This document shows positions 1-46,992 of a stretch of 46,992 bases of DNA, in pieces. Within the stretch, counting starts at the first letter, position 1. The number at the start of each line of letters is the position of its first letter. The stretch covers positions 1-46,992 of the forward strand of contig JAJYAG010000030.1 in assembly GCA_021779665.1 (NCBI GenBank), given 5' to 3'. A program made the position numbers and the translations under genes. The notes under the pieces are model-generated. The model saw only the letters and a program-made list of their open reading frames with translations. It was not told where the DNA came from and made no database searches. The DNA is from Bacteroidota bacterium (GTDB lineage: Bacteria > Bacteroidota > Bacteroidia > Bacteroidales > JAAUTT01).

Positions 1-1
1 T

Positions 2-1249
2 GGCGGCTATATTGGCAAAAGCAAAGACCTCGATTTTATTACCTATACCCGCTATATGATTTACGGCGATTCGCACGGTATTGGCCGCAAAGGTTACAGG
101 GTGGGCGATCCTCTGAGAATATCCATGGCCAATGATTTCTTCAGGCCTCTTGCACCTTATTACGGGGTGATGGAATTACAACCCGGACAGGTAAACTGGG
201 GCAGCATAAACTCACAACCCGCTCCAGGCGCCGTAAGAATGTGGCTCTGGCATCAGTTTGCCGGCGGAAGCAAGCTTGCCTGTACTTACCGTTACCGCGC
301 TCCTCTGGTGGGCTACGAGCAATATCATTACGGTATTGTGGGGCCCGATGGCGTTACTCCTACTCCCGGCGGACTCGATTTTCAGAAGTTTATGCAGGAA
401 ATTAAGATACTGCGCAATAATTTCAGTACCGGAACATCACTACCGAAGGCTTATACCGACCGCAAAACTGCCATACTTTTCAATTTCGAAAACGTTTGGG
501 GTATGGATATGAACAAGCAAACCACGCAGTGGAACTCCATGGATCATTTTAACAAATATTATAAAACGCTGAAATCTTTTGGAGCTCCGGTAGATTTTAT
601 CGAAGATCAGATGGATTTCTCGAAATATCCGGTGCTGATAGCCCCGGCTTATCAGCAAATTGACCAGGCGTTGATTGACAAACTTACAAGTTATGCCCAA
701 AACGGAGGTAACCTAATTCTCACCTGTCGTACCGGTTACAAAGACAGGGAAATGCACCTGTGGGAAGCTAAATTTGCAGCTCCTATCTACGACCTGATTG
801 GTGCTGAGATAGAATTTTACGATTTGCCCATGCCACATGCTCAGGACTCGGTGGTGATGACCAATAAAAAATATGCCTGGAAAACCTGGGGCGACGTTTT
901 AAAACCCCGCCAGGGAACAACAGTGCTTGGCACCTACAGTGGCGATTTCTATGCAGGTAAAGCAGCAGTTGTGACCCGTAAACTCGGTAAAGGTACAGTA
1001 ACTTTTGTTGGTATCGACAGCAACGATGGTCTGCTTGAAGATGCCCTGCTCAAAAAGCTGTATGCCGACTGGAAAATTGGCGTAGAGAAATACCCCGATG
1101 GTATCATTGTGGAATACCGCGATGGTTTTGGCATTGCCGTAAATTACAGAGATAAACCCTATACCCTGAATATTCCTGCCGACGCCAAGATTTTGGTAGG
1201 TTCAAAGGAAATTCCGTCTGTTGGGGTTACGGTTTGGAAAGTGAAGTAA
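2..1249 (+). CDS. GH42 beta-galactosidase, C-terminal part (5' end outside window)
   Basis: The frame is open from base 2, so the gene starts before the window. About 415 residues are visible. The first part is the end of a GH42 TIM barrel: a Glu-Leu-Gln-Pro-Gly-Gln-Val-Asn-Trp stretch, then GYEQYHYG at 311-334, whose Glu (codon 317-319) matches the family's catalytic nucleophile. From about residue 150 it has the GH42 middle (trimerisation, flavodoxin-like) domain, with the phrases FGAPVDFIEDQ and GGNLILTCRTG, and it ends in a short beta domain. Family enzymes release terminal beta-galactose from oligosaccharides. The acid/base Glu lies in the missing part. The gene is followed by a terminator-like hairpin, so it probably ends an upstream transcription unit, and its link to the downstream PUL is inferred from proximity only. 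Confidence 0.9.
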   Translation, partial: GGYIGKSKDLDFITYTRYMIYGDSHGIGRKGYRVGDPLRISMANDFFRPLAPYYGVMELQPGQVNWGSINSQPAPGAVRMWLWHQFAGGSKLACTYRYRAPLVGYEQYHYGIVGPDGVTPTPGGLDFQKFMQEIKILRNNFSTGTSLPKAYTDRKTAILFNFENVWGMDMNKQTTQWNSMDHFNKYYKTLKSFGAPVDFIEDQMDFSKYPVLIAPAYQQIDQALIDKLTSYAQNGGNLILTCRTGYKDREMHLWEAKFAAPIYDLIGAEIEFYDLPMPHAQDSVVMTNKKYAWKTWGDVLKPRQGTTVLGTYSGDFYAGKAAVVTRKLGKGTVTFVGIDSNDGLLEDALLKKLYADWKIGVEKYPDGIIVEYRDGFGIAVNYRDKPYTLNIPADAKILVGSKEIPSVGVTVWKVK

Positions 1250-1256
1250 TATAGTA

Positions 1257-1335
1257 GTAAGTCCTAGGTCGTAAGTCGTAAGAAAAAGGCAGACCCCGGA
1301 CATCAGACCACAGACGACAGAAAAAACAGAAGTCA
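1257..1335. repeat. Low-complexity intergenic repeat tract (TAAGTC / CAGACCACAGAC words)
   Basis: The stretch after the beta-galactosidase is built of iterated words such as AAGTCCTAGGTCGTAAGTCGTAAG followed by CAGACCACAGACGACAG. The same vocabulary reappears in inverted orientation at 2011-2040, on the other side of the sigma-factor gene. Such arrays occur between genes in Bacteroidota genomes; no function is known to me. Confidence 0.5.
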
Positions 1336-1346
1336 GAGATAAATTT

Positions 1347-1395
1347 ACAGGCTGCACAGGATTCCTCTTGAATTTTGAGCAGCCTGTTTTCTTTT
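1347..1395 (+). terminator. Rho-independent-like terminator after the beta-galactosidase
   Basis: A nine-base stem ACAGGCTGC (1347-1355) pairs with GCAGCCTGT (1379-1387) across a 23-base loop and is followed by a T-rich run (TTTTCTTTTC). It lies between the GH42 stop and the sigma-factor start, separating the two transcription units. The long loop lowers confidence. Confidence 0.5.
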
Positions 1396-1439
1396 CAATC
1401 GTTTTAATTTCTACTTTTATCGCTCCTACAAAAGGAGCT

Positions 1440-1988
1440 ATGAACGAGGACAACCTGACGCATCTGGTTAGTAAGCTAAGCACAGGAGATATACATGCTT
1501 TCGAAAGCATATATAAACTCTATCAGCCGCGTATTTTCAATTTCTGCCTGAAACTCCTCCCTTCAATAGATGATGCCCGTGAAGCAACACAAAAGGTGTT
1601 TATTGCAATCTGGGAACAAAAAGCTATGCTCGATCCCAAAAAATCTTTTACTGCTTACATCTACTCCATAGCACGCTATACTGCTTATCACGATTTCAAA
1701 AGTCTGGTTTACCGCAATGCCGCATTTGAGCAGATTACAACAGATATTAATATCTTTTCGGAAGCTGAAAAAGACGAAGTGCTCTTTAAGGAAATGACTG
1801 AGATTATAAACAGACTCATTGACCAACTACCACCTCAACGCCGCATGATTTTTCGTCTGAGCAGGTTTTACCAGCTAACTTACAGGACCATTGCCCAAAA
1901 GCTGAACATTACGGAAAATACGGTGGATACTCAAATACGGCGGTCATTGGTTTATATTCGTAAGGAATACCACAAGGTATTTAGCTAA
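1440..1988 (+). CDS. ECF-type RNA polymerase sigma factor (PUL 1)
   Basis: This 182-residue protein is a sigma-70 family ECF factor of the kind that partners FecR-type anti-sigma factors in Bacteroidota PULs. Region 2 lies at about residues 22-65 (YKLYQPRIFNFC and AREATQKVFIAIWEQ). Region 4 lies at about 120-178 and includes the helix-turn-helix LTYRTIAQKLNITENTVDTQI. The frame is open further upstream to 1368, but the extra N-terminal residues are hydrophobic and unlike sigma factors. The ATG at 1440 is preceded by AAAGGAG and sits just before the conserved domain, so it is preferred. The FecR anti-sigma gene follows after 116 bases. Its likely target is the SusC/SusD operon downstream, activated when the receptor senses its glycan; this is a family-level inference. 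Confidence 0.9.
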   Translation: MNEDNLTHLVSKLSTGDIHAFESIYKLYQPRIFNFCLKLLPSIDDAREATQKVFIAIWEQKAMLDPKKSFTAYIYSIARYTAYHDFKSLVYRNAAFEQITTDINIFSEAEKDEVLFKEMTEIINRLIDQLPPQRRMIFRLSRFYQLTYRTIAQKLNITENTVDTQIRRSLVYIRKEYHKVFS

Positions 1989-2010
1989 AGCCAGTCCTGT
2001 GTATTTTGCT

Positions 2011-2040
2011 GTTGACAGTGGTCTGTCGACCGTCGACTTA
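2011..2040. repeat. Short GTCGAC-rich repeat, inverted relative of 1257-1335
   Basis: The stretch contains GTCGACCGTCGAC preceded by CAGTGGTCTGTCGACC. Read on the minus strand it has the order TAAGTCGAC...CAGACCAC, which parallels the words of the 1257-1335 tract. The two tracts therefore flank the sigma-factor gene in opposite orientation. Confidence 0.35.
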
Positions 2041-2104
2041 AAACTATTTTTAAAAAATCTTCCTCCCCTGTCACGGAACCCTTATTTCAAATCCAATATA
2101 AAGT

Positions 2105-3175
2105 ATGAAACAAGACTCAAACATCGAAAATCTGATTCAGAAGTTCAACCACGGAGCTGCTTCCAAGGAAGAGCTGCTTGTTCTTTTAGCTTATTTTAAA
2201 GAACACGACCCCGGAAACGAACTCCTGAATGTCTATCAGAAAGCGTGGGATGCAGCAGCATCGGGTAACGGATTCCCGGATGCGGCTGAAGAGTATTCCC
2301 TGCTGGTTAACCGGATCAATAAAACGCGATTAATTCCGGTAAAATCAAAAAAAGTTATGATGCAGAATTTCCTGAAATATGCAGCAGTTTTTGTTGCAGC
2401 CTTTGCTATAGCATGGTTTGCAAATAATATGCTTCGTACTGCTGATAACAAATACGGGAGCAACTTTCAGAATATTGAAGTCCCTTACGGCTCCAAAACA
2501 AAGATTGAACTACCCGACGGCTCCATGGTTACCCTCAATTCGGGTTCACGGCTTAAGTACGAAAACGGGTTAGGAAAAGACAACCGCACAGTTTACCTTA
2601 CCGGCGAGGCCTACTTCGATATAAAAAAGGATGCAGAAAGACCCTTTTATGTGAATACCTCGGGCATTAAAATAAAGGTGCTGGGGACAAGCTTTAATGT
2701 GAAGGCCTATCCTGAGGAAAAAACCGTAGAAACCACGCTGATTACCGGTAAGGTGGAAATATTTAAATCGGGCGAAAAGTCTTTAAAAACGCCAATGGCA
2801 GTGTTAGCTCCGGGACAAAAAGCTGTTTTTGACAAAGCGCTGGGCAAACAAATTACCGAAAAAGAGGAAGAAGTGAAAGAAGAAATTGCAAAGCTTTCCT
2901 CATCCATTCAGGTCGAAAAAGTTGTTCACCCCGAAATCACTACCGGTTGGAAAGACAATCAGCTTGTATTTGACAATGAAAGATTTGAAGAGCTGGTTAT
3001 AAAAATTGAACGTTGGTACAATGTCGAAATTCAGCTAAGTAATACCGAACTCAAAGATGCCCGGTTCTCGGGTAAATTCGACAAGGAAACCATTGAGCAG
3101 GCCATGAAAGCTTTAACACTTGTTACTCCATTCCGCTTCGAAATGGACAAGAATAAAATAACCATTACAAAGTAA
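2105..3175 (+). CDS. FecR-family anti-sigma factor (PUL 1)
   Basis: This 356-residue inner-membrane regulator has a cytoplasmic N-terminal region (residues 1-85) expected to bind the sigma factor. One transmembrane helix lies at about 88-107 (KYAAVFVAAFAIAWFA). The periplasmic FecR domain spans about 122-220, with the typical IEVPYGSKTKIELPDGS and GEAYFDIKKD phrases. A DUF4974-like C-terminal domain lies at about 285-356 (ERWYNVEIQL and ALTLVTPFRFEM). In the family, the periplasmic part contacts the N-terminal STN domain of the partner SusC receptor and relays substrate binding to the sigma factor. The gene lies between the sigma factor and a SusC with an STN domain, as expected. The ATG at 2105 gives the normal length. 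Confidence 0.92.
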   Translation: MKQDSNIENLIQKFNHGAASKEELLVLLAYFKEHDPGNELLNVYQKAWDAAASGNGFPDAAEEYSLLVNRINKTRLIPVKSKKVMMQNFLKYAAVFVAAFAIAWFANNMLRTADNKYGSNFQNIEVPYGSKTKIELPDGSMVTLNSGSRLKYENGLGKDNRTVYLTGEAYFDIKKDAERPFYVNTSGIKIKVLGTSFNVKAYPEEKTVETTLITGKVEIFKSGEKSLKTPMAVLAPGQKAVFDKALGKQITEKEEEVKEEIAKLSSSIQVEKVVHPEITTGWKDNQLVFDNERFEELVIKIERWYNVEIQLSNTELKDARFSGKFDKETIEQAMKALTLVTPFRFEMDKNKITITK

Positions 3176-3356
3176 AGCAGTCATGTTTATAAACTGCACT
3201 AAATATCGTAATTCAAAAACTTAATACTGAAATGCCTATGGAATAACTGAAACAAGCTACTACAAAAACTAAAAAGCGGAAAATGCTACCAACATTTCCC
3301 GCCAATTAAAATGAATGTCTAACGGAAATTAAACAAATCATTAACATGTCAAATTT

Positions 3357-5396
3357 ATGAAAAAAGTTCATAATTCTTTGTCAGGTAGGGATAACTATTA
3401 CCTGAAAAAAATACTACTCACTATGAAAATTTCAACGCTTTTACTTATTGTTAACCTCCTACACATTAGTGCTATAGGTTATTCCCAGGGTGAAAAGCTC
3501 AATGTTCAGCTTAAAAATGCTTCGTTAAAAGAAATGTTTTCAGTTATTGAGAAGCAAACCGGATACAAGTTTCTTTACCGCGACGATGTGCTCGAAAATA
3601 TTGAAGTGAATATCCAGGCTAAAGATATGACGTTAAACGAAGTGCTTCACAAGGCTCTAGAACGTTCATCTAATTCGTACCTGATACTTGATAATAAACT
3701 TATTGTTATATCGTCGAAGGAAACCCTGCAGCAGAAAAAGATTACAGGCACCATTACCGATGGCAGTACCGGTGAGCCCATTGTAGGCGCAAATATCATC
3801 ATAGAAGGAACTACAATTGGCACAACCACTGATATTGACGGTAAATTTACCCTCGATATTAATAAAGACAATGCAATACTTATTATTTCATTCCTGGGCT
3901 ACAATACCGAAAGAGTTGCTTTTGCAGGTCAAAGCAATTTATCGGTTCAGCTTATCCCCGATATCAAAAGTCTTGAAGAGGTAGTTGTGGTCGGTTATGG
4001 TACCCAGAAAAAGGTTAACCTTACCGGATCGGTATCAACCGTCAATAACGACGATCTTGCCAAAAAGCAGGTAGGACAAACATCTATGGCTCTCCAGGGT
4101 ATAGTTCCGGGCGTTACCGTTACACAGCGCAGTGGTCAGCCGGGTCGCGATGGTGGCAGTATCCGCATTCGCGGTATTGGTACTTTGGGCGATTCCAACC
4201 CCCTGGTGCTGATGGATGGGGTTGAAACGAGTATCAATAACATCGATCCGAACGAAATTGAAACCATGTCGGTACTGAAAGATGCTGCATCGGCTGCTAT
4301 TTATGGTTCCCGTGCCGCCAACGGAGTAATTCTTATCACAACTAAACGTGCCAAGGCAAATACATTCAGCATCAATTACAATACCTACATTGGCTGGCAA
4401 CAACCAACCGATTTACCTAAAATTGTAAATGCTGTCGACCACATGGAAATGATTAACGAGGCTTATGTAAATGTTGGTCGTACCCCTTTGTATTCGCAGG
4501 ATTACATAAATGAATATAAGACACTCGGTCCCACCAACAGAGACAAATATCCTGATACCGACTGGCAGAAGCTCACCGTTACCGAAAACGGATTCACCCA
4601 GAACCATTACCTGGGATTGAATGCCGGTGGTGATAAGGTTCGTGTGCTTGGATCGTTCAATTATATCGATCAGGATGGGATAATTGCCAATACAAACTTC
4701 AAGCGATATAATTTCAGGTTAAATTCTGACATTCAGCTGAATAAAAAATTCAGCAGCTCATTCGATTTGTCATTGCGACGCACCAACCTTACAGAACCAT
4801 CTTCGGGTACAGGTTACATTTTCCATTGGATGCGCCGTATCCCGGCAAATCAGGGTGGTGTTCTTTCAAACGGCAAATATGGCGAAGGGTGGAATGGCGA
4901 TCATCCGCTGGCTCGCGCCAAAGATGGCGGATTAAACACCGAAGAAGCCATGAGCGCCATCATGAACTTCACTTTGAAATATAAACCCTCCGACTGGTTA
5001 ACAGCAATGGTTAATTATGCTCCCAAGTATAATGAACCTCATTATAAATCTTTCAGCAATATCATTCAAACCTATAAGGCAGATTTATCCCCGAGCTATG
5101 CGGTTCCCGCCAAGAATTCACTGAATGAATCTTTCAGCAGGGAATGGTACAACAACCTGAGTGCCACCGTTACAGCCGATAAGACTTTTGCAGATACTCA
5201 TCAGTTAACATTTCTTGCAGGATTTCAGCAGGAAGATTTCGTAAACAGTAATATTTCGGCTTATCGCGAAGTTTTCCTTCTGCCTGAATACCAGATGATC
5301 AACTCGGGTAACAGGTTAAACGAGAGAACCGGCGGATCGGGATCACATTGGGCTTTGAGGTCAGTCTTTGGCCGCCTTACTTATAATTTTATATAA
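3357..5396 (+). pseudogene. SusC/RagA TonB-dependent receptor, 5' part, interrupted by an IS element
   Basis: Residues 1-679 of an outer-membrane SusC-type receptor. In order they show a signal peptide (about 22-43, ending IGYSQ), an STN domain (48-118) that usually contacts FecR, a carboxypeptidase-regulatory-like domain (129-200), a TonB-box-like EEVVVVGYGT (207-216), the plug (about 217-330, with VLKDAASAAIYGSRAANGVILITTK split across it) and the first part of the beta barrel. Translation runs into the left inverted repeat of an IS630-type element and stops at 5394-5396. The frame resumes at 6510. Deleting 5392-6509 joins the codons without any frame loss, giving 1101 residues, a normal SusC length. 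The receptor should be non-functional while the element is in place, since half of the barrel is missing. Confidence 0.9.
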
Positions 5397-5417
5397 ATCC
5401 TAATAAGTAATTACACA
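5392..5417 (+). repeat. Left terminal inverted repeat of the IS630-type element
   Basis: It begins TATAAATCC and contains TAATTACACA. It aligns with the reverse complement of 6482-6507 with four mismatches in 26 bases. The orfB stop codon (5400-5402) lies inside this repeat. Confidence 0.8.
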
Positions 5418-5942
5418 TAATTTAGATAAGAAAGAGTTAGGTTTTAAGCATGCAGAAAATAGCTGCCAAAACTTAATCAAACGTTCTTTGAGAGATGATA
5501 AATATCGGTTGTGGGTAATTTTTTTCCGCATGAACCACCACACGCGTTCAACAGGATTCATATCGGGAGAATACGCAGGTAAATACCTAATTTGTAATTT
5601 GGGATGTTTTTCAAGAAAGTTATTCAATTTTCGGGCATGATGATAGCGGACATTATCCACGTATATGATAATTGAAATTGCATCCGTGTATGCAAACAAG
5701 ACCTTCTTGAGATGTTTTTTGAACGATTGATAATTCCCTCGTTCAGCAAAACTTACCGTTAATTGACCAGTCAAGGGATTAACACTTCCTAGTCCTGTAA
5801 GCCTTTCTCTTTTAGATTGCTGACTTACAACAAGCGGTTGTTTACCTTTGATAGCCCAATTGTAATGAAGGGTTGCGGTATTGCTTAAGCTAAATTCGTC
5901 TTCAAAAAGAACCACGTGCTTTGAAGAGGCCTCGCCTAAAGT
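5400..5942 (-). CDS. IS630 transposase orfB, DDE catalytic half, read by -1 frameshift
   Basis: This frame encodes the catalytic part of an IS630 transposase. VVLFEDEFSLSN carries the first acidic residue, IIIYVDNVRYHHA the second Asp, and YLPAYSPDMNPVERVWW the final Glu. The frame has a GTG at 5915 but no convincing independent start, and it already contains family sequence upstream of that codon. It is best explained as the second half of a 348-residue fusion made when ribosomes slip back one base at 5942-5948; the first new codon then reads Thr. Transposases of this family cut and paste at TA sites. All three DDE residues are present, so it may be active. Confidence 0.88.
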   Translation of the reverse strand, partial: TLGEASSKHVVLFEDEFSLSNTATLHYNWAIKGKQPLVVSQQSKRERLTGLGSVNPLTGQLTVSFAERGNYQSFKKHLKKVLFAYTDAISIIIYVDNVRYHHARKLNNFLEKHPKLQIRYLPAYSPDMNPVERVWWFMRKKITHNRYLSSLKERLIKFWQLFSACLKPNSFLSKLCVITY

Positions 5943-6445
5943 TTTTTTATTTCAGTTTTTATTTGAGCACGAAGATCTTCGTTCCGCTCAGGATAAATAC
6001 CACGACCGCGCTGATAGCTAAACCCTAGCTCATGTAACAAGTTGTAAATCTGAGCTTGCTTGTAAGTTACCTGAAAGGTTTTCTGTATATAGTCACTTAC
6101 AATTGGGCCTGTCCACGTGGAAGTATTATAGCCGTAAGTATCCGGTAAGGAAAGTAGATCCTTTTGCAATTGGGCCATCTGATCTGGAGTTAGACGTCCT
6201 GGACGTCCATTTCGCTTCTTGTCCCGTAAACCTTCTATGCCATTGGAGTCAAAACTATTTACCCAGTTTCGTATTTGTTTGAAACTAGTATTATAGAGTT
6301 CCTCTAGTTGTCGACTAGATTTTCCTATAGAAACTTGATAAACTGCGTATAAGCGCAACCCAATTTTATATTTATCATCCTTGTCAAAGAACGCTTTCAC
6401 CTGCTCTGGTGTATAGTTTTGTAATATTTTTACTTTGCGACCCAT
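5936..6445 (-). CDS. IS630 transposase orfA, helix-turn-helix DNA-binding half
   Basis: This 169-residue frame is the N-terminal DNA-binding half of an IS630 transposase. A first helix-turn-helix lies at about residues 30-60 (YAVYQVSIGKSSRQLEELYNT). A second winged-helix-like part lies at about 80-150, including the hinge KNGRPGRLTPDQM and YNLLHELGFSYQRGRG. In this frame it ends shortly after an A7 run, at a TAG, before any catalytic Asp. Alone it could bind the IS ends and act as an inhibitor, as orfA products of other IS elements do; that role is inferred. The full transposase needs the -1 shift into orfB. Confidence 0.88.
   Translation of the reverse strand: MGRKVKILQNYTPEQVKAFFDKDDKYKIGLRLYAVYQVSIGKSSRQLEELYNTSFKQIRNWVNSFDSNGIEGLRDKKRNGRPGRLTPDQMAQLQKDLLSLPDTYGYNTSTWTGPIVSDYIQKTFQVTYKQAQIYNLLHELGFSYQRGRGIYPERNEDLRAQIKTEIKKL
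5942..5948 (-). other. Programmed -1 ribosomal frameshift site (A AAA AAA) in the transposase
   Basis: On the minus strand orfA reads ATA AAA AAA CTT TAG. Slipping back one base on A-AAA-AAA gives ACT TTA GGC and enters orfB at the point needed to join the helix-turn-helix half to the DDE half. The heptamer fits the X-XXY-YYZ rule. I did not identify a clear downstream pseudoknot or stem. Confidence 0.75.
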
Positions 6446-6481
6446 AAGGTGTTTCTCGCAAAGTTATAAAAATTAATTATT

Positions 6482-6507
6482 TGTGTAATTATTTATTGTA
6501 ATTTATA
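6482..6507 (-). repeat. Right terminal inverted repeat of the IS630-type element
   Basis: Its reverse complement begins TATAAATTAC and continues with TAATTACACA, matching the left end with four mismatches in 26 bases. It is followed by the TA target copy at 6508-6509. Confidence 0.8.
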
Positions 6508-6509
6508 TA

Positions 6510-7780
6510 ATCAGAAATATCTGTTTGAAGCCAATGCCAGGTATGATGGTTCATCGCGTTTCGCAAAGGGAAACAGATACTCTTTCTTCCCTTCAGTTTC
6601 GGCCGGTTGGAGAATTTCGGAAGAAGAATTTATGAAACTATATTCGAATACCATAACCAACCTGAAATTGCGTGCATCGTGGGGCCAGCTTGGTAACCAA
6701 AACATCGGTCTGTATCCTTACGCGTCGTTTGTAAATATTGGCGGCAGCAACTACTTATTCGGCGATCTTGTAACCACAGGAGCTTCGCTGAACGAAATGG
6801 CCAACTCAAAAATTAAGTGGGAAACCACAGAAGCCAGTGATATCGGACTTGATTTAAGTCTGTGGTCGAAACTCACCGTTACTGCCGATTATTACTATCG
6901 AAAGACTAACGATATTTTGCTGCGACTGGATGTTCCTCAAATGATAGGCTTAACGGCTCCTTACCAGAATGCCGGAGTGGTTGAGAATAAGGGTTGGGAA
7001 CTCTCGGTAAACTATCATAACAACATTGGCGATTTTACCTACGATATTACAGCCAACCTTTCGGATGTAAAAAACAAGATTGTGGATATGAAAGGTATCA
7101 ACAAAACAGGGCTGCAGGTAAATCTTGAGGGTAATCCAATGAGCTCCCTTTATGGATACCAGGCAGTAGGATACTTTAAGGATGCCGAAGATGTTGCCCA
7201 CAGTGCGAAACAGTTTGGAACTGTTGCACCAGGCGATATCAAATACCAGGATATGAATGGCGATTCGATTATTAATAACCTGGATCAGAAGGTTCTTGGT
7301 TCTGTGATACCCCGCTACACCTATAGTTTGAATGTTGATCTTGGCTACAAAGGTTTTGACTTTTCAATGTTTATTCAGGGTGTTGGGGAAGCAAACGGTT
7401 ATTTGTATGGCCAGGGAATTATGCCATTCAATATGGGCGGCACTGTTCAGGAACAGCATAAAGACCATTGGACACCCGATAATACCGATGCCAAATTCCC
7501 CCGTTTTGCATTCAACGAAATTAACAACGAGCAAAACTCAAGCTTCTGGATGAAAGATGCTTCCTACCTGCGTCTGAAAAATATTCAGCTTGGCTATTCC
7601 TTACCCAAAAGTGTATTGCAAAAAGTTTCTATCCAGAACCTCAGGATTTATGTAAGTGGTCAGAACCTCTTCACATTCGATAAATTCTGGGATGGGTACG
7701 ATGTCGAAGCTCCTGTTAGCGATGGTGGCTGGTACCCGCAACTTAAAATTTACAGTGTGGGATTGGATGTTAAATTTTAA
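6510..7780 (+). pseudogene. SusC/RagA TonB-dependent receptor, 3' part after the IS insertion
   Basis: This is the remaining 423 residues of the PUL 1 receptor: outer-membrane beta-barrel strands starting NQKYLFEANARYDGSSRF and ending with the typical aromatic C-terminus (GLDVKF). Reading is continuous with 3357-5391 once the IS and one target copy are removed, and no other disabling mutation was seen. The first in-frame ATG is at 6632, but a barrel fragment without a signal peptide would not be exported. The SusD gene follows 12 bases downstream, so any reversion by precise excision would restore a normal SusCD operon. Confidence 0.9.
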
Positions 7781-7792
7781 AAAGCCGTAAAA

Positions 7793-9457
7793 ATGAAAAA
7801 ACTATATATTTTACTTACAATTATCGTCGCAGCATTTACTTCGTGCGAGGAATATCTGGACCGGAATCCACTTGACAGTCCGTCGGATGAAACATTTCTG
7901 CAGAACGAATCGGAGCTGGAAATGGCTGTAACCGGTTGTTATAATTCCCTGTGGTATCATCCGGTAGATAATCTTCCTTTTATGGTTACCCTGGAATGTG
8001 CTTCGGATAACGGCTGGGATCGTAATGGCAGCGCCTTGCAGTCGCTCGGAAAAGGTGTAACAAACTCCGACAACAGCTATACCGGAGGCTTCTGGTCGAG
8101 TTTCTACCGTGGAATTGGCCGTTGCAATTATGTTATCGAAAAAGGAGCTTCGCTTGCCAATAAAATGGATCAGGCAAAATACAATCGCTTAATGGCTGAA
8201 GCACGATTTTTAAGGGCCTATTATTATTCCGTTATTAATGAGCTATTCGGAGGTGTTCCGTTGGTAACAAAACCCATTGAAATTTCGGAATCGCAGATTC
8301 CGCGTTCCACGAAAGAACAGGTTACCGATTTTATAATTACCGAGTTGGATGAAGCTTCAAAATACCTGCTTGATAAAACCGACGCCAAAACAAAGGGGAA
8401 AGTAACAAAAGGAACGGCTCTGGCGCTGAAATCGAGAATTGCGCTTTACAACGGACGCTGGGATGTTGCTGCAAAAGCTGCTCAGGATGTGATGGATCTG
8501 AAGTTGTATTCGTTATACAACAATTATGGCGATCTTTTCCTTTATAAAGGTCAGAATGCTGCCGAAATCATCTGGACTGTCCAATACCAGAAAGGTACCG
8601 CCACCACCAGTATGACGCGCTGCTTTTATTCTCGCATGGCACTGGGACATTCAAACAAAATTCCGGTTCAGTCACTTGTAGATTCATACGAGATTACCGA
8701 CGGGCTGGCTATTGACAAATCGCCACTTTTTGATCCTGCAAAACCTTTTGCAAATCGCGACCCGCGGCTTGGTTTTACGGTTGCGTTGCCCCAGTCTTTG
8801 TTTATCAATTATATATTCGATACCAACAAGGACAGCTTAAAAACCTGGGATTACAGCACCAATCCTCCGAAAAGGATTACCAATACCGAAGCTACACATG
8901 CGTATGCAACTTTTTCGGGTTATCTCTGGAGAAAATATGCCGATATCGCCGACAAAGACGACCGTGACAACTGCGAAATCGACTTTATCCTGTTCCGTTA
9001 TGCAGAAGTATTGTTGAATTATGCCGAAGCCAAAATCGAAGCCAACCAGATTGACCAGTCGGTTTACGACGCCATCAATGCTGTGCGTACCCGTCCTTCG
9101 GTTAATATGCCTCCCATTACAACCGGTAAAACGCAGGCTGAAATGCGTTCCATCATCCGCAAGGAACGCAAATATGAATTATCGGGAGAAGGGTTCCGCC
9201 TGTTCGACATCCGCCGCTGGAAAATTGCCGATCAGGTGATGACGGGCGACCTTTTGGGAAGGGTTCCCAACGGATACCTTGCAAATGCCCCGGCTATCGA
9301 TTCAAACGGATCACCCAATTACTCGAATGTAACTAACAGAAGTAAAATGAGAGTAATTGAAGTGCGGTTATTCGATAAGGATAAAGATTACCTGTGGCCA
9401 ATCCCACGACTGGAAACTGAGGTAAACAAAGCATTGGAACAAAATCCAAAGTATTAA
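7793..9457 (+). CDS. SusD/RagB-family outer-membrane lipoprotein (PUL 1)
   Basis: This 554-residue surface glycan-binding lipoprotein has a lipoprotein signal peptide ending at Cys18 (AAFTSC). It is followed by the usual EEYLDRNPLDSPSDETF start of SusD and the tetratricopeptide-like helices (MAEARFLRAYYYSVINELFGGVPLV). The C-terminal RagB/SusD signature reads RYAEVLLNYAEAKIEAN and RKERKYELSGEGFRLFDIRRW. The protein should cap the SusC barrel and deliver oligosaccharide to it. It starts 12 bases after the broken susC, in the same operon. If the IS prevents transcription through susC, this gene is probably silenced too unless it has its own promoter. Confidence 0.95.
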   Translation: MKKLYILLTIIVAAFTSCEEYLDRNPLDSPSDETFLQNESELEMAVTGCYNSLWYHPVDNLPFMVTLECASDNGWDRNGSALQSLGKGVTNSDNSYTGGFWSSFYRGIGRCNYVIEKGASLANKMDQAKYNRLMAEARFLRAYYYSVINELFGGVPLVTKPIEISESQIPRSTKEQVTDFIITELDEASKYLLDKTDAKTKGKVTKGTALALKSRIALYNGRWDVAAKAAQDVMDLKLYSLYNNYGDLFLYKGQNAAEIIWTVQYQKGTATTSMTRCFYSRMALGHSNKIPVQSLVDSYEITDGLAIDKSPLFDPAKPFANRDPRLGFTVALPQSLFINYIFDTNKDSLKTWDYSTNPPKRITNTEATHAYATFSGYLWRKYADIADKDDRDNCEIDFILFRYAEVLLNYAEAKIEANQIDQSVYDAINAVRTRPSVNMPPITTGKTQAEMRSIIRKERKYELSGEGFRLFDIRRWKIADQVMTGDLLGRVPNGYLANAPAIDSNGSPNYSNVTNRSKMRVIEVRLFDKDKDYLWPIPRLETEVNKALEQNPKY

Positions 9458-9487
9458 CATAACCTGTATTTTTAAACCTATGTGCAA

Positions 9488-9547
9488 CTGTGCTTCTCTG
9501 TGGTTCCTGATGTATCAGCTTACGCAGGAACTGCAAAGAAGGCACAG
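9488..9547. repeat. Long imperfect palindrome, copy 1 (CTGTGC...GCACAG)
   Basis: The left arm CTGTGCTTCTCTGTGGTTCC pairs imperfectly with a right arm whose reverse complement reads CTGTGCCTTCTTTGCAGTTCC. The same family occurs at 29936-29995. Both copies lie just after the stop of a PUL gene. There is no T-run after this copy, so it is not a classical terminator. Confidence 0.6.
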
Positions 9548-9638
9548 CAGCCATAGAGAGTAAGACCAGAAAGCTATCGCTGGTAATTTTAACAATTTCT
9601 CCTTATATTGAACATTTAAAACCTTAGTGCTAACTATT

Positions 9639-11609
9639 ATGAAGAAAATTTTACTTGCTATCCTTGCTGCCAGCATCAGCATTTTCTGGGTTGTCCCGGA
9701 AAAGAAGCAACAATACGACATTTGTATTTATGGCGGAACATCAGCAGGAGTAATCGCAGCTTATTCGGCTGCCAAACTTGGTAAAACAGTTATTCTTGTG
9801 GTTCCCGATGGCCATATCGGGGGATTATCAACAGGAGGACTTGGTCAAACCGATATTGGCAATAAAAACGCGATTACCGGCCTGGCACGCGATTTCTACC
9901 GTCGCCTCGGAACTTATTATGGCCGCTTGGAAGCCTGGCAATTCGAGCCTAAAGCTGCTTCCAGAATTTTTAACGATTATATCAATGAAGCTAAATTCCC
10001 CATCATATTAAATCAGCGCCTCAAAAGCGTATCGAAAGAAGGTGCGCTTATTAAAACCATTACCCTCGAAGATGTCATTAACCCATCAGGAAAAACGCAG
10101 TCCGTTTCCGCTAAAATATTTATGGACTGCACCTACGAAGGCGACCTGATGGCTCAGGCCAAAGTATCGTACACTGTGGGTCGCGAAGCCAATTCTCAAT
10201 ACGGCGAAACCTATAACGGGGTACAATTGATGAAAGGTCACCAGTTCCCCGACGGTATCGACCCTTACGTTACTCCCGGTGATCCTACCAGCGGATTACT
10301 ATGGGGCATTTCAAACGAAACCCTTGCTCCGCAGGGCAGCGGCGATAAAAAAGTGCAGGCTTATAACTACCGGATTTGTCTCACCAATGATCCGGCAAAC
10401 CTAATGCCCATCACTCGACCTGCAAATTACGACTCCTCCCGTTACGAGCTGATGTTAAGGTTGATGCAGCATACCGGCAAAACCACACTGAACGACTATT
10501 TTATCTGGAGCCTGATGCCGAACCATAAAACCGATATCAACAACCGCAATGGTTTTTCCACTGATATGATCGGCATGAACTGGGATTACCCCGAAGCTTC
10601 GTACGATCAGCGCAAAAAGATTATCAATGCTCACACGGACTACACCAAAGGCATGCTCTATTTTGTGGGCCACGATCCACGCGTCCCGGAATCATTACGC
10701 AACGAAATGCTGAAATGGGGGTACCCGAAAGATGAATATACAAAAACAGGCAACTTCTCACCGCAGCTCTATATTCGCGAAGCCCGCCGCATGATTGGCG
10801 AATATGTAATGACTGAACATAACTGCACCGGCAAGGAAGTTGTTACCGATATGGCCGGAATGGCCGCATACACAATGGATTCACACAATATTCAGCGTGT
10901 TGTTGTAAATGGCATGGTGAAAAACGAAGGTAACGTCGAAATAGGAGGTTTCCCGCCATACCCGGTTTCGTACAGGTCTATTATACCAAAAAGAGCCGAG
11001 TGCCAGAACCTTTTTGTACCGGTATGCCTATCGGCAACGCATATTGCTTATGGCTCCATCCGTATGGAACCTGTTTTTATGGTATTGGCACAAACATCGG
11101 CAGTTGCTGCGGCAGAAGCCATCAATACCAACAAGGCTGTTCAGGATGTTGATATAAAAAAGATTCAGACAAAACTTACCGGGGACCCGCTGCTGAATGG
11201 TTCCATTGCCGATATCATCATCGACGATGCCGATTCCACAATGATTACTAAAAGCGGGAACTTTGTTAAAAAGAGCTCATGGATGGGACAGTATGGAGCA
11301 ACTTACCTGGTGGCAGAAAATGCCGACGAAAATACAAAGCTCACTTACAACCCTGCTATTAAAAAAGCTTCGTCGTACGAGGTTTACTTTTATTGTCCGG
11401 GTAATACCAAAGGCGGAAGGGTGAAAATTGAAATCAACGATGGCACAAAGAGCCAAACAGCTCAGGTCGATCCGATGCAGTTCCATGGAGAATTTGCTTT
11501 GGTGGGAAGCTATAATTTTAAACCGGGAAAAGTAAAAATTACAGTTTCGTCAGCCGATAAAAACGGACCTTTGGTGGTGGATGCTATATTGGTGAAGGCG
11601 AAGAAATAG
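9639..11609 (+). CDS. Secreted FAD-dependent oxidoreductase with golvesin-like C-terminal domain
   Basis: The protein has 656 residues from the ATG at 9639; a GTG four codons earlier is less likely. A signal peptide (residues 1-23) is followed directly by a Rossmann dinucleotide site (YDICIYGGTSAGVIAAYSAAKLGK) and the family phrase HIGGLSTGGLGQTD. Later conserved blocks are YIREARRMIGEYVMTEHNC, PYPVSYRSIIPK and AYGSIRMEPVFMVLAQTSA, typical of the FAD_oxidored (PF12831) family. From about residue 525 a beta-sandwich resembling the golvesin/Xly-type domain follows (YEVYFYCPGNTKGGRVKIEI); proteins of this kind are often mislabelled xanthan lyase. The reaction is unknown to me. Its place in a PUL next to fucosidase genes suggests oxidation of a sugar or glycan substituent in the periplasm. 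A second paralogue follows 133 bases downstream. Confidence 0.85.
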   Translation: MKKILLAILAASISIFWVVPEKKQQYDICIYGGTSAGVIAAYSAAKLGKTVILVVPDGHIGGLSTGGLGQTDIGNKNAITGLARDFYRRLGTYYGRLEAWQFEPKAASRIFNDYINEAKFPIILNQRLKSVSKEGALIKTITLEDVINPSGKTQSVSAKIFMDCTYEGDLMAQAKVSYTVGREANSQYGETYNGVQLMKGHQFPDGIDPYVTPGDPTSGLLWGISNETLAPQGSGDKKVQAYNYRICLTNDPANLMPITRPANYDSSRYELMLRLMQHTGKTTLNDYFIWSLMPNHKTDINNRNGFSTDMIGMNWDYPEASYDQRKKIINAHTDYTKGMLYFVGHDPRVPESLRNEMLKWGYPKDEYTKTGNFSPQLYIREARRMIGEYVMTEHNCTGKEVVTDMAGMAAYTMDSHNIQRVVVNGMVKNEGNVEIGGFPPYPVSYRSIIPKRAECQNLFVPVCLSATHIAYGSIRMEPVFMVLAQTSAVAAAEAINTNKAVQDVDIKKIQTKLTGDPLLNGSIADIIIDDADSTMITKSGNFVKKSSWMGQYGATYLVAENADENTKLTYNPAIKKASSYEVYFYCPGNTKGGRVKIEINDGTKSQTAQVDPMQFHGEFALVGSYNFKPGKVKITVSSADKNGPLVVDAILVKAKK

Positions 11610-11625
11610 GAGGCCTCACCCCCGG

Positions 11626-11707
11626 CCCCTCTCCCATGGGAGAGGGGAGATGCTTCGAACCGCCCCTATTAAAAATATAGCTGTTCCCTCTCCTTTTGAG
11701 GAGAGGG
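11626..11707. repeat. Pair of CCTCTCC/GGAGAGG palindromes between the two FAD genes
   Basis: Positions 11626-11647 form a perfect 22-base palindrome (CCCCTCTCCCATGG and its complement). Positions 11686-11707 form an eight-base stem CCCTCTCC with a TTTTGA loop. The same arm sequence recurs at 42208-42226, so this is a dispersed repeat. It could fold in RNA between the two coding regions and affect relative expression. Confidence 0.65.
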
Positions 11708-11742
11708 TTAAGGTAAGGTGTTAAATTATAAACCATTAACTT

Positions 11743-13590
11743 ATGATCAAAAGATTTTTTTTCATCACACTGCTCCTTTTAACATGCAACTGGATGCAGG
11801 CTCAATACGACATCGTTATCGTCGGGGGCACGCCCGGCGGAATTATGACCGCAATTTCGGCCGCACGTCTTGGGAAAACATCGGTCATCCTGGAACGCAC
11901 CAGCCATATCGGCGGTCTTCCGGCAAACGGCCTCGGAGCAACCGACATAGCCACCCGTGGGGCTACAACAGGATTATTCCTGGAGTTTATAGAACGGAAT
12001 AAAAATTACTACATCTCCAAATATGGCGCAAACTCGCAACAGGTAAAAGACTGCAGCGATGGGTACCACTTTGAAGCTTCGGTAGCCGAAATGAACTTCG
12101 AACAAATGCTCGCTGAACATAAGGATAAGATCAGGGTGCTTAAAATGCGTCAGTTTGATGCAGAGCCAGCGAATATAGAAATGAGAGATGATAAAATTTT
12201 TTCGATTAAAATTCTCAACCGGCAGGATTCCAAGACAGAAATCTTTACAGGTAAAATCTTTATCGATGCCACTTATGAAGGTGATCTGGCTGCTGCCGCC
12301 AAGGTGCCTTTCTTTACCGGACGCGAAGGCAAAGAACTTTATAACGAACCCGGTGCCGGCCGTGTTTATAAATATTGGGGCGGGCCCGAGGGACCGGGCT
12401 CTACGTTCCAGGGAGACAATGCCGTGCAGGCTTATAATTACAGATTGTGCCTTACCAATAATGCTGCTAACCGCGTGCCTGTAAAGAAACCTTTAACATT
12501 CAACCGGAACGATTATGTTTCGATGATTAACGATGTGTGGACCGGAAACCATACAGGTGTTGAAATGCTGAAAGTAACCCCGGCTATGATGGAAGAGAAC
12601 CGAAAAACCCTTCAAAAAGGAGGCACAACCATTATCCCTGGCGACAAATGGGGTATTGCCAAAATAACCAATATGGTAACCCTGCCCAATGGCAAAACCG
12701 ATGCTAATAACCAGCATCAGTCGTTCCTCTCGACCGATTTGCCTGAGGAAAACTGGCCCTGGCCAACATCCGGTTGGGATTGGCGCGATAAATATGCTCA
12801 GAGGCTGAAAGATTATACCTTAGGATTAATCTGGTTTGTCCAGAATGATAAGGAGCTGCCTGAGCAATTCCGCAAAGCTGCCCTGGAATGGGGTTTCGCG
12901 AAAGATGAATATACCGATAACGACAACTTTCCGCGTCAGGTGTATGTCAGAGAGGGCCGTCGGTTCGACGGGCAATATTTCTTCACCGCCAACGATGCTG
13001 TTCCGGTTACACCGGGAAGTCGCCCGCCGCTGCATAGCAACAGCATCACAGCCAGTCATTACGCGCTCGACTCGCATGCTGTGCGCAAACGCGAGGAAGG
13101 ACGTGTACATCTGGATGGTTTTTTGAGCTACCCGTCAGCAGTTTATACAGTTCCGTTCGGAGTGATGGTCCCTAAACAAATAGATAATCTGTTATTCCCG
13201 GTACCCGTTTCGGGAAGTCATATCGGCTTTTCGACCCTCCGTATGGAACCATGCTGGATGGCTCTGGGACAAGCTGCAGGTGTGGCTTCGTCGCTTGCAA
13301 TTGACAATCAGGTAAAAGTACGCAACGTTCCGGTACAGGAAATGCAAAAGGTGCTGCTGGAACAGAAAGCAACACTTTTCTATTTGAAAGATGTGAAACC
13401 ATCCGATCCCGACTTTGTCATGACCCAGGAAATGGGATTAAGAGGCTATCTGCCGGAGTGGACAGCAAATCTGGACCAACCGGCTGACAAACAGACCCTC
13501 GAATTCTGGAGTAAACTTTCAGGAAAGTCTCTGCCTTATGAAGCTGGAAAAACATCCCGGAGAGAAGTGCTGAAATTTCTTTATAAATAA
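11743..13590 (+). CDS. Secreted FAD-dependent oxidoreductase, second paralogue
   Basis: This 615-residue protein has a clear signal peptide ending WMQA at residue 20. The FAD site follows at once (YDIVIVGGTPGGIMTAISAARLGK), then HIGGLPANGLGATD and later VREGRRFDGQYFFTAND and GFSTLRMEPCWMALGQAAG. These blocks place it in the same FAD_oxidored family as the upstream gene. It differs clearly in the middle, with a long NDVWTGN/WPWPTSGWDWRDKY section, and it lacks the golvesin-like C-terminal domain. The two are thus diverged paralogues rather than a recent duplication. It is separated from the next gene by a terminator-like hairpin at 13609. Reaction and substrate are not known to me; a role in modifying the PUL glycan is inferred from context. 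Confidence 0.85.
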   Translation: MIKRFFFITLLLLTCNWMQAQYDIVIVGGTPGGIMTAISAARLGKTSVILERTSHIGGLPANGLGATDIATRGATTGLFLEFIERNKNYYISKYGANSQQVKDCSDGYHFEASVAEMNFEQMLAEHKDKIRVLKMRQFDAEPANIEMRDDKIFSIKILNRQDSKTEIFTGKIFIDATYEGDLAAAAKVPFFTGREGKELYNEPGAGRVYKYWGGPEGPGSTFQGDNAVQAYNYRLCLTNNAANRVPVKKPLTFNRNDYVSMINDVWTGNHTGVEMLKVTPAMMEENRKTLQKGGTTIIPGDKWGIAKITNMVTLPNGKTDANNQHQSFLSTDLPEENWPWPTSGWDWRDKYAQRLKDYTLGLIWFVQNDKELPEQFRKAALEWGFAKDEYTDNDNFPRQVYVREGRRFDGQYFFTANDAVPVTPGSRPPLHSNSITASHYALDSHAVRKREEGRVHLDGFLSYPSAVYTVPFGVMVPKQIDNLLFPVPVSGSHIGFSTLRMEPCWMALGQAAGVASSLAIDNQVKVRNVPVQEMQKVLLEQKATLFYLKDVKPSDPDFVMTQEMGLRGYLPEWTANLDQPADKQTLEFWSKLSGKSLPYEAGKTSRREVLKFLYK

Positions 13591-13608
13591 GATAGTAGTA
13601 GTTAGTTT

Positions 13609-13645
13609 AATGACCGTTTGGTAACCATCGCCGGCGGTCATTTTT
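13609..13645 (+). terminator. Terminator-like hairpin after the second FAD gene
   Basis: AATGACCG (13609-13616) pairs with CGGTCATT (13635-13642) and is followed by TTTATT. The 18-base loop contains a further short GCCGGC. It lies 19 bases after the stop codon and 160 bases before the next gene, suggesting that 13803 onward may be a separate unit. Confidence 0.5.
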
Positions 13646-13802
13646 ATTGCTACTCAATGATTACAAGCATCGAAAAAAGGGCCTTACTCTGAGATCGCTA
13701 ACCAATGATGTTTAATTACCTTTATTTTTCATAATTTGCACCTTAAAAGCTGGGGAAAACAGCGAACATTTACATCACAATGGTGGCAAAACATATCTCA
13801 AA

Positions 13803-15788
13803 ATGAAAAATGTACTTTTAACTATCGGGCTTTTTATTTACTCTGCTGCGCTATTCAGCCAAAATTCAAAACGCTGGAATATGTCATCCGATAATTCCAT
13901 TCAATGGTCAGTAAAGCCGGACAAAGCTCACAACGACCACATTGAAATGAGCGGCTTGCAGGTTTCAACCATCGTACGCTATGGCGTGGACAGTGTGGGT
14001 GAACTTAATCTTACAAGAAAAGTTGTATTTCCAATGCTCAGGACGATTCCCAACAATACCCACGCCAGCCTGATCATCAATTTTAAAGATAAAAATGCAC
14101 TGCAGATATTAGCCGGCAATACGGTTCTGAAAGAATTCCCATTCAGTTTCAAACTTAAAGGCAAACTTACCATTGAAAGTAAAACCAATACGGATCTTCA
14201 ACAATCGCGGGTCATATTTCCTTCGGTGAACAAAGCTGCTGCTCTGGAAATTATAACCTTAAGCAACAAAGGTCAGAAACCTGTCGATATAGAAATAAAA
14301 AAGAACAGCACAGCTATTGAGACGGATCCTGCAAAAGGTGTATATGGAAAATATATTATCTCCATGGAAACCAGTAAAACAGGAAAGTTTACAATTGCGC
14401 CCGGAAAAGAATTTTCATTTTCAGTGGTTTATTCAGGCCGAAAGCAATGCGAAGAACCTTATTCTTTTTCAGTGGAATATGAGCTTGCAAAACGTGAGGT
14501 CTTTGTTAATGAAATGTTTCATAACCTCATACTCGAAACCCCTAACGATACCCTCAACCGTGAATTTGCTTTTGCAAAAATCCGCTGTACCGAAAGCATT
14601 TACGATACCAAAGGTGGTCTGATGCATGGTCCGGGTGGCGAAGCTTATTACGCGGCCATATGGGCTAACGATCAGGCCGAATATGCAAACCCTTTCTTTC
14701 CTTTTTTGGGAAATTTGAACGGAAATGAATCAGCCATAAACGCCTACCGGCATTTTGCTCGGTTTATGAACCCGGAGTACAGGCAAATTCCCAGCTCCAT
14801 CATTGCTGAAGGAACTGATATATGGAACGGAGCCGGCGACCGCGGCGATATGGCTATGATCGCATATGGTGCATCCAGGTTTTCGCTTGCAAATGGCAAC
14901 AAAGAAATTGCAGCTGAACTATGGAAACTGATAACCTGGTGCCTGGAATACCTGGAACGCAAAAAGACACCCGAAGGTGTCATTGCTTCAGATAATGACG
15001 AGCTCGAAGGTCGTTTCTATGCAGGCAAAGTTAATCTTTCCACCAATGCGCTTGCTTACAGTGCTTATCTCAGTTCGGCCAACCTGGCCATTGAATTGGG
15101 AGAAAAAGAAACGGCCGATTCTTACCGGAAAAAAGCTGCCGAACTCCGCTTTGCTATCGAAAGATATTTCGGGGCAAATGTTCAGGGGTTCGATACTTAT
15201 AAATATCATAAGGACAATGATAAACTGCGAGCCTGGATTTGCATCCCTTTGGTTATGGGTATTACCGAGCGTAAGGAACAAACCATTAAAGCGCTGTTTT
15301 CCGATTACTTATGGACTACAAACGGGATACTGACCGAATCCGGCAGCACCACATTCTGGGACAGGTCAACCTTATATGCATTCCGTGGTTTGCTTTCGAG
15401 CGGGGCCACCGATGAATGTATGAAATATTTAAATTACTATTCAACCACCCGATTGTTGGGCGAACATGTACCATATCCAGTTGAAGCCTGGCCGGAAGGC
15501 GGTCAGCGCCACCTAGCTGCCGAAAGTGCCTTGTATTGCAGGGTAATCACCGAAGGTTTATTTGGAATAGAACCTGCCGGTTTTAACAAGTTTACTATGA
15601 CACCCTGGATTCCAAAAGATTGGAATTTTATGAAGCTGAAAAACATTCATGCCTTTAACCATAACTTTTCCATTGAAGCAAAAAGAAAAGGAAAAGACAT
15701 TGAAATCAGAATCGAAGGATCGGATAACAAAGTGATAACTAAAACCTGGGATGGGAAAGGCAAAGTTGAAATTAATCTTGAAGGTTAA
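13803..15788 (+). CDS. Secreted six-hairpin (alpha/alpha-barrel) glycosidase-like protein
   Basis: This 661-residue protein has a signal peptide (residues 1-20, ending AALFSQ). Residues 25-250 look like beta-sandwich sequence. From about 255 there is an alpha-helical region typical of (alpha/alpha)6 glycosidases, with GPGGEAYYAAIWANDQAEY, GTDIWNGAGDRGDMAMIAYG, STTFWDRSTLYAFRGLLSSG and VEAWPEGGQRHLAAESALY as conserved-looking blocks. A short beta domain ends it. These features recall alpha-L-rhamnosidase, glycogen-debranching and related clan families, but I cannot place it in a numbered GH family. The acidic residues in ANDQAEY, DRGD and FWDRS are candidates for catalysis. A GH29 fucosidase gene starts 57 bases downstream, so the two are probably co-expressed. 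A secreted glycosidase acting on the PUL 1 glycan is the likely role. Confidence 0.65.
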   Translation: MKNVLLTIGLFIYSAALFSQNSKRWNMSSDNSIQWSVKPDKAHNDHIEMSGLQVSTIVRYGVDSVGELNLTRKVVFPMLRTIPNNTHASLIINFKDKNALQILAGNTVLKEFPFSFKLKGKLTIESKTNTDLQQSRVIFPSVNKAAALEIITLSNKGQKPVDIEIKKNSTAIETDPAKGVYGKYIISMETSKTGKFTIAPGKEFSFSVVYSGRKQCEEPYSFSVEYELAKREVFVNEMFHNLILETPNDTLNREFAFAKIRCTESIYDTKGGLMHGPGGEAYYAAIWANDQAEYANPFFPFLGNLNGNESAINAYRHFARFMNPEYRQIPSSIIAEGTDIWNGAGDRGDMAMIAYGASRFSLANGNKEIAAELWKLITWCLEYLERKKTPEGVIASDNDELEGRFYAGKVNLSTNALAYSAYLSSANLAIELGEKETADSYRKKAAELRFAIERYFGANVQGFDTYKYHKDNDKLRAWICIPLVMGITERKEQTIKALFSDYLWTTNGILTESGSTTFWDRSTLYAFRGLLSSGATDECMKYLNYYSTTRLLGEHVPYPVEAWPEGGQRHLAAESALYCRVITEGLFGIEPAGFNKFTMTPWIPKDWNFMKLKNIHAFNHNFSIEAKRKGKDIEIRIEGSDNKVITKTWDGKGKVEINLEG

Positions 15789-15845
15789 ATTTGATTTTAC
15801 TTTTTGAAACTCAATCACCGGATTTTGCTAAAAACTAATTGAACT

Positions 15846-17174
15846 ATGATAAAAATTAAAGTTGTACTGTGTGCTGTAATGCTCACTCTGCTAAGTAATA
15901 TCACCGCCCAGGAGCTAAAAGGCGACGAACTAAAGTCCATGGAAAAATATGGTGGAATTATGGGCGATAAGGGTGTTATAGCTCCCGGATTAAGACTTTC
16001 AGCTGAACAGATGAAATGGTGGCGCGATGCTAAATTTGGGATGTTTATCCACTGGGGTTTATATTCCATTGAAGGTAAAGGCGAATGGGCTATGTTTAAT
16101 AATAAAATCCCGGCTGAGGAATATGCAAAACTTGCCGATAAATTTAACCCTCAGCATTTTGATGCCAATATCTGGGCCGCAGTGGCCAGGAATGCCGGTA
16201 TGAAATATATGGTATTAACGGCTCGCCATCATGATGGTTTTGCATTATGGAACAGTCCATCGGCTTATTTACATTTTAACAGCTTTGAAACTGCTGCTCA
16301 CCGCGACTTTGTGAAAGAATATACTGCTGCTTGCCGTAAAGCTGGTCTGGCTGTTGGGATTTATTATTCTCCTATGGATTGGCGTTTCCCTGGCTATTTC
16401 AAACCTCTGGAACTTGCGGAAAACGCGGAACGGATGAAAAAGCAGGGTTACGGCCAGGTTGAAGAATTAATGAAGAATTATGGGAAAATAGATATCCTTT
16501 GGTACGATGGAGGATGGCTTGCACATAAAGGTAAAGATGCCGATGCTGCCTGGTTTTGGGAACCTGTGAAATTAAACAGAATGGTACGCAACTATCAGCC
16601 GGGTGTGGTAATTAGTCCCCGTTCAGGATGGGAAGGCGATTTTCAATGCAACGAGGGTGGTGGAAAAATTCATGGTCCAATTATAGATACACCCTGGGAA
16701 AAATGTCTGAATCTCAATCAGTCAAGCTGGGGGTATAACCCGGTTCAGAACCTTATGACCTTGAAAGAGATTATTGTCATGCTGGTTAATACGGTGGACC
16801 GCGGTGGAAATATGTTGCTCAATGTTGGACCCGATGCGGATGGGATAATCCCGGATACACACATAACCCGGCTTAAGGAAGTTGGAGACTGGCTGCAAAA
16901 ATACGGGGAAAGCATTTATGGAACTCAACCGGGACCTTTTCAGCCGGTTGACGATGTATATGGTTCAGTTCAAAAAGACAAACGTGTATATATTCATCTT
17001 CTTAGTATAAAAGATACATTACAGCTTCCTCTAATAGAAAAAAAGATTCTTTCGTGCCGCCAAATGTCGGGTTCACCGTTAAAATTCCGACAGGATAAAA
17101 ACGGCACTATTATTTCGTTGGACGGTATTAAGCCCGATTCTGTTGTAACTACGCTGGTTCTTGAAACTGAATAA
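15846..17174 (+). CDS. GH29 alpha-L-fucosidase (PUL 1)
   Basis: This 442-residue protein has a signal peptide (residues 1-22, ending NITAQ). The GH29 barrel shows KFGMFIHWGLYS (about 63-74), MVLTARHHDGFALW (122-135), AVGIYYSPMDW (169-179) and KIDILWYDGG (214-223). Asp221 in WYDGG matches the catalytic nucleophile of retaining fucosidases. The His pair in RHHDG matches fucose-binding positions. GGNMLLNVGPDADG is another family hallmark. It should remove terminal alpha-L-fucose from oligosaccharides in the periplasm. It lacks a long C-terminal carbohydrate-binding domain. It closes PUL 1, 57 bases after the six-hairpin protein. It differs clearly from the second GH29 at 28564, so the two probably cut different linkages. 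Confidence 0.93.
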   Translation: MIKIKVVLCAVMLTLLSNITAQELKGDELKSMEKYGGIMGDKGVIAPGLRLSAEQMKWWRDAKFGMFIHWGLYSIEGKGEWAMFNNKIPAEEYAKLADKFNPQHFDANIWAAVARNAGMKYMVLTARHHDGFALWNSPSAYLHFNSFETAAHRDFVKEYTAACRKAGLAVGIYYSPMDWRFPGYFKPLELAENAERMKKQGYGQVEELMKNYGKIDILWYDGGWLAHKGKDADAAWFWEPVKLNRMVRNYQPGVVISPRSGWEGDFQCNEGGGKIHGPIIDTPWEKCLNLNQSSWGYNPVQNLMTLKEIIVMLVNTVDRGGNMLLNVGPDADGIIPDTHITRLKEVGDWLQKYGESIYGTQPGPFQPVDDVYGSVQKDKRVYIHLLSIKDTLQLPLIEKKILSCRQMSGSPLKFRQDKNGTIISLDGIKPDSVVTTLVLETE

Positions 17175-17204
17175 CAGATAATTGAGCACAATGCTCCCGG
17201 TAAT

Positions 17205-17490
17205 TCCCATTTGATTTATAAATTTCTCATGTATTTATAAGATTAGGCCGGGATGATTATATAGCAAATGGATTTACACCTTCAAGTATGGGTTGCCGAA
17301 AACGATGTTAGGCTTGCGAAATGCTTTTTATAGAGTATTACCATTTTTTATGCTCGTTAGCCTATTAAATGGCCGATAGTGGAGCTATTAAACTTCCGGA
17401 ATAATTTTCAACCGAAACCTGATTACATGTAAGAACATTGAAACACCAGAAAAAATCTTCGATCCGCTAAGGGAATTATTATATAATCGC
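17205..17490 (+). pseudogene. Decayed ECF sigma-factor gene remnant with its upstream region
   Basis: This stretch between the fucosidase and the first sulfatase aligns by eye with 20811 to about 21115, which is the upstream region and first third of the intact sigma-factor gene. Shared blocks include AAATTTCTCATGT, AGCAAATGGATTTACA, CTTCAAGTAT, GCCGAAAACGATGTTA, GCGAAATGCTTTTTA and ATTACCATTT. From the ATG at 17268 it reads MDLHLQVW-VAENDVR. A one-base deletion in the block matching AAGGCTTACG then shifts the frame, and a TAG follows. Further deletions follow, and no region 4 is left. The 367-base gap 17175-17541 holds no other gene that I can see. It shows that a sigma-factor module once stood here, upstream of the sulfatases. 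Confidence 0.8.
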
Positions 17491-17541
17491 TTATTTTTAT
17501 TGTATTGAGGCTACAATCTTTGAACATATTAAATCGTAAAA

Positions 17542-19068
17542 ATGAAAAACCTGCTTCTTGCAACTACCTGCCTGACTGTTACCGGAGCCTGTAAACAGGA
17601 AAAGCCAGTCCTGCTGCCCAATATTGTTATTATTTATGCCGACGACCTGGGTTACGGCGATGTTGGCGCTTATGGTGCTACCCGCCTGAAAACACCAAAT
17701 CTTGATAAATTGGCCAATGGGGGCGTTCGCTTTACAAATGGCTATGCAACTTCAGCTACAAGTACGCCCAGTAGGTATGCTTTGCTTACCGGGCAATATC
17801 CCTGGAGGAACCGGGAGGCAAAAATACTGCCAGGTTCGGCTCCTTTGATTATTGATACAGCCCAGATGACCATTCCTAAAATGTTAAAGCAAAAAGGATA
17901 TAATACCGGTGTTGTAGGCAAGTGGCACCTTGGCCTGGGCAGTGGTATTGTTGACTGGAACCGGCATATTTCTCCCGGTCCCAACGAACTGGGCTTTGAC
18001 TATGCCTACATTATGGCCGCCACGCAGGACCGTACACCAACGGTTTTCGTGGAAAACGGGTTGGTAGCCGGACTGAAAAAAGACGACCCGCTTTTTGTGG
18101 ATTATGAAAAGAATTTCGAAGGTGAACCTACCGGCCTGGATTCGCCACAATTGTGCACCATGAAATGGCACCACGGACACAATAATTCCATTCACAACGG
18201 AATACCACGTATAGGTTTTCAAAAAGGAGGCAAATCCGCTTTATGGGTCGATGAGGAAATGGCCGACAATTTTCTCGCAAAAGCCCAGCAGTATATTCAG
18301 GAAAACAAAAGCAAACCGTTCTTTCTTTATTACGCTTTGCAGCAACCTCATGTGCCACGTACACCCAATCAGCGTTTTGTTGGTGCTTCAGGAATGGGCC
18401 CCCGCGGAGATGCCATAGTGGAAGCCGACTGGTGCGTGGGTGAGCTGATAAAAACGCTCGAGAAGGAAGGGTTACTCGAAAATACGCTTATCATTTTCTC
18501 GAGCGATAACGGTCCCGTTTTAAATGATGGTTACTATGACGATGCGGTGGAGAAACTGGGAGATCATAAACCAACAGGACCTCTGCGTGGTGGGAAATAC
18601 AGTCTGCTCGAGGCAGGGACAAGAGTCCCGTTTATGGCTTACTGGAAAGGGAAAATTAAACCCATGGTTTCGGATGCAGTTATTTCACATATTGACTTGT
18701 TATCGTCGCTTGCCAAACTCGCCGACAGTGAAACCAGAGTGCCCGACAGCCAGGAACTGCTGGATGTTTTGATGGGAAAAAGTTCCCAGGGCAGGGAAGA
18801 ACTGATTCTTGAAGCATCTTCCAAAACGGCTCTGCGCAAAGGCGACTGGGTAATGATACCACCCTACAAAGGCCCTGCCGTGCAAACACAGGTAAATATC
18901 GAACTTGGCAATTCAAAAGAATTTCAGCTATATAATATCAAAGAAGATATTGGTCAGCGGGAAAATCTTGCAAAGTCGCATCCTGAAAAACTTCAGGAAA
19001 TGATTAAAACCTTTGAAGCAATCCGGGGGACAAAATCTCAGGAGGTAGAACAATTAGAGTTGAAATAA
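17542..19068 (+). CDS. Sulfatase, Ser-type (formylglycine-dependent)
   Basis: This 508-residue protein is an alkaline-phosphatase-superfamily S1 sulfatase. Asp34-Asp35 in YADDLGYGD begin the calcium site. The activation motif Ser74-Thr-Pro-Ser-Arg78 followed by LLTGQ carries a Ser, not Cys, to be converted to formylglycine. KWHLG and FSSDNGP complete the active site. The N-terminus is a signal peptide; Cys17 (VTGAC) might be a lipid anchor, but the lipobox is weak. It should remove sulfate esters from glycan fragments. A Ser-type enzyme in an anaerobic-type Bacteroidota usually needs the radical-SAM maturase anSME, which is not encoded here. The second sulfatase starts two bases after its stop, so they form one operon. 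The upstream region is the decayed sigma-factor remnant. Confidence 0.93.
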   Translation: MKNLLLATTCLTVTGACKQEKPVLLPNIVIIYADDLGYGDVGAYGATRLKTPNLDKLANGGVRFTNGYATSATSTPSRYALLTGQYPWRNREAKILPGSAPLIIDTAQMTIPKMLKQKGYNTGVVGKWHLGLGSGIVDWNRHISPGPNELGFDYAYIMAATQDRTPTVFVENGLVAGLKKDDPLFVDYEKNFEGEPTGLDSPQLCTMKWHHGHNNSIHNGIPRIGFQKGGKSALWVDEEMADNFLAKAQQYIQENKSKPFFLYYALQQPHVPRTPNQRFVGASGMGPRGDAIVEADWCVGELIKTLEKEGLLENTLIIFSSDNGPVLNDGYYDDAVEKLGDHKPTGPLRGGKYSLLEAGTRVPFMAYWKGKIKPMVSDAVISHIDLLSSLAKLADSETRVPDSQELLDVLMGKSSQGREELILEASSKTALRKGDWVMIPPYKGPAVQTQVNIELGNSKEFQLYNIKEDIGQRENLAKSHPEKLQEMIKTFEAIRGTKSQEVEQLELK

Positions 19069-19070
19069 CC

Positions 19071-20663
19071 ATGAAAAAAATCAACCGGGTTTCACTATTT
19101 ACGAGTATAGGGCTTTTACCACTGTTGACATTTGCGTCAAACAAAGAAAAAAAGCCAAATGTGCTTTTCATTTTGGCCGACGATTTTGGGTATCACGACA
19201 TGAGCTGCATGGGAAGTAAATTTTACGAAACACCCAACATCGACAAAATTGCCCGGGAAGGAATGGTTTTCACTCATGGTTATGCTGCCTGCCAGGTAAG
19301 CAGTCCTTCGCGGGCTAGTATCATGACAGGGAAATTCCCGGCCCGCCATGGTATAACGAACTGGATTGGTGAAGCTTCCGGTGTGGAATGGCGGAAGATG
19401 AACCGTCACTCCAAACTCCTTCCGGCCGATTACAGACATGATTTGTCGAAAGAATATATTACCCTCCCTGAAGCGTTGAAAGAAGGAGGATACAAGACCT
19501 TTTTTGCCGGCAAATGGCATTTGGGCGATAAAGGTTCATGGCCCGAAGATCACGGCTTCGATATAAACGTTGGTGGTTGGGAAGCCGGAAGTCCCAAGGG
19601 CGGCTATTTCTCGCCTTACGAAAATCCGAACCTGCCCGACGGCCCTGCAGGTGAAAACCTTTCCATGCGCCTGGCGAAAGAAACTGTCAGATTCTTAAAA
19701 GAAAATAATCCGGAACAAACCGCGAAACCTGTTTTTGCTTATTTGTCGTTTTATGCCGTTCACGGACCCATCGAAACCACGCACGAAAAGTGGAGCAAAT
19801 ACCGACAGAAGGCCGAAAATTCAGGCATTGCACCATCAGGCTTTAAAATGGGGCATTTCCTTCCAATCCGGCAAACACAGGACAACCCTGTTTATGCAGG
19901 TTTGGTTGAACAAATGGACGATGCTGTTGGGCTTGTATTGAATTCGCTGAAAGAGATGGGGCTGGACAAGAATACAATCGTCATTTTCACTTCCGACAAC
20001 GGCGGAGTGGCGGCAGGTGATGCTTTTGCCACCTCTAATCTCCCGTTACGGGCCGGAAAGGGAAATCAGTTCGAAGGCGGCGTACGGGAGCCTTATTTCA
20101 TAAAAATTCCCGGACTTACCAAAGGAGGTGAAAAATGTGAAACCCCGGTTACGGGAACCGATTTTTATCCAACTATACTGGAATTGGCAGGCTTAAAACA
20201 GAAACCCAGTGAACACTCGGATGGCGTTAGCCTGGTTCCTTTGTTAAAAGGTAAAAAGGTGAAGGAACGATCCCTGATATGGCACTACCCGCACTATGGC
20301 AACCAGGGTGGTGATCCTTCCTCCATTATTCGAAAAGGTGACTGGAAACTGATCCATTACTACGAAGACGGCCACAACGAATTATATAACCTGAGAACAG
20401 ATATTTCTGAAACCACAGACGTTTCGGCAAACAACCCGAAACTTGTCAGACAGCTTCACAAAGAATTGTTCGACTACCTGCAAAGCGTTGGTGCCAGGTT
20501 TCCTGAAAAAGATCCCCAATATTCGGCCGGAGCCGAACAAAAATATCTGGAAAACATTGAAAAAAACCGCCTCCCGCAATTGGAAAAACAACGTTTGCGG
20601 TTTTTGTCAAAAGATTTCGACCCGAAAAACAACTGGTGGGGAAGCGAGGTCACAAAAGATTAA
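19071..20663 (+). CDS. Sulfatase, Ser-type, second of a tandem pair
   Basis: This 530-residue S1-type sulfatase has a signal peptide (about residues 1-23, ending LLTFAS). Metal-binding Asp37-Asp38 lie in LADDFGYHD, and the activation motif Ser77-Ser-Pro-Ser-Arg81 with SIMTGK follows. KWHLGDKG and FTSDNGGVAAGD are further active-site blocks. The C-terminal part (WHYPHYGNQGGDPSSIIRKGDWKLI) is a common feature of PUL sulfatases. It is not a close duplicate of the upstream sulfatase, so the two likely attack different sulfate positions. The ATG lies two bases after the previous stop, indicating translational coupling. The gene is followed by 226 bases without a gene, which carry the upstream region of the next sigma factor. 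Confidence 0.93.
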   Translation: MKKINRVSLFTSIGLLPLLTFASNKEKKPNVLFILADDFGYHDMSCMGSKFYETPNIDKIAREGMVFTHGYAACQVSSPSRASIMTGKFPARHGITNWIGEASGVEWRKMNRHSKLLPADYRHDLSKEYITLPEALKEGGYKTFFAGKWHLGDKGSWPEDHGFDINVGGWEAGSPKGGYFSPYENPNLPDGPAGENLSMRLAKETVRFLKENNPEQTAKPVFAYLSFYAVHGPIETTHEKWSKYRQKAENSGIAPSGFKMGHFLPIRQTQDNPVYAGLVEQMDDAVGLVLNSLKEMGLDKNTIVIFTSDNGGVAAGDAFATSNLPLRAGKGNQFEGGVREPYFIKIPGLTKGGEKCETPVTGTDFYPTILELAGLKQKPSEHSDGVSLVPLLKGKKVKERSLIWHYPHYGNQGGDPSSIIRKGDWKLIHYYEDGHNELYNLRTDISETTDVSANNPKLVRQLHKELFDYLQSVGARFPEKDPQYSAGAEQKYLENIEKNRLPQLEKQRLRFLSKDFDPKNNWWGSEVTKD

Positions 20664-20889
20664 CAAAACTCTTTTTATCAGCTAACGTTGCCGGGTAAAA
20701 AAATGAGCCCCAAAGTGAATAGACACTATTACTCCATTAAATACCCGTTCAGAAACTAATGACTCCTAATTGCACAGTTTGAATGATTAAGAATTAAGAG
20801 TAACACTCATTTCCTTTTGATATAAAAATTTCTCATGTTTGCATAGCATTAAAGCGGTTAGGACAACTTTTATCTGAGCATTACAGCAA

Positions 20890-21477
20890 ATGGATTTACA
20901 TCTTCAAGTATTTAAGCGGGTAGCCGAAAACGATGTTAAGGCTTACGAAATGCTTTTTAAAGAATATTACCATTTCCTATGCTCGTTTGCTTATGGCCAT
21001 GTGAAGGAAAGACATACTGCCGAAGAAATAGTGGAGGAGTTTTTTGTCGACTTCTGGAATAACAGGCAAAAAATTGTTATCTCAACCTCCGTTAGGGCTT
21101 ATTTTATAACATCCATTCATAACCGTTGTCTCAACTATATTCAGCGCGAAAAATCCAAATTTATATCAGCTCACGATATCTCCAATCTTATTGATAATGA
21201 AGATGCTTTAGGTGACAAATTAATTTCGCTTCAGTCTCCGTCTCTGCTTACCAATGAACTGGAAGGAATATTGTCGAAAGCCATCGATAATCTGCCACAA
21301 AGCTGCCGGAAAATATTTCTTCTCAGTCGCACCAAAGACCTGAGCTACGATGAAATTGCTTCAAAACTTAACATATCAGTAAATACCGTAAAAACGCAGA
21401 TGAAAATTGCCCTGAGCCGTTTGAGAGACGACTTAAAAGACTACCTCGTTGTTTTACTGGTTCTTATATTTAATTAA
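20890..21477 (+). CDS. ECF-type RNA polymerase sigma factor (PUL 2)
   Basis: This 195-residue sigma-70 family ECF factor shows region 2 at about residues 20-62 (YEMLFKEYYHFLCSFAYGHV and AEEIVEEFFVDFWNNR). Region 4 lies at about 118-175, with the helix-turn-helix LSYDEIASKLNISVNTVKTQM. A hydrophobic tail (YLVVLLVLIF) closes it; similar tails occur in other Bacteroidota PUL sigma factors. It is followed after 62 bases by its FecR anti-sigma gene. It should direct transcription of the SusC/SusD operon at 22835. The upstream 226 bases hold no gene; the last 80 or so match the region before the remnant at 17268, so this stretch may include the sigma promoter. Confidence 0.92.
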   Translation: MDLHLQVFKRVAENDVKAYEMLFKEYYHFLCSFAYGHVKERHTAEEIVEEFFVDFWNNRQKIVISTSVRAYFITSIHNRCLNYIQREKSKFISAHDISNLIDNEDALGDKLISLQSPSLLTNELEGILSKAIDNLPQSCRKIFLLSRTKDLSYDEIASKLNISVNTVKTQMKIALSRLRDDLKDYLVVLLVLIFN

Positions 21478-21539
21478 TTATATTTTTCAAATCTTCTTCA
21501 CCCTCCGTGTAATAATCTGTGTCATTTAATCAGAGCTAT

Positions 21540-22694
21540 ATGATGAATAACGAAAGTAACAATATCGAAAATCTGGTTCACTCCTATCTGACTGGGAATA
21601 TTTCGGATCAGGAAAAACAGGAACTGTTTCGCTGGCTGGTTCAGGATCCGTCCAACCTGACTTATTTTAACCATATGGCCGACATTTGGTTAAGTTCTTC
21701 TGTTTTCCAGGATAGCCAGAATTTTAATTCAGATATTGCTTTTGAACGCGTTAAATCAAAAATAAGCGATGCCAACCTGTTTGCAGGAGAAGCCAGACAT
21801 CGCAATATTCAGCTTCCCTGGTACTGGGCGGCAGCAATTCTTGTTATCGTAATACTCTCAAGTTTTTTAGCGTCAAACCTGCTGTCCCGGGCTAAACCCC
21901 AGTATTCAGCTTCGCCTTATTTAATTGAAGTTCCATATGGTTCGAAATCAAATTTAAAACTCCCCGACGGATCGCAGGTGGTTCTCAATGCCGGTAGTAA
22001 ATTAACTATCAGCGAAGGTTTTGGAAAAACTCACCGGAATTTGAACCTCGTAGGTGAAGGTTATTTTAAGGTAAGCCCAAACAAAGCGCTTCCCTTTTTG
22101 GTACATGCCGGTAAAATTGTGGTGAAGGCAATTGGTACTGAATTTAATGTTAAAGCTTACCCCGAAGATAAAATCATCGAAACTATCCTTATAAAAGGTT
22201 CGGTTGAAGTTAATAAAAAGGCAAATACCGGTACGGAATCTAAGGCTGTTTTGCTGAAGCCAAAACAAACACTGGTTTATAACAAAGAGTCGGACGATAT
22301 TGAGGTGAGCATAATTGTAGATAAAAGCAATACCGCAGAAGACATTCCTTTACCCACCCCTCCTGCTCCAAAAGTTGCTTACACAAAAACAACCATCGAT
22401 CCGGTAATATACACCTCATGGAAAGAAGTACACTGGAATATATACCGTAAAAATCTCTCCGATCTGGCTGTGGAGCTTGAACGGAAATATGATGTTACAA
22501 TTCGTTTCGAAAGTGAGGCACTAAAATCAATCAAGTTCACCGGTACTTTAAAAGATGAATCGCTGGAACAGGTTTTAGCTGCCATGAGAATTGCTTCGCC
22601 GATAGAATACAAAATAAAGGGGAAAGTGGTAGAATTAAATGAAAACAAGACCTTAATGGAACAATACAAACAATATTACAGCGATCCTGAATAA
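21540..22694 (+). CDS. FecR-family anti-sigma factor (PUL 2)
   Basis: This 384-residue protein has a cytoplasmic N-terminal part (residues 1-95) with the family's helical start NNIENLVHSYLTGNISDQEK. A transmembrane helix lies at about 97-117 (WYWAAAILVIVILSSFLAS). The FecR domain spans about 130-225 (IEVPYGSKSNLKLPDGS and GEGYFKVSPNK). A DUF4974-like C-terminal domain covers about 305-370 (ERKYDVTIRFE and RIASPIEYKI). It should hold the sigma factor at the membrane until the SusC STN domain signals. A GTG seven codons earlier keeps the frame open, but the tandem ATGs at 21540 and 21543 fit the domain start better. SusC follows after 140 bases. Confidence 0.92.
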   Translation: MMNNESNNIENLVHSYLTGNISDQEKQELFRWLVQDPSNLTYFNHMADIWLSSSVFQDSQNFNSDIAFERVKSKISDANLFAGEARHRNIQLPWYWAAAILVIVILSSFLASNLLSRAKPQYSASPYLIEVPYGSKSNLKLPDGSQVVLNAGSKLTISEGFGKTHRNLNLVGEGYFKVSPNKALPFLVHAGKIVVKAIGTEFNVKAYPEDKIIETILIKGSVEVNKKANTGTESKAVLLKPKQTLVYNKESDDIEVSIIVDKSNTAEDIPLPTPPAPKVAYTKTTIDPVIYTSWKEVHWNIYRKNLSDLAVELERKYDVTIRFESEALKSIKFTGTLKDESLEQVLAAMRIASPIEYKIKGKVVELNENKTLMEQYKQYYSDPE

Positions 22695-22834
22695 TAACAC
22701 TTAAACCTAACTAAATGAAAACATAAACTATTAAAAATCAAAAAACGCAGGATGCTGGAACACCCTACGTTTTTCTAATGTTACAAACCCCTGGAAGGGT
22801 TCATATCATGTTGAATTTTAACACAAACAAAACT

Positions 22835-25800
22835 ATGAAAAATTTTCATTTAACACCCTGTTGTCTTCATTCAGGGTGGAAAAAACTTCTACTTATTATG
22901 AAAATCTCACTATTGCTTTTGACTATAGGAGTTTTGCAGGTAAATGCAAGCCTGTATTCACAAAATGTCAGGTTTAACCTGAATATAAAAGATCAGCCCG
23001 TAAGAGAAGTATTAAAGGAAATCGAAAATAAAAGCGAGTTCCGTTTCTTCTTCAGCGATAATTTATTATTTCTGGACAAAATTGTTCAGCTCAATGTCGA
23101 AAACTCCAATGTGGAGCAAGTGCTGGATAAACTTCTGGCTTCTTCAGAATATACCTATAAAGTTCTCGACAATAATCTGGTTGTAATTGCTCCAAAAAAG
23201 TTTGTTGCCCGTCAGGCACAAAGGGTGACCGGAAAAGTTACCGATGCCCAGACCGGAGAGCCTTTGGTTGGTGTGAACATTACTATTGAAGGAACTACAA
23301 TTGGTACAATTACCGATATAGACGGGAAATATACCATTGATGCTACTTCCGAATCAGCTGTTCTTGTTTATTCGTTTATTGGCTACCTATCCGAAAAAGT
23401 TACTGTTGCAAACCGCTCAGGTATAGATATCGCCTTAGTTGCCGATATAAAGAAACTCGAAGAAGTTGTGGTGGTTGGTTACGGTACCATGAAGAAAAAA
23501 GACCTTACCGGATCTATTGTTCAGATACGCCCTGATAAACTTGCCGATTCTAACCCAAAAACCGTTCAGGATGTGCTACGCGGAATACCAGGCTTAAGCG
23601 TAGGTTACGATGCTTCTGCCAAAGGGGGTGGTTCAATGAAAATCCGCGGACAACGCTCTGTTTATACTGATGGCGGTCACAACGATCCATTGATCATTCT
23701 TGATGGAATGAACTTTTTTGGTGAATTATCGGAAATCAACCCCGATGATATTGCTCAGATTGATGTATTAAAAGATGCTTCATCCGCTGCTGTTTACGGT
23801 TCGAGAGCGGCCAGTGGTGTAATTATAATTACTACTAAAAAAGGTAAACAGGGAAAACCGGTTGTTAACGTAAGCTCTACTTTTGGTCTGGTTACCAAAA
23901 GCGCTTACCGCGAAGTGTTCGATCCCGAAGGATACATGAAATTCCGCGAAGACTGGTACAAAAAAGATACATACGGCGTAAATGCCACCACAGGTGCATA
24001 CGAGGCCTATCAATCCGGAACTCAAAAAGGAAAATTAGGCTATTACGACAGCCCTTCCAACTTAAACCAATATGGAGTTTCGCTTGAAAATTGGAGAGCT
24101 TATACTACCAATGCTGCTGGTGAATCCGATCTCAGTATCTATGCACGCCGTCTTAATATGACTGATATTGTGTTAAAGAATTACCTGGCTGGGAAAACTT
24201 TCGATTGGTACGACCATACTTTCCAGACTGGTTTCAACCAGGATTACAACGCCAGCATTTCGGGCGCTAACGACAAGATGAATTACTACTTGTCTCTGGG
24301 ATACCTTAACAATGAAGGTGCAGTCGTTGGTAATGATTACGAGGCATTTCGCAGTAATATGAAAGTTGAAGGAAAAGTTAATAAATGGCTGGAAGTAGGA
24401 GCTAATGTGAATTTTCAGAATCGTACCGATGGAGATATTCAACCCGGTTTGGGAACAAATTATTGGGACGAAAACCAGATAAGGCTAAGCCCATATGCTA
24501 CTCATCACGATAGCCTTGGTATAGCTGTACGTGAACCGATGGGTTCAACCCAGGGTTACCATTACAACTACGATTATAACCGTCAATTTAAAGATCTGGA
24601 TAAAGGCTACATGGTACTTAACAGTATTTTCAATGCTAAAGTTAAATTGCCTTTCAACATCACTTACTCTTTCAATGCTGCGCCCCGCTATCAGTATTTC
24701 CACGACCGCTATTTCGAATCGTCTAAAAACCCCGATTGGAAAGCAACCGGTGGCCTTGTTAATCGTGAACAGACAAAACGTTTCGACTGGTCGCTTAACA
24801 ACACACTTAACTGGGATTACACGTTAAACGAAAAACACCATTTTAATGTCACATTGGTGCAGGAATCCGAAGAACGCCGGTTTTGGAAAGACAGAGTTGA
24901 AGCTCGAAATATTCTGCCATCAGATGCATTGGGTTACCATCTGACTACCAATGGCGACAAAACCAAAAGTACTTTTTCGTCGGATGATTCACACCAGACC
25001 TCTGATGGTTTATTGGCTCGTTTACACTACGCATTTAATAACCGCTATCTGTTAACAGCTTCGATGCGTCGCGACGGTTATTCGGCATTTGGCGAAGATA
25101 ATCGTTACGGGTATTTCCCTTCAGTAGGACTTGCATGGTCGTTCACAAACGAAAACTTTTTCAAGTGGGCACCTATGAGCTCAGGTAAACTGCGCTTCTC
25201 TTACGGTAAAAATGGTAACCGTTCTTTAAAGGACCCCTACGTATGGATGGCTAACCTCGTTAGCAGAACCACAACACAGGGTTATCTGGATAATTCCGGA
25301 ACTTTAACACAAATCCGTTATCTAACTGTAGACCGTATGGCAAACCCGAATCTGAAATGGGAAAATACAGAAGCATACAACTTCGCTCTTGACTATGGAT
25401 TCTTTGATGATCGTATTTCGGGAAGCATCGAATATTATGATATGATCACCAATAATATGATTTTGGGTCAAAGATTGCCCGGATTCTCAGGTTTCTCCAG
25501 CATTACAACCAACCTTGGTGAAGTGGTAAACAAAGGTTTTGAATTTTCGATTAACACTGTTAATATTCGTAATAGCGTTCTTGAATGGAGTACCACTTTG
25601 AATTTCTCTTATAACAAAAACGAAATCAAGCATCTTTATTACCAAATGGAAAACATTCTCGATGCTAACGGAAATGTTACAGGTACAAAAGAAATGGACG
25701 ATAAAAGCAGTAGAGATGGTAAGGGATGGTTTATCGGACAGCCTATCAGCACAATCTGGGATTACAGGGTTACCGGAATATGGCAGGTTTCAGAAAGAGA

Positions 25801-26401
25801 GGAAGCCGCAAAATACGGACAGAAACCCGGAGACCCCAAAGTTGCCAACAACTATACAGCCGATGATATAGTAAAAGCTGATGGCACCGTTACACCGGTT
25901 TATAACGATAAGGACAAAGAATTCCTGGGACAGGATGATCCTCCAATTCATTGGGCAATGCGCAACGATTTCGTTCTCTGGAAAAACCTGAATGTATCAT
26001 TCAACATCTATTCCTACATGGGGCATAAGAGTTTATCAGGCAATTACCTGAACCGCGACAACGATGGCTCTTTGATAACCAATATGATGAACACTTTCTC
26101 GAAGGAATACTGGACTCCTGAAAACTCAACCAACGATTATGCCCGCCTGGACGCTCAGGGACCTGCCGGAGCAACATCTCCCGGCAAACTTTACGATCGT
26201 TCGTTTATCCGTCTCGACAATATATCGGTAGGTTACTCATTACCTGAAAAGTTCACTAAACCCTATAATATCGAAAGAGTAAAAGTGTTTGGTTCTATTC
26301 AGAACGTTGGCGTTTGGCAAAAAGATTGGGAATATGGCGATCCGGAAACAGGTGGCCTGGCTACCCGTATTTTCTCGATGGGATTAAATTTGACTTTCTA
26401 A
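22835..26401 (+). CDS. SusC/RagA TonB-dependent outer-membrane receptor (PUL 2)
   Basis: The protein has 1188 residues from the ATG at 22835; the frame is open 19 codons further up, but that extension is unlike a signal region. A signal peptide covers about residues 17-43. An STN domain spans 45-118, a carboxypeptidase-regulatory-like domain 130-202, and a TonB-box-like EEVVVVGYGT sits at 209-218. The plug follows, with VLKDASSAAVYGSRAASGVIIITTK split across it, then a beta barrel ending GLNLTF. It should import oligosaccharides with energy from TonB. The STN domain fits sensing through the FecR protein just upstream. Unlike the PUL 1 receptor it is intact. The partner SusD starts 12 bases downstream. 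Two SusC genes of different length and sequence suggest different glycan fragments. Confidence 0.96.
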   Translation: MKNFHLTPCCLHSGWKKLLLIMKISLLLLTIGVLQVNASLYSQNVRFNLNIKDQPVREVLKEIENKSEFRFFFSDNLLFLDKIVQLNVENSNVEQVLDKLLASSEYTYKVLDNNLVVIAPKKFVARQAQRVTGKVTDAQTGEPLVGVNITIEGTTIGTITDIDGKYTIDATSESAVLVYSFIGYLSEKVTVANRSGIDIALVADIKKLEEVVVVGYGTMKKKDLTGSIVQIRPDKLADSNPKTVQDVLRGIPGLSVGYDASAKGGGSMKIRGQRSVYTDGGHNDPLIILDGMNFFGELSEINPDDIAQIDVLKDASSAAVYGSRAASGVIIITTKKGKQGKPVVNVSSTFGLVTKSAYREVFDPEGYMKFREDWYKKDTYGVNATTGAYEAYQSGTQKGKLGYYDSPSNLNQYGVSLENWRAYTTNAAGESDLSIYARRLNMTDIVLKNYLAGKTFDWYDHTFQTGFNQDYNASISGANDKMNYYLSLGYLNNEGAVVGNDYEAFRSNMKVEGKVNKWLEVGANVNFQNRTDGDIQPGLGTNYWDENQIRLSPYATHHDSLGIAVREPMGSTQGYHYNYDYNRQFKDLDKGYMVLNSIFNAKVKLPFNITYSFNAAPRYQYFHDRYFESSKNPDWKATGGLVNREQTKRFDWSLNNTLNWDYTLNEKHHFNVTLVQESEERRFWKDRVEARNILPSDALGYHLTTNGDKTKSTFSSDDSHQTSDGLLARLHYAFNNRYLLTASMRRDGYSAFGEDNRYGYFPSVGLAWSFTNENFFKWAPMSSGKLRFSYGKNGNRSLKDPYVWMANLVSRTTTQGYLDNSGTLTQIRYLTVDRMANPNLKWENTEAYNFALDYGFFDDRISGSIEYYDMITNNMILGQRLPGFSGFSSITTNLGEVVNKGFEFSINTVNIRNSVLEWSTTLNFSYNKNEIKHLYYQMENILDANGNVTGTKEMDDKSSRDGKGWFIGQPISTIWDYRVTGIWQVSEREEAAKYGQKPGDPKVANNYTADDIVKADGTVTPVYNDKDKEFLGQDDPPIHWAMRNDFVLWKNLNVSFNIYSYMGHKSLSGNYLNRDNDGSLITNMMNTFSKEYWTPENSTNDYARLDAQGPAGATSPGKLYDRSFIRLDNISVGYSLPEKFTKPYNIERVKVFGSIQNVGVWQKDWEYGDPETGGLATRIFSMGLNLTF

Positions 26402-26413
26402 AATAAGACAACT

Positions 26414-28420
26414 ATGAAAATGATATATAAATTCAAAAAACACGCGTTATCAGCCGCAATGCTGGTATCTATTTTAAGCGGATCGTTATTCTTCGGCGGT
26501 TGTTCAAAAGACTTTCTGGAACCTGACCCGCTGAACTTCTATGAGCCAACAACCACTTTCAGCACCGAAACCGGTTTACAGGCTGTTCTGGCAATGTGCG
26601 ACAGACACATCCGTCAATACTGGACAAGCTACGAAAACAGGAATATTTCAGTTCCTATAGGTACAGAATATGCATTTTCTGAACTTTCAGTTCCTGCAAA
26701 AACCGACGATGCAGGCTTATTTGACGATGTTGCCACAAAACTCACTCCAACAAGCGGAGCAGGATACGATGCCGGCGACTGGCATAATTATTTCTGGGAC
26801 GAAACCTATAATGGTATCAAATACGCAAATACTGTATGCACGTTTATTGATAAAGTAGAAGGCTTACCCGAAGCTACTAAAAATGCATATTTAGGCCGGG
26901 CATATTTTCACCGCTCGTTCCGTTATCTTGCTTTGGTTTTTCAATATGGCGATGTTCCTCTCGTAACAAAAATTCTTGAAGTTCCCAAACAGAACTATAA
27001 GAGCACGAAAAAAGAAGCCATACTGGATATGATTACCAAAGACATGGAATTTGCTGTAGAGTGGGTTCCCGAACAAAAGAACATGACCTACAATGGAATG
27101 GTCAATAAGGGCGCATGCCGAATGTTGCTCATCAAGTGCTATCTGGCAACCGGACAATGGCAAAAAGCCAAAGATCAGGCAGATATCCTGATTGACCAAT
27201 CGGGTTACTCTTTAATGAAAAATAACTTCGGGACTTTTGTAAATACATACTCTCCTCAAACCTGGACAGTAACCCGCAATGTGATCTGGGATTTACATCG
27301 CCCTGAAAACAAACTTATCTCGGCCAATAAGGAAGTGATTTTGGGTATGCCAAACCGTGGCGCCACAGCTGAGGCTATGATCGAGTTTCTTACCATGCGT
27401 ATCTTTGGCCCCAGCTATACCAGTGGTTCCGACCTTAAAACTCCTGATGGAAAACAGGCTGTTGTAAACTACGCCCGCAATAATGGTAATTATCGTCAGA
27501 ACTATGATTATATCCGCGCAATAGGACGTGGTATCGGGACATGGCGTTCAACCCGCTTTGCTACTCACGATATGTGGAGGGTAAACGGCCTTGATGACAA
27601 TGGTGATCTTCGTCATAGCAGTGCAGTAGGTAACTGGGGACGCATGGATTCTATCAAATACAACGATCCTTCGAGTACCTGGTTCGGTAAAAAGCTTCTT
27701 TTCCGCCACCCTACCACCAATGTTCTGTTATGTACTGACTCACTCCGTGTGTGGTTTGACTGGCCTCAATACAAAATTTATCTGCACGATGTTATAAACG
27801 AAGCCAATCAGGGAGCAAATCAGTTTAACGGTGCTACCAATGGTGGCAATGCCGACTGGTACCTCTATCGTTTAGCCGAAGCTTACCTTTTACGTGCTGA
27901 AGCTAAATTCTATATGGGCGATGCTGCTGCCGCTGCTGCCGATGTGAATGAAGTAAGAAAAAGAGCCGGTTGTACCCAGCTTTATACAACTGTTACAATT
28001 GGCGATATTATGAACGAGCGTGCCCGCGAACTTTATCTCGAAGAATGGCGCCACACCGAATTATCGCGTGTTTCATATTGTCTTGCCAAAAGTGGTAAAC
28101 CCGATGAATGGGGCAACACTTACGATGTGAATACTTACGATAAGCAGGACGGAACTGATGCTGTTGGCGGTAGTTACTGGTACCAACGCGTCATAAAATA
28201 TGGATTTTATAATAAAGGCCCTATTGCCGTCCGCCCTCGCACAATCAACTACAGGATGGACAAACATAACCTCTATTATCCAATTCCTGAATCGGCAATA
28301 ACAGCAAACAATAAAGGCAAACTGAGCCAGAACTTTGGTTATAATGGCTATGACGCTGCTACTCCTAAATGGGAAACATGGCAGGAAGCAGTTGCCGACG
28401 AGGATAAAACCAGCAATTAA
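26414..28420 (+). CDS. SusD/RagB-family outer-membrane lipoprotein (PUL 2)
   Basis: This 668-residue surface glycan-binding protein, longer than many SusDs, has a lipoprotein signal ending at Cys30 (FFGGC), followed by SKDFLEPDPLNFYEPTTTF. Helical SusD blocks include YLGRAYFHRSFRYLALVFQY and GDVPLVTKILEVPK. The C-terminal signature reads YLYRLAEAYLLRAEAKFYMG and ERARELYLEEWRHTELSR. It begins 12 bases after susC and should form the lid of the same complex. A strong terminator at 28449 follows, so most transcripts from the SusCD operon should end here. Confidence 0.95.
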   Translation: MKMIYKFKKHALSAAMLVSILSGSLFFGGCSKDFLEPDPLNFYEPTTTFSTETGLQAVLAMCDRHIRQYWTSYENRNISVPIGTEYAFSELSVPAKTDDAGLFDDVATKLTPTSGAGYDAGDWHNYFWDETYNGIKYANTVCTFIDKVEGLPEATKNAYLGRAYFHRSFRYLALVFQYGDVPLVTKILEVPKQNYKSTKKEAILDMITKDMEFAVEWVPEQKNMTYNGMVNKGACRMLLIKCYLATGQWQKAKDQADILIDQSGYSLMKNNFGTFVNTYSPQTWTVTRNVIWDLHRPENKLISANKEVILGMPNRGATAEAMIEFLTMRIFGPSYTSGSDLKTPDGKQAVVNYARNNGNYRQNYDYIRAIGRGIGTWRSTRFATHDMWRVNGLDDNGDLRHSSAVGNWGRMDSIKYNDPSSTWFGKKLLFRHPTTNVLLCTDSLRVWFDWPQYKIYLHDVINEANQGANQFNGATNGGNADWYLYRLAEAYLLRAEAKFYMGDAAAAAADVNEVRKRAGCTQLYTTVTIGDIMNERARELYLEEWRHTELSRVSYCLAKSGKPDEWGNTYDVNTYDKQDGTDAVGGSYWYQRVIKYGFYNKGPIAVRPRTINYRMDKHNLYYPIPESAITANNKGKLSQNFGYNGYDAATPKWETWQEAVADEDKTSN

Positions 28421-28448
28421 TCCCTTATATAAAGTTTCTAAAATCATA

Positions 28449-28481
28449 GAAAAAGTCCCACACCGGGGCTTTTTCTTTTTT
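28449..28481 (+). terminator. Strong rho-independent terminator after susD (PUL 2)
   Basis: GAAAAAGTCCC (28449-28459) pairs with GGGGCTTTTTC (28465-28475), 11 pairs with one G-U, over a five-base loop. It is followed by TTTTTT. It lies 28 bases after the SusD stop and 82 bases before the fucosidase start. Confidence 0.85.
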
Positions 28482-28563
28482 ATGAGCAAATATTTCTTCA
28501 TAGCCTGTTCTTTCCCGTCATTTTCCCTTACCTTTATTTTCAGGATAACTAAACTTAACTATT

Positions 28564-29916
28564 ATGAAAATAAAGCTGATTTTAGGGTTTATCGCCCTGA
28601 TGATATTTGCGGGAACTGTCACACCTTTAAAAGCACAACTCCCGAAAGAAACTCCCGAACAAAAAACACAACGCCTGCAATGGTGGACCGATGCACGCTT
28701 CGGCATGTTTATCCACTGGGGTTTGTACGCCCTGCCCGCCCGCCACGAGTGGGTGAAGAACCGGGAACGCCTTACCAACGAGCAATACCAGAAGTATTTC
28801 GATAACTTTAATCCCGATCTTTACAACCCGAAAGAATGGGCAAAAATGGCCAAGGCTGCCGGCATGAAATACGTTGTGCTTACCGCTAAACATCATGAGG
28901 GTTTTTGCCTGTTCGACTCGAAATACACCGATTACAAATCGACAAACACTCCCATTGGAAAGGACCTGATCCGCGAATATGTGGACGCATTCCGTGCTGA
29001 AGGACTGAAGGTCGGTTTTTATTATTCGCTTATCGACTGGCATCATCCCGATTATACCATTGACCGCATGCATCCGCAACGTCAAGAGTCGGATACCGCT
29101 TATGCCAGGTTGAATAAAGGCAAGGACATGAAAAAGTACCAGGAGTATATGAAAAATCAGGTACGCGAACTGCTCACCAACTATGGAGAAATCAGCGTAA
29201 TCTGGTTCGACTTTTCATTCCCCGGCCAAAACGGAAAGGGTCGTGCCGATTGGGACTCCGAAAACCTGCTGAAACTTGCCCGTCAATTACAACCTAAAAT
29301 TATCGTGGACGACCGCCTGGACCTCTCAGATGTGGAAGGTGGCTTTGATTTTGTATCGCCCGAACAGTACAAAGTTGACAAATGGCCCGAGCACAACGGC
29401 AAAAAAGTAGCCTGGGAAACCTGCCAGACATTCTCCGGTTCGTGGGGCTATTACCGCGACGAGACCACTTGGAAAAGTCCGGCACAGTTGCTCGAACTAT
29501 TAATTGAGACCGTAAGCAAAGGCGGGAACCTGCTGTTAAATGTTGGCCCAACCGCCCGCGGAGTTTTCGACGAAAGAGCGCAAAGCCGCCTCGGATCTAT
29601 GGGCGAGTGGATGAAATTTAACAGTCGCTCCATCTATAACTGCACCGAAGCTCCTGCTGAGTTTACTGCGCCGGCAAACACCCTGCTTACCTATAATCCA
29701 TCAACCAAACGGTTGTATGTGCATTTATTGGCATACCCAATGGGCAACCTGGTTCTGAGGAATATGGCCGATAAGGTAAAATATATCCAGTTTCTGCACG
29801 ATGCCTCCGAAGTAAAATATTCGCCTGTCAAAAACGACGCGAACTCTCTGAACCTGAGCTTACCGATATTAAAGCCCAACACCGAGATTCCGGTTATTGA
29901 GGTGATCTTGAAATAG
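28564..29916 (+). CDS. GH29 alpha-L-fucosidase (PUL 2)
   Basis: This 450-residue protein has a signal peptide (residues 1-25, ending PLKAQ). GH29 blocks are RFGMFIHWGLYALPARHEWV (about 45-64), VVLTAKHHEGFCLFDSKYTD (104-123), VGFYYSLIDWHHPDY (150-164) and EISVIWFDFSFP (209-220). Asp216 in IWFDFSF fits the catalytic nucleophile. GGNLLLNVGPTARG is present. The enzyme should release alpha-L-fucose in the periplasm. Its sequence around the active site (FDSKYTDYKSTNTP and WFDFSF rather than WYDGG) differs from the fucosidase at 15846, so linkage preference probably differs; the GH29 subfamily needs a database search. A terminator separates it from the SusCD operon, so it is either read through or has its own promoter. 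It ends convergently with the GH43 gene. Confidence 0.93.
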   Translation: MKIKLILGFIALMIFAGTVTPLKAQLPKETPEQKTQRLQWWTDARFGMFIHWGLYALPARHEWVKNRERLTNEQYQKYFDNFNPDLYNPKEWAKMAKAAGMKYVVLTAKHHEGFCLFDSKYTDYKSTNTPIGKDLIREYVDAFRAEGLKVGFYYSLIDWHHPDYTIDRMHPQRQESDTAYARLNKGKDMKKYQEYMKNQVRELLTNYGEISVIWFDFSFPGQNGKGRADWDSENLLKLARQLQPKIIVDDRLDLSDVEGGFDFVSPEQYKVDKWPEHNGKKVAWETCQTFSGSWGYYRDETTWKSPAQLLELLIETVSKGGNLLLNVGPTARGVFDERAQSRLGSMGEWMKFNSRSIYNCTEAPAEFTAPANTLLTYNPSTKRLYVHLLAYPMGNLVLRNMADKVKYIQFLHDASEVKYSPVKNDANSLNLSLPILKPNTEIPVIEVILK

Positions 29917-29935
29917 ATTTGTTACTGCATTTTTC

Positions 29936-29995
29936 TGTGCCTTCTTTGTGGTTCTCCATGTAACTAAGTTACAGGTGGACCGCAAAGAAGGCACA
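29936..29995. repeat. Long palindrome, copy 2 (TGTGCCTTCTTTG...CAAAGAAGGCACA)
   Basis: TGTGCCTTCTTTGTGGTTCTCC pairs with CGCAAAGAAGGCACA across a central region that itself contains TAACTAAGTTA. The arms match copy 1 at 9488-9547. A run TATTTTTG follows, so this copy could end transcripts of the fucosidase. The gap 29917-30222 (306 bases) holds only this palindrome and the repeat at 30081-30145; I see no gene in it. Confidence 0.65.
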
Positions 29996-30080
29996 TATTT
30001 TTGATCCTATTGACATTTGACAGTTAATATCATATCTTGCGTTAACTGAATAATTCAGAACAACAATCCTCATTAGCTTA

Positions 30081-30145
30081 GTCCCAAAGGGACGGCAGTA
30101 TGGTAGAAGCCAATTAACCCCATATTTCCCAAGTCCCGTGGGGAC
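30081..30145. repeat. Two GTCCC-N3-GGGACGG palindromic repeat units
   Basis: GTCCCAAAGGGACGG (30081) and GTCCCGTGGGGACGG (30133) are two copies of a short palindrome spaced 52 bases apart, each followed by a TAT-containing tail. Only two units exist and the DNA between them resembles the flank, so this is a dispersed intergenic repeat and not a CRISPR array. It sits between convergent genes. Confidence 0.6.
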
Positions 30146-30222
30146 GGTATTATACTATCAATCATAAAATTCAAACAAATAGTTGATTTCAAACTTCTTT
30201 AACAGCTCAAGAAATTCGAAAT

Positions 30223-31335
30223 CTATTTAAACACCTCCAAATCCCACTCATCCTTCCATTCGATAAAGGGAATACCATCTTTAAACTGAATAGGCAACCA
30301 AATGTACCTGCCATCAGTATGCTGTTTAGGTTTCCAGCGGTCGGCAATAAATATAAAAGCGTCTTTTTTACCGTGAACCGGCAAAATATAGGTACTTTGT
30401 GAGAAGAAGGTTTTGTTTGCGTCCTTTCCGATGCAAGGGTTTGGATGTCGAGTCCAGGTTCCCATAATGTTATCAGCGGTGAGTAACCGGGCTTCGTTTG
30501 GATCCCAGCCTGTGCAACCCGAGGTGATCATAAAATACTTTCCATCTTTTTTGAAGATTGCCGGAGCCTCATTATGCCCTGCCGGATCGATGCGGATATA
30601 TTTGCCGGAATGGCCCTGGTAATCGTCAGTCAGCTCGGCAATCTGTATGGTGAGGTTCTCTTCGGAGGCATAGATATGGTAAGCTTTGCCATCATCATCC
30701 ACAAAGATGGTCATGTCGCGCGACATTTGTCCGCTCTCAAGGTCACGGAGGGCAATGGACCCCTGAGTCACTGCAGTGCGCCATGCCGGTGTCCACCATT
30801 TCAAAGTATCGGAGTGTTTCATGTGTTTTTCTTCTTCGGTCATGTTGAGCGGGTAAATGCCCGGATGTGGCCTGAAGGAACGAATAAACTTATAAGGTCC
30901 GGTAGCATTTTTACTGGTTGCCACGGCACAACGGGCAGCGTTGTATCCTTTGCCTTTCAGCTCGAGGTGAAACCACATCACGAAGGTTTTTGTCTTTTTG
31001 TTGTAAACCACTTTGGGGCGTTCCAGGATACAGCCTTTTGTGATATCCGAATTAACTGCAGTATCCACTGGTAAAGCAATGCTCTCATATTTCCAGTTAT
31101 ACAGATCTTTGGACGAATAGCAGCTCACTCCGGTAAGCGCTGCACTGGTACCATCCGACTTAAACTCACCAAACCAGTAATAAGTTTTATCCTGGTACAA
31201 AATTCCACCACCGTGGGCATTGATATGTTTGCCGTTATTGTCTGGCCACAGCTCTGCTGTTTTAAAAGATTTCAGAGGCTGGCTAAAAGTAATAATGCTT
31301 ATAAAAAGAAGAACTAATAAGAATAGATATTTCAT
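30223..31335 (-). CDS. GH43-family glycosidase, resembling the exo-beta-1,3-galactanase group
   Basis: This 370-residue protein has a signal peptide (about residues 1-18, ending ITFS). The five-bladed propeller signature blocks are INAHGGGILYQDKTYYWFGE (38-57), LERPKVVYN (104-112), SRDMTIFVDDDGKAYHIYASEE (205-226) and NEAPAIFKKDGKYFMITSGC (255-274). Asp207 fits the pKa-modulating residue and Glu256 the catalytic acid. The usual N-terminal Asp base of GH43 is replaced by the INAHGGG block, as in the GH43 subfamily that contains exo-beta-1,3-galactanases (24/34-like). Galactose-type specificity would fit the GH42 in this window, but this is inferred from motif memory. It is on the minus strand, convergent with the PUL 2 fucosidase. 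It is separated from the transporter operon upstream by 25 bases, so readthrough from that operon is possible. Confidence 0.82.
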   Translation of the reverse strand: MKYLFLLVLLFISIITFSQPLKSFKTAELWPDNNGKHINAHGGGILYQDKTYYWFGEFKSDGTSAALTGVSCYSSKDLYNWKYESIALPVDTAVNSDITKGCILERPKVVYNKKTKTFVMWFHLELKGKGYNAARCAVATSKNATGPYKFIRSFRPHPGIYPLNMTEEEKHMKHSDTLKWWTPAWRTAVTQGSIALRDLESGQMSRDMTIFVDDDGKAYHIYASEENLTIQIAELTDDYQGHSGKYIRIDPAGHNEAPAIFKKDGKYFMITSGCTGWDPNEARLLTADNIMGTWTRHPNPCIGKDANKTFFSQSTYILPVHGKKDAFIFIADRWKPKQHTDGRYIWLPIQFKDGIPFIEWKDEWDLEVFK

Positions 31336-31360
31336 TGTCTATGAGTTATTAATATGCGTA

Positions 31361-31966
31361 TTATTGTTTAAATCCTTTCCATTCTAATATTCGTTGCGAA
31401 AGATGATAAACCAAAACACCATTCCAGTCACTTAAATAAGTAAAGGCCTTATAAAAGTCAGGTTGCTGCCGCGAAGCCAAAGTAAAATAGTATGAATATG
31501 CCCTCGTGTTTAACTCCTCCCACGTAATAAAGCCTTCGGACTTTGGCGGTTTTAGATTTACTCCTTCGTTCGTAAATATAGTTCCGGCTAACTCCAAATG
31601 AGTTCCTGCTTCAATTTGAATTAAATAACTTTCTATCAGATTGTTGATATAAAAATCATATAAGAGATCGAGTATGTTATTATATTTATTACCAAGCTTC
31701 ATTTTATGAACTCCGTATAGAGACCGCAACCTTATTTTTATGAAATCCTGATCTTTGTTACCAACATCAATACAGTAGACCCGCCCGATTGTAAAATCTA
31801 TTCCCTGAATCCAGCTAACTCCATAACGAATATCCTTTATTTCATCTTTATGTATGGAATTGGTCAGTTTGTTTTCAGAGAATAATTCAAGCTTATCAGT
31901 CGAAAACGAAAGGGCATTTTCAGGGCTGAAAAAATTGGTTTTGTATTTGATTTCCTTAGGTTCCAT
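31361..31966 (-). CDS. Hypothetical protein, last gene of the pot-like operon
   Basis: I do not recognise this 201-residue protein. It has no signal peptide or transmembrane helix. The N-terminal half is beta-rich and charged (ENKLTNSIHKDEIKDIRYGV, FTIGRVYCIDVGNKDQDF) and might be a PH-like fold, which is speculation. The rest is alpha-helical with aromatic residues (LLYDFYINNLIESYL, TRAYSYYFTLASRQQ). It starts 10 bases after the stop of the binding-protein gene, so it is probably transcribed with the transporter, though nothing in it points to transport. Confidence 0.7.
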   Translation of the reverse strand: MEPKEIKYKTNFFSPENALSFSTDKLELFSENKLTNSIHKDEIKDIRYGVSWIQGIDFTIGRVYCIDVGNKDQDFIKIRLRSLYGVHKMKLGNKYNNILDLLYDFYINNLIESYLIQIEAGTHLELAGTIFTNEGVNLKPPKSEGFITWEELNTRAYSYYFTLASRQQPDFYKAFTYLSDWNGVLVYHLSQRILEWKGFKQ

Positions 31967-31976
31967 TTCCCTTAAT

Positions 31977-33314
31977 TCAAATTCTTATCCTTCCCCTTGC
32001 AAGTCTCCGTTTTTTATTCTGATATTTCTTAATCCTCCTGTAAATAAGCCATGTTCCCAGAAAAAAGAAAATAGAAAAAATCATGATTGCCATACCCTCG
32101 TTTAAACTATCGCCTTTGGCACGACTCCACATTTCGAGTACGGTGTCGTTCCTGTCGAGGAAGTCGTGGATAATGGCACAACGGGCTACAACACTGCTAT
32201 CAGGAAACTGAACCGGATTTAGCTGAAGCTTGTCATTCCCCGGACCATAAAAGTAACTCATATTTACCGTTTCGGTAAGAGTTGAGTCGGTATGTGCTTC
32301 AACAATTTCCGGCGAGCCGACAACACTTGTATAACCGCTGATATCCATGTTGCGCAGCGCCACTTCCGGCTGACACAGATAATTCAGAAAATAGCTGGCA
32401 GCCTTGGTATTTTTAGCATATTTCGGGATTACCCACGCATCGAACCAGATATTGCTGCCTTCCTGAGGAACCACATAATCGAGCTCCACTCCTACCGATG
32501 CAGCTTCTTCAATTGACCATACCGCATCACCGCTCCAGGCATAGCTGAACCATATTTCGCCGCGGGTCATCATCTCCTTGCCAAAGTCGGCCTCCCAACC
32601 TGCCAGGTTCGATTTCATCTTTTTAAGCTGCTTTTCAACCACAGCAATATCCTGATCGGTATGGTCGTTAGCCACATTGTAAAGCTTGCGTTTCCCCGAA
32701 GAAATATCTTTGGAATAGTTATAAATAGCAGCAATATTATAGGCATCCCAATAGCTGTCCTTCATGAGTATCTTGCCTTTATTTTTAGGGTTCCACATAC
32801 AATGCCATGAGCTTATTTCCTCAGAAGATATAAGCTTTGTGTTGTAAAGAATCCCGGATGTGCCCCACATGTAAGGAACCACATAATCGGCGGCTTTTTT
32901 ACCATCCATGTTGAAGGATTCGACCCATCCGTTTATAAACGGAGAGATGTTGTTAAAATAATTGGGAGTTGTTCCCTGATTACGATTAAAAGGCAAGACC
33001 ATGTCATATTTCAGCATACGTTCCATAATAGCCTGGGTGGGACAAACCAGGTCGAAATCTTCTTTGCCCAGTACTATTTTGGTGTACATCACCTCGGCCA
33101 TATCAAAAACCTGGTAAACTATTTTGACATCTTCGCCCGTTTGTTCCTTGTACCATGCCGGAAATTCCTTCAAAAGATCCTCGTCGAGATAATCGGCCCA
33201 GTTATAGATTTTGAGTATTTTACTGCGTTCGGTATCCTTTTCTTTGCACCCGCTGAAAAAAGGTAAAGCCAGGACCAAAGCTATGAACCATATGTGTTTA
33301 AAAAACTTCATCAT
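31977..33314 (-). CDS. potD: Polyamine ABC transporter substrate-binding protein (PotD-like), membrane-tethered
   Basis: This 445-residue protein has a lipoprotein-like signal ending at Cys23 (FFSGC). The PotD-type binding fold follows (ILKIYNWADYLDEDLLKEFP, the usual start of spermidine/putrescine-binding proteins, and FDLVCPTQAIMERML, WGTSGILYNTKL, EGSNIWFDAWVIPKYAKN). It binds polyamines outside the inner membrane and passes them to the PotB/PotC permease. The unusual feature is a C-terminal hydrophobic helix (MAIMIFSIFFFLGTWLIY, about residues 404-422) followed by a very basic tail (KKYQNKKRRLARGRIRI). It may therefore be anchored at both ends. Its ATG overlaps the PotC stop by four bases. 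Substrate is assigned by family; spermidine versus putrescine cannot be told. Confidence 0.9.
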   Translation of the reverse strand: MMKFFKHIWFIALVLALPFFSGCKEKDTERSKILKIYNWADYLDEDLLKEFPAWYKEQTGEDVKIVYQVFDMAEVMYTKIVLGKEDFDLVCPTQAIMERMLKYDMVLPFNRNQGTTPNYFNNISPFINGWVESFNMDGKKAADYVVPYMWGTSGILYNTKLISSEEISSWHCMWNPKNKGKILMKDSYWDAYNIAAIYNYSKDISSGKRKLYNVANDHTDQDIAVVEKQLKKMKSNLAGWEADFGKEMMTRGEIWFSYAWSGDAVWSIEEAASVGVELDYVVPQEGSNIWFDAWVIPKYAKNTKAASYFLNYLCQPEVALRNMDISGYTSVVGSPEIVEAHTDSTLTETVNMSYFYGPGNDKLQLNPVQFPDSSVVARCAIIHDFLDRNDTVLEMWSRAKGDSLNEGMAIMIFSIFFFLGTWLIYRRIKKYQNKKRRLARGRIRI

Positions 33315-34102
33315 CCCACTGATTTTCTGTTTGCGGTGCGTTGATTAATTAGAAGCAGCAACACCAGCACGGTTATAAAAATAATAGCCGATAAAGGTCT
33401 CAGTTCGGGCGTTAACCCACCTTTCCGCGCATCGGCATATATAAAGGTCGAAAGGGTTTCGAGTCCTTCGTTACCGATAGTAAACAGGGTAATCACAAAG
33501 TCGTCGATAGATAGGGTAAAAGCAAGGATAAAACCACTGATCATTCCCAGCCGAAGCTCAGGAAGCAATATTTTGCGAAGGGCAAAAAGAGGAGTAGCCC
33601 CTAAGTCCAGCGCAGCTTCATAGAGATTTTCGTTCATGCGCTTTAGGCATGGTAAAACACTTAGAACCACATAAGGCGTGCAGAATGTAATATGCGCCAG
33701 AATAACCGTTGTATATCCCTGCGAAATTCCAAGACTCACAAAAAGCAGAAACAAAGAAATTGCGGTGATGATATCGGGGTTAAGGATAGGCAAAGTATTC
33801 ACCGTTTGAATGGCTTTACGGGGACCGGGTTGCAGATTATAAATACCAATAGCGGCCATAGTTCCCAGTAATGTAGAAGCTGTTGCTGCCACAAGACCTA
33901 TAATCAGAGTATTCCAGAGTGCATTGCCAAGCGTATGATGAACACCCGACTGGAAAAGGTTGGCATATAATTTCAAAGAAAACCCTGTCCAGTTGCCCAG
34001 CACTTTTGCTTCGGTAAAGGAGAAGATTATTACTATCAGAATGGGAGCATAGAGCAACACGAGCAAAAATCCCAGGTATGAACGCGACAGAATTTTATTC
34101 AT
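33311..34102 (-). CDS. potC: Polyamine ABC transporter permease (PotC-like)
   Basis: This 263-residue inner-membrane permease has about six transmembrane helices, starting with LGFLLVLLYAPILIVIIFSF. The binding-protein-dependent transport EAA loop is YEAALDLGATPLFALRKILLPEL, which contacts the ATPase. The frame is open further upstream, but the ATG at 34102 overlaps the PotB stop by four bases and places the start just before the first helix, so it is used. Order PotA-PotB-PotC-PotD matches the classical operon. Confidence 0.92.
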   Translation of the reverse strand: MNKILSRSYLGFLLVLLYAPILIVIIFSFTEAKVLGNWTGFSLKLYANLFQSGVHHTLGNALWNTLIIGLVAATASTLLGTMAAIGIYNLQPGPRKAIQTVNTLPILNPDIITAISLFLLFVSLGISQGYTTVILAHITFCTPYVVLSVLPCLKRMNENLYEAALDLGATPLFALRKILLPELRLGMISGFILAFTLSIDDFVITLFTIGNEGLETLSTFIYADARKGGLTPELRPLSAIIFITVLVLLLLINQRTANRKSVG

Positions 34103-34899
34103 ATCAAACCTCCTTCCTCGGCTGTTTTGGAGCTGCCTTCGCTGTTTAAAAGTGAAGTAATCCCAATGAGCAGCAGCATTACTAACGAAAGAGCCGCACC
34201 ATAATTCCACATGCCATTGTAAATGTTTTCCTGAAGGGTTGTTCCAAAGAGTTTGATATTGTTAATAGTAAGCAGCTCGGCAATGGCAAAGGTTGAGATT
34301 ACCGGCATAAACACCATCATGATGCCACTTGTAATTCCCGGGACGGAAAGAGGCAAGATAGTTCTTAAAAATACCTGCCGTGGTGTTGCCCCAAGATCCT
34401 GAGCTGCTTCAATCAGGCTCCGGTCGGTTTTTAACAGACTGTTGTATATGGGGTAAATCATAAAAGGCAAAAAGTTGTAAACCATCCCAAAGATAAGAGA
34501 ACCTTCGCCCAGGGGCAGACTGAGAAAATCGAACAGCGCCACAGTTGCCAGTGTACGGATAAGAAAGTTAACCCACATGGGCAGAATAAAAAGTATCACC
34601 AAAAGCTTTGTGCTGCGGGTTTCCATGCGACTCATGATAAATGCTGCCGGATATCCGAGTACAAGGCACAGAAAGGTTGTGATTAATGCAATCCCGACTG
34701 AAAAAATAAAAGTATTCATAGCCTCGGGTTGCATCCAGAACTTACGAAAATTGCTGAACGAAAACTGCCCTTCGTTATTGGTAAAAGCGTAAAACACAAT
34801 TAACCCGAGCGGTATCACCACAAAAAAGACCAGAAACAGTGCATATGGGATTGACCAGTTTCTTCTTCTGCCTAAAAATGTCAGGAATTTCTTTTGCAT
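34099..34899 (-). CDS. potB: Polyamine ABC transporter permease (PotB-like)
   Basis: This 266-residue inner-membrane permease has six predicted transmembrane helices (first YALFLVFFVVIPLGLIVFYAF). The EAA loop reads IEAAQDLGATPRQVFLRTILPLS. The MWVNFLIRTLA segment is characteristic of PotB. It starts 11 bases after the PotA stop and overlaps PotC by four bases, so translation is coupled. With PotC it forms the channel. Confidence 0.92.
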   Translation of the reverse strand: MQKKFLTFLGRRRNWSIPYALFLVFFVVIPLGLIVFYAFTNNEGQFSFSNFRKFWMQPEAMNTFIFSVGIALITTFLCLVLGYPAAFIMSRMETRSTKLLVILFILPMWVNFLIRTLATVALFDFLSLPLGEGSLIFGMVYNFLPFMIYPIYNSLLKTDRSLIEAAQDLGATPRQVFLRTILPLSVPGITSGIMMVFMPVISTFAIAELLTINNIKLFGTTLQENIYNGMWNYGAALSLVMLLLIGITSLLNSEGSSKTAEEGGLI

Positions 34900-34910
34900 T
34901 TTATGGCTCT

Positions 34911-36293
34911 TTAAAGATTTGTAAGATGAATAGCAACGGGAGCTATGGTAACGCCAACCCTGTCATCTTCGTCCCAAATATCGGTTGTATCAGCAAAGAT
35001 ATGCTCGTTGTCATCCGTTACTATTGTGAGATGGTAATGATTTCCCTTATAAAGAATAAAATCAACATCGCCCTGTAACATGCCATCTTCTTCGTTATCG
35101 TGAAGAACAACATCACCAAACTCAACGCTTACCAGAACCCTGGTTCCAACAGGAAAACCGACAGCTTCGTCGCATGGAAAATTTGTATCGAGGAAGCGAA
35201 CCTGACCTTTATCGATAATGGTTCCTTCGAAAGTATTGCATAGCCTTTCTTTTTTCATTACCTGGATATCGTTTGACTTAATGCGTAAACCAACAGTTTT
35301 GCCAGGGGTGAAGCTATGATAATCCTGAATCTGAAACTCGAAACCTTCAGGAGTAGTGACCATCATTTCGTAATGCACTCCTTTAAAAATGCACGAAGTT
35401 ACCTGCCCCGAAAACTGGGCTTTGTCCGACATCTCAAAAATGTAAATATCTTCAGGACGAACTACCACATCCACCGGCTCGTTTGGCGCAAAACCACTAT
35501 CTACACATTCGAACTCATTACCTGCAAATTCTACAAGATTATCGCGAATCATAGCTCCGTTGAGAATGTTACTTTCGCCAATAAAATCAGCTACAAAAGC
35601 ATTGGCCGGTTCGTTATAAATTTCGGTTGGAGTACCTATCTGCTGAATTTTCCCGTTGCTCATCACCACAATGGTATCGCTCAGGGTAAGGGCCTCTTCC
35701 TGATCGTGCGTAATGTAAACGAAGGTGATTCCCAGCTTTTTGTGCATGGCTTTTATTTCCATCTGCATGTCGCGCCGCATTTTGAGGTCGAGCGCTGCCA
35801 GGGGTTCATCGAGCAGCAATACATCGGGCTCGTTAACTATTGCACGGGCAATAGCAACACGCTGCTGCTGACCGCCAGAGAGGGAATCAACATCTCGTTC
35901 CTCGTAATCGGTCATGCTCACCATTTTGAGCACCTGCATTACTTTTTTCTTGATCTCGGCTTGCGGGATCTTTTTAAGATTCAGACCAAAAGCTATGTTG
36001 TTGTAAACATTCAGATGCGGAAAGAGTGCATATTTCTGAAATACAGTGTTTACAGGGCGTCTGTGAGGAGGTGTTTCGGTCATATCCTGCCCTCCGATGA
36101 CGATTTTCCCTTCCGAGACTTTCAGGAACCCTCCGATAAGTCGCATAAGAGTTGTTTTTCCGCAGCCCGAAGGCCCCAGAATAGTCACGAATTCGCCTTT
36201 ACCAACAACAAGATTAATATTGTCGAGCACAGTTTTATCACCAAAAGAATGAGAAACATGCTCGATGGAAATGATGTTTTCAGATTTTTGCAT
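34911..36293 (-). CDS. potA: Polyamine ABC transporter ATP-binding protein (PotA-like) with extended C-terminus
   Basis: This 460-residue ATPase of the transporter shows Walker [10 protein letters not shown] at 40-48, the signature [14 protein letters not shown] at 138-151, Walker B VLLLDEP at 158-164, and the D- and H-loops ([18 protein letters not shown]). A TOBE-type regulatory region follows from about 240. The usual length is about 370-380 residues. Here the C-terminal region is longer and has two similar stretches ending in beta strands (one around [20 protein letters not shown], the other around [20 protein letters not shown]), suggesting a duplicated TOBE module. It is the first gene of the operon. 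A TATCTTTA element about 60 bases upstream resembles the Bacteroidota -7 box TAnnTTTG with one mismatch. Confidence 0.92.
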
Positions 36294-36460
36294 TTAACCC
36301 TATCTGAATAAGTTAGATGATGTGGAATGAACTTTAAAACTAAAGGGTTAAAGATATATAAATGAACAGGAATTTTAAGGGTTTGGACGGGTGGATTTTA
36401 GAAGAAATTTTTGAAAGGAAATTATTCTAATAAGCCTAATGAATAATCTTGTACAACGCC

Positions 36461-36484
36461 ATCCCGATAGCTTTTTATCGGAAT
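36461..36484. repeat. Short CCGATA hairpin in the potA/higB intergenic region
   Basis: CCGATA (36464-36469) and TATCGG (36476-36481) form a small stem with a GCTTTT loop, in a 289-base divergent gap (36294-36582) that holds no other gene that I can see. Such CCCGATAGC...TATCGG elements occur as dispersed repeats in the phylum. Confidence 0.4.
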
Positions 36485-36570
36485 CAAGGACGACACCCAT
36501 CAGTGCGCAGGATTTTTCTAATCAGCAAAATAATAAATATCCCAAAATGGTATATGTGGATAAGATTTTA

Positions 36571-36578
36571 TAGATTTG
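36571..36578 (+). promoter_or_regulatory. Candidate Bacteroidota -7 promoter box (TAGATTTG) before the toxin gene
   Basis: TAGATTTG matches the TAnnTTTG consensus exactly, five bases before the ATG at 36583. No clear -33 TTG box was found at the right distance. If real, transcription would start at or next to the start codon, giving a nearly leaderless message. Confidence 0.35.
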
Positions 36579-36582
36579 CAGC

Positions 36583-36882
36583 ATGAGAATCATTGCATTT
36601 AGAACCATTAAAGAGTTTTTTGAAAAACCAGAATATTCGGATTCTGAAGCATCATTAAGAGCGTGGTATCATGATGCAAAAGTAGCTGGATGGAAAAACT
36701 CAAACGACTTAAAACAGCAATATAAAAATGCGAGTATTGTTGGAGATGGAAGGGTGGTATTTAATATTAAGGGCAATGATTATAGATTAGTAGTAGCAAT
36801 AGATTATGAATTTCAAGTGATTTTCGTGCGGTTTATTGGTACTCACAACCAGTATGACAAAATTGATGCTAAAACGATTTGA
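36583..36882 (+). CDS. higB: HigB-family mRNA interferase toxin
   Basis: This 99-residue protein has the pattern of the HigB_toxin family (PF09907): RIIAFRTIKEFFEKPEYSDSEASL at the start, then LRAWYHDAKVAGWKNSNDLK, VVFNIKGNDYRLVVAI and FVRFIGTHNQYDKID at the end. Family toxins cleave mRNA in association with translation. It is the first gene of the pair, upstream of the antitoxin, as is usual for higBA. The antitoxin ATG lies two bases past its stop, so they are co-translated. Confidence 0.9.
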   Translation: MRIIAFRTIKEFFEKPEYSDSEASLRAWYHDAKVAGWKNSNDLKQQYKNASIVGDGRVVFNIKGNDYRLVVAIDYEFQVIFVRFIGTHNQYDKIDAKTI

Positions 36883-36884
36883 TT

Positions 36885-37235
36885 ATGGATATAAAACCAA
36901 TAAAAACAGAGCAGGATTACAAGTCTGCATTAAGCAGAATTGAAGAATTATGGGGAGCTAAAAAAGACACATCAGAGGGAGATGAATTAGATTTATTGGT
37001 CACATTGGTTGAATCGTATGAGATGAAACACTATCCGATAGCTCCTCCAGACCCGATCGATGCAATAAAATTCAGGATGGAACAAATGGGTATGACTTCA
37101 GCTGATATGGTTCAGTATCTCGGAAGTCAAAGTAGAGTAAGCGAAATTCTTAATAGAAAAAGACGTCTGACATTAAGGATGGTAAAATCATTATACAAAG
37201 GATTGAAAATACCTGCTGAAATTTTGTTAGCCTGA
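36885..37235 (+). CDS. higA: HigA-type antitoxin with helix-turn-helix domain
   Basis: The protein has 116 residues from the ATG at 36885; a TTG two codons earlier overlaps the toxin stop. The N-terminal half (TEQDYKSALSRIEELWGAKK and EGDELDLLVTLVESYEMKHY) is the part expected to bind toxin. The C-terminal half is an XRE/Cro-type helix-turn-helix (MGMTSADMVQYLGSQSRVSE then LNRKRRLTLRMVKSLYKGL). It should neutralise HigB and repress the operon. The N-terminal layout resembles the HTH transcriptional regulators annotated as HigA in Bacteroidota. Confidence 0.9.
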   Translation: MDIKPIKTEQDYKSALSRIEELWGAKKDTSEGDELDLLVTLVESYEMKHYPIAPPDPIDAIKFRMEQMGMTSADMVQYLGSQSRVSEILNRKRRLTLRMVKSLYKGLKIPAEILLA

Positions 37236-37297
37236 TATGTAAAAATGAAAAAAGCCTTTTTAAAAGATTTACAATTTTACATTACATGTCTTCAGGC

Positions 37298-37645
37298 CTA
37301 CTTCTTCGCCAGATTCTCCTCCACCCTGAACCTCACAATTCTCGCAATCAAATCATAAGGAATAGGCTGATTAAGTGGAAATTGAACTGAGCCCTTGCCT
37401 TGTTTGTATTTTGAGAGTTCTTCAGCAAATTCACTGTGACCACTGGGTGTAGCATAAAACCCAATATGATGCTCGAATGCAGCAAAGTATACCAGCGGCT
37501 TTTTATTCAGCTTGTACGAAGGCATTTGATAGGCAAATCCCTCTTCGGCTCCGGGAGCATTTTCTTTAATTGTAGAGCGGATTTTTTTCAAGATATCCTG
37601 CACCTTATCCGGGAAGGTGCCTATGTAAGAATCTACATTTTCCAT
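37298..37645 (-). CDS. DUF1801 (YdhG-like) protein
   Basis: This 115-residue soluble protein has the DUF1801 layout: ENVDSYIGTFPDKVQDILKKI, GAEEGFAYQMPSYKLNKKPL, VYFAAFEHHIGFYATPSG and a C-terminal GKGSVQFPLNQPIPYDLIAR. Some family members in Firmicutes are frataxin-like iron chaperones, but most have no known role. The stop faces the antitoxin stop 62 bases away. Upstream are 170 bases without a gene. Confidence 0.88.
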   Translation of the reverse strand: MENVDSYIGTFPDKVQDILKKIRSTIKENAPGAEEGFAYQMPSYKLNKKPLVYFAAFEHHIGFYATPSGHSEFAEELSKYKQGKGSVQFPLNQPIPYDLIARIVRFRVEENLAKK

Positions 37646-37815
37646 TCAAAAAAGGATGAAGTATGAAATACGAATATGTTTAATTTATCTTAACAAAGTC
37701 TGATTACTGCAAGAGCTAACAGTTTTGTACGTTTCTTCAACTGCTCCGTAAATTTCTCCATAAAAATTATTTCAACTATTTAACATTTCTCTCCCTCATA
37801 CTTCATCCTTCATAT

Positions 37816-40800
37816 TCATCCTTTCTTCGCTTCATTCACCTTAAATACATCGGCATAAATCAGCTTATCCGTTTCGGATGATTGCTCTACTCTGTCCTTG
37901 TAATTGCCAATATCCAGCCGGGCCGGTCCGCGTTCGTATTCTTCCACTATCACCTGAAACGGACTGTTTTTATAATCGTTCGGCAGCCTGAAATCGCGGC
38001 TTATCTTAAATTTATTACCTTCCAGATCCTTCCGGGTAATTGAGAAAGTCAGGCCCTCTTCATCTAACCGGATCTTGTTCACTCCATCGTCGATAACACC
38101 GTAAAGTGGCTGGGCTACGCGACTGTCGAGAATGGTGACTTTAATGTAATTGGAAACATCCTGCTTGTTGGGCATGTCGTTGTAAATTGTTCCTTCGATG
38201 GTGAGCGTGAACTTCGAATTTACGTCGTCCTTTTTAAACTGAAGAATGGAGGTTCGGTCGGGCATTAACTGGATAAAGTCGGCCATCACCACATTCGAGA
38301 GACAAACATCGTCGGTGCCTTTGCGTACTGAATGCTGCTGATATCTTGCCAAAGCGAGCTTTATAAACGGGAAATACATGTTTTTTGGGTTGATGGCCAG
38401 ATCGCAGAACCACATCTGCCGCTCCTCGTCAAATTGAACAGGATATCCAACCACATCGGCTCTGGCTCCGCCACCTTCGGGATACTGCACGTCATCATCA
38501 ATCACGGGGCCCATTCTGAAATCGCCGGTTTGTGGTGACAATGTTTCCGGAGGTGTTGAATTATGCAGCGGATCGATTCCCCAATGGGTATACTTTGTTG
38601 TATAGCCAGGGATTGTCAATGCCATGGTGGTTACTGCTCCTGCTTTTTTTGCCGGCGGAAGCAGGATTCCAAGCATTTCATCGGCTCCAGAAGAATACCA
38701 GGGGCGCTTCAGATAAATTCTCAAGCCCCCGCCCAAACGCTGGTGACGGATAGTGGTTTCGTTCTGCGCTTTCCGCCACTCAAAAGTGGGGATGATATAA
38801 TCAATCTCGGGAACTGCAGGCCGCGCTGTGCTCAGAATATTGATCTTCTCCACCCATTTGCTTTCGCGAAGGGTTGTAAGCGATGGATTATTTTTCAGAA
38901 TTTTATCGAAATATTCCCTGTACCTTGAGGCCGAAACCAGACTGTAATCTACCCACCGGTGTCTGGTGTCGCCAAAGTCCTGTACCAGCGGATCGATCCT
39001 GAGTTGAACCTGCTTCAGAAAATTAAACTTCGATTCGGCAATTTCAAATTTAAGGTTGTTCACCAGGTTTTTAGGCGCCTGAAGCTTTTGCTGCTGAATG
39101 GTTTCCAGTTTTACACTCTGCTTCTGGAATAATGTATTTACCCGTTTCGATTCGGGTTGAGGATCAGCCCTGAACTCGGTAATATTCCTTTTAGGAAGGT
39201 CCCGGTAAGGCTGAAACGCAAGATTAGGCTTTTCTTTAAGTTCCATTTTGGGAATGGAAGGAATAGACCCTTTGGTGATCACATCGTCGTTATAATGAAC
39301 TGTAACATCGGGTATGGAATTGCGTCCCTGCTTCTCCTTGATGGTCATGGAAATGTTATCGTCGAGCGGATCGACCCATTTGGCCTGAAACTCTACCTTT
39401 TCGGTGCTTTCGCCATGAACGGCAAACCGGGTGTTAATTTTCACCGTTGTTTCGGAGAAATCCCTGTCGGGAATTAAAGCCTGAATGACCGGTTCGTTAA
39501 CGGGCTGCTGCACTGCATGAACCAGCTCCAGCTCGCGCGCCGGACTTACCATCCAGTGTTGACCTGCTTTTGCCAGATTTTCAAGCTCGGCGAGATTGGA
39601 AGGCTTTTCGTCGGCTACCATCTTCCAAACGGCTGATAGCTGTTTCATATCTTTTTCGCGCCAGAAAGTGCTGTAGCGGATCCTCATCCTGTAGCCTTTC
39701 GGCAGATAAACCGTGAAAATACGGTCGCTGCTGTTCCATTTGGCGTCAATCTCTCCTTCTTCGAGCCTGATACGCACTATCCCAGCATTGTACCAGTCGC
39801 CGGGAATGGTCCCGTTGGTATCGTCGGGTGACAATTCGCTATTTGTAAAAAACCCAAACATCCTCGGTTTAAACTCCTGACTGTGTGTATCTTCATTGCC
39901 TTCGTCGAGGAAGAAAGCTACGCCTGCGGCCATAGGATCGGGCAGATAAATGATCTCGATTTCCGAGGGCTGGTAAACTTTTTCCACGGTTTTATCCGCA
40001 CGCTCGTACAAACCTTCGTGGGCAGCAATAATTTTATAAATTTCCTGCGCTGCGGCCGGATTATTTGTAAAAGCCTGCTCGAATTTGCCGTGGTATTCGG
40101 CTATCTGCTGGCTGTTCTTTGGCGGGAGCAGATACCGCTGGGAATAGTCGGGATAGGTTTTACCAGCAACAGGATGGGCGTTTTCGTAATCTTTGGGTGA
40201 AATATCATAGTTGCTGCGGATCACCATAGTTTCCAGGAATTCACCATCGCGCAGCTCATTTCCGACAAGGATAATAGGGCTGGCCAGCGGCTCATAACGC
40301 ATATACCGGATATTTTTACGAATATTCAGGCCCGGATCTTCGGTCTGCTGCTCCAGAGGTACGCTGTTGCCGGCCAGATCAACGGTGCGGATTCGGATGC
40401 TGTAATCCTTACCAAACCTGAGCTTTGGCAATGTTCCCGGTACTATCTTCGAAACGGCATTCACCCTGAAGGTCAGATCGGGATCAAAAGCATATTTCTT
40501 CATTTCTTCCGCTTTGCTGGTATTTACAAAGTCGCGTTTCACATCTGTTCCCGATTTGGGCTTATAGTCCTCGCCCTCGTTTATAGCATAACCGGGTTTT
40601 CTCACCGAAAGGCTCCAACCTTCCCAACGGGCCAGTGTTTCCGAAACAAATACATCGTCCGGATCATCCGGGTCTTCGGCAATACCAAGCTCAATAGAGC
40701 CCTCGTCGGGTTCAATGCCTTCCACCGGTGTGGCTTTGCCGGTTTCGTCGAACCACGTGTATTCCTCCTGGCGCTTGTGCAGCGAATACCATTTGCCGGG

Positions 40801-42153
40801 CTTCTCGTCGTAAGCAATATCCATGCGGTAACCCTGCACGAGATCAGAAGAATAAAGTGCGTTGTCGGGTACCTTAATTTTTAATTCGGCACGGAAAGGA
40901 GCTTTTTCAATCACCATAGCCTGCAACTCCATATTGCTCTTAAACCGCGAAAGTATATGCACGGCCATACCGTTTTTGGTGATGGCAATACCTGCAGAAC
41001 GCATGTAAGGCAAGCCCTCATCTTCGGGGACTTCCACCGGTGTAACCTTTGTAAGGTCAATTTTACGGCTCAGGGCAACTTCCGACTTGGCCTCATAGAA
41101 TTTTGCAATCTGGTGCACCTTGTTTTCGGTCATGTTATTGGCCTTAATCGCCGCACCATCGGCATCAACCTGAATTACCGAGAACTCATCAGTGTTGATT
41201 TTTACAAAACCTTTGCTGAAGATGGAATCAGGCTTATCGGCCACGTAAAAGCCGGTTGATGTAAGCACGTAAGCCGTGGGAGGAGCGGATAACGTAGAGC
41301 TTCCCTCGTCGATTTGCAATCCCGACGGTATAAAATGAACATTCCCGTTTGCCGGAATATCGCTCTGATAAGGGATATGAAAGTCGAGCACAAACCCGAG
41401 TTTACGCATAAACTGCGGATAGCTGTTGATCACCGATAATATTTCGTGAAACTCGAACTCAGGTTTTTTGACAGGTTTCACCACCCGGGCTTTCGGTTCT
41501 TTATTCAAACGGTGAAAAGTCCGGAACTGGGCAAAATCCATCACCGGGTTCATCTCTTTGGATACGGCTCTCACTCTGTTAACCATCAGATGCTGACGTA
41601 GGGCGTTTTCCTCATCCTTACGCTGGATAAGCAAACTTGACGACTTGAGGCGCATGGTTTGCCGTGGAGTTCCTACACGGTTTATTTCGGTTTCGTTAAG
41701 CTTTAGACGCGAAATAACACCAAAGCTGTTATCGTCTATAAACTTATCGGCGGTGAGCAGTCGCGTGGGACTTTCAACTGCAGTTTTTATGTAGTTCTTA
41801 AATAGAAAATCGTTTACATGCTTCAGCGGAAATGAGTTGATACGCTTCACCGTGAGGTCTTCCTGCATAAAGCCTTTCATGCGGATATCACTGTGGAAAA
41901 TATCTTTAAACAAAGCCGCGTCTGGCTTTTTTATAAGCTCGGCATTGATGGTAACTCCATTGTTAAAGCGGAACTGGTAAGTTGAAGCCAGGATTTTCTC
42001 TGCCCAGTTCAAAATATCGGGAAAAGCACCCAGATTGGAGTCCTTTGCCGTCTTCAACCTGACAGATACAAAAACTGACAGCTTCAGATATTGTTTACCA
42101 CCCGCTTCGGTACGGTAATGAGGTAAGCTTGTAAAGATTAGTTCCTGTGACAT
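37816..42153 (-). CDS. Very large protein of unknown function (1445 aa), second gene of a giant pair
   Basis: I do not recognise a family. The protein starts MSQELIFTSLPHYRTEAGGK and shows no signal peptide or transmembrane helix. It is rich in beta-strand sequence. A stretch near residue 580, YSIRIRTVDLAGNSVPLEQQ, resembles a fibronectin type III or Ig-like strand pair. Later blocks include WMVSPARELELVHAVQQPVN and a Gly/Pro-rich segment around GGGLRIYLKRPWYSSGADEM. Cysteines are very few. It begins 91 bases after the stop of the other giant gene, in the same orientation, so the two are probably an operon. A large structural or binding protein acting with its neighbour is the most that can be inferred. 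Confidence 0.85.
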   Translation of the reverse strand: MSQELIFTSLPHYRTEAGGKQYLKLSVFVSVRLKTAKDSNLGAFPDILNWAEKILASTYQFRFNNGVTINAELIKKPDAALFKDIFHSDIRMKGFMQEDLTVKRINSFPLKHVNDFLFKNYIKTAVESPTRLLTADKFIDDNSFGVISRLKLNETEINRVGTPRQTMRLKSSSLLIQRKDEENALRQHLMVNRVRAVSKEMNPVMDFAQFRTFHRLNKEPKARVVKPVKKPEFEFHEILSVINSYPQFMRKLGFVLDFHIPYQSDIPANGNVHFIPSGLQIDEGSSTLSAPPTAYVLTSTGFYVADKPDSIFSKGFVKINTDEFSVIQVDADGAAIKANNMTENKVHQIAKFYEAKSEVALSRKIDLTKVTPVEVPEDEGLPYMRSAGIAITKNGMAVHILSRFKSNMELQAMVIEKAPFRAELKIKVPDNALYSSDLVQGYRMDIAYDEKPGKWYSLHKRQEEYTWFDETGKATPVEGIEPDEGSIELGIAEDPDDPDDVFVSETLARWEGWSLSVRKPGYAINEGEDYKPKSGTDVKRDFVNTSKAEEMKKYAFDPDLTFRVNAVSKIVPGTLPKLRFGKDYSIRIRTVDLAGNSVPLEQQTEDPGLNIRKNIRYMRYEPLASPIILVGNELRDGEFLETMVIRSNYDISPKDYENAHPVAGKTYPDYSQRYLLPPKNSQQIAEYHGKFEQAFTNNPAAAQEIYKIIAAHEGLYERADKTVEKVYQPSEIEIIYLPDPMAAGVAFFLDEGNEDTHSQEFKPRMFGFFTNSELSPDDTNGTIPGDWYNAGIVRIRLEEGEIDAKWNSSDRIFTVYLPKGYRMRIRYSTFWREKDMKQLSAVWKMVADEKPSNLAELENLAKAGQHWMVSPARELELVHAVQQPVNEPVIQALIPDRDFSETTVKINTRFAVHGESTEKVEFQAKWVDPLDDNISMTIKEKQGRNSIPDVTVHYNDDVITKGSIPSIPKMELKEKPNLAFQPYRDLPKRNITEFRADPQPESKRVNTLFQKQSVKLETIQQQKLQAPKNLVNNLKFEIAESKFNFLKQVQLRIDPLVQDFGDTRHRWVDYSLVSASRYREYFDKILKNNPSLTTLRESKWVEKINILSTARPAVPEIDYIIPTFEWRKAQNETTIRHQRLGGGLRIYLKRPWYSSGADEMLGILLPPAKKAGAVTTMALTIPGYTTKYTHWGIDPLHNSTPPETLSPQTGDFRMGPVIDDDVQYPEGGGARADVVGYPVQFDEERQMWFCDLAINPKNMYFPFIKLALARYQQHSVRKGTDDVCLSNVVMADFIQLMPDRTSILQFKKDDVNSKFTLTIEGTIYNDMPNKQDVSNYIKVTILDSRVAQPLYGVIDDGVNKIRLDEEGLTFSITRKDLEGNKFKISRDFRLPNDYKNSPFQVIVEEYERGPARLDIGNYKDRVEQSSETDKLIYADVFKVNEAKKG

Positions 42154-42207
42154 AAAAAGACATTTTCTATATTATTACCAAGATATTTCATTAAAGGCGT
42201 TCTTTCT

Positions 42208-42226
42208 CCCTCTCCCCCGGAGAGGG
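42208..42226. repeat. CCCTCTCC/GGAGAGGG hairpin between the two giant genes
   Basis: CCCTCTCC (42208-42215) pairs with GGAGAGGG (42219-42226) over three bases. The arms are the same as those in the repeat at 11626-11707, so it belongs to the same dispersed family. It lies in the 91-base gap between two co-oriented genes. Confidence 0.6.
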
Positions 42227-42244
42227 CAGGGGAGAGGCTTCCTT

Positions 42245-45200
42245 CTAGCTCGCAAAAGCAAGGCAGTAATCATTCCAGTCGTCTTCCATCACCATATCCA
42301 CAAACTTGGGATCGGCATCGGCACCCATCAGTTCACGGCGAACATTTACAGAAACTGTTTTGCTGAAGAACAGCACTTCCACTTTCACCTTCAGAGTTGC
42401 TTCGCCTTCCATACGGGTCACCTTGTCCTTTCCGGCAACCTTTTCAATGACTGCGGTGAGAGCCAGGTAAAACTCCATCGAAACCGTTATTAATCCAAGA
42501 ACGGAAAGATGGCCGTTGATGCGGATGTATCCGGTAAGCGTGGTTTTAGCATCACCCGAAACTATTTCGACTTTGAAGTAAAAGCCTCCCATCACCGAAA
42601 CGGCTCCGGAAGCAACGCCTACATTCAACGAAACAGCAGCACCAAATTCGAAGGCAGCCTCGATCGACTGTACTCCTTTGAGCGTCGATACCAGTTTAAA
42701 GAAACCGCCTCCGCCGTAAATTGAAATAGTAAGCAAAAATGGATTTTCGCGACGGCAGAAATTAAACGAAAGCGTTAACGGAGCCCCGGTGAAGGGCAGT
42801 GTTACAGCTGCTCCCAGGCTGATATTGGTAATCATGCACATTCCAAGGGTAACATCGGGAATGCTGAGATTAAATCCTGCGGTTACTCCGGTAGGTTTAA
42901 GATCGATATATGGTCCGTCGTCCGAAAAGCCTGTGCTTGGAATAATGCTTTGCAGGTTGTTTACAAAAGTTAAAACTCCCTGGAATTTGATGGGGTCGTC
43001 CTTATCGATGTCCACCTTTACATCGGTTTTGGCCGAGGTGCCGGAGCGGAATTCGAGGTAATTGAAATTAACCACCATTAAGGGAACGATATCCACTCCA
43101 AATTTTTCGAAACGTGCGTTACTGCTGAACTTAGATGGCTGAGAAGTATCAAAAGGCCTTTCCAGCAGCGATGTAATTGTAAGCGCGGTCTGCGGATTGG
43201 CAACTTTCACATTCAACAGCGAAGGAATTACGGTAATATCCTTGCCCTTGAACTCGGGCTGCCATTTATATTCGGCAAAGAACGACAGATCGGTAGTATA
43301 TACCTTTAAATTAGGCATCTTGGGCATATTGCCGTTGAGCGAATTTAAAAGTTCGGTAACCTTATCTTTCAGCTTTTGTTTCAATTCGGCCAGTTTGGCA
43401 CTAACATCGGATGCCAGTGTTTTGGCCTGATTTTCGAGCGCAAGCATTTCGTTGCGGATGTCTTCCAGCTCTTTCTTGAGCTGATTCACTTTGGCTATCA
43501 ATGCATCAAAATCGCCCTTCAGATCGACTTCGCCCAAAAGGCTGAAAATATCGATTACCCCGAATATTTTAGCGGCCGGAAACTCCGTTAGTGCTGCAAA
43601 AAACTTATCAGCCTTAAACATCAGGTTTTTGCAATCTTCAATATCGCCACCTACCGGTCCCTGCAACTTGCTTAATCCATTCACCGCCATGTTTGGCGAA
43701 AGAAATCCTCCGGCCTTATCGCTTCCTCCTGTAAAATCGACTACGGCTCCCTTAACCCGGGCAAAAACTTTTCCGGGATTGTTGTCGTCCTCGAGCGAAA
43801 TATTCGCCGGTTTGCGGATTCCTGTAAGCTCTTCGATGGATTTGATATACACATCGGCCGACTGCATCACCGGATGAAACTTGATATCGGCCAGCCCCTT
43901 TGCAGGATAAACTTTGCCGCCAAACAGCAGTGTGTCAGTTTCGAAAGCGGTATCGTTATCCACAAAACTTTCGGAATAAGCTACCTTTTGACCATCAAAC
44001 TTAGTAAGGGCATAAGCGGTGTTGGGATTATAAACATCAATCACCTGCTGCATCAGGGAAGCGTCGCGGGCAATGCTGTTTTCTAGGAAAACAAGCGGCA
44101 TCCTTATCTGATGCTCCTTATTCTCCTTGTCGGTTGCTATGATGCTGAATTTAAAACCTTCGCCCCCAACATTGATATAGAAGTTGTATGTGGTATTTTT
44201 CCCAATTTTAAGTATAATAAATTTAGAATTACCCGACGAGGTGGGTGGCACTTTAATAAGTGACTTTTCTTCGGGATTATCAATATCGGGTGTGGAAAGC
44301 GTTTCGATGCGGATAGCCTGGAACGGAAACTCAATAAATTTTCCGTTAGGATCGGTACGGTTGTAGAATACTTCTTTTTCGAGCACCACAATATACATGC
44401 GCTGCCGGTTCAATGCGGCCCGCGTTTCCTTGTGAAACTTACGTTCGGTGACTTTTACCACTGCCGCACGGTGCCCAAACGGGAAAAGATAACCTTCCTC
44501 CACCACTTTAACATAATGGTCGCGGCCAAGCGTTGCAAGATGTTCCCACTCAATGATATTGAGAGAACTATCGATGGGTGCCGGTACATCGAAGAAGGCA
44601 TGCCAGTCCAGATAAGCCCCGAGCGAAGTCAGCATGAGCTTTTTAACCGGTACAGCAAAAGGTTTAAACCCAGGAATGGTATAGTTGGATGTTGTATGAA
44701 CCAGCTTATGGCGGTTATTTGCATCGAGTGAGGCCATAAACGGCACATTGCGTTCCACTTTATCCTGGTAGTTGGGAGTGGCATCGTCGGCCCACAAAAC
44801 CCTGATTGTTTGCAGGTTTTTGAAGGTAGCGATGCTTGTTTTTCCGTCTTTGAGCTTAACGCCCATGCGGGTGTGCCAGAGTTCGGCTATCTCGCCTTTT
44901 GATGCTTCAAGGGAATCGATCACACGCGCCTGACTGGTGACCACCAAGGGTCGCTTAAATCCGGCAATTTCAACATCTCTCAGGTCGAGTTTCGTTTTAT
45001 GAGTAAAATCGTTTAACTGATTCGGCGAAATATACATCAACGTTGGCGCCTCAATGGAGGTGCTTGTGGCCGGAATGGGAGCTACACGCAGGTCCACCAG
45101 CTTCATGGCGGCAATACTGAAAGTTGGCTTCAGGGTTGTGGATTTATCAGCCCTCACAAAGTTGTCGATCAGCTCGGGCCTGTAAACAGCCTGGTTGCTT

Positions 45201-46990
45201 CGTGACAGAGGCGATTGCTGATCCAGCTTTATGTTGTATTCCAGCGTTGCAGGTTTGTTTTTAAGGTTGGGAATGCGCGACTGGTTAGCAGAAGCGGGCA
45301 ATTTCATATCAAAAGAATTCTTCGTCAGAATATTCTCCAGTTTTACCCAGGCACGCGGATGAACACGCAGATCGAATTTGGACCAGTCGAGCAGCTCCTC
45401 CATGATCAGCGGAAATCCGGGATGACCTGCTGAAAGTTCGTATGCAAGCCGGCTTTTCCTTGCGCGGATTTGCATGGCCGGAAGCTTTATTTCAGTCTCC
45501 GAAATGGTTTTATCATAATTGGGAACTTTGGTCGATTCGAACCAGGCTTGTTCCAGCGTATGCTGTGTCTGGAAATAGATAATCACCAGACCTTTACTGG
45601 CAGGGTCGTCCAGTTCCATAAACGGCGCCTGACCTTTGTTCGAGAATTTAAAATTATGAAACTCGAACTCAAGCACCATCAGGTCTTCAGGGCGAAGTAT
45701 CCTGATTTTCAAAGCCTTTTTGGGAATGAACCTAACGTCGTCGTAATTCAGGTTAAGCTGCGGAATATTCCGGTTCACCTGCGTGGCAGCAGCTTTGTTT
45801 ACCTGACGTTTTGCCGGAGGATCCTGAGGATTTGAGTTGAATCCGATTTCATCCTCTTCAGGATGCCTGCTTTTACGTTTGCTTTGAATGCGTATTGCAT
45901 GCGAATTTTCGAAATAGGAGGGCAATGTGAGCGCATTTCCCACCACAGGCTGAAAAGCCATCAGTTTGGGTTCGAAAACATGGCCCGAAACCGACATCTC
46001 TTTACCGAAAGCCTCAAAAGCAGGTCGGGAATCACCATTCTTAAACTGAAACGAACCTAAGGCATTCGGAACCCACTGTCCGCCAGCAGCTAAAGAGGCT
46101 CCCAGGTAAAATTCAGATGGCTGGTTTTCTTTGAATTCGGAAAAATATAAAAACCTGTCGAAGTTGAATTTACTGTCAAGTTTCCGATCGGGCCAGTATT
46201 GTACCGCCTCATTTGCAGAAACCCAAACCGCGTTGTAACCGGTACTTGCAGCAAGTATATGAATATCAGGCTGTGCCTGGGTGATAAGCTTATCCGCTCC
46301 ATCGAAATTAATTTTGGAAACAACCTTCTCCCATCCTCCAAATTGAGGAAGCGTATAATGAACAGCATTACCGGGAGCGCTTTTGAATACCTGGTTTTCC
46401 CCGTTGAAAGGACGAAGTATAAGATTGTCACCAACAAAATCACTGAAATGAAGTTTCGACTGAACAGACTTTTCCCCGTGAAAATTGAAGTTCCACTGAT
46501 GGTTAAGTCTTCCCGAACACTCTCCCGTCAGCATCAACCGCAGATCTTCTCTGTTTGCAAGAAACGAATTCCCAAAAACAGTTTTAAAGCCGAGAGCGGT
46601 TTTTCCATCGAGCCATTCAATAAAGTTAAGCTGCTCTTTGATGCAAAGTTCAGGAATTTCAATATTCATCAACCAGTCGCTGCCATTGTGAAAAATTTCG
46701 CCATGCATAGAAAAATGCAAGTCGGAGTGATTTACGGTCAGATTCCGGATATTAAAATCATAACGGTCCTTACTTTCTGCGCATTTCACCTCTGGATGAC
46801 CGGCAAAAAAGCCTCTGGCAACCGACCATGCAATTTGTCCGTTTCGCTCCACTTCAAAACGGTTTTTGGTGTATCTCACCGAAAAAGGTTTAAAGCTTAT
46901 GGCTTTCACCGTCTCGGCAACAGGATTCATGGCAAGCACGCCAAGACCTACTTTTCGGAGAAAGTTACGCCGGTTACTGCCGGATGGAAC
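42245..46990 (-). CDS. Very large Tat-exported protein of unknown function, 5' end outside window
   Basis: The frame is open from the stop at 42245 to the window edge, at least 1581 residues. The first in-window start codon is a GTG at 46939, but the 17 codons upstream read VPSGSNRRNFLRKVGLG and run into VLAMNPVAE, a typical twin-arginine signal (RRNFLRK plus a short hydrophobic stretch). The true start is therefore just beyond the window. The mature part is mostly beta-rich. A coiled coil covers roughly residues 1140-1210 counted from 46939 (LIAKVNQLKKELEDIRNEML and SAKLAELKQKLKDKVTELL). The last 250 residues have alternating glycine-rich beta strands (SIYGGGGFFKLVSTLKG, SGAVSVMGGFYFKVEIVSG). 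The protein should be exported folded through Tat. I know no function. The partner gene follows 91 bases downstream. Confidence 0.85.
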   Translation of the reverse strand, partial: VPSGSNRRNFLRKVGLGVLAMNPVAETVKAISFKPFSVRYTKNRFEVERNGQIAWSVARGFFAGHPEVKCAESKDRYDFNIRNLTVNHSDLHFSMHGEIFHNGSDWLMNIEIPELCIKEQLNFIEWLDGKTALGFKTVFGNSFLANREDLRLMLTGECSGRLNHQWNFNFHGEKSVQSKLHFSDFVGDNLILRPFNGENQVFKSAPGNAVHYTLPQFGGWEKVVSKINFDGADKLITQAQPDIHILAASTGYNAVWVSANEAVQYWPDRKLDSKFNFDRFLYFSEFKENQPSEFYLGASLAAGGQWVPNALGSFQFKNGDSRPAFEAFGKEMSVSGHVFEPKLMAFQPVVGNALTLPSYFENSHAIRIQSKRKSRHPEEDEIGFNSNPQDPPAKRQVNKAAATQVNRNIPQLNLNYDDVRFIPKKALKIRILRPEDLMVLEFEFHNFKFSNKGQAPFMELDDPASKGLVIIYFQTQHTLEQAWFESTKVPNYDKTISETEIKLPAMQIRARKSRLAYELSAGHPGFPLIMEELLDWSKFDLRVHPRAWVKLENILTKNSFDMKLPASANQSRIPNLKNKPATLEYNIKLDQQSPLSRSNQAVYRPELIDNFVRADKSTTLKPTFSIAAMKLVDLRVAPIPATSTSIEAPTLMYISPNQLNDFTHKTKLDLRDVEIAGFKRPLVVTSQARVIDSLEASKGEIAELWHTRMGVKLKDGKTSIATFKNLQTIRVLWADDATPNYQDKVERNVPFMASLDANNRHKLVHTTSNYTIPGFKPFAVPVKKLMLTSLGAYLDWHAFFDVPAPIDSSLNIIEWEHLATLGRDHYVKVVEEGYLFPFGHRAAVVKVTERKFHKETRAALNRQRMYIVVLEKEVFYNRTDPNGKFIEFPFQAIRIETLSTPDIDNPEEKSLIKVPPTSSGNSKFIILKIGKNTTYNFYINVGGEGFKFSIIATDKENKEHQIRMPLVFLENSIARDASLMQQVIDVYNPNTAYALTKFDGQKVAYSESFVDNDTAFETDTLLFGGKVYPAKGLADIKFHPVMQSADVYIKSIEELTGIRKPANISLEDDNNPGKVFARVKGAVVDFTGGSDKAGGFLSPNMAVNGLSKLQGPVGGDIEDCKNLMFKADKFFAALTEFPAAKIFGVIDIFSLLGEVDLKGDFDALIAKVNQLKKELEDIRNEMLALENQAKTLASDVSAKLAELKQKLKDKVTELLNSLNGNMPKMPNLKVYTTDLSFFAEYKWQPEFKGKDITVIPSLLNVKVANPQTALTITSLLERPFDTSQPSKFSSNARFEKFGVDIVPLMVVNFNYLEFRSGTSAKTDVKVDIDKDDPIKFQGVLTFVNNLQSIIPSTGFSDDGPYIDLKPTGVTAGFNLSIPDVTLGMCMITNISLGAAVTLPFTGAPLTLSFNFCRRENPFLLTISIYGGGGFFKLVSTLKGVQSIEAAFEFGAAVSLNVGVASGAVSVMGGFYFKVEIVSGDAKTTLTGYIRINGHLSVLGLITVSMEFYLALTAVIEKVAGKDKVTRMEGEATLKVKVEVLFFSKTVSVNVRRELMGADADPKFVDMVMEDDWNDYCLAFAS

Positions 46991-46992
46991 TA

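Follow-up and report, generated by a model that had tools for sequence, protein, structure and literature searches.

In Escherichia coli, the Tat hitchhikers PaoABC and HybOC carry a twin-arginine signal on one subunit, and the partner has none. PaoABC is a 135-kDa complex that is co-translocated and that PMC4273604 counts among the largest structures exported. The upper range of Tat cargo is given as 150 kDa in an excerpt of a review (PMC6708511). Two adjacent giant genes of a Bacteroidota bacterium resemble these hitchhikers in that a twin-arginine signal is found on one product, P0002 (component A), and not on the other, P0001 (component B). They differ from them in several respects: neither a redox cofactor nor an enzyme family was identified for the pair, each protein exceeds 150 kDa, some lineages have no signal, and co-translocation of the two is a proposal.

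Two further groups of described proteins resemble parts of the pair. FnIII/Ig-like proteins (Ihog FnIII, PorU) match one predicted sandwich of P0001 with Z 9.1 and 8.3, whereas P0001 matches no Pfam or NCBIfam family at E up to 1, curated FnIII/Ig families included, and its whole-chain architecture is unmatched. CymA, LptD and MTP share with the P0002 C-terminus a predicted amphipathic beta meander (CymA and porins in VIA-align, LptD and MTP weakly in Foldseek), but P0002 gives low whole-chain TM-scores, has no barrel sorting signal and bears a Tat rather than a Sec signal. A profile search of PDB sequences revealed no relation in sequence between P0002 and proteins of this type.

Here we describe the two genes in the window, that is, the whole stretch of 46,992 nucleotides that was analysed, and compare them with relatives from genomes, plasmids and a viral collection. 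The genes are paired and co-inherited, and a Tat-type signal is found on component A only. We propose that the products may act as one exported complex.

Results

Two giant genes at a contig end

The genome (G000), of 6.9 Mb and placed in the Bacteroidota by its nearest relatives, includes the window as contig C294; the pair occupies the right end of this contig (Table 1). P0002 precedes P0001 in the order of transcription. The contig ends at position 46992 and the start of P0002 is missing; about 20-30 residues are lost, judged from Bacteroidia relatives that have more residues before the twin arginine (RR). The visible N-terminus reads SGSNRRNFLRKVGLGVLAMNPVAE and contains the twin-arginine motif. 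A preliminary description, made from the sequence of the window, had pointed to two adjacent, co-oriented giant genes, and both frames are indeed present, with predicted masses of 165 kDa for P0001 and 177 kDa for the P0002 fragment. Frames of such length with conserved relatives across many phyla are not due to chance.

Table 1. Features of the P0002/P0001 locus, in window positions
Feature	Position	Strand	Remarks
P0002 gene (component A)	42245..46990	-	1581 codons, 5' end lost at contig edge
P0001 gene (component B)	37816..42153	-	1445 aa, no export signal
Spacer P0002/P0001	42154..42244	-	91 bases
P0002 Tat-type signal region (NRRNFLRKVGLGVLAMNPV...)	46919..46975	-	From sequence; kept in most relatives
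P0002 strongly conserved core, about residues 786-870	44381..44635	-	Source of the collection-scan patterns
P0002 coiled-coil helical hairpin, residues 1162-1221	43328..43507	-	Weak coiled-coil matches; predicted helices at model 743-773 and 778-802
P0002 C-terminal amphipathic beta meander, residues 1350-1556 (model 931-1137)	42323..42943	-	Predicted in model
P0001 best-matched FnIII-like sandwich, residues 882-1109 (model 658-885), with helical insert	38827..39510	-	Predicted; Z 9.1, 100 residues, rmsd 2.8

On the 3' side of the pair, two small frames of the window are followed by an ABC transporter set (ABC_tran and a solute-binding protein, by Pfam), which we take to be of the polyamine type; neither the small frames nor the transporter set gave a hint to the role of the pair. 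Elsewhere in the window, an insertion element with DDE_3 and HTH frames (5400-6445, minus strand; Pfam), presumably of the IS630 type, lies inside a SusC-like TonB receptor gene (3357-7780, plus strand), leaving a plug part (3357-5396) and a barrel part (6632-7780). A glycan-use region (9627-29916) encodes an FAD oxidoreductase with Golvesin_C, an alpha-L-fucosidase and a sulfatase (one each scanned, Pfam), and presumably also sigma factor/anti-sigma and SusC/SusD-like genes, which were labelled from translations.

The genes stand side by side in a fixed order

Relatives were collected with patterns from the P0002 alignment, scanned against one genome per species for 84,980 species. This yielded 256 relatives, of which the best 80 were kept. 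Together with plasmid and phylum-sample loci and one contig from a viral collection they gave 112 contigs, or 108 after removal of duplicates (G145, G160, G271 and G291, equal to L145, L151, L168 and L162), which were dropped from all but the plain-regex RR counts. Both members of the very similar couples L127/L128 and L126/L134 were kept in the counts. The set was collected mostly through P0002, the only query of the genome-collection scan, and it is therefore blind to solitary P0001.

Both proteins were present in 98 of the 108 contigs, and in all 98 the genes lay on one strand with P0002 first. In 79 of the 98, the first in-frame P0001 ATG overlapped the P0002 gene or lay no more than 47 bases beyond its stop; the maximum was 561. 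Ten contigs had one protein only: eight are cut by the contig edge, and the other two (L134, L126) carry lone P0002 genes from genomes that each have two P0002 and two P0001 genes. These genomes contain one adjacent pair and a second pair whose halves are both retained but lie on different contigs; the split copy is spread over L207, L208, L209, L134 and L126 (genomes G493 and G494). No frame fusing P0001 to P0002 was found in the contig set.

Co-occurrence was assessed in 395 genomes of the phylum, 18 of which had both proteins, one P0002 only (G290), one P0001 only (G135) and 375 neither (Fisher p 6e-29, with kinship ignored). The window P0002 as query and a P0001 profile, ten of whose rows came from phylum-sample genomes besides the window's own, each retrieved 19 genomes, 18 of them in common (the window's included). 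The window P0001 alone recovered 17 of the 18 other P0002 genomes. In G290 the P0002 relative is remote and lies at a contig edge, and P0001 has no match; G135 has a weak P0001 match over 44 positions (E 5.9e-6) without P0002. Among plasmids, 16 records had a P0001 match, with P0002 adjoining in 13, as judged from the loci themselves or from match coordinates. The three others are rhizobial plasmids (L222, L223 and L224) with only a truncated P0001-like frame, of 1271, 528 and 702 residues; the stretches fetched around these frames contain no P0002. Transposase genes are near two of the three frames, and L222 is without annotation.

The trees of the two proteins are congruent. For 64 loci the distance correlation was 0.956, against 0.086 for the best of 200 label shuffles, and 30 of 40 well-supported P0001 splits recurred in the P0002 tree. 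P0001 and P0002 have travelled together.

The preliminary description had raised the question whether the genes always occur side by side. Adjacency and order were constant in the 98 contigs with both, but "always" does not stand, given a few solitary cases (the three rhizobial plasmids and G290). Homologues commonly found alone with a known role would have spoken against a joint system; solitary cases are few, and no known role was found. With a fixed order, co-occurrence, congruent trees, and split pairs that keep both halves, the suggestion that the proteins are functional partners is well sustained, and we consider the partnership very likely, a rating lowered slightly because of the three solitary plasmid frames.

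A patchy distribution across many phyla

The pair was absent from 59 near relatives of the window's genome, four of them of the same genus (P0001 query), so its distribution is patchy. The best 80 of the 256 relatives bear labels of 14 named phyla, with 40 Bacteroidota and ten unplaced, although some labels of metagenome-assembled genomes are doubtful (e.g. Bradyrhizobiaceae for L162 and Armatimonadetes for L134). The pair also occurs in Gram-positive Streptomyces. Five Alphaproteobacterial plasmids (L058, L059, L060, L061 and L218) encode a much larger version of about 2280-3310 plus 1590-1900 aa, with masses of 331 plus 192 kDa among them; in L059 the second protein is split into two frames.

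Sequence searches point to no described family

That the proteins belong to no recognisable family, as first supposed, was borne out by searches of Pfam, NCBIfam, PHROGs, PADLOC and PDB sequences, which gave sub-threshold matches only, mostly to the P0002 coiled coil. P0002 returned nothing but coiled-coil noise from Pfam and NCBIfam, the weak Pfam matches lying at residues 1156-1224. Neither protein had a credible match among PDB sequences with single-protein or profile queries; besides its coiled-coil matches, P0002 weakly matched neogenin FnIII chains (E 0.011). The best PHROGs matches had E 0.024 or worse.

A phage or viral origin was considered and rejected: tblastn against phage records gave no match to the pair, and the viral fold matches of the P0002 model were weak and of mixed kind. 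IMG/VR holds one relative (L171), on a contig that carries both genes. A role as a defence system is likewise not favoured: PADLOC gave no matches for window P0001, window P0002 or the L058 pair, despite defence-like neighbours in three Alphaproteobacterial versions, namely dpdE/dpdF (L059), WYL/N-6 methylase (L061) and HsdR/DUF4062 (L218). Narrow term searches of open-access papers found no description of the pair, which does not prove that there is none. Within the libraries and the narrow literature searches used, the two-gene unit is undescribed.

A Tat-type signal is found on P0002 only

The window signal, NRRNFLRKVGLGVLAMNPV, has a motif of the S/T-R-R-x-F/L-L/V type followed by an uncharged hydrophobic stretch, as in Tat substrates; it passes the looser of the signal rules applied and fails the second. 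Edge-cut frames were left out of the signal counts, and the window was kept in the second-rule and looser-rule counts. A plain regex for RR matched 72 of 97 P0002 frames and 5 of 102 P0001 frames, including some spurious matches (e.g. pRhizTP23 and L170). The strict rule, RR plus an uncharged hydrophobic stretch, was satisfied by 55 of 93 P0002, 0 of 98 P0001 and 101 of 896 background frames. The second rule accepted 74 of 94 P0002 N-termini. The looser rule accepted 77/94 P0002, 11/98 P0001 and 258/1204 background frames, and is weak alone because it also matches background and P0001; stricter motifs and inspection separate them. By inspection, 75 of the 94 P0002 N-termini were credible (pRhizTP23 and L170 being removed from the 77) and no P0001 N-terminus was.

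The N-terminus of window P0001 is not strongly hydrophobic (best 12-residue Kyte-Doolittle mean 1.29). A 12-residue mean of at least 2.0 was reached by none of 96 P0001 N-termini, compared with 19 of 20 Sec-type barrel neighbours; seven of the 96 reached 1.8. The P0002 count at 2.0 was low (16/93), as expected because Tat signals are weaker. The early claim of a Tat-type signal on one partner only thus agrees with the relatives as well as with the window. TatC is present in G000 (E 3.1e-68), which says little because nearly every genome of the phylum has one (391 of 395).

Nineteen of the 94 P0002 N-termini lacked a credible signal: five of the f74 family, G290 (whose N-terminus was not aligned), eight short forms and five others. 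In the eight short forms the match begins at profile position 449-461 and comprises the conserved core alone. The f74 proteins (G107, G335, G350, G389 and G413) keep the N-terminal domain without RR and are still paired, so that the pair outlasts the loss of its signal. All five large Alphaproteobacterial forms read have the RR motif. Upstream of RR, 36 of 69 P0002 with the N-terminal domain have the motif M-x(n)-LNLxxLR, found in 1 of 99 P0001 and in 6 of 1204 background frames, which were taken from these contigs as six-frame segments of 250 residues or more. It lies at the extreme N-terminus, e.g. in L150, L144, L168 and L092, is kept without RR in the f74 genomes, and could serve for docking, as a tag. 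The window has lost this region at the contig edge.

These signal-less forms bear on whether the basic role of the pair is cytoplasmic or Tat-independent, with the signal acquired in particular lineages to tether the complex or relocate it. The 19 N-termini, eight of them short forms reduced to the conserved core, would agree with such a role, as would the five f74 proteins that retain the N-terminal domain and the LNLxxL motif and not RR. The signal is present in most phyla sampled, however, and in both long and short forms, which makes it more likely that it was ancestral and then lost, as far as the distribution in sequences tells. We regard a Tat-independent basic role as improbable.

P0001 might instead be a cytoplasmic folding or proofreading chaperone dedicated to P0002, handing it to the Tat translocase. 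Small chaperones serve redox Tat substrates in this manner, and P0001 has no signal, is co-inherited with P0002, and would attend a protein that is by itself already above the usual Tat cargo size. Unlike known small Tat chaperones, however, P0001 is nearly as large as P0002 and has predicted Ig/FnIII-like sandwiches, and the pair persists where P0002 lacks a Tat signal. A dedicated chaperone is thus an unlikely identity for P0001, if one to be taken seriously.

Predicted structures

AlphaFold2 models were made from alignments of 75 (P0002) and 65 (P0001) rows. They cover residues 420-1581 of P0002 (mean pLDDT 83.7, pTM 0.72) and 225-1400 of P0001 (mean pLDDT 83.6, pTM 0.67). The structure searches bear chiefly on the P0002 C-terminus and on the P0001 sandwiches, and the absence of a family from their lists does not exclude it.

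The best VIA-align match of a P0001 sandwich was that to Ihog FnIII (Table 1), with a Z that is common among sandwiches, and whole-chain Foldseek gave poor matches only. The further early claim, a partner without a signal but with Ig/FnIII-like strands, holds for P0001 by hydropathy and by the sandwiches of the model. In a cell-surface fibre or adhesin, P0001 would be an Ig/FnIII shaft and P0002 its base, and the VIA-align matches of P0001 do include, besides FnIII, straight-fibre chains of phages T5 and DT57C (Z 8.2-8.5, rmsd 13). Such Z values are usual for beta sandwiches, however, and the rmsd of the fibre matches is very high; moreover, a surface anchor was not noticed on general inspection of the sequences, and the occurrence of the pair in Streptomyces also argues against a fibre. 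We consider a fibre quite improbable.

The P0002 model predicts a large conserved beta core, the helical hairpin (1162-1221), and a glycine-rich C-terminus in long beta strands. The Tat motif, coiled coil and glycine-rich beta C-terminus first ascribed to the signal-bearing protein are therefore all recovered in P0002, from sequence, weak matches and model, respectively. Compared with outer-membrane barrels, the meander aligned best with CymA (Z 13.3, 197 residues, rmsd 5.0). In Foldseek, LptD and MTP were weak matches, and whole-chain TM-scores on the query were 0.05-0.12 among the matches listed. Strong amphipathicity marks the six final strands of the model, each of 14-19 residues, in which mean hydropathy is +1.5 to +2.3 on one face and -0.5 to -1.8 on the other; two earlier strands (868-882 and 886-898, model numbering) are not amphipathic in this way. 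As modelled, the meander would fit a hydrophobic cavity, a covered sheet or a membrane barrel.

A beta-barrel pore or channel, formed by the meander within a membrane, would explain the alignment with outer-membrane barrels and the strong hydrophobic/polar alternation of most of its strands. Against this, the last strands, which mostly have 18-19 residues and are joined at each end by short turns, are atypical of a barrel; there is no aromatic C-terminal sorting residue (P0002 ends in CLAFAS), and an RR signal takes the place of a Sec signal. Relatives also occur in bacteria without an outer membrane, and folded export by Tat does not accord with assembly as an outer-membrane barrel. A pore is accordingly a highly improbable function for the meander.

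Linked genes in some lineages

Clustering of neighbours revealed two linked families, found only in Ignavibacteria, Kapaibacteria, Balneolia and some unnamed or unplaced relatives; loci with them include L070, L076, L078, L124, L127, L132, L143-L145, L148, L149, L151, L154, L162 and L166. One is a barrel-like protein of 618-713 aa, a predicted outer-membrane barrel, that ends in W in 19 of 20 members and in WN in one. The other is a secreted protein with a Sec signal, with RCC1 repeats (Pfam) in two of three genuine members scanned. Of its 24 clustered members, 22 were counted, from 21 loci, one being an 85-residue edge fragment; L126|3 and L134|3 were excluded for their different sequence. 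The secreted protein has a conserved N-terminal module, QPPPNQLRxADLWR.

Of 43 genomes searched with a profile of the barrel, five gave a strong match, and two of these five had supplied profile rows. The profile had no match in the window's genome, and the barrel was therefore rejected as a fixed third gene and placed outside the core. On a Sinorhizobium plasmid (S. meliloti LMB1), the pair is followed at a distance of about 50 bases by the start of a TatA gene (PF02416, E 2.4e-9). TatA was rejected as a regular partner, since among 11 plasmid loci with the pair or a fragment only L058 has it; another TatA-like plasmid match (L219) occurs where neither P0001 nor P0002 was seen. Judged by gene neighbourhood, the linked barrel, the secreted protein and the adjacent TatA are hints that would favour an extracytoplasmic role, and they are not universal.

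Discussion

The most likely reading of the pair, to which we give an even chance, is a two-component complex co-exported by Tat. P0002 and P0001 would be made together from a compact gene pair, and components A and B would fold and associate in the cytoplasm. In most lineages Tat would then export both as one folded cargo, with B riding on the signal of A. Outside the inner membrane they may act as a scaffold, with a long beta face that either lies under B or binds a hydrophobic ligand. We infer the physical complex, of which adjacency and co-inheritance are indirect signs, and likewise the co-export and the location of the two proteins; a hydrophobic-ligand role of the P0002 meander is speculative.

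Size is the main objection to co-export. P0001 at 165 kDa and P0002 at no less than 177 kDa each exceed by themselves the 150 kDa given in the excerpt of PMC6708511, although size is not a strictly defining criterion. The 19 signal-less P0002 N-termini also count against co-export, since the pair persists in those lineages. We hold the chances that P0001 is exported with P0002 to be about evenly balanced.

More tentatively, the pair could represent an undescribed extracytoplasmic machine in about 14 phyla (by record labels), with halves of more than 160 kDa co-exported in folded form via Tat and a meander holding a hydrophobic ligand or membrane component. Taken as a whole this is rather doubtful. 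If it were true, the folded co-export of both halves would involve a cargo about twice the reported Tat size. Export as one folded cargo would move the known size limit of Tat, and it would provide for study a hitchhiker pair in which no enzyme can be recognised. Natural experiments on the purpose of the signal are offered by the split pairs and by the lineages that have no signal.
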